Source: Bacteroidota bacterium (GTDB taxonomy: Bacteria; Bacteroidota; Bacteroidia; Cytophagales; Cyclobacteriaceae). Taken from it: a DNA stretch of 60,667 nucleotides. Below the pieces are notes generated by a model that worked only from the letters and a program-made list of their open reading frames with translations, searched no databases and had not been told where the DNA came from. How positions within the stretch are numbered: position 1 is the stretch's first letter; each line of letters opens with the position of its first letter. The stretch lies in contig JAFDYT010000016.1 of NCBI GenBank assembly GCA_018266055.1, forward strand, positions 1-60,667. Reading direction: 5' to 3'. The position numbers and the translations under genes were made by a program. This document shows, piece by piece, positions 1 to 60,667 of this stretch.

Positions 1-1
1 T

Positions 2-1123
2 GTGGTAACTACCGGTGGCAGCGGCTTTGGTCTGATGGCCATGATTGTGGGTATCAATCGTGGGTTTATCGCGCGCACGGATGGAATCGCTCGGTTCAAC
101 AAGATTGTCACTTTTCTGGAAACAGCCGATCGCTTTCACGGCGCATGGCCTCATTGGCTAAACGGAAGCACCGGTAAGGTGATCCCCTTCAGTGCCAACG
201 ATAATGGCGCTGACCTGGTAGAAACTTCTTATCTCGCTCAGGGACTCATCACCGTAAGGCAATACCTGACGACCTCGGATACAGTGGGAAATAATCTGAT
301 CAACCGGATTAATACCTTGTGGAAAAACATCGAGTGGGACTGGTTTCGTAGGGCTGATGTCAATGGACAAAATCCTCAGAATGTATTGTACTGGCATTGG
401 TCGCCCGACAAGGGATGGATCATGAATTTTCCCTTGTATGGATATTTTGAAGAACAGATTACCTACTTCATGGCAGCGGCGTCTCCCACGCACTCAATAC
501 CGCTGAGCGTGTATACGAATGGATTCCTGCAAAACGGATTAGTAAAGACGTCAAAGACATATACCTACAATAACGAAAGCTATGTGCTTCCCTTAGGCTC
601 GCCGAGCCCGCTGTTTTGGGTTCAGTATTCTTACCTTGGAATGAATCCGCATTTTACTGACACCAATATCAGCACCGACTTCTGGGTGCAAAACGTAAAT
701 GCGTCGCGCATCAATCACGCGTATTGTGTGGCCAATCCAAAGTCATTTGTTGGCTACAGCGATAGTTGCTGGGGGCTCACCGCTAGCGACAATCCCGATG
801 GCTACGATGCTCAATCGCCAGCCAATGACAACGGAACGATTACGCCTACGGCGGCTTTGTCGTCTATGCCTTACACCCCGACCGAATCGATGAATGCGCT
901 TAAGTTTTTTTATTACACGCTCGGCGACCGCCTGTGGGGCCCATACGGTTTTTATGATGCCATGAATGTTTCCCGCGGCTGGACGGCTACATCCACACTC
1001 GCCATCGATCAAGGCCCGATCATCGTGATGATTGAAAATTACCGTACCCAGTTGCTATGGAATTTATTTGAATCAGCCCCTGAAGTACAGGCGGCCCGAA
1101 CGAAGCTTGGCTTTAACCCTTAA
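2..1123 (+). CDS. GH144-like glucanase (glucoamylase family protein), 5' truncated by the window edge
   Basis: The frame is open from the first bases, so the visible 373 residues are the C-terminal part; the GTG at position 2 is just an internal codon. The sequence resembles the glycoamylase-like (PF10091/GH144) alpha/alpha-toroid family: an aromatic-rich WPHWLNGSTGK segment, an NDNGADLVETSYLAQGL helix, a DKGWIMNFPLYGYFEEQ segment and a late SMPYTPTESMNALKFFY helix. Characterised GH144 members are endo-beta-1,2-glucanases acting in the periplasm or outside the cell. A GH3 beta-glucosidase follows after 58 bp on the same strand with no terminator between, which suggests a glucan-degrading pair. 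Family assignment is fairly secure; substrate is inferred. Signal peptide and start lie outside the window. Confidence 0.8.
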   Translation: MVTTGGSGFGLMAMIVGINRGFIARTDGIARFNKIVTFLETADRFHGAWPHWLNGSTGKVIPFSANDNGADLVETSYLAQGLITVRQYLTTSDTVGNNLINRINTLWKNIEWDWFRRADVNGQNPQNVLYWHWSPDKGWIMNFPLYGYFEEQITYFMAAASPTHSIPLSVYTNGFLQNGLVKTSKTYTYNNESYVLPLGSPSPLFWVQYSYLGMNPHFTDTNISTDFWVQNVNASRINHAYCVANPKSFVGYSDSCWGLTASDNPDGYDAQSPANDNGTITPTAALSSMPYTPTESMNALKFFYYTLGDRLWGPYGFYDAMNVSRGWTATSTLAIDQGPIIVMIENYRTQLLWNLFESAPEVQAARTKLGFNP

Positions 1124-1181
1124 GTCATAGAATTTTTAGAATATATTATTTAGCTTGTCAATACCTTAACCCTTAAAACCC

Positions 1182-3467
1182 ATGCGAAAAATTGTTATTG
1201 CCATGATAGCAGCGCTGATCGTGGCAACCTCATGTACCAAGAAAAATACTTCAGGTAATCAACGAATGAATGTTGTTGTTGATTCCATCCTTAGCCTGAT
1301 GACGCTTGAAGAAAAAATCGGCCAGCTCAATTTGCCTTCCGCGGGTGATTTTGTTACGGGCCAGGCCGAGAACTCTGACATTGCTAAAAAGATTGAAAAA
1401 GGAATGGTAGGAGGATTGTTCAACATTAAATCCGTTGCCAAGATCAAAGAAATACAGAAGTTGGCAGTAGAAAAAAGTCGGTTGAAAATTCCGCTCATTT
1501 TTGGAATGGACATTATTCACGGATATGAAACCCAGTTTCCAATTCCGATTGGATTAAGCTGTAGCTGGGATATGGATTTGATAAAGCAGACCGCCCGTGT
1601 AGCCGCCACCGAAGCGAGTGCCGACGGTATCAATTGGAATTTTTCGCCTATGGTGGACATCGCCCGCGATGCACGCTGGGGTCGCATTGCCGAAGGAAGT
1701 GGAGAAGATCCTTACCTGGGCTCAAGAATTGCAGCGGCGATGGTAAAAGGATATCAGGGCGACGACTTGTCCGCTAACAACACAATCATGTCGTGTGTGA
1801 AACATTATGCGTTGTACGGTGCAGCGGAGTCGGGTCTTGATTACAACACAACCGACATGAGTCGTGTTCGCATGTACAACGAATACTTTCCTCCGTATAA
1901 AGCGGCAGTGGATGCCGGTGTAGGAAGTGTGATGGCATCGTTCAATGAAATTGATGGTGTGCCTGCCACCGCCAACAAATGGTTGCTCACCGATGTGCTT
2001 CGCACGCAATGGGGATTCAAAGGATTTGTAGTGTCTGATTACACGGGTGTGAGCGAGATGGTCAATCACGGCATCGGCGATTTACAAACTGTATCGGCCA
2101 AAGCACTTGTTGCTGGAAATGACATGGACATGGTGAGTGAAGGAATGCTCACTACACTGGCTCAATCGCTGAAGGAAGGCAAGATTACGCAAGAACAAAT
2201 TGACAACGCGTGCCGCCGCATACTCGAAGCAAAATATAAACTGGGATTATTTGCCGACCCTTATCGCTATTGCAATGAAGAGCGCGCCAAGAAGGAAGTG
2301 TCCACGCCAGAAAATCAGGCGTTCTCAAGAAGTGTAGCCAGCCAAAGTTTTGTGTTGTTGAAAAACAATGGCAACCTTCTTCCTTTGAAAAAGGAAAAGA
2401 CCATTGCGCTGATCGGCCCGCTGGCTGATGCGCAAAATAACATGAGCGGCACCTGGAGTGTTGGGGCTGTTACGTCTCAATCAATCACGGTGCGGAAGGG
2501 ATTGGAAGAAGCCACCGCGGGCAAAGGGAAAATAGTTTATGCCAAGGGCTCGAATCTATTTGAAGACGCTAAACTCGAAGAGTTTGCGACACCATTTGGA
2601 AAAACTCTTGGTCGCGATAATAGAAGCTCAGCCGAGTTGAGAGACGAGGCGATCAAGATTGCCAGCCGCGCTGACGTGATCGTGGCTGCAGTGGGTGAGT
2701 CGTCGGAAATGACGGGCGAGGCATCAAGCCGCTCTGATATTCAGATTCCCGACACACAACGTGATTTATTGAAAGCATTGGTGAAAACCGGAAAACCTGT
2801 GGTTCTGGTATTGTTCACTGGTCGCCCACTGGCTATTAAATGGGAAGACGAAAATATTCCGGCTATACTTAACGTGTGGTTTGGAGGAACAGAAACAGGT
2901 TATGCCATCGCCGATGTGTTGTTTGGCGATGTTAACCCTTCCGGTAAACTTACCACTACCTTCCCGCAGAGTGTGGGCCAATTGCCGATGTATTATGCTC
3001 ATAAAAACACGGGCCGGCCGCTGGGTGATGGAAAATGGTTTTCAAAATTCAGATCGAATTACCTGGATGTGTCTAATGACCCGGTTTATCCTTTCGGTTT
3101 TGGTTTGAGCTATACCGAATTTGCTTACGGTGATCTGAAGTTGAGTAAATCAGAAATGACTGCTGCCGATTCAATCACCGTGTCAGTAGACGTAACTAAC
3201 AAAGGACAGCGCGATGGAAGCGAAGTGGTGCAACTCTATATTCACGATGTGGTAGGGAGTGTGACGCGCCCCGTAAAAGAATTGAAAGGATTTCAAAAGG
3301 TGTTGATCAAAGCAGGGGAAACAAAAACAATTTCCTTCACGATCCACAACGAAGAGTTGTCGTTCTATAACTACGACCTAAAGTTTGGCAGCGAGCCTGG
3401 AAAATTTGAAGTATTCATCGGTACCAACTCACGCGATACCAAGAAAGCAGAATTTGAATTGAAGTAA
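1182..3467 (+). CDS. bglX: GH3 beta-glucosidase, BglX-like lipoprotein
   Basis: A 761-residue glycoside hydrolase family 3 enzyme that releases glucose from the non-reducing end of beta-glucosides. The N-terminus is a lipoprotein signal ending at a cysteine near residue 18 (VATSCTKK), so it is probably tethered in the periplasm. The barrel domain carries KHYALYGAAESG and the nucleophile motif FVVSDYTGV (Asp286). The second domain has GEASSRSDI, where GH3 enzymes of this type place the acid/base Glu, and NVWFGGTETGYAIADVLFG. A fibronectin-III-like domain closes the protein (from about residue 660). Length and domain order match BglX. It lies 58 bp after a GH144-like gene and ends just before a strong bidirectional terminator. 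Exact substrate is not visible; beta-1,2-glucan fragments are plausible from context. Confidence 0.93.
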   Translation: MRKIVIAMIAALIVATSCTKKNTSGNQRMNVVVDSILSLMTLEEKIGQLNLPSAGDFVTGQAENSDIAKKIEKGMVGGLFNIKSVAKIKEIQKLAVEKSRLKIPLIFGMDIIHGYETQFPIPIGLSCSWDMDLIKQTARVAATEASADGINWNFSPMVDIARDARWGRIAEGSGEDPYLGSRIAAAMVKGYQGDDLSANNTIMSCVKHYALYGAAESGLDYNTTDMSRVRMYNEYFPPYKAAVDAGVGSVMASFNEIDGVPATANKWLLTDVLRTQWGFKGFVVSDYTGVSEMVNHGIGDLQTVSAKALVAGNDMDMVSEGMLTTLAQSLKEGKITQEQIDNACRRILEAKYKLGLFADPYRYCNEERAKKEVSTPENQAFSRSVASQSFVLLKNNGNLLPLKKEKTIALIGPLADAQNNMSGTWSVGAVTSQSITVRKGLEEATAGKGKIVYAKGSNLFEDAKLEEFATPFGKTLGRDNRSSAELRDEAIKIASRADVIVAAVGESSEMTGEASSRSDIQIPDTQRDLLKALVKTGKPVVLVLFTGRPLAIKWEDENIPAILNVWFGGTETGYAIADVLFGDVNPSGKLTTTFPQSVGQLPMYYAHKNTGRPLGDGKWFSKFRSNYLDVSNDPVYPFGFGLSYTEFAYGDLKLSKSEMTAADSITVSVDVTNKGQRDGSEVVQLYIHDVVGSVTRPVKELKGFQKVLIKAGETKTISFTIHNEELSFYNYDLKFGSEPGKFEVFIGTNSRDTKKAEFELK

Positions 3468-3485
3468 TAAAGATTATAAAATCAT

Positions 3486-3527
3486 AAAAAGGCTTCCTCC
3501 CGAAACCAAGGGAGGAAGCCTTTTTTT
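3486..3527. terminator. Bidirectional intrinsic terminator between bglX and surE
   Basis: An A-tract, a perfect stem GGCTTCCTCCC / GGGAGGAAGCC with an 8-nt loop, and a T-tract. It works in both directions and separates two convergent genes. Confidence 0.93.
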
Positions 3528-3530
3528 ATA

Positions 3531-4310
3531 TTATCCGAGGATATTCCACTCTTCGTTGAGCACAGGTATAGCCTGATGCGCGGTAAGATCAAACTGACAG
3601 GGAACCACCGAAACATAATTGTTGGCAATCGCCCATTCGTCGTTGTCTTCTCCTTTGTCGAAGTTGACGAAATTGCCCGTCATCCAAAAGTAACTGCGGC
3701 CATTGGGGTCGAAACGTTGGTCAAAATCTTCTACCCATTTGGCGTTGGCCTGGCGACAAATGCGAATGCCTTTGATGGCGTCGTTTCGCTTGGGCGGAAT
3801 ATTTACATTCAATGCCGTTCCTTTAGGGAGACCTTTGGTAATCACTTGTTGCGTGATTTTTTTTACATATTCCAGACCGTGTGAGAAATCAGCCTTATGG
3901 CTGTAATCGCAAAGCGAAAAACCGATGGCTGGCGTTCCTTCAATCGCTCCTTCAATCGCTGCTGACATCGTACCGGAATACAACACGCTGATCGACGTAT
4001 TGCTCCCGTGATTGATACCGCTAACTACAATATCCGGCTGACGATTTCCTTTCAACACAAAATGTCTCGCCATCTTCACACAATCGGCCGGTGTGCCGCT
4101 GCATTCGTAGGCTTTCACGCCTTCAAAGATCATCGACTCGTTGAGCCGAAGTGTGTCGCCCACGGTTATCGCGTGCCCCATTCCTGATTGCGGACTATTG
4201 GGCGCCACTACGAGTACATCGCCTAGTTCTTTCATTACGTTTACTAAATTCAAAATGCCACGAGAGGTGATGCCGTCGTCGTTGGTAACAAGGATAAGAG
4301 GTTTTTGCAT
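3531..4310 (-). CDS. surE: 5'/3'-nucleotidase SurE
   Basis: A 259-residue SurE, a metal-dependent phosphatase that removes phosphate from nucleoside 5'- and 3'-monophosphates and acts in stationary-phase survival in other bacteria. The N-terminus ILVTNDDGITSRGI contains the two metal-binding aspartates (Asp11, Asp12). Further family motifs are VVAPNSPQSGMGHAIT, CSGTPADCVKM and VVSGINHGSNTS. Length fits the family. It is the last gene of a probable minus-strand operon, 27 bp after the hypothetical exported protein, and its stop codon abuts the terminator. Confidence 0.97.
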   Translation of the reverse strand: MQKPLILVTNDDGITSRGILNLVNVMKELGDVLVVAPNSPQSGMGHAITVGDTLRLNESMIFEGVKAYECSGTPADCVKMARHFVLKGNRQPDIVVSGINHGSNTSISVLYSGTMSAAIEGAIEGTPAIGFSLCDYSHKADFSHGLEYVKKITQQVITKGLPKGTALNVNIPPKRNDAIKGIRICRQANAKWVEDFDQRFDPNGRSYFWMTGNFVNFDKGEDNDEWAIANNYVSVVPCQFDLTAHQAIPVLNEEWNILG

Positions 4311-4337
4311 GGGGAAGAAGTGTTGGCAGCGCCTGTT

Positions 4338-4973
4338 CTATTTGGTGAAAAAAGAATTGTAGTACTCAATGATTTGTTTAACGTCGTATTTCTTATCGAA
4401 GCTCAGCTTGTTGTCTTTCACAAAATCGTGCACTTCATTGGCGCGGTTGTCCATCAGGTCGTACCAGTCGTTTTTTCTTCCACTGAAGCTTTCGATGTTT
4501 CCGTTTTCTTTCAATAAGAAATAAGTATTCACAAGTACTCGGCGTGTACCGTAGTAACCAGGGTACCCCGAGTACAAGCCGCCATACGGCGAATACGGTG
4601 AATAATTATTCGACCGCATTTCTACCTTTTCTCTTGATAGCACGGTAATTTTTCCTTCGGTCAGTACCTCAAAAAACACTGGCGTTTTGTAACTGCCATT
4701 TTCTGAATAGGGTAGAGAGTAAAATTGCCTGTACCGCCGATAGCTTTGATCAAAAATTTCGAAGAGCAGTACTTTCCTGGCGGAGAAGCTTTCGAGTCGC
4801 TGATCGTGCTTAATCTGCAACAAATCCTGCAAATCGTATTTGACCTGGCCGCGGAGTGTGTCACCCGTATCCAGCACAATCTTTCCGTCGTGCCAGATTT
4901 CGAAAGGGAAAACCTGAGCACGAACTATCGGTGAAACAAAAATTAACAACAAGAAAAAAAATCTTCTCATCAT
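4338..4973 (-). CDS. Exported protein of unknown function
   Basis: A 211-residue protein with a clear signal peptide (hydrophobic [11 protein letters not shown], cleavage near VRAQ). The mature part starts with beta-rich sequence around [24 protein letters not shown], a pattern common in Bacteroidota exported proteins, and has a Tyr/Gly/Pro-rich stretch (about residues 122-140) in the middle. I recognise no catalytic motif. Its ATG overlaps the ribBA stop codon (ATGA, 4970-4973), so translation is probably coupled to RibBA. The mature protein is probably periplasmic or attached to the outer membrane. Function unknown. Confidence 0.85.
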
Positions 4974-6187
4974 TTTTTTAAAATCATGTGTCCGAGTTTG
5001 TCGCGTTTGGTTTGCAGGTACTTTACGTTATGTGGATTCGGTGTGATTTCGATCGGAATGTTTTCTACTATCTCAAGACCGTATCCCATCAGGCCCACTC
5101 TCTTTTTCGGATTGTTGGTGATCAGCCGGAGTTTGGAAATCCCCAGATCATTGAGGATTTGTGCACCGATACCATAGTCGCGGTTGTCCATTTCAAAGCC
5201 AAGTTGAAGATTAGCCTCAACAGTATCAAGGCCTTGCTCTTGTAGTTTGTAGGCTTTGAGTTTGTTAATCAGTCCGATGCCGCGGCCTTCCTGCTTCATG
5301 TAAAGCACTACACCTTTGCCTTCGGCGTCAACCATTTTCATGGCGTTATGCAATTGCGAGCCACAGTCGCAACGGCATGACCCAAAGATATCGCCGGTAA
5401 CACACGAAGAGTGAACGCGCACCATTACGGGTTCATCTTTTTGCCAAGAGCCTTTCACCAGCGCCATGTGAATTTCCTGAGAGTTTTTTTCCGAGTAAGC
5501 AAACAATTGAAAATCCCCATATGCCGTCGGAAGTTTTACATCAAGCTCGCGTTTGATCTGGCTTTCGGTTTTCATCCGATAAGCGATCAGGTCTTTGATG
5601 GTGATTAATTTCAAATTGAATTTATCGGCTACCAAACGTAGATCGGGCAGGCGTGCCATCGATCCGTCTTCGTTCATGATTTCAACCAGCACACCCGCAG
5701 GGCGAAAACCGGCAAGTCTTGCCAAATCAATGGCCGCTTCGGTGTGACCACTACGGCGAAGGACGCCTTCTTTCTTGGCCTTCAGTGGAAAAATATGTCC
5801 AGGTTTGCCAAGTTCTTCCGGGCGTGTTTCCGGATCTACCAACGCCTTGATGGTTTTAAATCGGTCGTGTGCGGAGATACCGGTGGTGCATCCGTGGCCA
5901 ATCAAATCTACGGAAACGGTGAAGGGAGTTTCGAAGGCTGCTGTATTTTTCCCTACCATAAGGTCGAGCTTCAATTCTTCACAGCGATCTTCGATCAGCG
6001 GCGCACAGATTAACCCGCGGCCGTGGGTGGCCATGAAGTTCACAATTTCAGGCGTAACGGTTTCGGCAGCACAGATAAAGTCGCCTTCGTTTTCGCGGTC
6101 TTCGTCATCCACCACAATAATTACTTTGCCATGACGAATATCGTCAAGCGCATCTTCTATTGAATCAATTTTAATTTTGTCTGCCAT
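4970..6187 (-). CDS. ribBA: Bifunctional 3,4-dihydroxy-2-butanone 4-phosphate synthase / GTP cyclohydrolase II
   Basis: A 405-residue RibBA catalysing the first committed step of both riboflavin branches. The N-terminal DHBP synthase half has [13 protein letters not shown] and [17 protein letters not shown], converting ribulose 5-phosphate. The C-terminal GTP cyclohydrolase II half (from about residue 207) has the zinc motif with three cysteines, [21 protein letters not shown], and [13 protein letters not shown]. Both halves look intact. The gene lies 56 bp after dnaG and overlaps the next gene by 4 bp. No FMN riboswitch is visible in the short gap after dnaG, so expression probably depends on the dnaG promoter or on a weak internal one. 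Confidence 0.97.
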
Positions 6188-6243
6188 GATCTTTTATTAC
6201 CTCAACTTTAAACTTTAATCTTTCTACTTTAAACTTTCCGATC

Positions 6244-8172
6244 TCATTTCGCTACAACAATCCCTAAGCTTCCAGCTAATTCACTCTCTGCTTTCTTCAG
6301 GCCGGTTTGCATTTCGAGTGCACGATCCAGTTCTTCCCAATTGCCTGATGATTCGGCTTGCTTCACTTTTTGAAGGTTATCTTCCATCATTTTCTGCACC
6401 ACCCGAAATTTCAAACGTAGAACGTTGGACAAAGCCATTTCGTTTAAAACGTCCTTTTCTTTTGGGATATAAATATGATACTTATCGCTCCAGTGCGGAC
6501 TGGTGTCATAGCGCGGAGTGATCAGATCTGAAACCGCAGCCTTCACCGCATCGTTCCCTTCGTGCAAAAAATAATGGCTGTCGATGGGCTGATTGGAAGA
6601 TGCGGCTGTTTTGAATTTTTCGTAAATGTCTTTGAATATAGGATTGTTGAATTCCACATCTTCAAGCTCGTGAACCAGAAAATCCGTGAGCTTACTTTGC
6701 TCTACCGATTGGTCGGCATAGTTGAGCAGCAGGCGAATGGTTTCGCGCTCCTGATAATGCACCAGACTTTGCGCATCGACTTTTACCTGAGGCTCGATAT
6801 CCTCCACCGGAATCGGAGTTTCCTGAGCGTCAGGCTCGCGCGATTTGTCTTTATCGGTTTTTCTTCGCTCCTGAATCAGAATCTTATTCAGCTCGCTGAG
6901 CAACACGGGCTCGCTGATCTTTAAAAGATGACTCGTTTCCTGAATATACACCGAACGCTTGATGGGGTCGGGGATAACCGCGATGCTCGACACAATCTCT
7001 TTGATCGATTCTGCCTTTTTGATGGGATCACCGGCGGCTTCCTTCGCAAAGAGGTTGGCTTTGAACGAAACAAAATCCTGCGTGTGTTCTTTGAGATACT
7101 TTTGAAACTCCGTGGTACCTACCTTTCGGGAAAAGCTGTCGGGGTCATCGTTGTCGGGAAAGAGCAACACACGCACGTTGAGCCCGCCTTTCAAAATCAT
7201 GTCGATGCCGCGTAGCGCTGCTTTGATACCGGCGGCATCGCCATCAAATAGCACCGTAATATTTTCGGTGAAACGCCGGATGAGTTTGATCTGATTTTCC
7301 GTGAGGGCGGTACCGCTTGAAGCCACTACGTTTTCTACATCGGCCTGATGCATGGAGATCACGTCGGTATAACCTTCCACCAGATAGCAAACGTCGTTTT
7401 GCCGGATGGCATTTTTAGCCTGGTACAAACCATAGAGCACATCGCTCTTGTGGTAGATGTCTGTTTCCGGCGAGTTGATGTACTTGGGCTGATTTTTTTC
7501 TTTGCCCAGCATGCGGGCGCCGAAGGCAATCACTTTTCCGGCAAGGTTATGTACAGGGAAAATCACCCTTCCGCGAAAGCGGTCGTAGCTTGAGCCGTCG
7601 TCTTTTTTTACAACAAGCCCGGTCTTTTCGAGCAGGTCTTTGTTGTAGCCTTTGGCAATGGCTTCTTTGCTGAAATTTTCCCAGCCTTCCAGGGCGTAAC
7701 CCAATTCAAATTTCTCGATGGTTCGGTCATTGAAGCCCCGTTCACGAAAATAACTTAACCCAATGCTGCGACCTTCTTCTACCTGAAGGAGTGCGTTTTT
7801 GTAATACTCCTTTGCAAAGTTCATCAGGATGTAAAGACTCTCGCGTTCGCTTTGCTCTTCTTTCGATTCGCTTTGTGTTCGGTCTTCCTTGATTTCAACT
7901 CCGTATTTTTTGGCCAGGTAGCGAATGGCCTCAGCGTAGCTTAGCTTTTCGTGCTCCATCACGAAAGTGAAAGCGTCGCCACCTTTGCCGCTGCTGAAGT
8001 CTTTGAAAATCCCCTTTGACGGAACCACAAAAAACGAGGGCGATTTTTCGTTGTTAAAAGGGCTGAGCGCTTTATAGTTCTGTCCCGATTTTTTTAACGA
8101 CACAAAATCGCTGATCACATCGACAATGTCGATCCGGTTCTTGACTTCGTCTATCGTTTCGCGGGTGATCAA
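6244..8172 (-). CDS. dnaG: DNA primase DnaG with degenerate zinc-binding domain
   Basis: A 642-residue primase that makes RNA primers at replication forks. Order: N-terminal zinc-ribbon-like domain (about 1-100), Toprim core (about 255-345, with LVEGYTDVISMHQ and VLFDGDAAGIKA), then the helicase-binding C-terminal region. The start is a TTG at 8170-8172: an in-frame stop lies just upstream, no ATG exists before residue 71, and the protein begins like other DnaGs (ITRETIDEV). The four zinc ligands expected in the CPFH and CFGC motifs are all replaced: Ser37, Asn40, Asp58, Ser61. The rest of the fold motif, including PSFFV and GKGGDAF, is kept. First gene of the operon with ribBA, the exported protein and surE. 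Confidence 0.96.
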   Translation of the reverse strand: MITRETIDEVKNRIDIVDVISDFVSLKKSGQNYKALSPFNNEKSPSFFVVPSKGIFKDFSSGKGGDAFTFVMEHEKLSYAEAIRYLAKKYGVEIKEDRTQSESKEEQSERESLYILMNFAKEYYKNALLQVEEGRSIGLSYFRERGFNDRTIEKFELGYALEGWENFSKEAIAKGYNKDLLEKTGLVVKKDDGSSYDRFRGRVIFPVHNLAGKVIAFGARMLGKEKNQPKYINSPETDIYHKSDVLYGLYQAKNAIRQNDVCYLVEGYTDVISMHQADVENVVASSGTALTENQIKLIRRFTENITVLFDGDAAGIKAALRGIDMILKGGLNVRVLLFPDNDDPDSFSRKVGTTEFQKYLKEHTQDFVSFKANLFAKEAAGDPIKKAESIKEIVSSIAVIPDPIKRSVYIQETSHLLKISEPVLLSELNKILIQERRKTDKDKSREPDAQETPIPVEDIEPQVKVDAQSLVHYQERETIRLLLNYADQSVEQSKLTDFLVHELEDVEFNNPIFKDIYEKFKTAASSNQPIDSHYFLHEGNDAVKAAVSDLITPRYDTSPHWSDKYHIYIPKEKDVLNEMALSNVLRLKFRVVQKMMEDNLQKVKQAESSGNWEELDRALEMQTGLKKAESELAGSLGIVVAK

Positions 8173-8349
8173 AGGGGGCTAAAGTTTGTGGCAAAGATAA
8201 GGAATAGTCGAGAGTAATCGGGTGTAAAAAAACGTGGATTTGACGCAGCGGAGTGGGATTTGCTGGGTTTGAATTTTTATATGCCCGGCCAAATACTTCA
8301 AACTTTTATTCGTTGAAGAACTTTATATTTACCCAATAAAATACTGCTG

Positions 8350-10038
8350 ATGTTCGGAAAAATATTCTTTGTATCCTTTCTCCTTGTTTCTTACAATTTC
8401 TTAAACGGCCAAACGCCGGAAGATAAATTGGTAAATGTAGTGGTTGACGAAATGAAGCGAGAGATGAACGAGTTTGCCAAAGCCCCGCTGCCACCGTATT
8501 ACCTTGCCTATCGGATCAGTGATTTGCATTCGGCTTTGCTCACGTCGTCGTTTGGTAGTCTTGTCGACGAAAACGTAAACCATTCTCGTGCGCTTTTTAC
8601 CGATGTGAAAGTTGGAAGTTATGATTTCGACGATTCCCATCCGCTTGAAGATTTGGAAGGAGTGAAGCACCGCCGTAACAATGGCCGAGGATATTCAAGC
8701 GCTATGCCGCTCGACGATAAACCTGAAGCCATTCAATTTGAAATGTGGCAGCAAACGCAGCAGGCGTATCGGCAAGCATTGAATAATTTTAAAGAGATAA
8801 GAAACGCGACCAAACTTTCGGCTGTGCCCGTGGGCGATTTTTCTAAGGAAGAACCTGCGCAGTTTATTGATGGCCCTTTACCAGACCTTGCCAGTTTTTT
8901 TAACCTGGAGGAATGGAAGGTACGTGTGAAAAAATTCAGCGTTCCGTTTTTAGACAACAACGATATTGTAAAAGGAGAGGCTTCGCTTCAGGTAGGCGCC
9001 GAGCGAAAATATTTTTTCAGTTCTGAAGGTACGCGCATCGCGCAAAACCGCACCTATGCGCATTTGTCGATTTCGTCGTCGATCCGCACTGTTGATGGCG
9101 ATCTCGTTCCGCTGCACTTGTCGTACTATGCGACGCGGCCGGATAAACTTCCCAGCGATGAAAAAATCCTCGCGGATGTCAAAGCTATGGTTTCAAAATT
9201 GAATCAGTTGAAGTCTGCGCCAATGGCCGAGCCGTACACAGGCCCTGCAATTCTTTCAGCGCATGCTGCCGGTGTTTTTTTTCACGAAATTTTTGGCCAT
9301 CGTGTGGAAGGACAGCGATTGAAAAATAAAAACGACGGACAGACTTTTAAAAGTAAAGTAGGAGAGCAGGTGCTTCCCAAAAATCTTAGTGTAGTTTTTG
9401 ATCCCACGCGCCCAGCTTTTAAAAATCAGGAACTGAATGGCTACTATCAGTTTGACGACGAAGGAGTGAAGGCCCGCAAGGTGACCGTGGTGGACAAAGG
9501 AATTCTAAAAACTTTTTTGATGTCGCGAACTCCGATTGAAAACTTCGGCAACTCCAACGGCCATGGCCGCACGCAAGGAGGACAGGATGCAGTGTCAAGA
9601 CAATCGAATCTCTTTATTGAAAATGAAAAAATTGTGCCGCAGGCAGAGCTTCGCAAAATGCTAATCGCCGAATGCCAGAAACAAAAGAAGGAATACGGCT
9701 ATTTGTTTGCTGATGTAGTTGGCGGATTTACCACTACACAGCGCATGATGCCTAATGCGTTTAATATTTTCCCTACCGAAGTATATCGTGTGTATGTGGA
9801 CGGCCGCCCCGACGAGTTGGTGCGCGGAGTAGATCTGATCGGCACACCACTCGCCATGTTTTCTGAAATTCAGGCCGCCGATGATCAGACGGAAGTATTC
9901 ACCGGATTTTGCGGCGCCGAGTCGGGAAGTGTTCCCGTCACCGCGGTTTCGCCGTCGTTGTTCGTTCGGCAGATCGAAACGCAAAAGAAGCCAGTGCAGC
10001 AAATCGAAAAAACAATTTTACCCCGACCCATTAATTAA
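8350..10038 (+). CDS. Exported TldD-family metallopeptidase
   Basis: A 562-residue TldD/PmbA-family (U62) protein. It starts with a signal peptide (FFVSFLLVSYNFLNGQ), unlike cytoplasmic TldD of E. coli. The zinc-site motif of TldD is present as HEIFGH (His312, Glu313, His317) in AGVFFHEIFGHRVEGQRL. The C-terminal region has GGQDAVSRQSNLFIEN and later GTPLAMFSEIQ, both typical of the family. Known TldD works with catalytically dead TldE to degrade unfolded peptides. Here the next gene, 8 bp downstream, is a related protein without the HExxxH motif, so the two probably form an exported heterodimer. Substrate unknown. Confidence 0.9.
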   Translation: MFGKIFFVSFLLVSYNFLNGQTPEDKLVNVVVDEMKREMNEFAKAPLPPYYLAYRISDLHSALLTSSFGSLVDENVNHSRALFTDVKVGSYDFDDSHPLEDLEGVKHRRNNGRGYSSAMPLDDKPEAIQFEMWQQTQQAYRQALNNFKEIRNATKLSAVPVGDFSKEEPAQFIDGPLPDLASFFNLEEWKVRVKKFSVPFLDNNDIVKGEASLQVGAERKYFFSSEGTRIAQNRTYAHLSISSSIRTVDGDLVPLHLSYYATRPDKLPSDEKILADVKAMVSKLNQLKSAPMAEPYTGPAILSAHAAGVFFHEIFGHRVEGQRLKNKNDGQTFKSKVGEQVLPKNLSVVFDPTRPAFKNQELNGYYQFDDEGVKARKVTVVDKGILKTFLMSRTPIENFGNSNGHGRTQGGQDAVSRQSNLFIENEKIVPQAELRKMLIAECQKQKKEYGYLFADVVGGFTTTQRMMPNAFNIFPTEVYRVYVDGRPDELVRGVDLIGTPLAMFSEIQAADDQTEVFTGFCGAESGSVPVTAVSPSLFVRQIETQKKPVQQIEKTILPRPIN

Positions 10039-10045
10039 GTAAATC

Positions 10046-11713
10046 ATGAAGGTTAGTCGTTTATTTCTTGGCGCGATGCTATGCGCTGCCACCACTTCCT
10101 TCGCTCAACAAGCCTCCGAGGATGTAGTGCTTAAGGCCATGCAGGATGAGATTGCGCAAAACATGAGTGGACTTAAGTTGCCTGACTTTGAGAAACCATT
10201 CTTCATGCTCTACGGTGTACTCGATCAGAAAAATTACACCTACAGCGCTACCCTTGGGTCGCTCACTCGTTCCTTTGAAAATCAAAACCGATACAAATCG
10301 ACCACGCGTGTGTTGGTTGGCGATTATCCGTTCAACGACGAAAGTCTCGACGATGATTTGTTCAGCCAATCGACATCCAACGAAATCGACATCCCTCTTG
10401 AAAACGATTACTGGGGAATTCGCCGGTCCTTTTGGTCCACCACCGATAAAGTCTATCGCGATGCCGCCCGCAACCTCGAAAAAAATAAAGAGACGCTGAA
10501 GGAAAGTGGCAAGTCGCTGGAGAGTGTTCCTCATCGCACGTTTGCCAAGCTGCCACCGGTTTCGCTTGTTGTTTCGACCAAACCTTACCAGCCCAACAAA
10601 CTTCTGCTGGAACAGAAAGTTCGCGGACTGTCGGCTTTGTTTTTGAAACATCCCTCAATTATAAATTCTGGTGTGGTGATCAACTATGTGGAAGGCATTC
10701 GTCACATGGTTAGTTCGGAAGGCTCTGTAATCAAGGTGCCTTTTCGTGTAGCCAATTTTATGTGCATTGCATTTGCAAAAACAAATGAAGGAGAGCAGGC
10801 CCTTAACGGGATCTCGCATTTTGCGACAGACCCTGACAAACTTCCGGACGATGCCCAGTTGACATCGGAAATTGAAACGATGATTCAACAACTCGAAAAC
10901 CAGGCGAAGCTTTCTAAATTTTCGGACGACTATTCCGGGCCGGTGCTTTTGGTAGGGCAACCCGTGGCTGATGTATTTTCCACCGCGCTGTTCAATGGCA
11001 ATGCCGACATCATGGCCAACGACAACATTCCCAAACTCTCGGGCTATCAATACGACAACGAATATTTTGGAAACGACAGCAAACTGGGTAAATCCATCTT
11101 GAATGAAGCAATTTCGGTAACGGTAAAACCCAAACTGAAAACATTTAATGGCGTTGACCTTCTCGGCAGTTATGACGTGGATAGCGAAGGTGTGGTGCCC
11201 GCCAACGTGAATGTGGTTGAGCGAGGTGTTTTAAAAGCGTTGCTTAACAACCGAACGATTACCAGTCCTACGCAAACGGCAAATGGATTTGCCAATGGTC
11301 CCGGTGTGGTACAAATTTCGGTGGCGATGAAAGATTCGGAAAAATCCCTCAAGAAAAAACTGATCGATAAAGCAAAAAAGCAAGGCCTGGAATTTGCCAT
11401 CCTGGTGCGGAGCAATGGCTCCGGCATTCGCCAGCCAGGCATCTATAAAGTACATGTAGCGGATGGTAATGAAGAATTAGTGAAGGGCGCGTCCCTCGGA
11501 AAGATGGATGGAAAAGTGCTGAAGAAATTGTCGGGCGCCTCTGAGAAGTATATGGCGTATAACCTTGGCGGATTTAACAATGGCCCGCGCGAGGGCACAG
11601 GAATGACTTCTTACATCGTGCCCGAATCTATTCTGATCGATGAAATGGATGTAAGTCGCTTTGCGTTGCCTTCGGTGAAGGAAACGGAGTACGTAAAAAA
11701 TCCGCTGGAGTAG
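10046..11713 (+). CDS. Exported TldE/PmbA-like protein lacking the catalytic motif
   Basis: A 555-residue protein related to its upstream neighbour, with a signal peptide (LFLGAMLCAATTSFAQ). It keeps the family's overall layout: a SHFATDPDKLPDD segment like the partner's SYYATRPDKLPSD, DVDSEGVVPANVNVVERGVLKALLNNR, and a C-terminal YKVHVADGNEELVKGASLG. Where the partner has HEIFGH it reads VADVFSTALF, so the zinc site is absent. This matches the TldD/TldE arrangement, in which one subunit is a non-catalytic partner. It is 8 bp from the upstream gene and surely co-transcribed. Role as a structural or regulatory subunit is inferred. Confidence 0.88.
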   Translation: MKVSRLFLGAMLCAATTSFAQQASEDVVLKAMQDEIAQNMSGLKLPDFEKPFFMLYGVLDQKNYTYSATLGSLTRSFENQNRYKSTTRVLVGDYPFNDESLDDDLFSQSTSNEIDIPLENDYWGIRRSFWSTTDKVYRDAARNLEKNKETLKESGKSLESVPHRTFAKLPPVSLVVSTKPYQPNKLLLEQKVRGLSALFLKHPSIINSGVVINYVEGIRHMVSSEGSVIKVPFRVANFMCIAFAKTNEGEQALNGISHFATDPDKLPDDAQLTSEIETMIQQLENQAKLSKFSDDYSGPVLLVGQPVADVFSTALFNGNADIMANDNIPKLSGYQYDNEYFGNDSKLGKSILNEAISVTVKPKLKTFNGVDLLGSYDVDSEGVVPANVNVVERGVLKALLNNRTITSPTQTANGFANGPGVVQISVAMKDSEKSLKKKLIDKAKKQGLEFAILVRSNGSGIRQPGIYKVHVADGNEELVKGASLGKMDGKVLKKLSGASEKYMAYNLGGFNNGPREGTGMTSYIVPESILIDEMDVSRFALPSVKETEYVKNPLE

Positions 11714-11831
11714 CCGAGTTTAGGATTGAGGCTTTGCCATAGAATTCCAAGATTCGAATATCGTCTGAGGCAAGTCAGCGAAGGATTCCGTACCTTGCGA
11801 ACCATTTTCGCTTAAATTAGTTTTAACAGAT

Positions 11832-12926
11832 ATGAGTGTAACTCAAGCAGATATAAAGAAGGCCCTTTCGACCGTGCAGGACCCTGACCTGAAGAAGGAT
11901 CTGGTGTCGCTGAACATGATCAAGGATATCGTGGTGGAGGATTCTAAAATCAGTTTCACCGTAGTGCTCACCACGCCGGCGTGCCCGCTGAAGGAAAAGA
12001 TCCGGATGGATTGCGAAGAGGCCGTGCGTAACGTGGTCGGAGAAAATGCCAAAATTGAAATTCACATTACTTCATCAGTCACTACCCAGCGCGAGAATAC
12101 GCCGCTATTAACGGGTGTGAAAAATATTATTGCAGTAGCGTCGGGCAAAGGCGGAGTAGGCAAATCTACAGTCACTACTAACCTGGCTGTAGCGTTGGCG
12201 ATGTCGGGCGCTAAAGTGGGATTGATTGATGCCGATATCTATGGACCGTCGATTCCGGTGATGTTCAACTGCGAACGCGAGCAGCCCGAAATGAAAGTGG
12301 TGAATGGGAAAAACCTTATCGTACCGTTGGAGCAGTATGGCGTGAAGCTTATCTCCATAGGTTTTCTGGCGCCGCCCGAAAGTGCAGTGGTGTGGAGGGG
12401 CCCAATGGCCAGCTCAGCGCTGAAGCAATTTATCAGTGATGCCGATTGGGGTGAACTCGATTACCTTTTGCTCGACATGCCTCCCGGCACCAGCGACATT
12501 CATCTCACGCTGGTACAAACCGTGCTGGTGACTGGCGCCGTGATTGTCACCACGCCTCAGAAAGTAGCCCTCGCCGATGCCACCAAAGGAATGGCGATGT
12601 TCAGGCAGCCGCAAATCAACGTGCCGATTTTAGGGGTGGTTGAAAACATGGCTTATTTCACTCCTGAAGAATTGCCGGACAACAAATATTTTATTTTTGG
12701 AAAAGACGGTGGTAAAAATATTGCTGAGAAATTTGATGTGCCGTTGCTGGGGCAAATCCCGCTCGTGCAAGGCATTCGCGAAAGCGGCGACAGCGGCCTT
12801 CCTGCCGTAATGAAAGACGGCCCGACGGCCAATGCATTTATGGCGTTAGCCGAAAGCCTGGCCAGCCAGGTTGCTATTCGCAATGCTACCTTTGGCTCTA
12901 CCAAAAAAGTTGAACTAACTGTCTGA
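11832..12926 (+). CDS. mrp: Mrp/ApbC-type P-loop iron-sulphur carrier
   Basis: A 364-residue cytoplasmic ATPase that holds and transfers Fe-S clusters. The N-terminal MIP18/DUF59 domain (about 1-90) contains TTPACPLKEKI. The deviant Walker A GKGGVGKST begins at Gly105, followed by DADIYGPSIP and LLDMPPGTSDIHLT. The region where ApbC/Nbp35 proteins carry a cluster-binding CxxC reads ENMAYFTPEELPDNKYFIFG and has no cysteine. The next gene, an Nfu-type scaffold with CxxC, starts inside this gene's stop codon, suggesting the two work together. A possible -7 box TACCTTGC lies at 11791-11798, without a clear -33 element. Confidence 0.95.
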   Translation: MSVTQADIKKALSTVQDPDLKKDLVSLNMIKDIVVEDSKISFTVVLTTPACPLKEKIRMDCEEAVRNVVGENAKIEIHITSSVTTQRENTPLLTGVKNIIAVASGKGGVGKSTVTTNLAVALAMSGAKVGLIDADIYGPSIPVMFNCEREQPEMKVVNGKNLIVPLEQYGVKLISIGFLAPPESAVVWRGPMASSALKQFISDADWGELDYLLLDMPPGTSDIHLTLVQTVLVTGAVIVTTPQKVALADATKGMAMFRQPQINVPILGVVENMAYFTPEELPDNKYFIFGKDGGKNIAEKFDVPLLGQIPLVQGIRESGDSGLPAVMKDGPTANAFMALAESLASQVAIRNATFGSTKKVELTV

Positions 12927-13186
12927 TGAACACTACTGAAGTTACTGCCGATGACTTGAAAGACCGCGTAGAAGCTTCGCTGGATAATATACGTCCGTAT
13001 TTAGAAGCCGACGGTGGAAATATCAAGGTGCTTGAAATCACCGCCGATAAAATGCTCAAGTTGGAATTCATCGGCAACTGCAACGGTTGCCCAATGTCTA
13101 CCATGACCTTCAAGGCGGGTGTGGAAGAAGCTGTAAAACGATTGGTACCCGAAATAAAAGGCATTTTGGTGACCAACCTTTCGTGA
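12926..13186 (+). CDS. NifU C-terminal (Nfu) domain iron-sulphur scaffold
   Basis: An 86-residue single-domain Nfu protein. It has the conserved LEADGGNIKV segment, the cluster-binding CxxC (Cys52, Cys55 in GNCNGCPMS) and the FKAGVEEAVKRLVPEI helix. Nfu proteins bind a 4Fe-4S cluster between two subunits and pass it to target enzymes. Its ATG shares one base with the TGA of mrp, so the two are translationally coupled. The length is normal for a stand-alone Nfu. Confidence 0.95.
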   Translation: MNTTEVTADDLKDRVEASLDNIRPYLEADGGNIKVLEITADKMLKLEFIGNCNGCPMSTMTFKAGVEEAVKRLVPEIKGILVTNLS

Positions 13187-13239
13187 ATGGGTTTCGTGTT
13201 CCTGATGGTGTGATGTAATTTTGATGCTTTTGATGGACT

Positions 13240-13247
13240 TACCTTTG
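13240..13247 (+). promoter_or_regulatory. Possible -7 box for the M43 protease gene
   Basis: TACCTTTG matches the Bacteroidota -7 consensus TAnnTTTG, 32 bp before the annotated ATG. A TTTG at 13220-13223 is the nearest -33 candidate, but the spacing (16 nt) is short, so support is only moderate. Confidence 0.4.
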
Positions 13248-13279
13248 CCGAGATACGATTATTCACCTTCGATCGTTAA

Positions 13280-16200
13280 ATGCCAGTCTCCTGCATGAAG
13301 AAGGTTGCCCTGTTTTCATTTCTCCTATTCGCGTTTCTGGTCAGTCGGGCGCAAGAGCGTTGCGGCACTGTGCAATATGAGAAGATGCTTCAGCAGCAAA
13401 ATCCTTCCCGCGAAACCATCGATCAGTTTGAGAACTGGATGAAAAACAAACTCCAGGCCAGAGCTCAGGCGCTTGGCACACAACGGACAGAAGCCATCAA
13501 CTATGTTATTCCGGTAGTAGTGCATGTAATACACAACGGAGAAGCCGTAGGCACAGGAACCAATATTTCTGACGCGCAAATCCTCTCACAAATAAAAGTA
13601 TTGAACGACGACTTTAACCGCTTGAATGCGGACACCACCAACACGCCATCAGAGTTTGTTAGCGTAGCAGGAAAAATTAAGGTCACTTTCGTAATGGCGC
13701 TGCAAGATCCTAACGGCCTCGCCACAACAGGTATAGTGCGTGTAAAAGGCACGCAGACCTCGTGGGCAATTTCGGATAACTATACGCTGAAGGCGTTGAG
13801 CTACTGGCCCGCCGAAGATTACCTTAACATTTGGGTGGCCAACTTATCGGGTGGAATTTTAGGATACACCCAGTTGCCGGTGTCGTCCACCTTGCAAGGG
13901 TTGCAAGATTCTTCCAACGACCGCCTCACCGACGGTGTAGTGATTCATTACAAAGCGTATGGCACCAACCAGGCAACAGGTGGGAGCAGTTTTAATCTCC
14001 TTTCGGAATATGCACTAGGCCGCACCGCAACGCACGAGGTAGGCCATTTCTTCGGCTTGCGCCATGTGTGGGGCGACGTCAGTTCGTGCGACCCTTCGGT
14101 AAGCACAGACTATGTAAGCGACACACCGATTCAGAATACCAACTTCAACGGGCTTTGTCCTTCCACGGCGCAAACCGAATGTGGTGTTCATTCCATGTTC
14201 GACAATTACATGAATTATACCGACGATGCCTGCATGAATATTTTTTCTCAAGGACAGGCCGGTCGAATGATTACAGTAATCAACAATAGTCCGCGGCGAC
14301 TTAGTCTGACAACTTCGCACGGAAGTCAGCTGCCCTCGCCGGTGGCGAATGACCTTGGCGTGAAAACTATTTTGAGTCCGTTGGCCACCACGTGCAGTGG
14401 CGCGATGACGCCTTCCATCACCGTAAGAAATTATGGATCGAATACGATTACTTCGGCGCAGGTTCAGTTTCTTTTGAATGGCTCGCCTGTGGAAACAAAG
14501 ACACCTGCTTTGTCATTAAGTTCAAACAGTGAAACAACAATTAGTTTCTCGTCGGTAACGCTCAGCGCCGGAGCATCCTACACCGCTTCATTCAATATCA
14601 TTCAAACCAACGGAGGCACCGACGGCAACTCGGCTAACAATTCCCTTTCTGTTTCTACTACAGTTCCGGTAACGGCATCGTTACCGCTTTCAGAAGTGTT
14701 TAACACGATGCCGGCCGGTTGGCAGATTGCCAACGCTGATAATCTGGTGACCTGGAGTATCACATCGGCGGGAGGTACAAACAAGGCCGCGTATCTGAAT
14801 TTTTATAACTATGAAAATCAAGGCGCCCAGGATTATCTGATCACGCCCGTGATTGATTTGACGTCGGCTACTAATGCTTCGCTCACGTTCAATTACGCGT
14901 ATTCCAATTATCAGGGAAGCAACGACCGGCTGCGCGTGCTAGTCACTTCAACCTGCGATTTTACTACGGCACCGGTGGAGGTATTTAATAAAGCAGGAAG
15001 TGCCTTGGCTACAACCTCATCGTCAACCTCAGAGTTTGTGCCCACCTCCTCGCAATGGGCTACTTCTACCATCATTCTCAATCAGTTCATTGGCCAGAAA
15101 ATCCAAATTGCTTTTGAAGGGATCAACGACTACGGCAACGATTTGTATATCGATAATGTGTCGATTACCAACAATCCAGTCAGTTCCCTTACTATGAATA
15201 AAATAGTTACTCCTTCGCCAGTAAGTTGTCTTACCTCCATATCGCCGGTGGTCAGCTTCACCAATTCAGGCAATACGATTATTCAATCGCTGGTAGCCGA
15301 TCTTTATGTCAATGGTACTCACACTTCCGAAACTCTGACTGGACTTCAGTTGACACCGGGCACGACATCCAACTTGTCTTTTGCCTCAAAGAATTTTTCG
15401 TCAGGCAACAATACTTTGTCGGTAAGTGTGAAGACCATCAACGGCTCAGCAAACACCGCTTCCGCAGATAGTTTGTTTTCGAACCTGGTGGTTAACCGCG
15501 CATCTGACATCATTCCCTTACGGGAAAACTTTGACGATAATTTTACTTCCAACTGGTCGATTGTAAGTCCGTCGGGTGGAAAAATCTGGTCCCCGGCTTC
15601 TACGAATAAATCAATTTCGTTGGCGTTCAATTCCTTTTCGAACACCATTTTCGGCGAGCAAGCGTATCTGGTTTCGCCCGTGCTAGATTTTTCGGATGCT
15701 GCGCAGGCCAGCGTATTTTTTGAAACGAGTTATGCGTACCGTTCCTTTGGCAGCGAGTCACTCAGCGTGTATTCATCTTCCGATTGTGGCGAGACGTTTG
15801 ATAAGCTGGTCTTCAATTCCTCCGGAATACTGCTTGCCAACAGCATCACCAGCGATGCTTCATGGACGCCATCAAAGGCGAGTGACTGGGTAAAAAATTA
15901 TATCAACCTCGATAGTCTCGCCGGAAAGAAAAATGTGCGGCTTGCGTTTGTGGCCACCAACGCCAATGGAAATAATCTATACCTCGACAATATTGAATTT
16001 TTTACCAGCGACAATTCGGCTCCGATTTCCATTAGCAATTTGTATTCTGTGTATGGCGGCCTCAGCGATCCGGTGAAAATCACTTTCAATTTGCCGGAAC
16101 GCCAAACGGTGCGCGTGCAAGCGTATGATATGTTGGGGCACATCGCATCGGATACGCTTTTGAGCGAGACGTTGAACCAAACCTATACCATCGATTTCCC

Positions 16201-16282
16201 TACTGGCTCAAACGGACTTTACATCATCCGCGTGCAAACAGCCGCCGCTACCTCGGCGACCAAAGTGCTAATCGGCTTTTGA
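13280..16282 (+). CDS. Secreted M43 (pappalysin-like) zinc metalloprotease with T9SS sorting tail
   Basis: Up to 1000 residues. The start could be the ATG at 13280 or, more typical for a signal peptide, at 13295 (MKKVALFSFLLFAFLVSRAQ). The metzincin motif HEVGHFFGLRH is complete (His252, Glu253, His256, His262, counting from 13280), and the Met-turn NYMNYTDDACMNIFS follows. After about residue 350 come CARDB-like beta domains and two jelly-roll modules of the choice-of-anchor type, each with a LYIDNVSI/LYLDNIEF strand. The last 80 or so residues (VRVQAYDMLG ... GLYIIRVQT) are a type A T9SS sorting domain. It should be exported across the outer membrane and act outside the cell. Confidence 0.93.
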   Translation: MPVSCMKKVALFSFLLFAFLVSRAQERCGTVQYEKMLQQQNPSRETIDQFENWMKNKLQARAQALGTQRTEAINYVIPVVVHVIHNGEAVGTGTNISDAQILSQIKVLNDDFNRLNADTTNTPSEFVSVAGKIKVTFVMALQDPNGLATTGIVRVKGTQTSWAISDNYTLKALSYWPAEDYLNIWVANLSGGILGYTQLPVSSTLQGLQDSSNDRLTDGVVIHYKAYGTNQATGGSSFNLLSEYALGRTATHEVGHFFGLRHVWGDVSSCDPSVSTDYVSDTPIQNTNFNGLCPSTAQTECGVHSMFDNYMNYTDDACMNIFSQGQAGRMITVINNSPRRLSLTTSHGSQLPSPVANDLGVKTILSPLATTCSGAMTPSITVRNYGSNTITSAQVQFLLNGSPVETKTPALSLSSNSETTISFSSVTLSAGASYTASFNIIQTNGGTDGNSANNSLSVSTTVPVTASLPLSEVFNTMPAGWQIANADNLVTWSITSAGGTNKAAYLNFYNYENQGAQDYLITPVIDLTSATNASLTFNYAYSNYQGSNDRLRVLVTSTCDFTTAPVEVFNKAGSALATTSSSTSEFVPTSSQWATSTIILNQFIGQKIQIAFEGINDYGNDLYIDNVSITNNPVSSLTMNKIVTPSPVSCLTSISPVVSFTNSGNTIIQSLVADLYVNGTHTSETLTGLQLTPGTTSNLSFASKNFSSGNNTLSVSVKTINGSANTASADSLFSNLVVNRASDIIPLRENFDDNFTSNWSIVSPSGGKIWSPASTNKSISLAFNSFSNTIFGEQAYLVSPVLDFSDAAQASVFFETSYAYRSFGSESLSVYSSSDCGETFDKLVFNSSGILLANSITSDASWTPSKASDWVKNYINLDSLAGKKNVRLAFVATNANGNNLYLDNIEFFTSDNSAPISISNLYSVYGGLSDPVKITFNLPERQTVRVQAYDMLGHIASDTLLSETLNQTYTIDFPTGSNGLYIIRVQTAAATSATKVLIGF

Positions 16283-16350
16283 TAGAAAAAAATTCATTGG
16301 CATGTGGAAATGCCCTAAAACCTCAACATCTTTGAGGAAGTAAAAACCCC

Positions 16351-17427
16351 ATGGGAAGAAAAAAGATTGCTATTCTGTACGGAGGTCGCTCAGTAGAGCA
16401 CGGAGTCTCCATCAATTCAGCCAGAAACATTGCACAATTCATTGATAAAAAACTTTTCGAACCTATCCTTATCGGCATCACCGAAGGCGGAACCTGGTAC
16501 CTGACCAAAGAAGTTTCCTCGAAGATAAAACGCGGTGACAAAGTTACACTTCAGCTTAGCGCCGAGAAGCCAGTGTTTCAAGCCGGCAAAAAGAAATTTA
16601 CGCCCGACATAATTTTTCCTGTGCTTCACGGCACTGATGGCGAAGACGGAAGTATTCAGGGACTGATCAAAGCGATGGGTATTCCGATGGTGGGCACTGG
16701 TGTGTTGGGTTCATCGATGTCGATGAGCAAACTTGTCACAAAAAAGTTGTTGAAAGAAGCAGGATTGCCCGTGGCGGATTTTTCCTATTGCTATTACCGT
16801 GATCGGAAGAAATTGAAATTTGAAACGATCGAAAAAGAATTGGGTTTGCCATTCATGGTGAAGTCGGCCAGCCTCGGATCGTCAGTGGGTGTATCGAAAG
16901 TAAAATCCGCCAGCGATTTTAAGAAAGCGATAGACGAAGGATTCCGCTACGACGATTGTGTACTTTTTGAAAAATACATTCAGGGACGTGAAGTAGAATG
17001 CGCGGTGCTTGGCAACACACCCGCCAAAGCTTCCTTACCGGGAGAAATCATCATCAGTAAGAAGTACGAGTTCTATACCTTCGATGCAAAATATGTAGAC
17101 GGTGAAGCCGTGACGATACAAGTGCCGGCCAAATTGAACGCGTCCATTTCAAAAACCATTCGCGAGCTTTCGGTGCAAGCATACCAGGCTTTGTATTGCG
17201 AAGACTTTGCGCGCGTCGATTTATTTTTGGCCAACGACGGCAAAGTGTATGTGAATGAGATCAACACTATTCCGGGATTCACCAACTCAAGCATGTTTCC
17301 GATGATGTGGAAAGAACGAGGTATTTCGTTTACTGACTTGATTACTAAACTGGTCGAATTAGCGGAAGCTCGATTTGCCTCTACCCAACGGGCCGATCGC
17401 GGGTATTCTTCTTCCCTGAAGTATTAA
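16351..17427 (+). CDS. ddl: D-alanine--D-alanine ligase
   Basis: A 358-residue ATP-grasp enzyme making the D-Ala-D-Ala dipeptide for peptidoglycan. It has KIAILYGGRSVEHGVS at the N-terminus, HGTDGEDGSIQG, the ATP-grasp loop KSASLGSSVGV and the C-terminal VNEINTIPGFTNSSMFP. The omega-loop reads EFYTFDAKY and keeps the final Tyr that favours D-Ala over D-lactate as second substrate, so ordinary D-Ala-D-Ala specificity is expected. It is followed after 3 bp by a PASTA-domain gene, forming a cell-wall operon. Confidence 0.97.
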   Translation: MGRKKIAILYGGRSVEHGVSINSARNIAQFIDKKLFEPILIGITEGGTWYLTKEVSSKIKRGDKVTLQLSAEKPVFQAGKKKFTPDIIFPVLHGTDGEDGSIQGLIKAMGIPMVGTGVLGSSMSMSKLVTKKLLKEAGLPVADFSYCYYRDRKKLKFETIEKELGLPFMVKSASLGSSVGVSKVKSASDFKKAIDEGFRYDDCVLFEKYIQGREVECAVLGNTPAKASLPGEIIISKKYEFYTFDAKYVDGEAVTIQVPAKLNASISKTIRELSVQAYQALYCEDFARVDLFLANDGKVYVNEINTIPGFTNSSMFPMMWKERGISFTDLITKLVELAEARFASTQRADRGYSSSLKY

Positions 17428-17430
17428 ACT

Positions 17431-18237
17431 ATGGACATCAAGAAATTTTTTAAGGACAATACCGTAGGAGGGCTGCTGAAAAATGTAAGCGTGATCGTTG
17501 GCATAGTCATGTTCTTTGCCGTAGTCTACTTTTACATTTATCTGCCCAACATCACCAAACATGGAGAATGGCTGGAAGTGCCTGACCTGAAAGGGGTGAA
17601 AGTGGAAGACCTTGAAAAATTTCTGAAAGAACACAAGCTGCGTTATTCGGTGAACGACTCGGCGTACACCGATACGCTTCCTCCGTTAAGCGTGCTTCGT
17701 CAGTTCCCTCTGCCTGGAGCTAAGGTTAAAGAGAACCGAATCGTATATGTGTCGCTCAACCGCGTGGCGGCGCCAACGCTGCCCATGCCCGATCTGATCG
17801 ACGGATCGTTGCTTAACGCGAAAGCGGTATTGAAAAGTAATGAATTGAAATTGGGCCGGGTTTATTATGAAGCCAGCCCTTTTCCTCTGGTGAGGGAGTT
17901 GCGACACAAAGGAAAAGTAATCATGGTGGGTGAGCGCCTTCCGAAAGGATCGGTCATTGATCTCATCGTAGGTGATGGTTTTGGTCCTGCCGATTTTGTC
18001 ATCGGCAACGTGCTGGGCGATGACTATGAGTCTGCACTTCACAAACTTTCGGGATGGAATCTTCACCTGGGCAATGTAGAAATGATGCCAGGGGCGGATA
18101 CTACGGGCACTACTCCATTCGTTTTCAAGCAATACCCGTTGGCCGGAGATTCAGTGCGCGTGGGCGACCCGGTTGATTTGTGGTTGGCTCCTAAGGGTTA
18201 CAAAGAACCTGAGAAGGGGAATGAAGAAAACCAGTAA
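17431..18237 (+). CDS. Membrane-anchored PASTA-domain protein
   Basis: A 268-residue protein with a short cytoplasmic start, one membrane segment (about residues 18-42, VIVGIVMFFAVVYFYIYL) and three PASTA repeats outside (about 47-110, 114-182, 187-258). Each repeat starts with the V/MPDL-type strand and ends with a P-x-G-x-x-V turn plus a valine-rich strand. PASTA domains bind peptidoglycan fragments or beta-lactams in other bacteria. No kinase domain is attached, so this is not a PknB-type protein. Position 3 bp after ddl and overlapping the next gene supports a cell-wall link. Confidence 0.88.
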   Translation: MDIKKFFKDNTVGGLLKNVSVIVGIVMFFAVVYFYIYLPNITKHGEWLEVPDLKGVKVEDLEKFLKEHKLRYSVNDSAYTDTLPPLSVLRQFPLPGAKVKENRIVYVSLNRVAAPTLPMPDLIDGSLLNAKAVLKSNELKLGRVYYEASPFPLVRELRHKGKVIMVGERLPKGSVIDLIVGDGFGPADFVIGNVLGDDYESALHKLSGWNLHLGNVEMMPGADTTGTTPFVFKQYPLAGDSVRVGDPVDLWLAPKGYKEPEKGNEENQ

Positions 18238-20179
18238 CATGCGATTATTTTTCGTTTCAATGTTCCTCTTCTGCTACCTCGGAAGCCAGGCCCAGTTGGT
18301 GCAGGTACCGATTTTGCAAAAAGGCGGCGCAGGAAAGAAAATCAACGAAAACAAACGCATTCAGCAATCCGCACTTTCGCTCCCCTTCTGGGATGATTTC
18401 TCATTCAACAATCCACATCACCTGGCGGCATCAGCCACGTACGCCAACGACAGCCTATGGCAATTTGGTCATTCGGTGTGGGTAAACAACGGCATGGGCA
18501 TTAATGCGCCTACGCTCAATGTGGCCACCTTCGATGGCATCGATTCGCTGGGCATGCCGTATAGCATCACCAATGCCTATGCTAAAGGTATTGCCGACAG
18601 GCTTACTTCTCGATCCATTCGTATGGATCAGGTTGACCCGTCGCGTCGTGATTCGGTTTTTATGTTTTTCTATTATCAATACGAAGGCAACGGTGAAGCG
18701 CCCGATCAGGGGGACACCTTTTCACTTTGGTTTAAAAATGATTCGAGCGAGTGGAACATGGTGTGGTCAACCGATAGCGTGAGTGATAATACTGTGTTTA
18801 TTCCTAAAAAGATTACAATCACTGATCCGCGTTATTTTCATAAAGACTTTCAATTTCGATTTCAAAATTACGGCAGGCTTTCCGGACCATTTGACACCTG
18901 GAATCTGGACTATGTGTATATCAATAATGGGTTGAGCCAGTACGCTCCGCGGTTGAGCGATTTTCCCGATCGCGCGCTGGCTTCGTCGCTCACTTCAATT
19001 TTCAAACAATATCAGTCGATACCAGTCTGGCATTTTTTGCATAACCCTGACAGCATAATGACGCCACCCTCAATTGTAGTGACAAACCAGCGAAAAGATT
19101 TGCAACAGCCGGTGAACCTTGACGCTGAAATTTCTATCGCTACGCGCCTGAACAATGTAGTGTCGCAAAATACCTATCCCTTTTATTCAGCGCCGGCGCA
19201 GGCAGTTTTTTTCGGCCAGCCAAAAACATTTGTGCTTGACACCATTCACTCCATGAAGGGCCTGGATCCAAAAACAGATTCTATCGGTTTGAATTTGAAT
19301 CTGTGGATTAGCACGAAAGACAATAAGGTAAAAGTAAACTTCAATCAGGGCGACTATGACACGATAGTTTACAAAGGAATTGATTTTCGCCACAACGATA
19401 CCACGGCGACCAGTTTCTCCCTAAGGAATTATTACGCCTACGACGATGGCGTGGCCGAATATGCGGTTACACTGACTCAACCGGGATCGAGCCTTACCTA
19501 TCAATTCGATATGGTTTATCCAAAACCCGATACGTTGGTTGGAGCGTATATCTATTTCCCACATGTAGGCGACGAATCGAATCAGGTGATAAAGCTGCAA
19601 GTCATCGACGGCTCAACAATCTCCGGCCTTGACAGTCTCTCAACCAAATCGGTAAGAATATTGAAAGAACAATTTGTGGTGATCCAGCGCTCGGCCAATA
19701 ACAATTTCTATTATGTGAAATTGGATACGGCTGTTTTAGTGTCAAAGAAATTTTACATCGGATGGGCGCAAAGCACCACGGCAACCATCGGGGTTGGCTT
19801 TGACAAGGATTCTAATTCGGGGAGCAAAATCTTTTACAGTACCAACAATATCTGGTTAAAAAACACAGTGTTGAAGGGCAACATGATGATCCGCCCGGTG
19901 TTTGGAAGTGGTAAGGTAAAACCGACGGTTATTACCGGAATCACCGATACCAATTTGTATGCATACCCCAATCCTTCGCACGGTGTTTTTCAATTGCCAG
20001 GCGGTTCGCAAAATGTGAATGTGGTTGACATTACCGGAAGGGAAATCCCATTTATCGAAGACAATAGTATCGATCACACACAAATCAGTTTGTCAACCTC
20101 GTCTTCGGGTCTTTTCGTGGTGCGTTACTTCTGGCAAGGCCAATGGCACGCCGAGAAGATCATGGTGTTGCAGCAGTAG
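18221..20179 (+). CDS. Exported protein with T9SS sorting tail, function unknown
   Basis: A large secreted protein of about 650 residues. The longest frame begins at 18173 inside the PASTA gene, but the signal peptide (MRLFFVSMFLFCYLGSQAQ) places the real start at the ATG at 18221 or 18239. The middle is beta-rich, with FWDDFSFN near the N-terminus and WNLDYVYINNG further on, like jelly-roll lectin folds. The C-terminus from about 19950 (NLYAYPNPSHGVFQLPG ... GLFVVRYFWQGQWHAEKIMV) is a type A T9SS sorting domain. It overlaps the PASTA gene by 17 bp if 18221 is used, and its 3' end overlaps the convergent protease gene by 20 bp. No catalytic motif was recognised. Confidence 0.85.
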   Translation: MKKTSNMRLFFVSMFLFCYLGSQAQLVQVPILQKGGAGKKINENKRIQQSALSLPFWDDFSFNNPHHLAASATYANDSLWQFGHSVWVNNGMGINAPTLNVATFDGIDSLGMPYSITNAYAKGIADRLTSRSIRMDQVDPSRRDSVFMFFYYQYEGNGEAPDQGDTFSLWFKNDSSEWNMVWSTDSVSDNTVFIPKKITITDPRYFHKDFQFRFQNYGRLSGPFDTWNLDYVYINNGLSQYAPRLSDFPDRALASSLTSIFKQYQSIPVWHFLHNPDSIMTPPSIVVTNQRKDLQQPVNLDAEISIATRLNNVVSQNTYPFYSAPAQAVFFGQPKTFVLDTIHSMKGLDPKTDSIGLNLNLWISTKDNKVKVNFNQGDYDTIVYKGIDFRHNDTTATSFSLRNYYAYDDGVAEYAVTLTQPGSSLTYQFDMVYPKPDTLVGAYIYFPHVGDESNQVIKLQVIDGSTISGLDSLSTKSVRILKEQFVVIQRSANNNFYYVKLDTAVLVSKKFYIGWAQSTTATIGVGFDKDSNSGSKIFYSTNNIWLKNTVLKGNMMIRPVFGSGKVKPTVITGITDTNLYAYPNPSHGVFQLPGGSQNVNVVDITGREIPFIEDNSIDHTQISLSTSSSGLFVVRYFWQGQWHAEKIMVLQQ

Positions 20180-21305
20180 GGAGAATGATGTCAATGGGCT
20201 GAGGTGTGAGGCACAGCACAAAAATTAACAACGCAAGCCATCCCAGAATTTTTCGCGTACGGTCAAGCGGAAGTTCTATTTCACTTGGTGGATGAGGTAC
20301 TCCAGCCACCCAACCAATAAGTATGATAAATCCCAGCCACATGGAATATCCTTGTAGTGATGGAAGGAGCCAGCCTGTAAGATATTGCGCTGTAAAAAGG
20401 CCTACAGCGTACATGAGGCGATCCTGTTTCTTTTCAAACAAACTTCGCATGGCCATGTAGAGGGCATAGACGTAAAGTGGCGTGTACACATCAATCGGAG
20501 AGTAGGGACTATACAGGCCAAGACCGGCATAAAAAAGCAATCCGAAGTAAAGTACGGTGGCAATGATCCGATGACGACGGAAACCAACCAATCCGTACAG
20601 CACATGGCCGCCGTCGAGCTGACCAATTGGTAATAGGTTCATGCAGGTAAATACCAGTGACAAAAATCCTGCAAAGAGGTAAGGGTAATGCATGATCTCG
20701 TGTGGATTGGGCATGCGTGTGGGGTCGGCAAATACCTTTTCCAGAAAAATAAAAATAAAGTTCTTACCAATCACCACATCCACGATATTCGCAGGCATGG
20801 ACTTCAAATCATAGACATGATTGGCGTAATCGAGCCCGTACTTTTTGTACTCCGGATGAAATAGAAAAATATGTTCGGGTGGAGGGAGCGTCACAAATCC
20901 GTAAATCAAAAAACCAAGCGCTACCACAAACCCGGCCAGCGGCCCCGCAATACCGATGTCAAACTGTTGCTTGTTGCTTGGTATTCTTTCTTTGATGCGG
21001 ATAAGCGCTCCGAACGTTCCGAGAGTAAAAGGTAAATAAGGAATAGGAGGGATCGGTATGTAATAAGGCAATGTCGTTTTGATTCGGTAGTAGATGGCCG
21101 TGAAGTAATGCCCGAACTCGTGACAGGTTAGTATCGTGAGGAAACAGATTGAGTAGGGCAGACCACTGGCAAAATCGGCCCAGGTATATCCTTCCATGAA
21201 AATGGATTTTCCGTACGTCCATTCTGCACCGGCAAGGGTGGCGGAAACGAAGGTGACAACAAACAGCGCACTATGGATGAGGTACGACTTTAATTTTTCA
21301 TTCAT
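20160..21305 (-). CDS. Site-2 protease family (M50) membrane metalloprotease
   Basis: A 381-residue polytopic protein with several predicted membrane spans. It carries the in-membrane zinc motif HEFGH (in ILTCHEFGHYFTA) and a second motif MNLLPIGQLDGGHVLYGL, whose Asp completes the metal site. PIPPIPYLPFTLGTFGALIRIKERI is the usual segment following the motif. M50 proteases cut membrane proteins inside the bilayer, often in signalling; no partner is identifiable here. Its ATG overlaps the TGA of the HAD gene (ATGA, 21302-21305). Its last 20 bp overlap the convergent T9SS gene. Confidence 0.92.
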   Translation of the reverse strand: MNEKLKSYLIHSALFVVTFVSATLAGAEWTYGKSIFMEGYTWADFASGLPYSICFLTILTCHEFGHYFTAIYYRIKTTLPYYIPIPPIPYLPFTLGTFGALIRIKERIPSNKQQFDIGIAGPLAGFVVALGFLIYGFVTLPPPEHIFLFHPEYKKYGLDYANHVYDLKSMPANIVDVVIGKNFIFIFLEKVFADPTRMPNPHEIMHYPYLFAGFLSLVFTCMNLLPIGQLDGGHVLYGLVGFRRHRIIATVLYFGLLFYAGLGLYSPYSPIDVYTPLYVYALYMAMRSLFEKKQDRLMYAVGLFTAQYLTGWLLPSLQGYSMWLGFIILIGWVAGVPHPPSEIELPLDRTRKILGWLALLIFVLCLTPQPIDIILPTAATP

Positions 21306-21922
21306 GCAAACAAAGATAGAATCGCGGAAGGAGAAGTGACGTGGATCGTTTGGATACCAACCCGGGCGGCTCCTTCGATATTGTCAAAGTTATCGTCGAG
21401 GAAAAGAGTTTCACCGGCAGACAAATTATTTTCATTCAACACACGGGCGTAGATTTCCTGATCGGGCTTTCTCATTTTCATGAGATGCGAATAATATGCC
21501 TTATGAAAGAAATAATCCAATTCCGGATGACCGGTATCGCGGTACACCAGTTGGTTGAAATATTCAAGATGAATGTTGTTGGTGTTGCTCAACAGGAAGA
21601 CGCGGTGTGTTTCCCTGAGGCGCAGAAGCAACTCATATTTTTCAGTAGGAATTTTCACCAGCATGGCATTCCAGGCGGCATCAATCTCCTCGTTTGTGGC
21701 GGGTTTGTTAAGAAACGATTTTATTCGCTGGCGGAACTCATGATCGCTCAGCAGTCCTTTTTCAAAATCATTAAAGAAGGGCTCCGTGGAAGATTTCGCT
21801 TGGATCTCTTTGGCTGACAGGCCTGCCATTTCACCAAAGGCCTGATGCGTTTTACTGACATCAAGGTCAAGGATCACTCCGCCCAGGTCGAAGATGATAT
21901 TTTTAATTTCGTGAGGAACCAA
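21302..21922 (-). CDS. HAD-family hydrolase (YihX-like)
   Basis: A phosphatase-like HAD protein with motif I FDLGGVILDLDV, motif II LLSNTN, a lysine segment MRKPDQEIY and the acidic motif LFLDDNFDNIEGA. Substrate unknown; relatives act on sugar phosphates. The longest frame starts with an ATG at 21985 (227 residues), but that lies inside the tRNA-like remnant and gives an atypical N-terminal tail. A TTG at 21920-21922 (VPHEIKNIIFDLGG after the start, 206 residues) matches the family better, and I use it here. Translationally coupled to the protease gene by a 4-bp overlap. Confidence 0.88.
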   Translation of the reverse strand: MVPHEIKNIIFDLGGVILDLDVSKTHQAFGEMAGLSAKEIQAKSSTEPFFNDFEKGLLSDHEFRQRIKSFLNKPATNEEIDAAWNAMLVKIPTEKYELLLRLRETHRVFLLSNTNNIHLEYFNQLVYRDTGHPELDYFFHKAYYSHLMKMRKPDQEIYARVLNENNLSAGETLFLDDNFDNIEGAARVGIQTIHVTSPSAILSLFA

Positions 21923-21924
21923 GA

Positions 21925-21957
21925 TTGTATGATAAAGCGCAAATATGTAACATTGCA
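21925..21957 (+). promoter_or_regulatory. Promoter copy in front of the tRNA-Met remnant
   Basis: TTG at 21925-21927, a 20-nt spacer, then TAACATTGCA at 21948-21957. The same boxes with the same spacing precede the intact tRNA-Met (22328-22360), while the spacers differ. It probably drives the GIY-YIG gene through the tRNA remnant. Confidence 0.6.
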
Positions 21958-21971
21958 ACTCCTTTTCAAAA

Positions 21972-22014
21972 GGGCCCTTACTCATCCCGATAGCTATCGG
22001 GAGGTTAGAGCATC
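21972..22014 (+). repeat. Broken 5' half of tRNA-Met with an 18-bp palindrome in its D-loop
   Basis: GGGCCCTTA, CTCA and GGTTAGAGCATC match tRNA-Met nucleotides 1-9, 11-14 and 18-28 of the intact gene at 22371. One G of the D-stem is missing, and GCT of the D-loop is replaced by TCCCGATAGCTATCGGGA (21985-22002), a perfect palindrome. Similarity stops before the anticodon loop, so this cannot make a tRNA. It ends 13 nt before the GIY-YIG start codon and so forms that gene's leader. Confidence 0.85.
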
Positions 22015-22027
22015 CTTGAATTTTAAC

Positions 22028-22318
22028 ATGTCATTTTGCTACATACTTTTTAGCAAAAGTCTGAATCGGTTTTATATCGGGTGCACCCAAAAAACAGTTG
22101 AGGCGCGACTCGGAGAGCATTTGTCGAAAGTTTTTGAAGGGAGCTTTACAGGCCATGCATCAGATTGGGAATTATTTCATTCGATTTCGTGCGAGAACTA
22201 TCATCAGGCGTTAAAAATTGAACAACATATCAAAAAGATGAAAAGCAAAGTTTACTTGGAGAATTTGAAGAAACATCCTGAAATCACTGAAAGGCTTTTA
22301 GTTAAGTACAAAGTATAG
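22028..22318 (+). CDS. Small GIY-YIG endonuclease, probably of a tRNA-associated mobile cassette
   Basis: A 96-residue single-domain GIY-YIG protein. The frame is open further upstream (from 21845), but the domain begins at the ATG at 22028 (MSFCYILFSKS). The paired strands are CYIL and FYIGCT. The catalytic-helix arginine is in VEARLGEH, and the metal-binding Glu is likely the one in LKIEQHIKKMKSK. The domain cuts DNA in homing endonucleases, UvrC and restriction enzymes; stand-alone versions are common in Bacteroidota and poorly understood. It sits between a broken tRNA-Met half and the intact tRNA-Met, which points to an element that inserts at tRNA genes. Nuclease activity is inferred from the motifs; mobility from the context. 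Confidence 0.88.
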   Translation: MSFCYILFSKSLNRFYIGCTQKTVEARLGEHLSKVFEGSFTGHASDWELFHSISCENYHQALKIEQHIKKMKSKVYLENLKKHPEITERLLVKYKV

Positions 22319-22327
22319 ATTGAATAG

Positions 22328-22358
22328 TTGCTATTTCTACTTTCCATCACTAACATTG
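22328..22358 (+). promoter_or_regulatory. Promoter of tRNA-Met
   Basis: TTG at 22328-22330, a 20-nt spacer and TAACATTG at 22351-22358, 12 nt before the tRNA 5' end. This fits the Bacteroidota -33/-7 pattern with one deviation in the -7 box. The tRNA therefore does not depend on read-through from the GIY-YIG gene. Confidence 0.6.
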
Positions 22359-22370
22359 CAGTTCTTTTTA

Positions 22371-22444
22371 GGGCCCTTAGCTCAGCTGGTTAGAGCATCA
22401 GACTCATAATCTGAGGGTCGCTGGATCGTTCCCAGCAGGGCCCA
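22371..22444 (+). tRNA. tRNA-Met (anticodon CAT)
   Basis: A 74-nt cloverleaf: acceptor GGGCCCT/AGGGCCC with discriminator A, D-stem GCTC/GAGC, anticodon stem TCAGA/TCTGA around CTCATAA (anticodon CAT at 22405-22407), T-stem GCTGG/CCAGC. CCA is not encoded. It is not an initiator type, since the first acceptor pair is G-C, and elongator Met is most likely; tRNA-Ile with a modified C34 cannot be fully excluded. The T-loop reads ATCGTTC, with A54 and T58 swapped relative to the usual T54/A58. Confidence 0.92.
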
Positions 22445-22457
22445 CTTCCTTTTTCTC

Positions 22458-23204
22458 TTGGAAATTTATTTCCTCATCGCAGCCTTTTTTTTGATCGCCC
22501 TGGTATATTCTTCCGTGGGCTTTGGTGGCGGTTCCAGCTACCTCGCGCTTATGGCGTTGCTCGCCGTAAGTTTCGAAGTGCTTCGGCCCACAGCCTTGCT
22601 GTGCAATATTGTCGTCGTTACAGGCGGAAGCATCTTATTCTTTAAAGAAGGGCTACTTGATTTGCGAAAGTCCTGGCCGTTGTTTGCCGTAAGTGTGCCA
22701 ATGGCTTTTCTTGGCGGCTATTTCCCTGTTCGTCAGCACACATTTTTTCTGTTGCTTGCCCTTGCACTTATTGTTGCGTCGCTTCTGCTTTGGTTTCAGG
22801 ATTCGTTTCAAAAGAATTCCAAACCGGAGCCCATTAAAAATAATTTGGCCGGAAAACTTGGCTTAGGAGGCGCCATAGGATTTTTATCCGGCATGGTGAG
22901 TATTGGCGGAGGAATTTTTCTCTCGCCGGTGCTTCATCTGCTGCGGTGGGAAGAGCCCAAACGAATTTCGGCGTTAGCTAGTTTTTTCATTTTAGTAAAC
23001 TCTGTTGGTGGATTGGCCGGACAGTTGAGCCGCAATCCTAATCTAGATTGGGAATTCATTGCCCCGCTTCTCCTGGCCGTTCTGGCCGGTGGCCAAATCG
23101 GAAGCCGCGTCGGTGTGAAATGGTTTAATGCCATTTACATTAAAAGAATAACTGCTCTTCTGATTTTTGTGGCGGGTCTGAATATTCTCAAAGATCACTG
23201 GTAA
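22458..23204 (+). CDS. TauE/SafE family membrane permease
   Basis: A 248-residue polytopic membrane protein with about eight spans and the two family repeats: SSVGFGGGSSYLALMALL near the N-terminus and FLSGMVSIGGGIFLSPVLHLL near residue 140. Family members export or import sulphite, sulphonates or related anions; the substrate here is unknown. The only start that keeps the first membrane segment is a TTG at 22458. It lies just 13 nt after the tRNA-Met, so the gene may share the tRNA's transcript. The next in-frame ATG would delete the first repeat. Confidence 0.88.
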   Translation: MEIYFLIAAFFLIALVYSSVGFGGGSSYLALMALLAVSFEVLRPTALLCNIVVVTGGSILFFKEGLLDLRKSWPLFAVSVPMAFLGGYFPVRQHTFFLLLALALIVASLLLWFQDSFQKNSKPEPIKNNLAGKLGLGGAIGFLSGMVSIGGGIFLSPVLHLLRWEEPKRISALASFFILVNSVGGLAGQLSRNPNLDWEFIAPLLLAVLAGGQIGSRVGVKWFNAIYIKRITALLIFVAGLNILKDHW

Positions 23205-23288
23205 ACCATCTACACAATTCTCCTGTCGGGCTACATTCCCCGGGCGGCAGGCAATTCTCGCTTAAACCTTGCGTATTGGTGGTGGTCA

Positions 23289-24401
23289 ATGAGACAAAAA
23301 TCTATGAAAATGAAACCACACAACTTTTTGAAAGCGCTGCTGGTACCAGGTATTGCAGCAGCAATGGTAGTCGGCTGCAGCAAAGACAACCTCACTTCCA
23401 CGAGTGCTACCAATGCTGCACAGCAAAGTACACTTCTCGCGGTGGGCCAGACGTCCACCCAACTTGCCAGCGGTACAAGCTTCTCCGTTCAAACTACTTC
23501 TACGGGAGCAGCGATCGACACTACCCACGGCCCACATCATGGAGGTCATTGTAAAAATGACGGCATGGGAAGTTTCCTCAACGGAACGAGTTTTCTTACT
23601 CCCACGAACGAGCTGATCGCCATCGTGGATGCAGAAAGCGCCGGCGATATGCGTGGACTGCGAATGTTTGGCAGAAGCGGCGCCACCATTACTAACTATG
23701 ATGCCAGTGGCAATGTGGTCACACTGCCATTACCTTCTTCAGGTGGCCCCGAAGGAGTGAGCTTTTCCGGTGGACAGTTTCCTGCCATTGACTCGTTGCT
23801 GAAAAAGATTGCTAAAACGGTTGTTGATTTTGGTGTAGGCGTATCTGAGGCACATGATTCGATCACCATCACTCGTGTGGGCAAAATAATTATCACCCGC
23901 TCCAGTTCAGGAACTACGTTGACGGAGACGGTATCGTTTGACGGATACTCTGTAAACGGAAACAGCATTCAAGGCACCAAAACCAGAGTAAGCACCTTGG
24001 ATAAAACTACAGGAGTCGGCTCTTCATCCAGTGCGGTGACCAATGGAAAAATTACATTCAGCGATGGCACCGTAGCCAACTGGACAAGCTCCAAACAGCG
24101 CAACTCTACCATTGTGTTTGATTCTGTAGCTCATCGTCCATCAAGTGGCACCATTGTGACTACGGCTTCCACCTCTGTGGTAGCTACGGATGGCACTGTG
24201 ATTTATTCACACAACACAACTAAACCGATCACTGAAAATGTAGCCTGCGGCCCACAACATCATTGGCCCGTAAGCGGTACTGTGGAGACTGACTATCGTG
24301 CGCAGACGGTAATCGTCGATTTTGGAGATGGCACTTGTTCAAACAGAACGATTTCAATCACCATTAATGGTGTAACTACCACCAAGACAATAGGAGGATA
24401 A
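23289..24401 (+). CDS. Lipoprotein of unknown function with a His-rich segment
   Basis: A protein of up to 370 residues; ATGs at 23289, 23304 and 23310 are all possible starts. A lipoprotein signal leads to the cysteine in MVVGCSKDN. The mature N-terminus is Ser/Thr-rich, then comes THGPHHGGHCKND, a His/Cys cluster that could bind metal, and near the C-terminus VACGPQHHWPVSGTVETDYR. The rest is made of repeated Thr/Ser-rich beta strands (e.g. ITITRVGKIIITRSSSGTTLTETVSFDG). No known domain was recognised. A terminator follows, so it is separate from the kinase gene downstream, although that kinase also has a His/Pro-rich outer loop. Confidence 0.8.
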   Translation: MRQKSMKMKPHNFLKALLVPGIAAAMVVGCSKDNLTSTSATNAAQQSTLLAVGQTSTQLASGTSFSVQTTSTGAAIDTTHGPHHGGHCKNDGMGSFLNGTSFLTPTNELIAIVDAESAGDMRGLRMFGRSGATITNYDASGNVVTLPLPSSGGPEGVSFSGGQFPAIDSLLKKIAKTVVDFGVGVSEAHDSITITRVGKIIITRSSSGTTLTETVSFDGYSVNGNSIQGTKTRVSTLDKTTGVGSSSSAVTNGKITFSDGTVANWTSSKQRNSTIVFDSVAHRPSSGTIVTTASTSVVATDGTVIYSHNTTKPITENVACGPQHHWPVSGTVETDYRAQTVIVDFGDGTCSNRTISITINGVTTTKTIGG

Positions 24402-24425
24402 GAGGAGAGAGAGGTTAGTTTGTTT

Positions 24426-24469
24426 CCAGGGCTGTAGGCAGCAATGCCGATGGCCCTGGTTTTTTATTT
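24426..24469 (+). terminator. Intrinsic terminator after the His-rich lipoprotein gene
   Basis: Stem CCAGGGC/GCCCTGG enclosing a small GGCA/TGCC hairpin, followed by a run of seven T. Confidence 0.85.
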
Positions 24470-24502
24470 ATAAATTGACTGGGCTAAGTTAAATCCAAAT
24501 TA

Positions 24503-25582
24503 ATGGTGACCGCAAAATCAGAAATCAAATGGCCTTTCCACCTGCTGGGGTGGATCATTTTTTTTATCGCCCCGCTTCTTCTTTCACCCGGGCCCTTAGG
24601 GCATAACCTGACCGTAGAAGCATTGGTGTCGCTGCTGGTGAGAAACACCATTCTGATGCTTTTCTTCTATCTTAACCTACTCTACCTCACGCCTGTTTTT
24701 TTGAGGCGCTATGGCCTCACTTACTTTGCAATCGTTTTGCTGATGCTGATTATAGCCATCAGCTCTTTTAACGTAGCCTTTCATCAATATTATGCCGAAG
24801 GAAGAAACATGCTCGGGCCGCACATGCCACCACCCGACGATGCGTTACGACCCCGACATGATCCACCAGTCATGTTGGCAAGCCCCGAATTTTCCAGCCT
24901 TCTGATTACCTTAATGGTGGCGGCGGCCAGCTCGCTTCTCGTCTTCCGTACCGAATGGGTCAGGCGCGAAGAGGAAAAGAAAGAACAGTTGCATCAGAAA
25001 ATTACGGCAGAACTCACCGCATTGAAGTTGCAGATCAGTCCGCATTTTCTGTTCAATACACTCAACAACATCCGGTGGCTGGTGCGCAGCAAATCAGAAA
25101 ATGCGGAGGATGCCGTAGTAAAGCTGTCGCACCTGATGCGGTATATGTTGTACCAAACCGAGGCCGAAAAGGTAGATCTGGAGCGCGAACTTAATCATTT
25201 GATTGATTTTATCGATTTGCAGAAAATTCGCGTAAGCGAGGTGGAAAACGTCCAAATCTCCATCCTGGGCAATCCAGGCGGCAAAGTAATCGTGCCGTTG
25301 CTACTGCTCCCGCTGGTTGAAAACTTTTTTAAGCATGGCGACTTCACCACGACCAACCAAAATTCAATTTCCATCGTGATAGATAATGACCGGCTGAAAT
25401 TCAACAGTACGAACCGGATTTCAACGCAGGTACATCAGCCGGGTGGCATTGGGCTGAGCAACGTGAAGCGGAGGCTTGAATTGCACTACCCCGGCCAGTA
25501 TGCGCTGAAATATTATGAGAAGGATTTCGTTTTTTATCTGGAACTGGAAATAACCTTACGATCTAACTATGATGATGGTTGA
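24503..25582 (+). CDS. LytS/YehU-type sensor histidine kinase
   Basis: A 359-residue membrane kinase. Four membrane segments occupy about residues 8-155; between the last two lies a His/Pro-rich periplasmic loop (GPHMPPPDDALRPRHDPP). A short coiled coil leads to the His_kinase domain with ISPHFLFNTLNN (phospho-acceptor His181), the N-box-like LLPLVENFFKHG and the glycine motif GGIGLSNVKRRLELHYP. It overlaps the LytTR regulator gene by 14 bp, so the two form a two-component system. The signal is unknown; the loop composition could suit metal or pH sensing, which is only a guess. Confidence 0.93.
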   Translation: MVTAKSEIKWPFHLLGWIIFFIAPLLLSPGPLGHNLTVEALVSLLVRNTILMLFFYLNLLYLTPVFLRRYGLTYFAIVLLMLIIAISSFNVAFHQYYAEGRNMLGPHMPPPDDALRPRHDPPVMLASPEFSSLLITLMVAAASSLLVFRTEWVRREEEKKEQLHQKITAELTALKLQISPHFLFNTLNNIRWLVRSKSENAEDAVVKLSHLMRYMLYQTEAEKVDLERELNHLIDFIDLQKIRVSEVENVQISILGNPGGKVIVPLLLLPLVENFFKHGDFTTTNQNSISIVIDNDRLKFNSTNRISTQVHQPGGIGLSNVKRRLELHYPGQYALKYYEKDFVFYLELEITLRSNYDDG

Positions 25583-26288
25583 AAATGATGTGAAGCTTAA
25601 ATGCCTGGTAGTGGACGACGAGCCGTTTGCGCTCAAACTCATGGAGGACGAAATCAACAAGATTCCTTTTCTAGAAATAGTAGCCACATGTACCTCGGCA
25701 GAGAAGGCGAAAAATTATCTCCACCTGGGCATCGATCTGCTCTTCATCGATATACAAATGCCCAACCTTACTGGAACGCAATTCCTTCGGACTTTGGAAA
25801 ATCCACCCCTTGTTATTATCACCACCGCGTATGATCAATACGCCCTCGAGGGTTTTGAGCTCGATGTGGTCGATTATCTCATGAAGCCAGTACTATTCAG
25901 TCGCTTGCAACGCGCGGCCAACAAGGCTCGCGAAATATGGCTCGGTCGTCAGATTCGAAAAGTAGAAAAGCGCCCGTTCTTTTTTGTACGATCAAGCTAT
26001 AAGGAAGTAAAAATTTATTGCGACGAAGTGTTGTACATCGAAGGGTTGAAGGACTATGTGAAAATTTTCACCACCACGCAGCCTCACGCCATCCTCACGC
26101 GCCAAAACCTGAAAGGCATGGAGGCACTGTTGCCTCGCGGAATTTTTGTACGCTTGCACAATTCCTTTATTGTGAACATCAATAAAATATCCACCTTCAA
26201 AAAGTCGCTGGTGTTTGTGGGAAAAACAGCCATCCCGATCGGAGAGAAATTTTCGATGCGCTTTGAAGAGCAGTTTCGCGCCGCCTGA
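25569..26288 (+). CDS. LytTR-family response regulator
   Basis: A 239-residue regulator. The receiver domain (about 10-125) has the acidic pair Asp16/Asp17, phospho-acceptor Asp61 in FIDIQMPNLTG, and the downstream lysine in DYLMKPV. The LytTR DNA-binding domain (about 138-235) has VLYIEGLKDYVKIFT and FVRLHNSFIVNINKI. Such regulators bind paired direct repeats upstream of exported or cell-envelope genes. It is paired with the overlapping LytS-type kinase. Targets cannot be read from this window. Confidence 0.94.
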   Translation: MMMVENDVKLKCLVVDDEPFALKLMEDEINKIPFLEIVATCTSAEKAKNYLHLGIDLLFIDIQMPNLTGTQFLRTLENPPLVIITTAYDQYALEGFELDVVDYLMKPVLFSRLQRAANKAREIWLGRQIRKVEKRPFFFVRSSYKEVKIYCDEVLYIEGLKDYVKIFTTTQPHAILTRQNLKGMEALLPRGIFVRLHNSFIVNINKISTFKKSLVFVGKTAIPIGEKFSMRFEEQFRAA

Positions 26289-26330
26289 AGGTCAGGTTCA
26301 ACGGATTCTATTACGTGAATTGAAAACCGA

Positions 26331-26759
26331 TTACGAGGTGTGATCGTACACAATCACCCATTTGTTTTTTTTCTTTCTAAACAGCAATGTGAAAATCCCG
26401 CTCGGGTTATCCTTTTCTCTTTTCAGAAAATATTTTCCCGTCACGAGATACGCGTCGTGCGCGATGAAATCAAGCCGCAGCACTTCAAAGCGCAGCGTGC
26501 CCATGGCGGCTTTGCCTGGATAACTTTTTTTGTAGCGAAGCAACGTGCTGTCCCATCCGGAAGTGATTTTACTGCCGATAAACAAAATGGAATCAGACTT
26601 CCAGTAGCCTTCCATGAACTCCTCAATGTTGGCCTGGTTCCACGCTGCCACTTGTACGTCGAGTACTTTGCGTATCGCGGCTTCGTCGGTTTTGTTGCGC
26701 TGTGCCATTCCCGCCAAGGATAGTAAAAGAGTCAACAGGGCTAGGGTTATTTTTTTCAT
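26331..26759 (-). CDS. Exported SnoaL-like (DUF4440) protein
   Basis: A 142-residue protein with a signal peptide (LALLTLLLSLAGMAQ) and an NTF2-like fold: AIRKVLDVQVAAWNQANIEEFMEGYWKSDSILFIG followed by strands ending in WVIVYDHTS. The conserved tryptophans and the YDHTS end are typical of DUF4440 proteins. These bind small ligands or act as minor enzymes; no specific function is supported. It is a single gene with a divergent small ORF upstream. Confidence 0.85.
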   Translation of the reverse strand: MKKITLALLTLLLSLAGMAQRNKTDEAAIRKVLDVQVAAWNQANIEEFMEGYWKSDSILFIGSKITSGWDSTLLRYKKSYPGKAAMGTLRFEVLRLDFIAHDAYLVTGKYFLKREKDNPSGIFTLLFRKKKNKWVIVYDHTS

Positions 26760-26846
26760 CGCTTGTATAACTTAGGTTGTGTGGTGACAAAAATCATAAA
26801 ATAAAACGAATAATTCGCCTAAACTTGATTAGCTAAAGCTCCACCG

Positions 26847-27044
26847 ATGAAACGCATATTAGTGACCATCAAAAAAAGGGTTGATCCGGAACATAAACTC
26901 ATTTCGACAGAATGGGTCACCGAAAGCGAGATCGATTCAATTCGAAAAAAATACGGCAACCAGTTTGATCCCGATGATCCCATCATCAGTTACCTCAGCG
27001 ATCAGTTACTGCTCGTTTCATTTCTGGTTTGGATTCATGAATGA
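26847..27044 (+). CDS. Small hypothetical protein
   Basis: A 65-residue frame, MKRILVTIKKRVDPEHKLIS at the start, with reasonable charged, coding-like composition up to about residue 50 and then a hydrophobic end. Its last 27 bp overlap the convergent DUF952 gene. It may be a real small protein whose true end is unusual, or a chance ORF. No family recognised. Confidence 0.4.
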   Translation: MKRILVTIKKRVDPEHKLISTEWVTESEIDSIRKKYGNQFDPDDPIISYLSDQLLLVSFLVWIHE

Positions 27045-27335
27045 TTCCAGCGCGGTCACTTTGATCACGGCATTCCGGTTGATAGTTCCATAGATGTGCG
27101 GGTATCGCTCGTGGGCAGTAGAAACTTCATACCGAACCGGCGCCGTGAGTTTCGACTCATCGATTTCCAACAGCAACAAACCTTTCTGGCTTTTGTAATA
27201 GCGCGATACCACGCCGGGCACTTGCGCCAAGGTACTGGCATGGATAAATCCTTCGGCAGGATAACCCGACGGAAAGTAGTCGCCGTTGCCGGCGGATCGA
27301 TTCCAATCTTCGGGTGTGGCAATGTGATAAATCAT
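27018..27335 (-). CDS. DUF952 family protein
   Basis: A 105-residue protein typical of DUF952: it begins IYHIATPEDW and continues with GFIHASTLAQVPGVVSRYY, LLLLEIDESKL and the late HIYGTINRNAVIKV. The fold is related to ADP-ribosyltransferase-like enzymes, but no biochemical role is established. Length matches the family. It stands alone between opposing genes. Confidence 0.9.
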   Translation of the reverse strand: MIYHIATPEDWNRSAGNGDYFPSGYPAEGFIHASTLAQVPGVVSRYYKSQKGLLLLEIDESKLTAPVRYEVSTAHERYPHIYGTINRNAVIKVTALESFMNPNQK

Positions 27336-27488
27336 CTCGTCTAGATCGAATGGTTTCTTACGAAAAGTTGAAGGAATAAAAGTCGCATTTTATTCGTGCA
27401 ATTTTTTTTATCGACGGAATATTTCGGTTCTCCGCATGCTGAAAATCTTGAAAATCCTACCCACCTTTGTTTCAAACTATCCCACGCG

Positions 27489-29930
27489 ATGAAAAAGATT
27501 AATTTCTCAAAAGATGTTGTTCCTCACCTGGTGGCTATTGTCGTGTTTCTGGTGGTGACGCTTATCTTTTTTAACCCCGTTTTTTTTGACAACAAAGTAC
27601 TTGATCAGGGCGATATCCAACAATTCCGGGGTTCGAGCAAGTCGATCGCCGACTACCGGGCGGCTACGGGCGAAGAGGCGCTGTGGGCTCCTTCCATGTT
27701 TAGCGGTATGCCCGCCTATCTGGTCAGTGTCAAATGGAGCGACGGACCGGTGAGTTGGGCTAAAAGAACGATGTCGTTGTTTCTGCCACATCCCATCAAC
27801 AATATCTTCATTGCGTTTTTGTGCTATTACATTTTGCTGCTTTCGTTTGGTGTGCGACCGTACGTCGCCATTGCCGGAGGCATTGCCTTTGGGCTTTCGT
27901 CGTACGTGATTGTGGGGTTGGGTGCGGGCCACAACGGACGCATCGGAGCCATTGCATTCATGCCATTGGTGATGGCGGGTATTCATCTGGCGTTCACCCA
28001 TCGCCGATGGCTCGGATTTGCAGTAGCCACGCTGGGGCTGTCGCTTCACTTACATGAAAACCATTTGCAGATCACGTATTACCTGATGTTGGTCGCGGTA
28101 GCGTATGCGTTGGTACAATTGGTGTATGCGTATCGCGAAAAGCAGCTTCCCCAATTTTTCAAAACGGTGGCTGTACTCGTGCCTGCCGTGATCATTGCGG
28201 CGGGAACATTCTTCGGCCAGTTCTGGGCGATCAATGAATACACGAAGTATTCTACGCGCGGCCCTTCGGAGTTAACCCATGTTGGCGATGCAAGCGCCGC
28301 CAGTGGACTGAGTAAGGAATACGCCTTTGCCTACAACTATGGAATCTGGGAACCGATGACATTATTGATTCCTGATTTCTATGGCGGATCAAGTGCCACG
28401 GCATTTGTCAGCGACCAATCCAGCGAAAGCTATAAGGCATTGGCCAATGCAAGCGACAACCGACTGGCCAATCAACTCATCAACTATACCTCTACCTATT
28501 GGGGGCCACAATCGTTCACCGCAGGTGCATATTATGCCGGGGCTGTGGTGATGTTTCTTTTTGTGTTGGGCATTCTTGTGGTGGAGCGAAAATACGTATG
28601 GTGGCTACTGCCCGTAGGCGTGCTTAGTATTTTGCTGAGCTGGGGCGACAGCTTTTCTACATTCAATTATTTTATCTTCGATTACCTGCCGGGCTACAAC
28701 AAATTCAGGTCGTTTAGCTTCGGATTAGTCATGGTGCTGTTCACCATGCCATTGCTGGCGATGCTCGGCGTTGAGAAATTGCTGAGCGAGGAACTCAACA
28801 AAGACCTCAAGAAAAAACTACTGATTGCCTTTGGCGCTACGGCGGGATTGTGTTTTGTGTTGATCCTTTTTGCGGGCATGGGCTCCTTCACCCGCGACGG
28901 TGAATCGCAATTGCCCGTGTGGTTTTTGAAAGCATTGCAAGCTGACCGCCGCGGACTGCTGCGTGCCGATGCGTGGCGCTCCATCGGGTTTATCCTTCCA
29001 CTTTTTTTAATCCTCTATTTTAATCTTACCAAAAAGATTTCCGCTACAGGATTTTACGTGCTGCTGGGCTTGCTCATCGCCCTCGATCTGTCGTTTGTCG
29101 ACAAGCGCTATTTTGGAAAGGACAAGTTCATGCGCAAGTACGACAACGCCTTTGCGGCGACGGCTTCTGACGAAGCGATTCTCAAAGACAAAAGTTACTA
29201 CCGCGTGTACAACTTGCAGGAGGACTTCAGCAAGAGTGCGCGCACCGCGTATCTCCACTATTCGCTCAACGGATATACCGGCGCCAAACTAAGACGCTAC
29301 CAGGATTTGTACGATTCGTGTGTGGCGCGCGAGTTGCAACAGATGGTAGGCGATGCCCAGAAAGGCAACCTCGACTTTGAAAAATTTGGTGTGCTGAACA
29401 TGCTGAACACAAAATACATTTTGTATGGCCCGGAAGCGAACAATATTATTCCCAATCCTTCCGCGAATGGAAATGCGTGGTTTGTAAACGAAGTGCTCAA
29501 TGTTTCTTCGCCCGACGAGGAGCTCGCCAAAACAAGAGTAGTCAACACCAAAACGACCGCTGTGATTAAAGGCGCTTCCGCTCAACTCAAGGCGCAGGCC
29601 GACAGTACGGCTACAATTGCCATCACGGAATTCAAACCTCCGTATCTGAAGTATGAATCGCAATCGGCAACAGATGGAGTAGCTGTGTTCTCTGAAATTT
29701 ATTACCCGAAAGGGTGGCATGCCTTTGTCGATGGCAAGGAAACGGAAATCCTTCGTGCCGACTATGTGCTGCGTGCGCTGGCTATTCCGGCTGGAAAGCA
29801 TACCATCGAATTCAAATTCGAACCCAAGCCGTATGTAGTGGGCAATAAAATTACACTGGCGTCCAACTGGGTAATGCTGTTGGTTGTATTGGGGTGTATC
29901 GGCTGGACCTTGAAAAAGGAAACCGTGTAA
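27489..29930 (+). CDS. YfhO-family multi-pass membrane protein
   Basis: About 813 residues from the ATG at 27489 (MKKINFSKDVVPHLVAIVVFL); the frame is open from 27396, but that extension is not membrane-like. About a dozen membrane segments are followed by a soluble C-terminal domain (TNTKYILYGPEAN ... EIYYPKGWHAFVDGKETEI ... GKHTIEFKFEPKPYVVG) and a last membrane helix. YfhO proteins belong to the GT-C-like group; in Gram-positive bacteria they help glycosylate cell-wall polymers using lipid-linked sugars. In Bacteroidota the acceptor is unknown. The early motif with Asp (VLDQGDIQQFRG) is where GT-C enzymes hold a catalytic acid. Confidence 0.88.
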   Translation: MKKINFSKDVVPHLVAIVVFLVVTLIFFNPVFFDNKVLDQGDIQQFRGSSKSIADYRAATGEEALWAPSMFSGMPAYLVSVKWSDGPVSWAKRTMSLFLPHPINNIFIAFLCYYILLLSFGVRPYVAIAGGIAFGLSSYVIVGLGAGHNGRIGAIAFMPLVMAGIHLAFTHRRWLGFAVATLGLSLHLHENHLQITYYLMLVAVAYALVQLVYAYREKQLPQFFKTVAVLVPAVIIAAGTFFGQFWAINEYTKYSTRGPSELTHVGDASAASGLSKEYAFAYNYGIWEPMTLLIPDFYGGSSATAFVSDQSSESYKALANASDNRLANQLINYTSTYWGPQSFTAGAYYAGAVVMFLFVLGILVVERKYVWWLLPVGVLSILLSWGDSFSTFNYFIFDYLPGYNKFRSFSFGLVMVLFTMPLLAMLGVEKLLSEELNKDLKKKLLIAFGATAGLCFVLILFAGMGSFTRDGESQLPVWFLKALQADRRGLLRADAWRSIGFILPLFLILYFNLTKKISATGFYVLLGLLIALDLSFVDKRYFGKDKFMRKYDNAFAATASDEAILKDKSYYRVYNLQEDFSKSARTAYLHYSLNGYTGAKLRRYQDLYDSCVARELQQMVGDAQKGNLDFEKFGVLNMLNTKYILYGPEANNIIPNPSANGNAWFVNEVLNVSSPDEELAKTRVVNTKTTAVIKGASAQLKAQADSTATIAITEFKPPYLKYESQSATDGVAVFSEIYYPKGWHAFVDGKETEILRADYVLRALAIPAGKHTIEFKFEPKPYVVGNKITLASNWVMLLVVLGCIGWTLKKETV

Positions 29931-29976
29931 TTCTCATTTCACTGAAAAGAACATTTCGCTAGATTCACAAAATTTT

Positions 29977-31614
29977 ATGCTCATGATCCTCGCTCGCAAT
30001 TTTAGGTTTATTCTCGTCGCTTGTTTCTGCGTGTTTGCGCTCTCTTGTCAGGCACCCAAAAAAAATGAGAACCAACGCTCACCGATTAACTCGCTCATTC
30101 CGCTTCCGCAGGAAATTAAATCGACAGGAAAAGCATTTGAGCTCACCGACAAAACCGCGGTGTATGTGGCAACAGAAGATGAACAAGTGTTTGCGGTAGC
30201 CGAGTATCTGGCCGGAAAACTGCGCACGGCCACAGGGTTTCCTCTGCCGGTGAATAAAGTACAAGGACAAGCACCCGAAGGAAGTCTGGTGCTCACCAAA
30301 ACCGAGCCCGATGCTCAACTCGGGGAAGAAGGCTATTCGCTGGAGGTTACCGAAAGCACGGTGAAACTTTCGGCTCCTGCTGCCGCCGGTTTGTTTCGCG
30401 GCGCGCAAACGATCCGTCAGCTTTTGCCGGCTGCCATTGAGAGCGCTTCGGTACAAAATGACGTGGACTGGAAAATTGAAACAGGAACTATCCGTGATTT
30501 TCCCAACTATGCGTGGCGAGGCATGATGCTCGATGTAGCGCGTCATTTTTTTAGTGTGGAAGAAGTGAAGCGCCTGCTCGACGAGATGGCCTACTACAAG
30601 TTGAATGTATTTCACTGGCACCTCAGCGACGACCAGGGCTGGCGTATCGAAATAAAATCATGGCCTAAGCTTACCGAAGTAGGAGGCTCTACACAAGTAG
30701 GAGGAGCGAAGGGCGGCTTTTATACACAAGAACAATACAAAGAGATTGTAAAGTATGCAGCGGAGCGGTACATCACCGTGATTCCTGAAATAGATATGCC
30801 CGGCCATACCAACGCGGCGCTGGCATCGTATCCTGAACTAAACTGCAGTGAGCAGACCATTAAGATTAGTCAGGGCAACGAAATGAAACGCAAAGTACCC
30901 GGCTTATATACTGGTATTGAAGTGGGCTTCAGTACGCTCTGCGCCACCAAAGAAGTGACCTACAAATTTATCGACGATGTGGTGCGTGAGCTGGCGGAGA
31001 TGACGCCCGGCCCGTACCTCCATATTGGCGGTGACGAAAGCCACGCCACCAAGAAAGAAGATTACATTCCCTTTGTGAATAAGGTACAGGAGATCGTTAT
31101 CTCCCATGGCAAAAAAGTAGTGGGCTGGGATGAGATCGCCAACACCACGTTGAAGCCGAATACCATGGCACAGGTGTGGGCCGATGCACAAAACGGGAAG
31201 AAAGCCATTGCACAGGGAGCGAAGTTGATTTTATCTCCGGCAAGCAAATCCTATCTCGACATGAGCTACGACAGCACTTCCAAACTGGGGTTGCATTGGG
31301 CGGCGTATATTGAAGTGGATAGCGCTTACACCTGGGATCCGGCGAAGTTGGTGACAGGCATTGGTCGCGAAAATGTGTACGGCATAGAATCGGCGCTGTG
31401 GTCAGAGACGATCCAGACGCGCAGCGACATTGAGTACATGACATTCCCTCGCTTGCCAGGCCATGCGGAGATTGGCTGGTCAGCACCTGCCGACGGCAAG
31501 GAAGGCTCGCGCAATTGGAACGAATATAAAATCCGCCTCGCCAACCACGGCCCGCGATTCAAAGCGATGGGAATTAATTTCTATCCCTCGAAGTTGGTTC
31601 CCTGGGTGCAGTGA
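29977..31614 (+). CDS. GH20 beta-N-acetylhexosaminidase, lipoprotein
   Basis: A 545-residue glycoside hydrolase family 20 enzyme that removes terminal GlcNAc or GalNAc. A lipoprotein signal ends at the cysteine in ALSCQAPKK. The N-terminal GH20b-like domain (about 35-160) precedes the barrel, which has WRGMMLDVARHFF, FHWHLSDDQGWRIEIKSWP and the catalytic pair HIGGDESH (Asp353, Glu354). Sugar-binding tryptophans are present in VVGWDEI, QVWAD and ALWSE. It begins 46 bp after the YfhO-like gene and may be co-transcribed. Probably a periplasmic or surface chitobiose- or glycan-trimming enzyme. Confidence 0.95.
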   Translation: MLMILARNFRFILVACFCVFALSCQAPKKNENQRSPINSLIPLPQEIKSTGKAFELTDKTAVYVATEDEQVFAVAEYLAGKLRTATGFPLPVNKVQGQAPEGSLVLTKTEPDAQLGEEGYSLEVTESTVKLSAPAAAGLFRGAQTIRQLLPAAIESASVQNDVDWKIETGTIRDFPNYAWRGMMLDVARHFFSVEEVKRLLDEMAYYKLNVFHWHLSDDQGWRIEIKSWPKLTEVGGSTQVGGAKGGFYTQEQYKEIVKYAAERYITVIPEIDMPGHTNAALASYPELNCSEQTIKISQGNEMKRKVPGLYTGIEVGFSTLCATKEVTYKFIDDVVRELAEMTPGPYLHIGGDESHATKKEDYIPFVNKVQEIVISHGKKVVGWDEIANTTLKPNTMAQVWADAQNGKKAIAQGAKLILSPASKSYLDMSYDSTSKLGLHWAAYIEVDSAYTWDPAKLVTGIGRENVYGIESALWSETIQTRSDIEYMTFPRLPGHAEIGWSAPADGKEGSRNWNEYKIRLANHGPRFKAMGINFYPSKLVPWVQ

Positions 31615-31822
31615 TGAATATATGTCGGGATATCTGGTTTAATACCGGCAATTGCATTGACTATTTTTTGCAGGAAAAAAACCAAAGGTAATGCTTCAGA
31701 AAAGCTGATGGCTATGTAAGTGATTGAAAGCCAGAACGGCTTAGTAAGATGAGATTCATTTAAACAAAGGAATTGGGCGGGAAAAAGCCCATCCTATTCT
31801 GTTTTAAATTGAAACTCGCGCT

Positions 31823-31887
31823 GCGGCAGGGATAGGAGCGGCACGAAGTAAAGCGGATAGCCCGGTGCGCGCCTCGCGCAGCCGCCC
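31823..31887. repeat. GC-rich structured repeat, copy A (short form)
   Basis: Two blocks: GGATAGGAGCGGCAC and a 40-nt block at 31848-31887 identical to 33635-33674, containing the hairpin TGCGCG-CCT-CGCGCA. Only 3 nt separate the blocks here, against about 42 nt in copy B. It sits 7 nt beyond the FkbM stop codon, in that gene's 3' region. Confidence 0.85.
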
Positions 31888-31894
31888 TAAAAAA

Positions 31895-32605
31895 TCAGAT
31901 TGAGTTTTTTGAATCAAGCCATAGCGTATTGCACCCAATTGTCTTGATGAGTTGGTATCCATGTTGTGTTAATAGCGCGTGCTTGATATCGTTTTTGGGG
32001 CCGTATTGTTCGGTGACAATTAACCGCGGACGAAATTTGCTAAAATCCAAAGTTTGCAAAATATCCAAATCCATTCCTTCGGTGTCGATCAGCAGCAACC
32101 CAAATCGTTTCGATACATTTTCCCGTTCGAGTAATTCTGTTAATGGGATTCCTTCCACCACTACAAACTCAGCGCTTCGATGCTCGTCAAACCATTCGTT
32201 ATTGTCAGCACAAATCGTAGAGAGCAGTCCCTGTGGGTCGTCTTTTCCAAAAAATAACCGGACGGGTCCTTTGGTGGGAGAGACGGCACAGCAAAGTGTT
32301 TTCACCGAACGATACTTCGACAGGTTTGATTTCAGCAGGTCGTATATCTTCGGGTTTGCTTCGACAGAAATACCACGCCATCCTGATTTGATAAGCCCCA
32401 GTGTGGTGGAAACGGTGACACCATCATTAGCACCAATTTCTACAAAGTCACGCTCCGGATAATCTTTCATCACATCCCGTATGAATTTCGTTTCACCCGA
32501 TTGGGAATAGTCTTTGGACAAACTTTTGTTGACGTTTACTCTGGTGGTGCTGATAATCTTTACCACCTGATCGGGGAGAACTCTTTTAATAAGGGATTTT
32601 ATCAT
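31895..32605 (-). CDS. FkbM-family methyltransferase
   Basis: A 236-residue SAM-dependent methyltransferase of the FkbM type. It has FVEIGANDGVTVSTTLGLI (SAM-binding loop), the ISVEANPKIYDLL strand ending in the acidic residue, a central LLLIDTEGMDLDIL motif and a C-terminal GYQLIKTIGCNTLWL. FkbM proteins O-methylate sugars or polyketides; lone copies are often glycan-modifying and frequently found in accessory islands. Here it is a single gene, with one GC-rich repeat copy right after its stop and a long repeat array upstream, which suggests a module gained by transfer. Substrate unknown. Confidence 0.92.
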   Translation of the reverse strand: MIKSLIKRVLPDQVVKIISTTRVNVNKSLSKDYSQSGETKFIRDVMKDYPERDFVEIGANDGVTVSTTLGLIKSGWRGISVEANPKIYDLLKSNLSKYRSVKTLCCAVSPTKGPVRLFFGKDDPQGLLSTICADNNEWFDEHRSAEFVVVEGIPLTELLERENVSKRFGLLLIDTEGMDLDILQTLDFSKFRPRLIVTEQYGPKNDIKHALLTQHGYQLIKTIGCNTLWLDSKNSI

Positions 32606-32788
32606 ATTTTAATTGATAGGATTTGTAAAGTTAGCAAATCTACCGGTTCTGGAGTCCACAACACCTTTAATCAGCTGGCTACACCCGCCGTGTAAAGACA
32701 GTGGCTCAGGCATTCTGTGGAAGAATGCAGCACACCGAATTAAGTGGCTAGGTAACATTCAACCGTTCAATATTCAATCAATCTATTT
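32606..32788. other. Non-coding leader region of the FkbM gene
   Basis: No convincing gene. There is a perfect 7-bp hairpin GCATTCT-gtgga-AGAATGC at 32710-32728 without a T-tract, so it is not a standard terminator. The FkbM promoter must lie here or in the repeat array, but no clear -33/-7 pair was found. Confidence 0.5.
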
Positions 32789-33410
32789 TAGCCGAACCAT
32801 TTTGGTGGCGATGGGAACCTTTTTGATACCAAGCCGAACCAAAACGATAGCGATTCCTTCTATCTCAGACAACATCGAATAAAATTCATTTCGATCACTA
32901 TTTGGCTGCGCGACCGACCCCGTAGGGGTCGAAGCTTTGTAGAAAAAATTATAGTCATCCGCACGACCCCGTAGGGGTCGAACATACCGGCGACATCATC
33001 GGAAAATCAAATCTATCCGTGTCGAACCGTTTCGGTAGCGATGGGTACCCTTTTGATACCAAGCCGAACTAAAACGGTAGCGATTCCTTCTAATTCAGAC
33101 CAAGTCGAACCAAATCGGTAGCCATTCCTTCTAATTCAGACAAAGCCGAATGAAATTCATTCGAATTCCTCCTGTGTCAGACAAAGCCGGGTGAAAATCA
33201 TCCGACGTTGTACCTCCGACAGACCAAGTCGAACCAAAATCACTCGATTTCCTTCTAATTCAGACAAAGTCGAACCAAAACGGTAGCAATTCCTTCTAAA
33301 TCAGACCAAGTCGGACCAAATCGGTAGCGATTCCTTCTAATTCAGACCAAGTCGAACCAAATTCATTCGACGTCGAACCAAATCGGTAGCGATTCCTTCT
33401 AATTCAAACC
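32789..33410. repeat. Degenerate 41-bp tandem repeat array, non-coding
   Basis: About ten units of 41 bp lie head to tail at 33021-33410 (unit starts at 33061, 33102, 33143, 33184, 33226, 33267, 33308, 33349 and 33372), with a diverged proximal part at 32789-32880. Each unit begins near AAGTCGAACCAAA and ends near ATTCCTTCTAATTCAGACC; the centre is either CGGTAGCG or a TCATTCGA-like form. Units 32789-32870 and 33018-33100 share a longer dimer with TTTTGATACCAAGCCGAAC. A fragment in reverse orientation (GAATCGCTACC) follows at 33431. 41 is not a multiple of three and no long frame spans it, so it is not protein-coding. There are no spacers, so it is not CRISPR. Confidence 0.88.
32915..32980. 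repeat. Pair of identical REP-like palindromes
   Basis: CGACCCCGTAGGGGTCG occurs at 32915-32931 and again at 32964-32980 in the same orientation, 32 nt apart. Each is a 7-bp perfect inverted repeat around GTA. They interrupt the 41-bp array between its diverged first part and the main run. No RAYT/Y1 transposase gene is present in the window. Confidence 0.85.
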
Positions 33411-33570
33411 AATTTGTCTGATTTTCATTCGAATCGCTACCAAATTCAGACGATTTGGCATAATGATGAAATGAAAGAACAACCTACTAATACCCATGAA
33501 ATAAAGACTCGTCAATCCCCTGTTTATATAATTGACTTATGTCAGTATTTACACTTAGTGTGACCACACC

Positions 33571-33674
33571 GCGGAAGGGATAGGAGCGGCACCCCGCAGC
33601 GGCGTGGCCGCGATAGCAAGCGATGGGGCGAGGAGTAAAGCGGATAGCCCGGTGCGCGCCTCGCGCAGCCGCCC
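33571..33674. repeat. GC-rich structured repeat, copy B (long form)
   Basis: Same outer blocks as copy A (GGATAGGAGCGGCAC, and the 40-nt block at 33635-33674 identical to copy A), but with about 42 nt between them, including the hairpin GCGGC-gtg-GCCGC. It lies 32 bp beyond the stop of the FtsX/MacB permease gene, so both copies follow the 3' end of a minus-strand gene and have the same orientation. Confidence 0.85.
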
Positions 33675-33706
33675 AGGGACTAACAGCTAGAACAACAACT
33701 CACCAC

Positions 33707-36175
33707 TCACTCGTCTCTCAACACATCCACCGGGTTGGTCAGCGCTGCTTTGATCGAGTGATAGCTGGTAATGAGCATGGCCAGGGCGAGCGTGCCCGCG
33801 AGCGAAGCGACAAACACCAATGGCGACGGCGTGATGTGGTATTCATAGTCTTCAAGCCACTGTTGGATGAGCCAGTAGGCGAGGGGTGCGCTGATGACAA
33901 AAGCAATGGCGATGAGCTTATTGTATTCTTTTGATACCAGCACGAGGATATTCCACACCGATGCACCCGAGACTTTGCGGATTCCGATTTCCTTGGTGCG
34001 CTGCTCAAGGGTGTAGATGATCATGCCCAACAATCCGAGGGACGCAATCAACACGGCCAGGCCGGAGAGGATGGTGAGCGATTTGCCAAACTCTTCGGTG
34101 CTCTTGAAGGCATTGGCGAAATCCTGATCGACAAACGAATATTGAAACGGATTCTCGCCGGCAAATTGTTTCCATGATTTTTGAATGGAGGCAAAGGTAG
34201 TTTTCCAGGCGTCGCTGCTTTGTGGTTGTACACGCAGCAAAAAGAATTCGGAATTGGACCCTCTGATGGGATGTTTGATGTGAAACACAGCCATCGGCTC
34301 AATGGGCGTGAGCAGCGACCAGAAGTGAAAGTCATCGGTTACGCCAATCACTTCAAACCTGGCTTCGTCGTCGCCGGGCATCATCACTTTCTTGCCAATC
34401 ACCGATTCGTCGAGTGCCCAGCCGAGCGTTTCCACCGCTTTGGCATTGAGGATGACGCGTGAGGAATCGCCGGGAATGTCTTTTGAAAAATTTCGGCCCA
34501 GCCGAAGTTTCACGCCAAGGGTTGGCAAATAGTTTTCGTCGGCTTTGGCAAAATTCAGCGCTACATTTTTATCGCTGCCTTCGCCACGAAACTTGTCGCC
34601 GCCAAACACATTGGGTGGCACAGACGAACACCATGACGCAGACAAGACGCCGGGCGATTTCAGCATTTCATTCGCAAATGCTTCGCGGCCTTTGGTCCAC
34701 TCGGCGCGTTCGATCACCACCAGGTTTTCCCGGTTAAAGCCGAGGTCTTTCTCTGTAGTGTAGCGAAGTTGCTGCGACACGACGCCGGTGAAAATGATCA
34801 GTGCCATGGAGATAGCAAATTGAAAGACTACCATGCCGCTGCGCAGGATTTTTCCTTCGCGCCCTGTTCTTAGTTTTCCTTTCATGGCTTCTACCGGGCT
34901 GAACGCGCTGAGGAACAAAGCCGGGTAGCTGCCCGACAGCAAACTCATGATCGCCAGCAACCCGACAAAGCAGGCAGGCACTCGCCAATCGTTGAAGAAG
35001 TGGAGGGATAATGTGTGGCCGGTGGCGATATTAAACCACGGCAGTGCAAGTTGGGTAAGTCCGACACCGACAGCCAGACTGACCAGACAAAACAAAAAGG
35101 CTTCGATAAAAAAGTTGATGCTGAGTTGCCGGCGTTCGGAACCTAAAATTTTTCGGATTGATGTTTCCTTGGCTCGTCGCACGTATTGGGAGGTCGAGAG
35201 GTTCATGAAGTTGATGCACGAGAGCAACACCATTACGATGCCCGCGCCGATGAGGGCTAAAATTACTTTGAGGCTACCGGCATTGTTTAATCGGTTGTAC
35301 ACAATTTCATCGGGCAGGTGAATGCCCGTAAGCGGTTGTAAATACAAATCCCATTTCTTTCCGCTTTTGATGTAATCATCAAACGACATGTTCATGGCGC
35401 GCTCAAGCGTAGTGGCGGCGTACTTGCGCGGAATGTCTTTGAGTCGCGCGCGTGCTGTTTCGATAGAACTTCCCGGCTTGAGGACCACAAAGGTTTCGAC
35501 CTGAGTCCAGATCCAACTCCACGATAATTTTTTCACCACGGGAAAACTGGTCATCGACAGGATCACATGAAAGTCGAAGTAGGAATTGTCGGGCATGTCT
35601 TTCATCAGGCCGGTCACTTCATAGTTCTGTTGCTGGTCGCCTTCGCCTAAGCGTACGATCTTGCCCAGCGGATCTTCGTCGCCGAAATATTTCTTCGCGG
35701 TTGATTCTGTCATCACTAAAGTTTGCGGATTCTTCAGCGCAGTGCGCGGATTCCCTTTCAGTAAGGGAAAAGTAAATACGTCGAAGAAGTTGGAGTCGGC
35801 GGCCACTACGCGGTCCTGGTCTATGGACTTGATATCTCCTTTAGGATTGGTGTAGCTGATCAGAAAATCGCCCGGCGTGTGAATGCGCACTACCTGCTCT
35901 ACTTCTGGAATTTCCGCTTCCACAGCAAAGGAAACTCCGGGGCCGGTGCTGGCGAAAGGATGATCATTGCCTTCGCCCCAGATAAAGGTTTGGTTCACGC
36001 GATAAATACGATCTGCCTTTTCGTGAAAACGATCGTAGCTGAATTCGTTGCTCACAAACAGGTACATCAGCAGCGCGCTCGCCATCCCTACCGAGAGGCC
36101 CAGAATGTTGATGAACGAAAATAGCTTTTGACGCTGAAGCTTCCTGGCGAAGAGTACCAATTGGTATTTGAGCAT
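33707..36175 (-). CDS. MacB/FtsX-type ABC transporter permease
   Basis: An 822-residue membrane protein with the duplicated layout common in Cytophagales: first membrane helix (about 19-41, FSFINILGLSVGMASALLMY), MacB periplasmic core (about 45-250), FtsX domain (about 285-420), a second MacB core (about 470-660) and a second FtsX domain (about 690-815) with EQRTKEIGIRKVSGASVWNI. ETSIRKILGS is the matching motif of the first half. No ATP-binding subunit is nearby, so it must use one encoded elsewhere. MacB-type permeases pull substrates or lipoproteins across the periplasm mechanically; substrate unknown. Divergent from galK over 182 bp. Confidence 0.92.
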   Translation of the reverse strand: MLKYQLVLFARKLQRQKLFSFINILGLSVGMASALLMYLFVSNEFSYDRFHEKADRIYRVNQTFIWGEGNDHPFASTGPGVSFAVEAEIPEVEQVVRIHTPGDFLISYTNPKGDIKSIDQDRVVAADSNFFDVFTFPLLKGNPRTALKNPQTLVMTESTAKKYFGDEDPLGKIVRLGEGDQQQNYEVTGLMKDMPDNSYFDFHVILSMTSFPVVKKLSWSWIWTQVETFVVLKPGSSIETARARLKDIPRKYAATTLERAMNMSFDDYIKSGKKWDLYLQPLTGIHLPDEIVYNRLNNAGSLKVILALIGAGIVMVLLSCINFMNLSTSQYVRRAKETSIRKILGSERRQLSINFFIEAFLFCLVSLAVGVGLTQLALPWFNIATGHTLSLHFFNDWRVPACFVGLLAIMSLLSGSYPALFLSAFSPVEAMKGKLRTGREGKILRSGMVVFQFAISMALIIFTGVVSQQLRYTTEKDLGFNRENLVVIERAEWTKGREAFANEMLKSPGVLSASWCSSVPPNVFGGDKFRGEGSDKNVALNFAKADENYLPTLGVKLRLGRNFSKDIPGDSSRVILNAKAVETLGWALDESVIGKKVMMPGDDEARFEVIGVTDDFHFWSLLTPIEPMAVFHIKHPIRGSNSEFFLLRVQPQSSDAWKTTFASIQKSWKQFAGENPFQYSFVDQDFANAFKSTEEFGKSLTILSGLAVLIASLGLLGMIIYTLEQRTKEIGIRKVSGASVWNILVLVSKEYNKLIAIAFVISAPLAYWLIQQWLEDYEYHITPSPLVFVASLAGTLALAMLITSYHSIKAALTNPVDVLRDE

Positions 36176-36357
36176 GGCGATGAAAGGTTGGTGCGACCGC
36201 TAAAGGTCAAATGATGTGCCACGATCAATCGTATGAAAATTCAATCAAAATGCGTTATTTGAACGACTGAATTGTTCGGTTGTACAGCACGGTGTCCGAT
36301 AACGGAACTTTTAAGCGTAATGCCGGATAAGCCATGAACTAACTGTTTTGAATCGGA

Positions 36358-37503
36358 ATGTCACGACCTGAAGAACTACTTACCCGGCGAGGAGATATAA
36401 AACCCAGAACCTTTGTAGCCCCGGGCCGCATCAACCTGATTGGGGAGCACACGGATTATAATGGTGGCTTTGTGATGCCCACTTCTATTGACAAACATTT
36501 CACCTTTACGATATCGCCAAATGGCACGGATACTTTTCATTGTATTGCTTCTGATCTGAAGGAAAGTAAGGCGTTTACCATTCATGATCTTAAGCCCGGC
36601 CACGGTTGGCACAATTACCTGATGGGAGTGATCGACGGACTGGTGCGGCGTGGTAAGGTTCCATCCGGAGTAGATTGTGAGTTTGGCAGCACTATTCCTG
36701 TCGGTGCCGGATTATCTTCCTCGGCTGCGCTGTGCAGTGGTTTTGGATTTGCACTCAATGAGCTTTTTCATTTTGGATTAGACCGCCACGAGTTGGTAAA
36801 GATCGCACAAGAGTCGGAGCACAAATTTGCCGGCGTGAAGGTGGGCATCATGGACATGTATGCGAGCCTCTTTGGCAAAGAAGGCACTGTGATGAAACTC
36901 GATTGCCGCAGTCAGGTGCACGAGTATCTGCCACTGCAGGTAGGCGATCATGAAATTATTTTGATCGACACCAAAGTGAAGCACACGCTGGCTTCGTCGG
37001 CGTACAATGACCGAAGGGCGGCGTGTGAGGAAGGCGTAAAGTTGATCCGCACTAAATTTGAAGAAGTCGATGCATTGCGCGACGTCACCCCTTCGATGCT
37101 GGAAGTAGCCAAGCCCCTGCTCAGCGACGAAGTGTATCGCCGGTGCCACTACGTGGTTCATGAAATTGACCGCACAACTCGGGCGGCCGAACTGCTGAAG
37201 CGTAACGATGTGAGTGGCTTTGGTGCACTGATGTACGAAACGCACTGGGGCCTGAGCAAAGAGTACGAAGTGAGTTGTGAGGAGTCGGACTGGCTGGTAA
37301 AATTCGCCAGCGAAATGAAGATCACCGGCGCCCGCCAGATGGGCGGCGGCTTTGGCGGTTGCACGATTAATCTCATCCCTCAACACCTTCGCGCTGAGTT
37401 TGAAAAGCAGGTGCGCGAAAAATATTTTACTGCCTTTAAAAAAGAATGTGATTTTTATTCGGTTAAATTAGCAGATGGAGTTCATGAAGTTGTTCGGCAA
37501 TAA
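36358..37503 (+). CDS. galK: Galactokinase
   Basis: A 381-residue GHMP kinase phosphorylating galactose at C1, the first step of the Leloir pathway. It has the galactokinase signature GRINLIGEHTDYNGGFVMP near the N-terminus, the ATP-binding motif VGAGLSSSAALCSGFGFAL, the catalytic-base region GIMDMYASLFG, and the C-terminal GGGFGGCTINLI. Length is standard. It lies 88 bp before an SGLT-type symporter gene whose closest known relative transports galactose, so the two form an uptake and activation pair. galT and galE are not in the window. Confidence 0.97.
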   Translation: MSRPEELLTRRGDIKPRTFVAPGRINLIGEHTDYNGGFVMPTSIDKHFTFTISPNGTDTFHCIASDLKESKAFTIHDLKPGHGWHNYLMGVIDGLVRRGKVPSGVDCEFGSTIPVGAGLSSSAALCSGFGFALNELFHFGLDRHELVKIAQESEHKFAGVKVGIMDMYASLFGKEGTVMKLDCRSQVHEYLPLQVGDHEIILIDTKVKHTLASSAYNDRRAACEEGVKLIRTKFEEVDALRDVTPSMLEVAKPLLSDEVYRRCHYVVHEIDRTTRAAELLKRNDVSGFGALMYETHWGLSKEYEVSCEESDWLVKFASEMKITGARQMGGGFGGCTINLIPQHLRAEFEKQVREKYFTAFKKECDFYSVKLADGVHEVVRQ

Positions 37504-37591
37504 CCATTACCCAGCCGATGAATGACGCAACACTCTGACTTAAAAAGAAAACCCAACCAACCTCAACCAATAACCTTAACGATCAAAAAAA

Positions 37592-39277
37592 ATGCAAACT
37601 CTCCAGACCTTAGACTACGTCGTGCTGCTCGTGTACTTTGTACTCGTTTCGCTGTACGGCTATTGGATTTATAATCGTAAGAAAAACCTTGAAGCAGACT
37701 CCGGAGATTTTTTCCTGGCCAAAGGAACACTCACCTGGTGGGCGATTGGCGCTTCGTTGATTTCATCCAACATCTCTGCCGAACAGATGACGGGCATGAG
37801 CGGCTCGGGTTTTAAACTCGGCCTTGCCATCTCGTCGTACGAATGGATGGCCGCGCTCACGCTGATTATCGTGGCTGTGTTTTTCATGCCGGTGTATCTC
37901 AAAAACAAGATTTACACCATGCCGCAGTTTCTCCACGAGCGCTACAACAGTCGCGTGGCCATGATCATGGCGGTGTTCTGGTTGTTGTTATACATTGTAG
38001 TAAACCTGTTGTCCATTCTTTACCTCGGTGCCATCGCGGTGTCGGGCATTACAGGCTGGAGTTTTGAGTTGTGCGTATTCCTGCTGGCCGTGGCTTCGGT
38101 ATTCATTGCCCTTGGCGGGATGGAAGTGGTGGGCTACACGTCGGCCATTCACGTGTTCTTCCTTGTATTCAGCGGTGTGCTGGGATTGTATGTAACGCTC
38201 AACATGGTATCGGTTGATGCAGGTATGATGAAAGGACTTTCTATCCTTCAAGGTGAAATGCCGCAGCACTTCAAACTCATATTCGATAAATCGAATCAAA
38301 ACTACATTGACCTTCCGGGATTAAGTGTATTGCTTGGCGGGATGTGGATCGCCAACCTGAACTACTGGGGCTGTAACCAATACATCACACAGCGGGCTTT
38401 GGGTGCGAGCCTCCCTGTGGCACGCAAAGGGATTTTGTTCGCCGCCTTCCTCAAAATGGTAACGCCGTTGATTATCGTAATCCCGGGCATCGCGATTTTC
38501 TATTTGTACCAGCACAACATGATCGATACTTCGCTGATCAACATTACTAAAGACGGCGCTACCACAGCCGATAGCAACCGTACCTATCCTACATTGTTGC
38601 TGTTATTGCCGAAAGGAATAAAAGGAATTACGGTGGCAGCTTTTGCCGCTACTGTAATTGCCTCGCTTGCCGCGAAAGTGAACAGCATCAGTACCATCTT
38701 CACCCTCGATATTTACAAGAAAGCATTCCAGCCCGACGCCAGCGAAGCTAAAGTAGTGAGCATTGGTAAGTGGGCGATTGTGATCTCCACCGTGATTGGA
38801 ATTTTGTTGACCCTTTCTTTGGGCAATGCGCTGATGGGCGAGGGCAAGCAGGGCTTCCAATACATTCAGGAATACACCGGCTTTGTGTCGCCGGGTATTT
38901 TTGCGATGTTCCTGCTCGGCTTCTTCTGGAAGAAAACGACTTCCAATGCTGCCCTCTTCGCGATGATTGGCGGATTTATTTTCTCTGTGATTCTGAAATT
39001 CCTTCCCGACATGATGAACCTTGAATTCCTGTACCCGATCGGGTTCTCTTTCCCGATCAACGGCGTATATGAAATTCCGTTCCTCGACCGGATGGCAATT
39101 GTATTCGCCTTGTGCGTGATCGGTATGATTGTAATCAGCCTGGTAGAAAATGCAAGAGGCGTGAAACCAAAAGGCCTTGAGATCGACTCGTCGATGTTTA
39201 AGACCTCTACGTCGTTTGCCGTCGGCGCGTTGCTGATCATCGGCTTGCTGATCGCGGTGTACAGCGCATATTATTGA
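37592..39277 (+). CDS. Sodium/sugar symporter (SSS family, vSGLT-like)
   Basis: A 561-residue transporter with about 14 membrane spans. Near the N-terminus ISSNISAEQMTGMSGSGF and SSYEWM resemble the Vibrio sodium/galactose symporter vSGLT; Gln and Glu in these motifs are 19 residues apart, exactly like the galactose-binding Gln69 and Glu88 of vSGLT. AAFAATVIASLAAKVNSISTIFTLDIY is the conserved helix bearing the sodium-site serines. With galactokinase directly upstream, galactose is the most likely substrate. Ends just before a strong terminator. Confidence 0.94.
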   Translation: MQTLQTLDYVVLLVYFVLVSLYGYWIYNRKKNLEADSGDFFLAKGTLTWWAIGASLISSNISAEQMTGMSGSGFKLGLAISSYEWMAALTLIIVAVFFMPVYLKNKIYTMPQFLHERYNSRVAMIMAVFWLLLYIVVNLLSILYLGAIAVSGITGWSFELCVFLLAVASVFIALGGMEVVGYTSAIHVFFLVFSGVLGLYVTLNMVSVDAGMMKGLSILQGEMPQHFKLIFDKSNQNYIDLPGLSVLLGGMWIANLNYWGCNQYITQRALGASLPVARKGILFAAFLKMVTPLIIVIPGIAIFYLYQHNMIDTSLINITKDGATTADSNRTYPTLLLLLPKGIKGITVAAFAATVIASLAAKVNSISTIFTLDIYKKAFQPDASEAKVVSIGKWAIVISTVIGILLTLSLGNALMGEGKQGFQYIQEYTGFVSPGIFAMFLLGFFWKKTTSNAALFAMIGGFIFSVILKFLPDMMNLEFLYPIGFSFPINGVYEIPFLDRMAIVFALCVIGMIVISLVENARGVKPKGLEIDSSMFKTSTSFAVGALLIIGLLIAVYSAYY

Positions 39278-39302
39278 TGAATTGATTTCTCACTAAGATT
39301 TT

Positions 39303-39339
39303 AAAATAGGCGTAACTTGGTTGCGCCTATTTTATTTTG
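39303..39339 (+). terminator. Intrinsic terminator after the symporter gene
   Basis: Perfect 10-bp stem AAAATAGGCG/CGCCTATTTT with an 11-nt loop and T-rich tail. It lies 6 bp before the start of the next gene. Confidence 0.88.
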
Positions 39340-39344
39340 ACAAA

Positions 39345-39806
39345 ATGGAAAACACGCCATCTCAGCTCCGCCAGGAAATACTAATGCACTGGCAGATTCA
39401 GGAGAATCTGTTGCAATCGTACCGCCTGATGTTCCTGATCACACAAACGATTATTTTTTGTGCGGCGCTGTTGACCACATCAAGGCTCCTGGCCTTTTTA
39501 ATATTATCTATTTTAGGAATCACCCTGTTGGTATGTTGGGTTCAGATTGCAGGCGCCCGCGCCCTCGACGTTTCTTATTTTCAGATGCAATTGATGAAGC
39601 AAGAGAAGACGCCGGCTTCCGAACCGGTAATTACTCAATTCAAAGCCTGGCAGCGACTGAGCAAAATGGAGAAAGAGAAACGTCTGGCGGAGTATGGACT
39701 GCACCAATCGCAGACCCGACGGAAGATGGAGAAAGTTATTCCCATGCTTTTTGCAGGGCTTTGGGCGGCGGTCCTTTTGATCTCCTTGTTGACCACACTA
39801 ATCTGA
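39345..39806 (+). CDS. Small membrane protein of unknown function
   Basis: About 153 residues from the ATG at 39345 (MENTPSQLRQEILMHWQIQENLL); the frame is open from 39321, inside the terminator. Two membrane segments sit at about 30-75 (RLMFLITQTIIFCAALL, LLAFLILSILGITLLVCWVQI), then a charged cytoplasmic helix and a last C-terminal membrane segment (VIPMLFAGLWAAVLLISLL). The layout resembles small RipA- or RDD-like Bacteroidota proteins, but I recognise no family. Its start close to the terminator means it needs its own promoter. Confidence 0.75.
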   Translation: MENTPSQLRQEILMHWQIQENLLQSYRLMFLITQTIIFCAALLTTSRLLAFLILSILGITLLVCWVQIAGARALDVSYFQMQLMKQEKTPASEPVITQFKAWQRLSKMEKEKRLAEYGLHQSQTRRKMEKVIPMLFAGLWAAVLLISLLTTLI

Positions 39807-39868
39807 CCTTTGGCTTTTTAAGACCTCGCGCCATTGAGCGGTAACAAATCGCCTTTCCTGTAAGCGGT

Positions 39869-39899
39869 TTTGCCATCAGGCTGAAATCAATTACTTTAC
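39869..39899 (+). promoter_or_regulatory. Promoter of the amidohydrolase operon
   Basis: TTTG at 39869-39872, a 19-nt spacer and TACTTTAC at 39892-39899, close to the Bacteroidota consensus, 21 bp before the first amidohydrolase ATG. Confidence 0.6.
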
Positions 39900-39920
39900 A
39901 GTTCGGACAAAAATTACCTT

Positions 39921-41660
39921 ATGATTGAATCTATTTACTCCAAAAACTTCCGGGCATGGAAGGTAGCTCTTGCAGCTTGCTTGCTATGGCCGGCTTATCT
40001 GTTCGCGCAAGACGAAAAACCAATTGCGCCGGTGGGCAAAACCTATGCAATCACCAATGCCACCATCGTGCAAGGCCCTGGTCGCAAAATCGAAAAAGGC
40101 ACAGTAGTGATGAAAGACGGTTTGATCACCGCCGTGGGTGCCGGTGTGGCAGTGCCCGCTGAGGCCATCGTCATCAAAGGCGACTCCTTATTTGTGTATC
40201 CCGGATTCATCGACGGGCTTTCGCATACCGGTATTGCCAAGCCGAAAGAAGAACGCGATACGCGCGAGCGATTGAAAGATCCGGGCAACCCAACGAACGA
40301 ACGGGCAGGAATCACTCCGCAAAATGATGTACGTACGATTATCAACCCTGCAGAAAAATCGGTGGAAGAACTTCGCAACCTTGGCTTCACAGTGTCGCAA
40401 GTTGTGCCTTATGGGAACCTGTTGCCGGGCCAGGCCGCTGTTGTTTTACTGGGAGGTAAATCGGCCGACGATATGGTACTGGTCAACAACAGTGCGTTGT
40501 ACTCAGAACTTACCGGTGCACAAAATGCCTATCCCAACACCATTATGGCCGTAATGGCCAAATGGCGTGAACTTTATAAGAATGCATCACTTCAAAAAAA
40601 TTATCAGGCTCTATATGCCTCCAATCGAAACGGTGTCGGTCGTCCGGTGACTGACCGGGTTTACGAAGCCTTTTACCCGGTAATCGACCAGCGGATGCCC
40701 GTGGTTTTTAAGTCCGAGCGCGTGATGGAAACACAACGCGTCTTCACCCTGAAGAATGATTTGAACTTTAAGCTTACCATCGGCGATGTAAAAGAAGGTT
40801 GGCCAATCCTGAATAAAATAAAATCATCCGGCGCCAGTGTTTTCTTATCACTTGATCTTCCTGACGAAATAAAGAAAGAGGAGAAGAAGGCCGACAAAAA
40901 AGACGCGAAGAAAGACAGCGTAAAGACCGAGGCCCCGAAAAAGGAAAAACCTAAAACTGCATTCGACCTTGAGCGCGAAGCGTTAGAGAAAAGAAAGAAA
41001 GAATCCATTGCGTTATACACCTCGCAACCTGCTGAGTTCAGCAAAGCCGGCGTTACGTTTGGCTTCTCCGCGCTAAGCGTAAAGACAAAAGATATTCCCG
41101 CCAACCTTCGTCGCATGATCGCCGCCGGTTTACCGGAAGACGAAGCGCTGAAAGCGCTGACTATTTCGCCTGCTAAATTATTGGGATTGGAAGACCGCCT
41201 CGGCTCTATCGACAACGGCAAGATTGCTAACCTCGTGGTGACCAACAAGCCGTACTTCAATGAGAAAGCAAAAGTCCGCTATGTGTTTGTGGAGGGTAAT
41301 GTCTACAAACAGGAAGTGGCCGAAGTGAAGAAAGCAGACGCCAAGGTGTCATACAAAGGAACCTGGAGTTATACCTCAGAAACTCCGCAAGGAACGGCAA
41401 CAGGTAAAATTGTTTTGAAGGAAGAGAAAGGAAATTATTCAGGCACGATCTCCAGCAACATGATGGATAAGCCTGCCGACCTGAAAGACATTTCGGTGGA
41501 TAAAGAAACGATCTCGTTTACCTTCCCCTTTGACGCAGGTGGCGAAACCCTGACCATCGAAGTTACCATCACTGTAGATGGCGACACGTTTGACGGAACC
41601 ATCACCGCAGGACCGAACGGAAGTTTCCCTGTGAAAGGAACGAAAGACCCCAAATTTTAA
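39921..41660 (+). CDS. Exported amidohydrolase-like protein, metal site incomplete
   Basis: A 579-residue protein with a signal peptide (VALAACLLWPAYLFAQ). It keeps the amidohydrolase shell: the N-terminal beta-sandwich (KTYAITNATIVQG), PGFIDG and the C-terminal ISPAKLLGLEDRLGSIDNGKIANLVV. The HxH metal motif is altered: PGFIDGLSHTG keeps only the second His. A Lys-rich charged linker (about 315-345) interrupts the barrel, and an extra beta domain (about 475-575) follows. It is the first of three related exported genes separated by 5 bp each. Probably a non-catalytic or altered paralogue of the middle enzyme. Confidence 0.85.
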   Translation: MIESIYSKNFRAWKVALAACLLWPAYLFAQDEKPIAPVGKTYAITNATIVQGPGRKIEKGTVVMKDGLITAVGAGVAVPAEAIVIKGDSLFVYPGFIDGLSHTGIAKPKEERDTRERLKDPGNPTNERAGITPQNDVRTIINPAEKSVEELRNLGFTVSQVVPYGNLLPGQAAVVLLGGKSADDMVLVNNSALYSELTGAQNAYPNTIMAVMAKWRELYKNASLQKNYQALYASNRNGVGRPVTDRVYEAFYPVIDQRMPVVFKSERVMETQRVFTLKNDLNFKLTIGDVKEGWPILNKIKSSGASVFLSLDLPDEIKKEEKKADKKDAKKDSVKTEAPKKEKPKTAFDLEREALEKRKKESIALYTSQPAEFSKAGVTFGFSALSVKTKDIPANLRRMIAAGLPEDEALKALTISPAKLLGLEDRLGSIDNGKIANLVVTNKPYFNEKAKVRYVFVEGNVYKQEVAEVKKADAKVSYKGTWSYTSETPQGTATGKIVLKEEKGNYSGTISSNMMDKPADLKDISVDKETISFTFPFDAGGETLTIEVTITVDGDTFDGTITAGPNGSFPVKGTKDPKF

Positions 41661-41665
41661 TCTGA

Positions 41666-43042
41666 ATGTGTATGAAGAAGATATTTTCAATAGGGCTAGC
41701 ACTGCTTTTGGTAAACTGGTGTTTGGGCCAGGACAAAGGCAACCTCTTAATTAAAAACGGAACGGTACTTACTGTCACCAAAGGAACACTCACTGAAACC
41801 GATGTGCTCGTGAAAGACGGCAAGATCGCGCAGATCGGAAAGAACATCGCGGCGCCTCAAGGCGTGCGAGTGATTGACGCTACAGGCTTGTTTGTCATGC
41901 CTGGTATAATTGACGCACACTCGCACATTGCCATTGATGGGATCAACGAAGCTACCTCGCCGGTTACGGCCGAGGTCTTTGAAGGCGACGTAGTCAATCC
42001 ACTTCAGATTGGAATTTATCACGCATTGGGCGGCGGTGTTACGGCGGTTCACGCGATGCACGGTTCGGCCAACGCCATAGGCGGTCAATGCGAAACATTG
42101 AAGCTACGCTACGGCACCTTTGATGGCGACGCCATGAAGATGGAAGGCGCTCCCCGCACCATAAAGTTTGCGCTAGGGGAAAACCCCACGCGTGTGCATG
42201 GCGGCGGCAGCGGCATTGTGCCACGTACGCGCATGGGTGTTGAGTTTGTGATCCGCCAATCGTTTTCCAATGCAAAAAAATACATGGAAGACTGGGATGC
42301 GTACAACAAAAACAAGTTGGTGAAGGGATTTCGCGGCGCACCTCCGGCCTACAACTTAAGGCTTGAAACGCTGGCTGAGATTCTAAAAGGAAACATCATC
42401 ATTCATTGCCACAGTTATCGAGCCGACGAAATTTTCATGCTGCTGAATGTGTGCAAAGATTTTGGAATTAAACGCGTGGTGTTCCAGCACGTGAACGAAG
42501 GATTTAAAGTAGCGCCTGAATTAGCCGCCTACGGCGCGATGGCTTCCGTGTTCTCTGACTGGTGGGCGTATAAATTTGAAGTGTATTATTCCACCGCCTA
42601 CAATGCCGCGATCCTTACGCGCAATGGTGTAGTTACTTCCATCAACTCGGACGATGCAGAAATGATGCGTCACTTGTACCACGAAGCAGGCAAGACACAG
42701 AAATACGGAAACTTGTCGGATGACGAAGCGCTCGCGCTCATTACCATTAACCCGGCGAAGCAACTCGGCATTGATGCCCGCACCGGCTCACTGGAAGCAG
42801 GCAAAGATGCGGACATCGCGATCTTCAAAAATCATCCGCTTTCGATTTACGGAGTTCCTCAATTCACTGTGGTGGATGGTATTGTTCGCTTTGATCGCGC
42901 CGCCGATCCGGCCGACATGCGGTTGATGGTAGATCCAAAACAGAATCTCGACGACGTAACTTTTCATGACAAGAATGTAGATCATTGCATGGAGGGAACT
43001 GAATTTTTATTTAGCGATCTTTTTCAAGCCGATAAAAAATAA
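41666..43042 (+). CDS. Exported amidohydrolase with complete metal site
   Basis: A 458-residue imidazolonepropionase/dipeptidase-like amidohydrolase with a signal peptide (IFSIGLALLLVNWCLGQ); the ATG at 41666 or 41672 could be the start. It keeps the full set of likely metal ligands: HxH in PGIIDAHSHIAI, a His in IIHCHSYRADEI, a His in VVFQHVNEGF and the Asp in SINSDDAEM. The N-terminal and C-terminal beta-sandwich parts enclose the barrel. Exported members often hydrolyse cyclic or N-terminal peptide substrates, but the substrate cannot be read here. It is the active-looking member of the trio. Confidence 0.92.
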   Translation: MCMKKIFSIGLALLLVNWCLGQDKGNLLIKNGTVLTVTKGTLTETDVLVKDGKIAQIGKNIAAPQGVRVIDATGLFVMPGIIDAHSHIAIDGINEATSPVTAEVFEGDVVNPLQIGIYHALGGGVTAVHAMHGSANAIGGQCETLKLRYGTFDGDAMKMEGAPRTIKFALGENPTRVHGGGSGIVPRTRMGVEFVIRQSFSNAKKYMEDWDAYNKNKLVKGFRGAPPAYNLRLETLAEILKGNIIIHCHSYRADEIFMLLNVCKDFGIKRVVFQHVNEGFKVAPELAAYGAMASVFSDWWAYKFEVYYSTAYNAAILTRNGVVTSINSDDAEMMRHLYHEAGKTQKYGNLSDDEALALITINPAKQLGIDARTGSLEAGKDADIAIFKNHPLSIYGVPQFTVVDGIVRFDRAADPADMRLMVDPKQNLDDVTFHDKNVDHCMEGTEFLFSDLFQADKK

Positions 43043-43047
43043 TTTTT

Positions 43048-44361
43048 ATGAAGAACTTTCAACTCGTAGCCGGATTTTTTACAGCCCTGTTTTGCGCCGT
43101 GGTGTTTCATCTTGAAGCCCAAAACGCAAAGGGGAAATACGGCACTTTCGCATTGACCAACGCAACCATAGAGACAATCACTAATGGAACCGTGTCGAAC
43201 GGAACCGTACTGATCAGCAACGGAAAGATTCTCGCGGTCGGTGCAAACATCGCTATTCCGCAAGGCGCGGAAGTGATCGACTGCAAAGGCCTGACGGTTT
43301 ATCCTGGCATGATCGACAGTGGTACAAACCTTGGCCTTTCGGAAATTGGTTCTGATCCACGCACACAGGATTTTAATGAAGTGGGCGACCTCGTTCCGCA
43401 GATGAAAGCGCTTACGGCAGTGAACCCTAACGCAGTGGCCATTCCTGTGACGCGGATAAGTGGTATAACTACAGCGCTGTCTTCGCCTCGTGGCGACATG
43501 TTTCCTGGCACAGCGGCGCTGATCAACCTTCATGGGTATACACCTGAGCAAATGTTTGCAGGCTTTGAAGGTGTAGTTTTAAATTTCCCTAACACAGGGC
43601 GCCGCGGATTCTTTGATCGTCGCACTGACGAAGAACTAAAGAAAGCCACCGAAACAGCCTTGAAGAAATTGAACGAAGTATGGGAGCGTGCCGTGCAGTA
43701 TCATAAAGTGGATTCAGCTACTCAAGGAAAAAATGCGGGCTACTATCCAGAGATGCAGGCGCTGTTGCCAGTCGTACGCGGCCAACGTGCGTTGCTGGTA
43801 GAAGTGAATACCTCCAAGGATATTCTGGCGGCGCTTAAATGGATTAAAGAAAAGAAAATTGCCAAGCCCGTGCTTACCGGCGTAGCCGAAGGATGGCGCG
43901 TGGCTGATCAGATTGCGAAATCAAAAATCCCAGTGATCGCCGGCAGTGTGCTTGAAATCCCCACACGTGATTACGATCGCTATGATCAGGCATACGCCAA
44001 TCCGGGCTTACTGAAAAAAGCAGGAATCAAAGTGGCGATCCGCTCGGAAGAAACAAACAATCAGAACTTCAGAAATCTTCCTTACCACGCCGGCTTTGCA
44101 GTAGCGTATGGAATGGATCGTCGCGAAGCGTTGCGTGCGATTACGATTGTACCGGCAGAAATTTTTGGCGTAGCCGATAAGCTGGGTTCTATCGAAGTAG
44201 GAAAGAGTGCTACTCTTTTTGTTTGCGATGGCGATCCATTTGAGACCAAAACACAAATCAAACAAGTGTTTATCGACGGGTGGCAGATTCCGATGAGCAG
44301 CCGCCAGACGCAATTGTATGATGAGTTCTTGAAACGAGATCCAGGCGTAAGCAAGAAATAA
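43048..44361 (+). CDS. Exported amidohydrolase-like protein lacking the HxH motif
   Basis: A 437-residue exported paralogue (signal LVAGFFTALFCAVVFHLEAQ). The shell is recognisable: TFALTNATIETITNGTV, VIDCKGLTVYPGMIDSG and the C-terminal ITIVPAEIFGVADKLGSIEVGKSATLFVCDGDPFE. The HxH position reads DSGTNLG, so the binuclear site is lost, and the late Asp region is RSEETNN. It begins 5 bp after the active-looking enzyme and precedes a terminator. A role as a partner subunit of its neighbours is inferred. Confidence 0.87.
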   Translation: MKNFQLVAGFFTALFCAVVFHLEAQNAKGKYGTFALTNATIETITNGTVSNGTVLISNGKILAVGANIAIPQGAEVIDCKGLTVYPGMIDSGTNLGLSEIGSDPRTQDFNEVGDLVPQMKALTAVNPNAVAIPVTRISGITTALSSPRGDMFPGTAALINLHGYTPEQMFAGFEGVVLNFPNTGRRGFFDRRTDEELKKATETALKKLNEVWERAVQYHKVDSATQGKNAGYYPEMQALLPVVRGQRALLVEVNTSKDILAALKWIKEKKIAKPVLTGVAEGWRVADQIAKSKIPVIAGSVLEIPTRDYDRYDQAYANPGLLKKAGIKVAIRSEETNNQNFRNLPYHAGFAVAYGMDRREALRAITIVPAEIFGVADKLGSIEVGKSATLFVCDGDPFETKTQIKQVFIDGWQIPMSSRQTQLYDEFLKRDPGVSKK

Positions 44362-44381
44362 TTAACCGTAAAACACAAACG

Positions 44382-44416
44382 AATAGCCACGGGTTTTCCT
44401 GTGGCTATTTTGTTTT
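44382..44416. terminator. Intrinsic terminator between convergent amidohydrolase and Gre-like genes
   Basis: Perfect stem AATAGCCAC/GTGGCTATT with a 10-nt loop and T-rich tail on the plus strand; on the minus strand the tail is weaker. Confidence 0.85.
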
Positions 44417-44419
44417 CAC

Positions 44420-44872
44420 TTAACTTACTTTTTCGATTACAAATTCTTTCTTGTTGAAAAGAAAGGCGTCATCTTTTTTTAATCCCATCAATTTTTGTGC
44501 GATGGGAGAGGAGGGAGAGATTGCGTAGTAGATTTTATTTTCAACCGTGAATTGTCCGGCCGCGATGGCGATGAAATAATTCCCCTGATTGGTAATCACA
44601 AGGCTTCCAGCCTGAACCGTCTCGGTTTTCTTTTCCGGATGAATATGCGAAAGCATCTGTGCTAATTTTTGAGCTTCCGCCAACTGGGCACTGTTCTTTT
44701 CAATTTCCAATTGAGCCATGGCACGGCCCGTTTCATATTTGTCGCCGGCGCTGCTTTTGGTTTCTTCGTTTGCCGAAGCTTGCGCCAACTGAATGGCCTG
44801 TGTTGACGCAGTTGTCCGTTGCTCGACATAAGCAAGGCACAAGGAATGAAGTTGTTGTTTGAGCTGGTTCAA
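44420..44872 (-). CDS. GreA/GreB-like protein
   Basis: A 150-residue protein with an N-terminal helical hairpin (about 1-75, including SSAGDKYETGRAMAQLEIEKNSAQLAEAQKL) and a C-terminal beta domain ending GLKKDDAFLFNKKEFVIEKV, as in Gre transcript-cleavage factors. Homologues in Bacteroidota are often mislabelled as 3-oxoacyl-ACP synthase. The conserved acidic tip seen in true GreA is not obvious, so it may bind RNA polymerase without stimulating cleavage. Last gene of the minus-strand cluster, 27 bp after the DUF1624 gene. Confidence 0.75.
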   Translation of the reverse strand: MNQLKQQLHSLCLAYVEQRTTASTQAIQLAQASANEETKSSAGDKYETGRAMAQLEIEKNSAQLAEAQKLAQMLSHIHPEKKTETVQAGSLVITNQGNYFIAIAAGQFTVENKIYYAISPSSPIAQKLMGLKKDDAFLFNKKEFVIEKVS

Positions 44873-44899
44873 ACGAATATCATTTGGTGCGCAATGTCG

Positions 44900-46084
44900 T
44901 CAAATAAATTTCAACCACTTTTTCTCCGGGTGGTTGGACTTGTATCTGGCGTACCACCGGCAGGCGAAGTACAATATCGTAACATCAAGGATGAACACAA
45001 CATAAAGCAACGCCAAGCTCCATCGTGAAGATTCTTCTATAAACACAAATGGCGCTGAAGTATACCATTCCTGGTTTATTTCGCCAACGAGCAATAAGTT
45101 GACGAGCCATGCACTGAGGTGAATGAGAGGAATGTGCAATAGGTAATAAAAGAAAGGAACGCGGCCGAAAGTTGTAAACACTTTGGCTAGCCGACCTTTA
45201 GCCCTTTCAACAAAAGGCAGCAGCGCGATAGCAGGCCCAAGTGTCATCATGAGGAAAAGTTGGGAGGCGGGATATTTCTTTTGGTTAAGCAGTTGAAAGA
45301 GAAATGGGGGAGCATCTGCTTCGGCGGGTTTTGACAGGATGAACCAACTGCCAATCACAACAAAAAGAACAAAAGCAGTGATCCCGATCTGGAGACACAA
45401 CCTTCTCCTTCTTGGCGGATCTAACAAAAGAATTTTTCCGAAGCCATATCCCGCGGCCATCACTCCAATCCAGGGAATCAAAACATATAAGATGGTAATT
45501 CCGGGTAGCGGTTGTCCTCCTGAAGTATAAAAAAATTCCCATACGCCGCCGAGGGTTGATTTGAGCGCGTCTGGAATGATGGCCGGTACGTAGGAAAAAA
45601 GTTGTTGAAGAAAAATTATCAACAGCCCCGTCGAGCCGATAATTACTGTGTTGAGACGAACCATTAGAGCAAGTAAAATCATGCACCACCCGATCATCCA
45701 AATTACTCCGGCAAGTGTAAACGATGAATAGTTGAAGTTGAAGGTCCATCCGAAGCGTATGACAGTAAGTTCCAACACGATTAGGAGGGCGCCCCTCGTC
45801 AGGAGAAATCGAGACAGTTCTTTTATGTTTTGAGTTTTATTTCCGTACAGAAATGCCGATGTGCCCGCGAAGAATACAAAGGCGGGAGCACAAAAATGAG
45901 TAACCCATCGCGTGAAGAAAATTCCTACATCCGTGCCGCCGGCCGGCAAACCCGAGTACACACGCACATGATCGATGGCCATAAGCATCATGACAACGCC
46001 ACGCACGATATCTAATGAATCAATGCGTCCGGTTCCGGATACTGTAGTTGATGACATAGAATTTCTGATTTGAGGGACACTCAA
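44900..46084 (-). CDS. DUF1624 (heparan-alpha-glucosaminide N-acetyltransferase-like) membrane protein
   Basis: A 394-residue polytopic protein with about ten membrane segments. The N-terminal RIDSLDIVRGVVMMLMAIDHVR with its conserved Asp and His is the hallmark of this acyltransferase group; HFCAPAFVFFAGTSAFLYG and FYYLLHIPLIHL follow. The family transfers acyl groups across the membrane to sugars in eukaryotic relatives; in bacteria the acceptor is unknown. It sits 48 bp after kdsB in the same direction, which suggests a cell-envelope glycan role. Confidence 0.9.
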   Translation of the reverse strand: MSVPQIRNSMSSTTVSGTGRIDSLDIVRGVVMMLMAIDHVRVYSGLPAGGTDVGIFFTRWVTHFCAPAFVFFAGTSAFLYGNKTQNIKELSRFLLTRGALLIVLELTVIRFGWTFNFNYSSFTLAGVIWMIGWCMILLALMVRLNTVIIGSTGLLIIFLQQLFSYVPAIIPDALKSTLGGVWEFFYTSGGQPLPGITILYVLIPWIGVMAAGYGFGKILLLDPPRRRRLCLQIGITAFVLFVVIGSWFILSKPAEADAPPFLFQLLNQKKYPASQLFLMMTLGPAIALLPFVERAKGRLAKVFTTFGRVPFFYYLLHIPLIHLSAWLVNLLLVGEINQEWYTSAPFVFIEESSRWSLALLYVVFILDVTILYFACRWYARYKSNHPEKKWLKFI

Positions 46085-46132
46085 GTTAAAAAATAAATCA
46101 TGTAAACCTACGGGTGAGGTGACGAAAGGTGA

Positions 46133-46882
46133 TCAGGGTTTTCCTTTTAAAATCAAAAGGGCCTTTTCTAAATCTTCCGGCGTGTCAATGCAGATGCTTT
46201 CTTCCATTTCGGTTTCTACCGTTTTTATTTTGAAACCATTTTCTATCCAGCGCAACTGCTCGAGTGACTCAGCTTTCTCTAAAAGTGAAGGTTCTAATTT
46301 CGTGATCTTCTCCAGCACATCGGCGCGATAGGCATATAAGCCAACATGGCGATAGAAGGTAGTTTTATTTAGCCATTCTTTGGACTCCGCTTTCTGCACA
46401 AAGGGAATCGGCGACCGACTAAAATAAATGGCTTCATGCCGGTGATTGATCACTACCTTGGCTTCGCCCGGTGAATGAAGCTGTTCAAGCGTTGAAATCT
46501 TTTGGATGAGCGTGGCCAATTCTGTTTCTGAAGTAATAGATGAACAAAGTAAATCGATTTGGTTCGGATCGATGAATGGCTCATCACCTTGAATGTTGAT
46601 TGCGAAATCGAATTTTTCATTTTGCTTTTGCAGCGCTTCAAAGCAACGATCTGTGCCGCTTGGATGATGCGCACCGGTCATGCACGCTTCGCCGCCAAAC
46701 GAAATGACATGATCAAAAATTCTCGCGTCGTCGGTGGCAATCACCACGCGCGACAGTCGTGCTGATTTTTTTACCTGATGGTATACACGCTGGATCATGG
46801 TTTGCCCGAGCATATCCACCAGTGGTTTGCCCGGAAAGCGGGACGACGCATAGCGCGCTGGAATTATTCCAAGTATCTTCAT
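46133..46882 (-). CDS. kdsB: 3-deoxy-manno-octulosonate cytidylyltransferase
   Basis: A 249-residue enzyme forming CMP-Kdo for lipopolysaccharide. It has IPARYASSRFPGKPLVDMLGQTMI, VVIATDD, HPSGTDRCFEAL, the NIQGDEPFIDPNQI substrate loop and the later YRHVGLYAYR motif. Length fits the family closely. It lies 26 bp after the RsmF-like gene. Kdo activation indicates an LPS-bearing outer membrane. Confidence 0.97.
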   Translation of the reverse strand: MKILGIIPARYASSRFPGKPLVDMLGQTMIQRVYHQVKKSARLSRVVIATDDARIFDHVISFGGEACMTGAHHPSGTDRCFEALQKQNEKFDFAINIQGDEPFIDPNQIDLLCSSITSETELATLIQKISTLEQLHSPGEAKVVINHRHEAIYFSRSPIPFVQKAESKEWLNKTTFYRHVGLYAYRADVLEKITKLEPSLLEKAESLEQLRWIENGFKIKTVETEMEESICIDTPEDLEKALLILKGKP

Positions 46883-46907
46883 ATGGATTCAAAAGTAAAA
46901 AAATGTT

Positions 46908-48284
46908 TTAACCTTGTGTGCTGTGATCAAATTCATTTCTGATCCGCCAGGGAGAGGGATAAAGATTGTTCATCCGGTTGCCTAGCAGGTTTCCCCAGCC
47001 AAGGGAAGTGCCTTCGTAACACATCAGGGCAAACCCTTTCGCGTCGGTTTCGGGGTTGAGCAAATCCTTTCTCAGGTAGGCGATGGCCTGATCGTAGGAG
47101 AGTGTCACCGAAGGAAAATTTTGTCTGTTACAAAGGATTGATAATGCGAAGGCATGTTCAGGGATGAGTTTATCGTGCTTTACCGTAGCTACGGCAGTTC
47201 CTTTCTGAATTACTTTCAACGCTTTTGCTAAAAGGCTGATTTCGTAAATGGAATTTCTTGGAATACCAATGATCAACTCTTCATGGGAGGCAAATGCTGT
47301 TTCATCAGGATGTGTAAACCAATCAGTAAGTCGCTCGATGATTTTTTTATTGGGTGACGAAAAAAGATTTTTACTGTGAGGTTGTATCTCGTGTTGTTCT
47401 TCATGTTTCCGGATTACTGAAAGGAAAAAGCCTTCGCCGTTAGTCTTGTGCGGGTAAAAACGGTAGCCGAAAATATCTTCCTCCTTTATTTCTTCGACGC
47501 CCCAATTATTTTCTAAATCCAATTTCAGGCTCTCGGCTTTTTTTTCTTTTAGCAACCACTTTATATTTTCTTCGTTTTCTTTTTTGTTGTACGTACAAGT
47601 GCAGTAAATCAGGATGCCGTCTTTCTTTAAACTTGGCCAGACCTGGTTTACGATTCGCTGCTGACGAAGCGAACAGAGTTCAGCATTTTCCAAACTCCAC
47701 TCGTTCATGGCATCTTTATCTTTTCTGAACAGCCCTTCGCCGGAGCATGGCGCATCTACCAGTATGATGTCGAAGAATCCTTCCAGCTTCTGAAAATCTT
47801 CCGGATCATTGTTTGTGACCACGGCATTTCCGAATCCCCATTTTTGTAAGTTCTCTGCAAGGATTGTTGCCCTTGACCGTATGGCTTCGTTGGCGACCAG
47901 AAGAGACTGAGGACTCAACAAACTCAACAAGTGGGTTGATTTGCCGCCGGGAGCAGCGCACAGATCCAGCACAGTCAGGGGTTGTGTCAGATCGACCGAT
48001 TGTTTTATTGCCTGTTCCAGAAACATCGAACTTGCTTCCTGCACATAGTAAGCGCCACCGTGAAACGTTGGATCAAAAGTGAATGATGGCCGCTGGGGTA
48101 AGTAATATCCAAAGTCGCTCCAAAGAATTTTTTCTAGATCTCGGGGTTTACTTTTTTCTGGGTTAATCCGGATGCTAATGGGAGACGGCTGCAGGTGCGC
48201 TTCCGCGAATGAAGGCCATGACTGCTGAAGTTGCTCGCGCATACGCGTAACAAAAGCAAGAGGAAATGAAATACCTTCAGCCAT
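46908..48284 (-). CDS. RsmF-like 16S rRNA (cytosine-5) methyltransferase
   Basis: A 458-residue NOL1/NOP2/Sun-family RNA methylase. The SAM motif is LDLCAAPGGKSTHLLSLL; the two catalytic cysteines are in VDAPCSGEGLFRKD and the YCTCTYNKKENEENI segment. The C-terminal half (about 310-458) is the PUA-like/RsmF extension, ending FALMCYEGTSLGWGNLLGNRMNN. The family methylates a cytosine in 16S rRNA (1407 in E. coli). Its ATG lies 8 bp inside the end of marR, so the two are probably co-translated. Confidence 0.95.
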   Translation of the reverse strand: MAEGISFPLAFVTRMREQLQQSWPSFAEAHLQPSPISIRINPEKSKPRDLEKILWSDFGYYLPQRPSFTFDPTFHGGAYYVQEASSMFLEQAIKQSVDLTQPLTVLDLCAAPGGKSTHLLSLLSPQSLLVANEAIRSRATILAENLQKWGFGNAVVTNNDPEDFQKLEGFFDIILVDAPCSGEGLFRKDKDAMNEWSLENAELCSLRQQRIVNQVWPSLKKDGILIYCTCTYNKKENEENIKWLLKEKKAESLKLDLENNWGVEEIKEEDIFGYRFYPHKTNGEGFFLSVIRKHEEQHEIQPHSKNLFSSPNKKIIERLTDWFTHPDETAFASHEELIIGIPRNSIYEISLLAKALKVIQKGTAVATVKHDKLIPEHAFALSILCNRQNFPSVTLSYDQAIAYLRKDLLNPETDAKGFALMCYEGTSLGWGNLLGNRMNNLYPSPWRIRNEFDHSTQG

Positions 48285-48750
48285 TCAGTTTCTTGTCGGT
48301 GTATTCGATAATGGTAATAAGATCACGCAAAAGGGTTTCGTATTTTTTATTGCCCAGCAGGTCACGGTATTCGTTCATCAGCTCCGCTACGCTGGCTCGT
48401 GCACCTAAAATAAAATCTCTGCCTTTTGCAGTGAGGGTAAAGATAACACTTCGCTTGTCTTTAGGGTCCTGCGTTGACGTAATGTACCCGGATTGCTGCA
48501 GCTCTTTCACTACTTTGCTCATCGCTTGTTTTGTTACCTGTGCTCGTTGGGCAAGGTCGTTGTTGTTAGTTCCATTCAGGTCGATATTCATGATTACCGG
48601 CATGTAGGCCATCTTGAAATCTTTGTAACCACGTTTTGCCAGCCGTTCTACAGCCCATTGTTCAAACTGTTTTCGAAGATGCGAGAGAACCTTTCCCCAG
48701 CCACATTCCTGTATATAAGCAGTGTCGTTGAACTTAATGTCAAGTGCCAT
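48277..48750 (-). CDS. MarR-family transcriptional repressor
   Basis: A 157-residue regulator from the ATG at 48750 (MALDIKFNDTAYIQECG). The frame is open up to 48795, but the promoter boxes at 48765-48795 show that those codons are upstream of transcription. The winged helix-turn-helix includes NDLAQRAQVTKQAMSKVVKELQQSGYI and the wing DPKDKRSVIFTLTAKG. It faces the efflux operon across a palindromic operator that overlaps both promoters, so it most likely represses the operon and itself and is released by a drug-like ligand. Its 3' end overlaps the rRNA methylase gene. Confidence 0.93.
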   Translation of the reverse strand: MALDIKFNDTAYIQECGWGKVLSHLRKQFEQWAVERLAKRGYKDFKMAYMPVIMNIDLNGTNNNDLAQRAQVTKQAMSKVVKELQQSGYITSTQDPKDKRSVIFTLTAKGRDFILGARASVAELMNEYRDLLGNKKYETLLRDLITIIEYTDKKLNG

Positions 48751-48764
48751 AACTATAGTTTCCA

Positions 48765-48795
48765 CAAAAGTAGATAACAAAAAAATAATAGTCAA
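48765..48795 (-). promoter_or_regulatory. Promoter of marR (minus strand)
   Basis: On the minus strand TTG (48795-48793), a 20-nt spacer and TACTTTTG (48772-48765), a perfect TAnnTTTG box, 14 bp before the marR ATG at 48750. The -33 element overlaps the operator. Confidence 0.75.
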
Positions 48796-48816
48796 CCATA
48801 TTGACTAATTAGTCAA
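48790..48816. promoter_or_regulatory. MarR operator, two overlapping palindromes
   Basis: TTGACTAATTAGTCAA (48801-48816) is a perfect 16-bp palindrome. AGTCAACCATATTGACT (48790-48806) is a second one sharing a half-site. Together they cover the -33 elements of both divergent promoters, as expected for steric repression. Confidence 0.8.
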
Positions 48817-48831
48817 CCTGGTTTACTTTTG
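48801..48831 (+). promoter_or_regulatory. Promoter of the efflux operon
   Basis: TTG at 48801-48803 inside the operator, a 20-nt spacer and TACTTTTG at 48824-48831 (TAnnTTTG). The efflux ATG follows 19 bp later. Box sequences and spacing mirror the divergent marR promoter. Confidence 0.78.
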
Positions 48832-48850
48832 TGCCCTTTACATAAAAACT

Positions 48851-49894
48851 ATGGAATCAAACCAAACTACTCCGAAAAAAAGAAATCTCGCCCCATTTAT
48901 TGTAGCTCCTGTGTTGTTGATCGCTGGTTTCTTCGGAATCCGGGCCATTCTTCACAGCATGAACTATGAGTCGACCGACAATGCGCAGATTGAAACCACA
49001 GCTACTCCGATCGTAAGCCGGCTGGCAGGTTTCATTGATTCAATCTCCGTGCAGGATTACGGAAAAGTAAGTCAGGGTCAGGTGCTGGTATCAATTGATG
49101 ACCGCGAATACAAACTTGCCGTGCTTCAAGCAGAGACCGACTTAGCCAATGCCAAAGCAGATCTTGCCAACGCGCAGGCGCAGCTTAATAACAGCATGGC
49201 GAACAAACAAGTGGCTCTTGCCAATGAAGATGTACAACGCACACGACTACAAAAAGCAACGGATGACTTGAAGCGCGACGAAGGCCTTTTTAAAGATGGC
49301 GCTGTAACACAACGCCAGTTGGACGATAGCCGCAATACATTTGAATCGGCGCAAAAGCAACTTACGGCAAACCAACGCCAGGTGGCCTTTGCTGTATCGC
49401 AGGTGGCAACGTCGGACGCACAAATCAGGAAAGCCCAAGCAACGGTGCAAACAAGAGCAGCAGCACTTGATCTCGCCAAACTCAGGCTTAGCTATTGCAA
49501 CATTGCAGCGCCGGTTAACGGCCAGATCGGGAAAAGGAATCTTGAACTCGGGCAATACGTGCAGCCTGGCCAACCGTTGATGACGGTGGTGAACAACGAC
49601 AAATTCTGGGTCGTCGCCAATTTCAAAGAAACTCAACTTGAAAAGATGAAAGTAGGGCAGGAGGTGACCGTGAAGCTTGATGGCTACCCCGACGTGGAGA
49701 TCAAAGGAAAAGTAGCTTCGTTTAGTTTGGCTACCGGTGCTAAGTTTTCACTGTTACCTCCGGATAACTCCACTGGTAATTTTGTGAAAGTGACGCAACG
49801 TGTGCCGGTGAAAATTGAATTGGATGAAGAGGCCAGATACAAGGATATTCTGCGTGCGGGGTTGAGTGTGGAAGTGGAAGTAAATGTAAAGTAG
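48851..49894 (+). CDS. HlyD/EmrA-family periplasmic adaptor
   Basis: A 347-residue membrane fusion protein with one N-terminal membrane helix (about 15-37, APFIVAPVLLIAGFFGIRAIL). The first lipoyl half (YGKVSQGQVLVSIDD), a long alpha-hairpin coiled coil (about 95-215), the second lipoyl half (APVNGQIGKRNLELGQYVQPGQPLMTV) and the beta-barrel (FKETQLEKMKVGQEV) follow. It should link the inner-membrane pump EmrB encoded next to the TolC channel. First gene of an operon under the MarR operator. Confidence 0.94.
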   Translation: MESNQTTPKKRNLAPFIVAPVLLIAGFFGIRAILHSMNYESTDNAQIETTATPIVSRLAGFIDSISVQDYGKVSQGQVLVSIDDREYKLAVLQAETDLANAKADLANAQAQLNNSMANKQVALANEDVQRTRLQKATDDLKRDEGLFKDGAVTQRQLDDSRNTFESAQKQLTANQRQVAFAVSQVATSDAQIRKAQATVQTRAAALDLAKLRLSYCNIAAPVNGQIGKRNLELGQYVQPGQPLMTVVNNDKFWVVANFKETQLEKMKVGQEVTVKLDGYPDVEIKGKVASFSLATGAKFSLLPPDNSTGNFVKVTQRVPVKIELDEEARYKDILRAGLSVEVEVNVK

Positions 49895-49895
49895 A

Positions 49896-51488
49896 ATGTC
49901 AACACCTTCTTCTCCATTGCCCACCGGGTTTGCCCGGGCGATCATTGTCGTGACGACTATCTCGGCTGCCATCATGGAGCTGATCGATACATCCATCGTC
50001 AATGTGGCGCTTTCTGACATTAGCGGAAATCTTGGCGCAACGATTGAAGACACATCGTGGGTTGTTACCGCGTATGCCATTGCCAATGTGATCATCATTC
50101 CGCTGACCGGATTTTTCGCCAAGCTCTTCGGAAGGAAAAAGTATTATATCGTTTCGATTTTCATCTTCACCATTTCCTCTTACATGTGCGGTCAGGCAGG
50201 TAGCCTGCTGTCGCTGGTGATTTGGCGGTTCGTTCAGGGAATTGGTGGTGGTGCGTTGCTTTCCACTTCCCAAGGAATTTTATTCGATGCCTTTGAGCCG
50301 GCCAAACGCCCGATGGCTTCGGCCATGTTTGGTATGGGTATAGTACTTGGCCCAACGATAGGTCCGATTCTCGGCGGACTAATCGTTGACAATTATTCCT
50401 GGCCGTTGATTTTCTATATCAACATTCCTTTTGGGATTGTGGCAACGCTGCTTACCATTCGCTACATCCGCAGAACGGAGGACGAAAAAAATCCCAACCG
50501 GGAAAAACCGGTCATTGATTTTCTGGGGATTTCCTTTCTGGCGATGGGTGTCGGTTGTTTGCAATACGTACTTGAGCGTGGTGAAGCCGACGATTGGTTC
50601 GACGATACCACGATCATCATTCTCTCGATCCTGGCCGCGGTGGGTCTTTTAGCCTTTATCTACCGTGAACTGACGGCCGAGAAACCGATGATCAACTTGC
50701 ACGTGATGAAGCGCAGAAATTTATGGGCCAGCAATATCCTTACCTTCTCGGTGGGCTTCGGCATGTTTGGCTCCGTGTTCATCTTCCCGGTATTGGTGCA
50801 GCGCATCTTAGGCTACACACCTACCGACGCTGGCTATGGCCTCGTGCCAAGTGCCATCGCCGCTATCTTCTGTATGCCTATCATCGGTCGAAGGCTTGGT
50901 GCAGGAACTCCTCCATTGGTCTTTGTGGTGACGGGTTTCTTCTTTTTCATTCTTCATGGATACACGTCATCGCTGGTAACGCCGGATGTGGGACTGTCCT
51001 TTTTCTTTTGGACACAAGTGTTTCGTGGCGTGGGTACTGCCTGTCTCACAGTGCCGCTGATCAACCAGGCGGTAGTGGGGTTGACACCGCAGGAAATGCC
51101 CAGCGGTATTGCTCTCACCAATATGCTGCGGCAATTAGGCGGGGCTACAGGAATCGCTGTAATGAATACTTACGTCACGCAGCGCTATGCAGTGCACCGT
51201 TCTGATCTGGTAAGCAACCTGCAACTTACCGACCCCAATCTGATTCAGCGATTGTCGCAGTATCAGGCAGGCGCGGTGAATGCCGGTGTCAATGCTACGC
51301 AGTCTACAGATTTCAGCTATAAGATTCTGGATCTCGCTGTGACCAAGCAAGGCTTTCTCATGGCTTACGCCGATAGTTTTTTGCTCATCGCCTTGTTTTT
51401 TGTGTGTGCTATTCCTTTTATGTTTTTGTTGCGTACACAGCGTGTTGACAAAGCCACGATGCAAAAAATTTCTGAAGAGAGTCATTAA
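49896..51488 (+). CDS. DHA2-family (EmrB-like) multidrug MFS transporter
   Basis: A 530-residue major facilitator with 14 membrane segments. Motif A-type loop GFFAKLFGRKKYY lies between TM2 and TM3, and the antiporter motif GMGIVLGPTIGPILGG is in TM5. LIDTSIVNVALSDI near the start is typical of EmrB/QacA drug/proton antiporters. It starts 1 bp after the adaptor gene. Likely exports hydrophobic drugs or detergents in a three-part pump with the adaptor and TolC protein. Confidence 0.95.
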   Translation: MSTPSSPLPTGFARAIIVVTTISAAIMELIDTSIVNVALSDISGNLGATIEDTSWVVTAYAIANVIIIPLTGFFAKLFGRKKYYIVSIFIFTISSYMCGQAGSLLSLVIWRFVQGIGGGALLSTSQGILFDAFEPAKRPMASAMFGMGIVLGPTIGPILGGLIVDNYSWPLIFYINIPFGIVATLLTIRYIRRTEDEKNPNREKPVIDFLGISFLAMGVGCLQYVLERGEADDWFDDTTIIILSILAAVGLLAFIYRELTAEKPMINLHVMKRRNLWASNILTFSVGFGMFGSVFIFPVLVQRILGYTPTDAGYGLVPSAIAAIFCMPIIGRRLGAGTPPLVFVVTGFFFFILHGYTSSLVTPDVGLSFFFWTQVFRGVGTACLTVPLINQAVVGLTPQEMPSGIALTNMLRQLGGATGIAVMNTYVTQRYAVHRSDLVSNLQLTDPNLIQRLSQYQAGAVNAGVNATQSTDFSYKILDLAVTKQGFLMAYADSFLLIALFFVCAIPFMFLLRTQRVDKATMQKISEESH

Positions 51489-51537
51489 AAAAAAGAAATA
51501 CGAAGTACGATCGATAACTACGTTGAACTTTGAACTT

Positions 51538-52815
51538 ATGAAAAAAATATTCTTACCCATTTTGTTTTTGTTGACAGTCGCTTTCGCGAAAGCGCAGACA
51601 ACGACTGAATTGAAAACACTCATCACACAATCGTTCACTTATTTCCCGCGCATTCAGGAGCTGCAGAAAAATGCAGAGACAGCCGATTTGCGCGTAGGAC
51701 TTAACCGAAGCAATTATTATCCGGTGATTTCCGGTGCGGCGTCTTACACGTATGTAACTCCGCTGAGCACAGCCAACTTTTTTGGCAACGAAGTAAAATT
51801 CCAGCCGAACAACAATTACAACTTCAACATTTCGCTCACGCAGCCCATTTGGGATTTCGGAAAAACCAATGCGCTCATTGCGAAATCGAAAGCTGAGTTG
51901 CTCAGCGCGACCACCAACATTGAGCAGGCCAAAGCGCAGGTGGCTTCGCAAGTGGCCAACGTGTATTATTCGATGGTATATTTGAAAAAAGCAATCGCGG
52001 TGGAAGATTCTATTCTCGCTTTTTTGCGTGCTAACAAAGCCATTGTTGAAAGCCGCATTAAGCGGGGCGATGCATTGCAAATCGATGCGACCAATATTCA
52101 AAGCAACATCGACCTGGAAGAAAATCACAAAGTAGATTTCCTGAATTTACTTCAGAAGCAAAAAGCGTTGATGGAATATTCAACAGGAACTACTACCGAG
52201 CCGACCGTGTCGTCATTTGATTTTCCCGCTTTCGCGGAAGCGCAGCCTGCCGACTATGCAAAGCAAAATAATTTTGATCTCCTTCTGGCCAACCAACGCA
52301 TGCTCGCCAGCGAGATGGATTTGAAATATGCGCAGAGCAACCGCCTGCCGATTTTCTCGCTGGTAGGAGGAACCGGATATAAAAACGGATATCAGCCCAG
52401 CATCGAACCGTTGATTTTCAACTACCTCGTGGGTGTGAGTTTGAGTGTGCCGATCTACAATGCCGGCAAGGTGAATCAAAACATCCGCATTGCGCAAAAA
52501 TCAGTGGAAGCAAATCAACTGGCGTTGAAGACCACGGAGAATACGTTGCGTAAGGATTTGGCGCAGGTACAAGCTGACTTGCAGTCGAATGAAGAGCGGA
52601 TCAAAAACTCCGACGGTCAGGTAAAGTACGCTCGCGAAGCGCTGGCGCTTGCGCAGTCGCGCTATAAACAAGGCGTAGCCACTCACCTTGATTTGCTCAA
52701 CGCGTCTTCAAACCTGCAACGGATTTTGCTAAGCCAGATTCAGTTTCAATATCAGCTTTGCGCAGCGCGGATAGAACAAGCCCGTCTGCTTGGCTGGAAA
52801 TATTGGAGTGAATAA
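51538..52815 (+). CDS. TolC-family outer-membrane efflux protein
   Basis: About 425 residues from the ATG at 51538, where the signal peptide KIFLPILFLLTVAFAKAQ begins; the frame is open from 51400 inside emrB, but that extension is not used. The two structural repeats show alternating strands (FQPNNNYNFNISLTQPIWDFG, NYLVGVSLSVPIYNAG) and long helices, the last ending YKQGVATHLDLLNASSNLQRI. It forms the trimeric exit duct of the efflux pump. Third gene of the operon, 49 bp after the transporter gene. Confidence 0.94.
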   Translation: MKKIFLPILFLLTVAFAKAQTTTELKTLITQSFTYFPRIQELQKNAETADLRVGLNRSNYYPVISGAASYTYVTPLSTANFFGNEVKFQPNNNYNFNISLTQPIWDFGKTNALIAKSKAELLSATTNIEQAKAQVASQVANVYYSMVYLKKAIAVEDSILAFLRANKAIVESRIKRGDALQIDATNIQSNIDLEENHKVDFLNLLQKQKALMEYSTGTTTEPTVSSFDFPAFAEAQPADYAKQNNFDLLLANQRMLASEMDLKYAQSNRLPIFSLVGGTGYKNGYQPSIEPLIFNYLVGVSLSVPIYNAGKVNQNIRIAQKSVEANQLALKTTENTLRKDLAQVQADLQSNEERIKNSDGQVKYAREALALAQSRYKQGVATHLDLLNASSNLQRILLSQIQFQYQLCAARIEQARLLGWKYWSE

Positions 52816-52828
52816 TATCACCATCCTC

Positions 52829-52874
52829 GGCGGCAAATAGATCGGAAGAAAACTGTTACCTTTCGGTTGCCGCC
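52829..52874. promoter_or_regulatory. Inverted repeat flanking a -7-like box before fahA
   Basis: GGCGGCAA (52829-52836) and TTGCCGCC (52867-52874) are perfect 8-bp arms 30 nt apart, the second directly abutting the ATG. TACCTTTC at 52857-52864 resembles a -7 box between the arms. It may be an operator or a leader hairpin covering the start codon. Confidence 0.4.
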
Positions 52875-54149
52875 ATGATGAAAATTACTGCCAACGATCC
52901 TGCACTCACGTCGTGGGTTGAAATTCCGAAAGGCTCTGATTTTCCAATTCAGAATTTGCCTTTCGGGATTTTCAAATCTGGGGAAATCATGGCCGCGGCT
53001 ACAGCCATAGGAGACTATGTGGTGGACCTTTCCTTTCTACATCGAGTCGGCTTTTTTGATGGCTTGAATTTACCTCCCGGTATTTTCGCCAAGAAAGACC
53101 TCAACGATTTTCTGTCGCTTGGTCGGGCGAAGGCACGCGAGGTGCGCCTGCGTCTTTCAGAATTGCTGCGCACCGACAACAACGAATTAAAAGACCATGT
53201 GCGTGCGCGCGAAAAAGCGTTACTGTCAATCAATACGGTAGAAATGCTGATGCCGGTGCACATTCCCAATTACACCGATTTTTATAGCAGCGAAGAGCAT
53301 GCCTCCAATGTTGGCTCCATGTTTCGCGATCCGAAAAATGCTTTGTTGCCTAATTGGAAACATTTGCCGGTAGGCTATCATGGCCGGGCTTCATCCATTG
53401 TGGTTTCGGGCACGCCAATTCATCGGCCGAAAGGCCAGATAAAGCCGGCAGATGCTGAGCTACCAACCTTTTGCCCGACACAAAAACTAGACTTTGAATT
53501 GGAAGTGGCCTTTGTCACCTGCGCCGAAACTGCGCTGGGATCCCACATCACGACAAAGGAGGCGGAAGAAAATATTTTTGGCGTGGTGCTCTTCAACGAC
53601 TGGAGTGCCCGCGACATTCAGCAGTGGGAATATGTGCCGCTCGGTCCTTTTCTCGGAAAGAATTTTGGATCCACCATCTCGCCCTGGATCGTAACACTTG
53701 ATGCGCTTGAACCTTTTCGGGTGAAGGGACCGGAGCAGTTTCCGCATGTACTTCCGTACTTGTCATTCGAGGGCTCCAAAAATTTTGACATCAGCCTTGA
53801 AGTACTTATTCAGCCGCAGGCCGGTCAAGCGACCATCGTGTCGCGCACCAATTTTAAGTACATGTACTGGAACATGGCTCAACAATTGGCTCATCACACC
53901 GTGAATGGCTGCAACATTCAAGTCGGCGATTTGTACGCCAGCGGCACCATCAGCGGCCCGTCGCCTGGATCGTACGGATCGATGCTTGAATTGTCTTGGA
54001 ACGGCCAGCGGCCGCTTCACCTGGCCGATGGAAGTGAGCGAAAATTTCTTCTGGATCACGACACCGTAATCATTCGCGGCCACTGTGAAAAAGATGGTGT
54101 TCGGATCGGTTTTGGAGAATGTAAGGGTAACATCCTGGCGGCACGGTAA
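52875..54149 (+). CDS. fahA: Fumarylacetoacetase
   Basis: A 424-residue enzyme catalysing the last step of tyrosine breakdown, splitting fumarylacetoacetate into fumarate and acetoacetate. It has an N-terminal SH3-like domain with LPFGIF, the active-site segment DFYSSEEHASNVGSMFR, NWKHLPVGYHGRASS, the metal site LDFELEVAFV and NDWSARDIQQWEYVPLGPFLGKNFG. The second metal-binding and product-binding motifs are present in YASGTISGPSPGSYGSMLELSWNG. Length matches human FAH. No other tyrosine-pathway gene is nearby. Confidence 0.97.
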   Translation: MMKITANDPALTSWVEIPKGSDFPIQNLPFGIFKSGEIMAAATAIGDYVVDLSFLHRVGFFDGLNLPPGIFAKKDLNDFLSLGRAKAREVRLRLSELLRTDNNELKDHVRAREKALLSINTVEMLMPVHIPNYTDFYSSEEHASNVGSMFRDPKNALLPNWKHLPVGYHGRASSIVVSGTPIHRPKGQIKPADAELPTFCPTQKLDFELEVAFVTCAETALGSHITTKEAEENIFGVVLFNDWSARDIQQWEYVPLGPFLGKNFGSTISPWIVTLDALEPFRVKGPEQFPHVLPYLSFEGSKNFDISLEVLIQPQAGQATIVSRTNFKYMYWNMAQQLAHHTVNGCNIQVGDLYASGTISGPSPGSYGSMLELSWNGQRPLHLADGSERKFLLDHDTVIIRGHCEKDGVRIGFGECKGNILAAR

Positions 54150-54223
54150 GTCCATGCTGTGCTTTATCACTGACAAGGTTGTTTTGGATTTTCGTATTAA
54201 ATTTGATCTCCAAAATCGGTGCC

Positions 54224-55711
54224 ATGAAAAATAAATGGAGCATCTTTTTACTCCTCATTTTACTTACTACTGGTGTACTAAGTGCCCAGCAACCCAATGC
54301 CGGCAATCGCATTGCCTTGGTGATAGGGGTGCAAAATTACACCGGTGCGCCACCTTTGCGCCATTCCTTACGGGATGCCAACGACATGTCGGCTACGTTG
54401 AAAGCCAAAGGATTTAAAGTGGAGACTCTACTCGATCCAAAAACCAAAAAGGAGATTAAAGATGCGATCACCCGTTATTACAATACCATGCGTGATAAGT
54501 CGGGCGCAGTGGGCATTATTTATTATGCAGGTCATGGTACCCAACTGGAAGGCGAAAATTATCTGATACCCGCCTCAGCCTCATTGCAACTCCCTGGCGA
54601 TCTCGATGACCAGTGCGTGAAGATGAACCTTGTGATGTCGGTGCTTAACTCTTCCAACAATAACCTCAATATTTTTTTGCTCGACGCCTGTCGTACGAAC
54701 AATTTCACAAGCTTTAGCCGCGATATCAACAAAGGCTTGGCAAGTATAGAAGCGCCTAAAGGTTCAATCGTAGTGTTCGCTACTCAACCGGGCACCGTGG
54801 CCAGTGATGGCACCGGTAAAAATGGATTGTTCACCGCTAAGCTGTTGAAGTATATTAATGAGCCGAACCTTAACATTGGTGAGGTGTTTCGCAAGGTGAA
54901 ACACGATGTCAACGAAGAATCGGAAGGCAAGCAGTTGCCCTCCGTGGTGGACAATTCCATTGGCGGAGAATTTTATTTCACCAAACAACAAAGTGAACCG
55001 GCCCCTGTAATTGCAGCACCTGCCGTCACAGAGGCAAATAAAAAAGAAACGTTACCAGATCCAAAAAAATCGTCAGAACCGAAAAAGGAAAATCTGGTCC
55101 AAAAGAATAGTGACACACCGTTGGATTACGGCTATGGTCTTGCCGACGCCGGTACTGTTACAATTGGTTCTCAACGCTGGATTTCCAAAAATCTTAATGT
55201 CAGTACGTTTGCCAATGGCGATGAAATCCCCGAAGCAAAAACACCTGATGAATGGAGGAGCGCGTCAGATAAACATCAGCCTGCCTGGTGTTACTATAAC
55301 AATGACCCAGCCAACGGCGCTACCTTCGGAAAACTCTACAATTGGTATGCCGTTCATGACCCGCGCGGACTTGCCCCTGCCGGATGGCATATTCCCACGG
55401 ATGAAGAATGGACCAAAATGACAAGTGGGCTCGGAGCGGACGGTGTGGTTGGAAACACCCTCAAGAGCACCTCAGGCTGGAGCAATAAAGGCGATGGCAG
55501 CAACAGCAGCGGTTTTACAGGGACACCCAGTGGATTTCGCTATACTGTTGGAAAATTTGCCGATATCGGGAAATCAGGATATTGGTGGACCTCCATCGAA
55601 TCGAATGCAGGAAGCGCCTGGTGTCGTAATCTATTTAACTACAACGATAGGATTTACCGAGGTGCTGATTATAAAGGATGCGGGTTTTCAGTTCGGTGCA
55701 TTAAGGACTAA
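54224..55711 (+). CDS. Exported caspase-like protease fused to a FISUMP domain
   Basis: About 495 residues from the ATG at 54224; the upstream frame opens with a TTG and is not used. The signal peptide is SIFLLLILLTTGVLSAQ. The caspase-type (C14) domain, about 25-250, contains NRIALVIGVQNY, catalytic His104 in IIYYAGHGTQ and catalytic Cys156 in IFLLDACRTNN. A Lys/Glu/Pro-rich linker (about 265-305) connects to a FISUMP domain (about 317-495) with VTIGSQRWISKNLNV, GKLYNWYAV, LAPAGWHIPTDEEW, GYWWTSIE and FSVRCIKD, often found in exported Bacteroidota proteins. Both catalytic residues are intact. The combination suggests a surface or periplasmic protease; its target is unknown. Confidence 0.92.
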   Translation: MKNKWSIFLLLILLTTGVLSAQQPNAGNRIALVIGVQNYTGAPPLRHSLRDANDMSATLKAKGFKVETLLDPKTKKEIKDAITRYYNTMRDKSGAVGIIYYAGHGTQLEGENYLIPASASLQLPGDLDDQCVKMNLVMSVLNSSNNNLNIFLLDACRTNNFTSFSRDINKGLASIEAPKGSIVVFATQPGTVASDGTGKNGLFTAKLLKYINEPNLNIGEVFRKVKHDVNEESEGKQLPSVVDNSIGGEFYFTKQQSEPAPVIAAPAVTEANKKETLPDPKKSSEPKKENLVQKNSDTPLDYGYGLADAGTVTIGSQRWISKNLNVSTFANGDEIPEAKTPDEWRSASDKHQPAWCYYNNDPANGATFGKLYNWYAVHDPRGLAPAGWHIPTDEEWTKMTSGLGADGVVGNTLKSTSGWSNKGDGSNSSGFTGTPSGFRYTVGKFADIGKSGYWWTSIESNAGSAWCRNLFNYNDRIYRGADYKGCGFSVRCIKD

Positions 55712-55909
55712 TCGGATAGGGAATTGAATTAATTTCCTTCGCTCCACAACAACCTCACAACTCAGGTAACAGCTAGCGAAAGTGCTTTTTCAAGCATGGA
55801 TTTTGTCGCTCATTTACTGCCAAAAACCTACTAATGGAGTGACCGGATTCCGATCCTTTTTTCTTATCTTGCAAATCAAAATTTTCACTCGTTTTAACTG
55901 AATTTAATT

Positions 55910-58408
55910 GTGGCTGAAGACACCGGAGCACCCCTCGAAAGACAGAGTATAATCCCGATCAATATTGAAGATGAAATGCGCGGCGCGTACATCGATTATT
56001 CGATGTCGGTCATCATTTCACGAGCCTTGCCCGATGTGCGCGATGGACTAAAACCCGTGCATCGGCGCGTCCTTTACGGGATGCTCGAGTTGGGCGTAAA
56101 CCATAATCGTCCGTACAAGAAATCAGCCCGTATCGTCGGTGATGTAATGGGTAAGTACCACCCGCACGGCGATGCGTCTATTTATGATACCATGGTGCGT
56201 ATGGCCCAGGATTGGAGCATGCGCTATATGCTGGTGGACGGCCAGGGAAATTTTGGCTCTGTCGATGGCGATCCGCCAGCGGCTATGCGTTATACCGAAG
56301 CGCGCCTTCGCCGTATTGCGGAAGAACTGCTCGCCGACATCAATAAGAATACAGTTGATTTTCAGCCAACCTACGACGACCAGAATTCAGAACCCAGCGT
56401 GTTGCCGGCTAAAGTGCCCAACCTGCTGATCAACGGTTCATCCGGTATTGCCGTGGGCATGGCGACCAACATGCCACCGCATAACCTTGGCGAAGTAGCC
56501 GATGGTATCATTGCCTATATCGACAACCGCGACATTACTATTCCTGAACTGATGAAGATTGTGCTGGCGCCCGATTTCCCAACGGGTGGCATTATCTATG
56601 GTGTTCAGGGTATTCAGGAAGCGTTCCTGACGGGCCGCGGAAAAATTGTGGTGCGCGCCAAGGCCGAAATTGTGACCGGCGCTAACGGGAAAGAACAGAT
56701 CATCGCTACCGAAATTCCTTATCAGGTAAATAAGGCGAGCATGATTGAGCGCACCGCTGCGCTGATCAACGAAAAGAAAATTGAAGGCATCAGCGACATG
56801 CGCGATGAATCCGATCGTGAGGGTTTCCGCGTGGTGTACGATTTGAAGAAAGATGCTATTCCGAATATCGTTCTTAACAACCTTTTCAAATACACTCAAC
56901 TTCAGTCGTCGTTTGGGGTAAACAATGTGGCGTTGGTAAAAGGCCGCCCGCAGACACTCAACCTCAAAGACTTGATCGTTCACTTTGTGGAGCATCGCCA
57001 CGAAGTGGTAGTACGCCGTACACGATTTGAACTCGACGAAGCAGAAAAGCGTGCACACATTCTGGAAGGTTATTTAATCGCGCTGGATCACCTCGACGAA
57101 GTGATTGCGTTGATCCGCAATTCCAAAGATCCAGAAGTAGCGAAGGTGGGTTTGATGGAGAATTTCAAGCTCTCCGAAATTCAGGCCAAAGCGATTTTGG
57201 AAATGCGCTTGCAGCGCCTTACCGGCCTGGAACGTGAAAAAATTCAAAACGAATACAAAGAAGTAAAAGCCCTGATCGATCGTCTCAACGAAATTCTGGC
57301 CAGTGAGCCGGTGCGAATGGGCATCATCAAAGACGAGCTTCGTGAGATGAAAGAACGCTATGCCGACGCGCGCAGAACGCAGATCGTGCACAGCGAAGAC
57401 GACATCACCATGGAGGACATGATCCCCAACGAAGAAATGGTGATTACCATTTCTAATCAGGGGTATGTAAAACGCACATCGCTTTCGGAGTATCGTACAC
57501 AAGGAAGAGGCGGCGTGGGCTCAAAAGCAACCGGTTCGAAAGATGACGACTTCACCGAGCATTTGTTTGTAGCGCAAGCGCACAACTATCTGCTCATCTT
57601 CACTGAGTTCGGAAAAGTGTATTGGAAGAAAGTGTACGAAATTCCGGAAGGAAACAAGACTGCGAAAGGACGTGCGATTCAAAATCTGTTGAATATCGAG
57701 CCTGGCGACAGCGTGCGCGCTGTGTTGAACTTAAAGAGCATCGACGATCAGGAGTATATCAACAATACTTTTGTAATACTCTGTACGGAAAAAGGGATTA
57801 TCAAAAAGACGTCGATGGAGGCGTACTCGCGCCCGCGCGCCAATGGTATTACCGCCATCACGGTTCATGAAGGTGATCGTTTGCTCGATGCGGCTATCAC
57901 CAACGGAAGCAATCACATCATCATTGCAAAAAGCGAAGGCAAAGCCGTACACTTCAACGAAGCGGACGTACGCCCGATGGGCCGCACTGCCGCCGGCGTG
58001 AAAGGTGCCACCCTCGAATCGGATCAAGACAAAGTAGTAGGTATGGTTTGTATCTCGCGCGAAGACGCTAACCTGCTTGTGGTTTCCGAAAAAGGATATG
58101 GCAAACGCTCTGACATCTCTGATTACCGCATCACCCACCGCGGGGGAAAAGGTGTGAAGACCATCAACGTGACAGAAAAAACTGGCAAGCTTGTTGCGAT
58201 TAAGGAAGTGGTGGACAACGATGACCTTATGATCATCAATAAATCGGGAATCAGTATTCGCATCAGCGTGGAGGAATTGCGCGTGATGGGTCGCGCTACG
58301 CAAGGCGTGCGCCTCATCAAACTCAACGACGACGATGCGATTTCTTCGGTGGAAAAAATCCAGAAAATGGAAGGCGAAAATAGTACCGAAGGTGAGCCAA
58401 CGAATTAA
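55910..58408 (+). CDS. gyrA: DNA gyrase subunit A
   Basis: An 832-residue type IIA topoisomerase subunit that breaks and rejoins DNA during supercoiling. GTG start at 55910 gives MAEDTGAP, followed by the usual [27 protein letters not shown]. The quinolone region reads [12 protein letters not shown], with Ala at the E. coli Ser83 position and Asp at position 87. The catalytic Tyr is in [12 protein letters not shown]. The C-terminal pinwheel carries a GyrA-box-like HRGGKG. A -7-like TATCTTGC lies at 55865-55872. Length normal. Confidence 0.98.
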
Positions 58409-58456
58409 ATTTTAGTCTTACTTTTATAAATACAGAATTGTTTTAAAAATCATCTT

Positions 58457-59767
58457 ATGAAAAAAATAGCCACACTTCTTTTTGCGCTACCTATTGCGGT
58501 TTTTGCGCAAAAGGAAATTAAACCAAGTGTTTCGAAGGCAGAGTCGGCCCTTCAGAAAGGAAACTTCGACGAAGCCAAGGCCATCATTGATGCCACGGTA
58601 TCCAACCAGGAATACATGGTTGATAAAAAAGGCAATCCCTCCAGAAATGCAGCCAAAGCCTGGTATCTCAAGGGAATGATTTATGCCGGAATTGACACCA
58701 CCAAAGTGGAGAAATACAAATCATTGGAAGCCGATCCATTTCCGATTGCAAAAGAAGCTTTTTTGAAAGCTGAAGAATTGGATAAGGGAAAGAAGAATGA
58801 AAGTTTGGTAAATCGACTTTTTCAAAATTTGCCTATTCCGATGACGAAAGACGAGGTAAATAAATTTCTCGCACAGGCTTACCTTGAGCGAGGCTATAAA
58901 ATCTATCAGGCAAAGGATTATAAGAAAGCTTTCGTAGATATCGAGCGAGTATTATTCTTTGTGCCAACAGACACTACTCAATTGCTTAATGCGGGCGTTT
59001 ACTTTGGCCCGGCTGCCGATGAAACAGAAAAATCAATTGCCTACATCAAAAAATATCAGGCCGCTGGTGGTAAGAATGTTGATGCATTCATCCAGCTTTA
59101 TGCCTTGTATGCAAAGAAAGCAGATGCCGAACGTGCCAAATACAAAGGCAAAGGCCGTGACGAATATTTGAAAGATACCGCTTACGTAAGAAACATCAAT
59201 TTGGCATTGGGTGTGGCCAAGCAATTGACCGAGAAGTATCCTACAAACATGGATTACCTGAACATGGAGTATAACATCTATACCCAAACCAATCGCTTGC
59301 CAGAAGCGAAAGCACTGATGGAAAAGAAAGCCAACGCAGACGCGAATGATAAGGAATCAAGGTATTTCCTGGGGTTGATCGATAATGAATTGAAGGATTA
59401 TGAAGGCGCCAAAAAATGGATGCAGGAAGCGTTGAAAATCGATGCGGATTATTTTGACGCAAACATGGTATTGGCCAAACTTACATATGCCGACGCTCAA
59501 AAAGTGAAAGATCAGCGTAACGCCATCAATGGTTCAAAAGACGCCGATTTGAAAAAACGTCAGGAGTTGTATCTGCTCATTCCAAAGAAATTGAAAGAAT
59601 CGCTTCCCTATTGGGAAAAATGTGCTGCCATTAATTCTGCTGATCAGGATGCCATGTACGGTTTGCTCAACGTGTATAGTGACCTTACTACATATGATGA
59701 AACGTATGAAGCCAAAATCAAAGACCTGAAAAAGAAAATGAAAGCTCAGGGTATGGAGGTAGATTAA
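58457..59767 (+). CDS. Exported tetratricopeptide-repeat protein
   Basis: A 436-residue protein with a signal peptide (IATLLFALPIAVFAQ). The rest is helical with TPR-like pairs: SKAESALQKGNFDEAKAII, YLERGYKIYQAKDYKKAFVDI, LNMEYNIYTQTNRLPEAKALM and RYFLGLIDNELKDYEGAKKWMQEAL. TPR proteins act as protein-binding scaffolds, and in Bacteroidota many serve in the periplasm or at the outer membrane. It begins 48 bp after gyrA and ends before a terminator. The partner is unknown. Confidence 0.88.
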   Translation: MKKIATLLFALPIAVFAQKEIKPSVSKAESALQKGNFDEAKAIIDATVSNQEYMVDKKGNPSRNAAKAWYLKGMIYAGIDTTKVEKYKSLEADPFPIAKEAFLKAEELDKGKKNESLVNRLFQNLPIPMTKDEVNKFLAQAYLERGYKIYQAKDYKKAFVDIERVLFFVPTDTTQLLNAGVYFGPAADETEKSIAYIKKYQAAGGKNVDAFIQLYALYAKKADAERAKYKGKGRDEYLKDTAYVRNINLALGVAKQLTEKYPTNMDYLNMEYNIYTQTNRLPEAKALMEKKANADANDKESRYFLGLIDNELKDYEGAKKWMQEALKIDADYFDANMVLAKLTYADAQKVKDQRNAINGSKDADLKKRQELYLLIPKKLKESLPYWEKCAAINSADQDAMYGLLNVYSDLTTYDETYEAKIKDLKKKMKAQGMEVD

Positions 59768-59790
59768 TTGTTTCACGATCAAAATTTTGC

Positions 59791-59820
59791 AAAGGCTGGT
59801 AACTCCAGCCTTTGTTATTT
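59791..59820 (+). terminator. Intrinsic terminator after the TPR protein gene
   Basis: Perfect 9-bp stem AAAGGCTGG/CCAGCCTTT with a 5-nt loop, followed by a T-rich stretch. It ends 5 bp before the start of the next gene. Confidence 0.85.
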
Positions 59821-59824
59821 CATT

Positions 59825-60643
59825 ATGATTCGAATATTCTTTCTTGTGCTTTTAAATGCTGCTTGTGCTCACCTGTGGGGACAGAGTTTTAATCCGGAAC
59901 AGGAGAAGTCTGCGCCAGGATATCTTCAGGAAAAGAAAAAAACATTGGCCAGGTTAGGAAACCTCAAACCTGGCAAATTTGGTGAAGTTGTACCTGGAGT
60001 AATACAAAAACTTGGTGGTTCAGGTAAAATTGTTGCACTTACCTTTGACGCGTGCGGTGGCCCAACAGGAAGCGGTTACGATAAAGAGCTGATCGATTAT
60101 CTGAAACACGAAAAAATTCCAGCTACACTCTTTATTAGCGGCCGATGGATTGAAAAGAACCCGCTTATTTTCAAACAACTCTGCGACGAACCGTTATTCG
60201 AAATTGAAAACCACGGACTTACCCACAGGCCGCTCACGGTAGCTGGCGAGGCAATGTACAAAATCACTGGCACGAAAGATGGCTCTCAAGCGTACGATGA
60301 AATTGAATTGAATGCGCGACAGATCCAATTTTATAGCCATCGAAAGCCAAAGTACTTTAGACCCGGCACAGCCACCGCCGATGAGGGCGCTATGGCCATA
60401 GCCAATGCGCTTGGCGTTTCTGTCGTGGGGTTTTCTGTACTGTCAAACGATGCGCTGGTTTTGGCAAGCAAAGAACTGATTAAAACAAGTGTGTTAAATA
60501 AGGTCTGTCCGGGGGCCATCATAATCATGCACATGAATCACCCAGAGCGCAATAGTTTTGAAGCTTTGCAAGAAATTATTTCGATCTTAAAAAGTCAGGG
60601 ATTTCAATTTACAACGATTGAAAAATTTTTGAAACGAAAATAA
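59825..60643 (+). CDS. Exported polysaccharide deacetylase (NodB-like)
   Basis: About 272 residues from the ATG at 59825 (MIRIFFLVLLNAACAHLWGQ, signal peptide); the frame is open from 59768 inside the terminator. The NodB domain has VALTFDACGG, where the second Asp of the usual TFDDGP motif is replaced by Ala, and the metal-binding histidines in ENHGLTHRPL. RPGTATADEGAMAIANALG and IIIMHMNHPERN are later family motifs. Such CE4 enzymes remove acetyl groups from peptidoglycan or other glycans. The DAC variant occurs in a recognised subgroup and is probably still active. The window ends 24 bp after its stop. Confidence 0.9.
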   Translation: MIRIFFLVLLNAACAHLWGQSFNPEQEKSAPGYLQEKKKTLARLGNLKPGKFGEVVPGVIQKLGGSGKIVALTFDACGGPTGSGYDKELIDYLKHEKIPATLFISGRWIEKNPLIFKQLCDEPLFEIENHGLTHRPLTVAGEAMYKITGTKDGSQAYDEIELNARQIQFYSHRKPKYFRPGTATADEGAMAIANALGVSVVGFSVLSNDALVLASKELIKTSVLNKVCPGAIIIMHMNHPERNSFEALQEIISILKSQGFQFTTIEKFLKRK

Positions 60644-60667
60644 ACCAAAGGTATAATCCTTCACCCA

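Follow-up and report, generated by a model that had tools for sequence, protein, structure and literature searches.

A small GIY-YIG nuclease gene between displaced and intact copies of tRNA-Met: a probable minimal, target-restoring mobile element of Bacteroidota

Why should a gene for a small nuclease lie between a broken and an intact copy of the same tRNA gene? The question is raised by a 60,667-nucleotide stretch of Bacteroidota DNA, here called the window, in which a displaced 5′ part of tRNA-Met is followed by a GIY-YIG nuclease gene, a second promoter copy and an intact tRNA-Met, in that order (Table 1). This layout, with a promoter ahead of each tRNA copy, had been put forward in an original prediction made from the sequence, and it is confirmed by the sequence and by ARAGORN; the gene for a 96-residue GIY-YIG protein, said to start 13 nt past the tRNA piece, is likewise in place. 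The piece itself had been described as nucleotides 1-28 of tRNA-Met with an altered D-loop. The 5′ duplication stands, but it extends to nucleotide 29, and the altered D-loop proves to be an inserted palindrome.

Table 1. Parts of the window locus, with positions counted from the first letter of the window.
Feature	Position	Strand	Basis
Promoter-like TAACATTG ahead of the displaced tRNA piece; native tRNA promoter	21948..21955	+	sequence
Displaced tRNA-Met 5′ part: nt 1-29, G10 missing, D-loop replaced	21972..22014	+	alignment
Perfect 18-nt palindrome TCCCGATAGCTATCGGGA within the displaced D-loop	21985..22002	.	sequence
GIY-YIG nuclease gene, 96 aa	22028..22318	+	PF01541 E 1.3e-11
Second TAACATTG copy, preceding the intact tRNA	22351..22358	+	sequence
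Intact tRNA-Met (CAT), restored gene	22371..22445	+	ARAGORN; Rfam RF00005 65.8 bits

The displaced copy is missed by BLAST at E 0.01-0.1 because the insert splits it. When gaps are tolerated, it aligns with a score of 34.3, against a maximum of 24.5 for 30 shuffled tRNAs. The promoter consensus of Bacteroidota is TAnnTTTG, and on this basis we take TAACATTG to be a promoter; the motif and its flank also precede the intact tRNA-Met of a sister genome, G011 (locus L220), and this tRNA-Met is identical in sequence to the intact one at the same locus in the window. Retaining the native tRNA promoter, the displaced half would transcribe the nuclease gene, and the second promoter copy would serve the restored tRNA.

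The GIY-YIG frame is the only open reading frame of at least 60 aa between the two tRNA copies, and neither a tyrosine recombinase, as in integrase-type tRNA islands, nor a RAYT (Y1/HUH) gene was found there. A homing gene borne by a group I intron was also considered and rejected, as the intact tRNA is external to the element and gives the sole Rfam match between positions 20500 and 24000 of the window. A scan of 25 distinct relative loci reported no intron family.

The protein matches PF01541 with 45.1 bits against a cut-off of 22.6, and carries the residues that are invariant among its relatives (Y5, Y16, G18, R27, H31 and E65), of which Y5, Y16, R27 and E65 are presumably catalytic, as in I-TevI. 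When a profile of 18 family members, the window protein included, was compared with solved structures, the nearest were the UPF0213 proteins 1zg2 (E 1.2e-17) and 1ywl (E 6.7e-16) and the SLX1 protein 7cq2 (E 1.3e-7), with I-TevI matching much more weakly (E 0.003). Judged by these profiles, the protein is a UPF0213/SLX1-like member of the GIY-YIG superfamily, nearer to these families than to the homing enzymes. We know of no UPF0213 or SLX1 protein that is mobile or associated with tRNA genes. Among 11 pairs of nuclease genes examined, the seven with finite dS give dN/dS ratios of 0.05-0.18, from which the genes are estimated to be under purifying selection. The window protein matched neither PHROG families at E 0.01 nor phage proteins at E 0.001. 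Three relatives from the tRNA-associated clade weakly match phage endonuclease families (best E 5.5e-5, the others 7e-4 to 0.009), and 14 phage records match the tRNA-Met subfamily at 33-43% identity. Membership of the SegB family was not found, as judged by the PHROG and phage searches.

Matches to PF01541 occur in all 62 genomes of the genus. We read 134 loci, 130 from among the best-scoring PF01541 matches listed and four from a similarity search with the window protein, and excluded a duplicate locus (L040), domains shorter than 200 nt and one match with a 919-aa open frame, UvrC-like by its length. The resulting set comprises 150 GIY-YIG domains from 128 loci in 50 genomes, again among the matches listed. 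In this listed set, 95 of the 150 domains, from 83 loci in 42 genomes, have an intact tRNA no more than 450 nt away. Position alone would put about 1% of them so near (43 tRNAs in 4.79 Mb), and all 95 share the strand of their tRNA. A partial tRNA copy within 400 nt is found by BLAST beside 79 of these 95 listed domains; gap-tolerant alignment recovers a displaced copy that beats 50 shuffles, on the other side of the gene, for 80 and finds none for the remaining 15. The original prediction, that this is a cassette that inserts into tRNA genes and that its homologues would adjoin partial tRNA duplicates, is supported by these counts, with homologues next to many different tRNAs. Relatives of the window protein itself occur in 16 of the 62 genomes, its own included, and a tRNA is present at 17 of the 19 relative loci besides the window (12 Met, three Thr, one Leu and one Asn; two pairs of loci overlap).

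Two classes can be distinguished among the 95 listed pairs. In the larger (64 of 95), the intact tRNA lies upstream of the gene and a 3′ part of the tRNA lies downstream. In the other (31 of 95), to which the window belongs, the order is displaced part, gene, intact tRNA. The prediction that the displaced 5′ half acts as leader of the nuclease gene can therefore hold for the 31, but not for the 64 in which the gene is downstream of an intact tRNA. Among the 3′-type cases in which the terminator is readable, it is repeated past the displaced copy in 24 of 38, and a different terminator is found in 14 of 38; the repeated terminators fit local duplication as much as transfer. At five 5′-displaced loci (L041, L047, L123, L146 and L148), the nuclease gene overlaps the restored tRNA, with an overlap of 10 nt or as judged by eye, and the TAG at tRNA positions 8-10 appears to serve as its stop codon. 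Given this overlap, nuclease and tRNA may share one transcript.

Fifteen hand-picked loci with no intact tRNA nearby were searched for similarity to 152 library tRNAs. Sequence resembling a tRNA was found at 13, two of which are tmRNA genes, and L081 and L141 showed none. The two tmRNA loci, in two genomes (L071 1058-1757 and L044 1035-1734), have a GIY-YIG gene 70 nt past the tmRNA gene and share one design: tmRNA, nuclease gene, then a T-arm with a hairpin in its loop. At L071 the 3′ end of the tmRNA and its terminator are repeated beyond the nuclease gene; at L044 the contig ends inside the displaced piece.

The nuclease clades follow the tRNA isotype. In a tree of 116 domains, isotype labels require 25 changes, compared with 83.6 when labels are shuffled, and none of 200 shuffles gives a value as low, although near-copies add to this clustering and the 83 alignment columns resolve few deep forks. 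In addition, 21 GIY genes picked among those that do not adjoin tRNAs fall on one side of a branch with an SH-aLRT support of 98. The same division was seen in a class-wide sample of 62 domains in 50 loci, sorted by profiles of the two clades: none of the 36 domains of the non-tRNA clade lies near a tRNA, whereas in the tRNA clade nine of 26 do, one adjoins a contig edge and 16 have no tRNA close by, 11 of these being further copies in tandem arrays and five being lower-scoring domains located elsewhere. Ranking by Pfam score across the class mostly yields the non-tRNA clade, with no tRNA in view at 28 of the first 30 loci. Members of this second clade at L022, L034, L036, L042 and L048 lie away from tRNAs among direct repeats. 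An association of non-tRNA GIY genes with REP-like motifs was considered and is not claimed, a fixed set of such motifs being present at only three of 38.

How widely does the arrangement extend beyond this genus? The scan of named genomes used the tRNA-Met subfamily (A3), since the general 18-protein alignment is too diverse for a contig scan, and breadth in named organisms is accordingly limited to that subfamily. It gave 49 loci in titled genome records, including those of Flavobacterium, Daejeonella, Sphingobacterium, Mucilaginibacter, Chitinophagales, Bacteroidales and Balneolaceae. A tRNA lies within 450 nt at 33 of the 49, always on the same strand (33 of 33), and is usually tRNA-Met (27 of 33) with a partial copy detectable by BLAST (25 of 33). 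The other 16 have no tRNA within 450 nt; seven of these are titled as other phyla (Clostridium, Dorea and others), and several are contig ends. Searches of plasmids and of IMG/VR viral contigs gave no copy of the nuclease family.

Sister genomes were compared at the same tRNA genes. The original prediction had proposed looking for strains in which the HAD and TauE genes flank a single tRNA-Met, and G011 carries a tRNA-Met between these flanks, with a different GIY gene downstream of it, on the other side from that in the window. Its displaced 3′ part has TCCCGAGGCTTCGGGA in the T-loop. The sequence ahead of the displaced part in the window corresponds to that which borders the intact tRNA in G011. 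From these alignments we take the window and G011 to represent two independent insertions into one tRNA, from opposite sides, in a comparison where the tRNA is seen in only two of 30 TauE loci (G000 and G011). Nor are the homologues fixed at this locus, the outcome that would have told against the original prediction. At a second tRNA-Met, beside an aldolase gene, 30 loci were read of 58 matching genomes; the tRNA is present in 16 (one in the opposite orientation), the GIY gene accompanies it in three of these 16 and is absent from 13, and four of the 13 sites without the gene keep a partial tRNA copy. Similarly, the dnaE locus has a single tRNA-Phe in G015, and in G000 has the tRNA, a GIY gene and displaced pieces; this is the only gene-free site there because the tRNA is present in only two of 30 loci. 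Sequence comparison shows presence/absence polymorphism at a fixed target gene, as is characteristic of free-standing homing endonucleases. Multiplication of the unit is also seen. Beside one tRNA-Met (L358; G169 C9 904500-912000), ten GIY-YIG genes lie in units of 457 nt, and the nine full units are identical, each with a 3′ piece of the tRNA (nt 48-74) and a terminator.

The palindrome in the D-loop of the window has many counterparts. Among the matches listed, 42 of the 80 displaced copies hold a total of 45 inserts of at least 8 nt, located in the T-loop (22), D-loop (seven), anticodon loop (five), variable loop (two) and stems or other parts (nine). The D, anticodon and T loops hold 34 of the 45, where 34% would be expected from aligned length (p 1.1e-8 if inserts are independent, which those of related copies are not). 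Hairpins are formed by 35 of the 45, in that at most two of 50 shuffles fold as low. Under the gap costs used, the remaining 38 of the 80 copies show no insert of at least 8 nt, with the palindrome of the window among those missed, and many of these 38 start at the T-loop. In the examples inspected, the hairpin is in the arm adjoining the nuclease gene and the opposite strand of the stem is retained. At the aldolase locus of G022 (L281), a displaced tRNA-Met part (nt 1-59) with two hairpins, one in the D-loop and one in the anticodon loop, lies upstream of the intact tRNA with no nuclease gene between them, and the GIY gene is on the other side. Neither the loop hairpins, the isotype-specific clades nor the 3′ class had figured in the original prediction.

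We consider it probable that the window contains one example of a minimal Bacteroidota mobile element that encodes a single protein, a small GIY-YIG nuclease, and restores its target; cleavage and movement are inferred from sequence patterns. By its sequence, the element is seated within a tRNA or tmRNA gene, in the orientation of that gene, with the whole tRNA on one side and the displaced half on the other. In the mechanism that we favor, the nuclease would cut its cognate tRNA gene in the loop, or a DNA hairpin formed there, and repair by homologous recombination from an element-bearing copy would install the nuclease gene together with a patch from which the whole tRNA is rebuilt. The hairpin would mark the insertion point and remove the target from the displaced copy. 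Finally, recombination between the two tRNA copies could delete the element or, if unequal, multiply it. In simple homing, the restored tRNA retains the presumed target, so the enzyme would cut its own host, and tolerance must be assumed.

The same genome offers a broader view of genes and hairpins. By similarity to the window protein it has four GIY-YIG genes, all near an intact tRNA. BLAST finds a partial tRNA copy at three of the four, and the window's requires gap-tolerant alignment. Two further GIY matches, one of them a fragment, adjoin tRNA-Ser and tRNA-Arg, and the Pfam search gives eight PF01541 matches in the genome. The 43 tRNAs scanned are those of ARAGORN within the stretches read, and Rfam likewise lists 43. 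Eight of the 43 have a GIY match within 500 nt. The 16-nt core of the palindrome occurs once in the window (zero expected from shuffles) and at 15 sites in the 4.79-Mb genome (zero for the reversed control), and eight of these sites are no more than 450 nt from an intact tRNA, where about 0.9% per site would be expected. Partial copies of tRNA-Ala, tRNA-Gly and tRNA-Thr, each with CCCGATAGCTATCGGG, next to the intact tRNA and with no GIY gene, are found at L006 (1396-1670), L012 (1358-1569) and L150 (1130-1274), respectively; these are possibly remnants or non-autonomous forms.

Could the palindrome, rather than the gene, be the mobile unit? RAYTs are HUH/Y1 transposases, and the hairpins here might be REP-like sequences mobilised by the GIY-YIG protein as RAYT transposases mobilise REPs, and directed to tRNA arms by the hairpins that these form as single-stranded DNA. 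Several observations accord with this reading, which we regard as rather unlikely: the prevalence of hairpins among the inserts and of tRNA loops among their sites, the seven core sites lying farther than 450 nt from any intact tRNA, the direct repeats around second-clade GIY genes at the loci inspected, and the kinship of the family with UPF0213 and with SLX1, a structure-specific nuclease. Moreover, partial tRNA copies exist without a GIY gene at three of 35 tRNAs in this genome and at four of the 13 aldolase sites, so the hairpin may be able to spread independently. However, displaced copies carry many different, unrelated palindromes, and therefore no single repeat has been mobilised; the hopping of hairpins leaves the rebuilt tRNA unexplained; and the scarcity of a fixed REP-like motif set at non-tRNA GIY genes also weighs against it.

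Ordinary tandem duplication of tRNA genes offers a simpler account, in which the partial copies are harmless, decaying duplicates and the nuclease gene has drifted in. It would accommodate the locally duplicated terminators and the identical tandem units, but we consider it improbable. Partial copies detectable by BLAST accompany five of the eight tRNAs of this genome that have a GIY match nearby, compared with three of the 35 others (Ala, Gly and Thr), and all three of these have the palindrome nearby. Agreement of strand in all 95 tRNA-near domains (among the matches listed), the isotype-specific clades and the hairpins in loops likewise disfavor mere duplication. Most doubtful of all is a module resembling a toxin-antitoxin pair, in which the GIY-YIG protein cleaves the RNA of its cognate tRNA and the displaced, altered-loop piece is an RNA decoy that restrains it: the isotype-specific clades, the coupling on one strand and the inspected displaced copies that keep the gene-adjoining stem with a changed loop would suit it, but known GIY-YIG enzymes mostly cut DNA, mobility of DNA is suggested by the gene-free sites, by insertions made independently on the two sides of a tRNA and by tandem arrays, and no displaced piece was found in 15 of the 95 listed pairs.

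The target-restoring element remains our preferred reading, and a bolder version of it may be entertained, if only tentatively. A structure-selective nuclease akin to SLX1 and UPF0213 would open a tRNA arm as hairpin DNA and install itself with a tRNA-restoring patch, giving units of less than about 500 bp whose ends are hairpin-capped tRNA remnants. Such elements would form an undescribed class in Bacteroidota, a GIY-YIG counterpart of REP/RAYT with isotype-specific lineages that also parasitises tmRNA.

If the preferred reading is correct, a single protein of about 90 residues suffices for a mobile element, and a strategy known from fungal mitochondria, to enter an essential gene, repair it and shelter behind it, extends to bacterial chromosomes. 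It would explain an entire clade of small Bacteroidota GIY-YIG genes beside tRNAs, as well as why some of the contigs here end at those sites. Every clade would also provide a naturally occurring nuclease with a single tRNA gene as its match, so that choice of target, tolerance of self and the hairpin's role would become directly testable.

What is the relation of this element to known systems? The open PMC literature, as far as its text was accessible, yielded no prior description of the arrangement of nuclease and displaced tRNA. In the accessible part of a 2006 survey of the superfamily, Bacteroidetes does not occur, and the three mentions of tRNA concern a TrmH fusion and references rather than tRNA neighbours (PMC1564403). 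The element seems to belong to a type of minimal mobile element that is as yet undescribed. It resembles the REP/RAYT systems, as portrayed in the available part of one account, in that intergenic hairpins are linked to a small nuclease gene (PMC3733652), but differs in that the nuclease is of the GIY-YIG type and the hairpins are in the loops of tRNA copies.

SegB of the T-even phages is a free-standing GIY-YIG homing endonuclease that is associated with tRNA genes, cuts DNA within them and is required for tandem amplification of segB-tRNA units, according to the accessible sections of its description (PMC13096335). Its reported motif, RAWTSGAAC (PMC13096335), appears to us to be complementary to the T-loop, where inserts in the displaced copies are most frequent (22 of 45). 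SegB is phage-borne, however, and the same sections report no isotype preference and do not describe target-restoring tRNA halves (PMC13096335).

In strategy the element also resembles the mORFs of fungal mitochondria, known from the Allomyces atp6 element and from Glomus atp6, atp9, cox2 and nad3 (PMC3630166). As related in the available part of that work, an endonuclease gene that has entered a host gene supplies its own copy of the end of that gene; the host gene is thereby restored to working order, and the original end is left on the far side of the endonuclease (PMC3630166). The elements examined here would follow the same plan, in that each appears to carry a partial copy of the host gene and to displace its native part; native flanks adjoin the displaced part, by comparison with G011 and G015. 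The mORFs occupy mitochondrial protein genes at their C-terminal ends, and in the portion available their endonucleases are LAGLIDADG proteins in three of the four Glomus genes and a GIY-YIG protein in atp9 (PMC3630166). Here, by contrast, the hosts are tRNA and tmRNA genes of bacterial chromosomes, either 5′ or 3′ parts are displaced, the nuclease is a UPF0213/SLX1-like protein of about 80-96 aa, and a hairpin is often found in the displaced loop.
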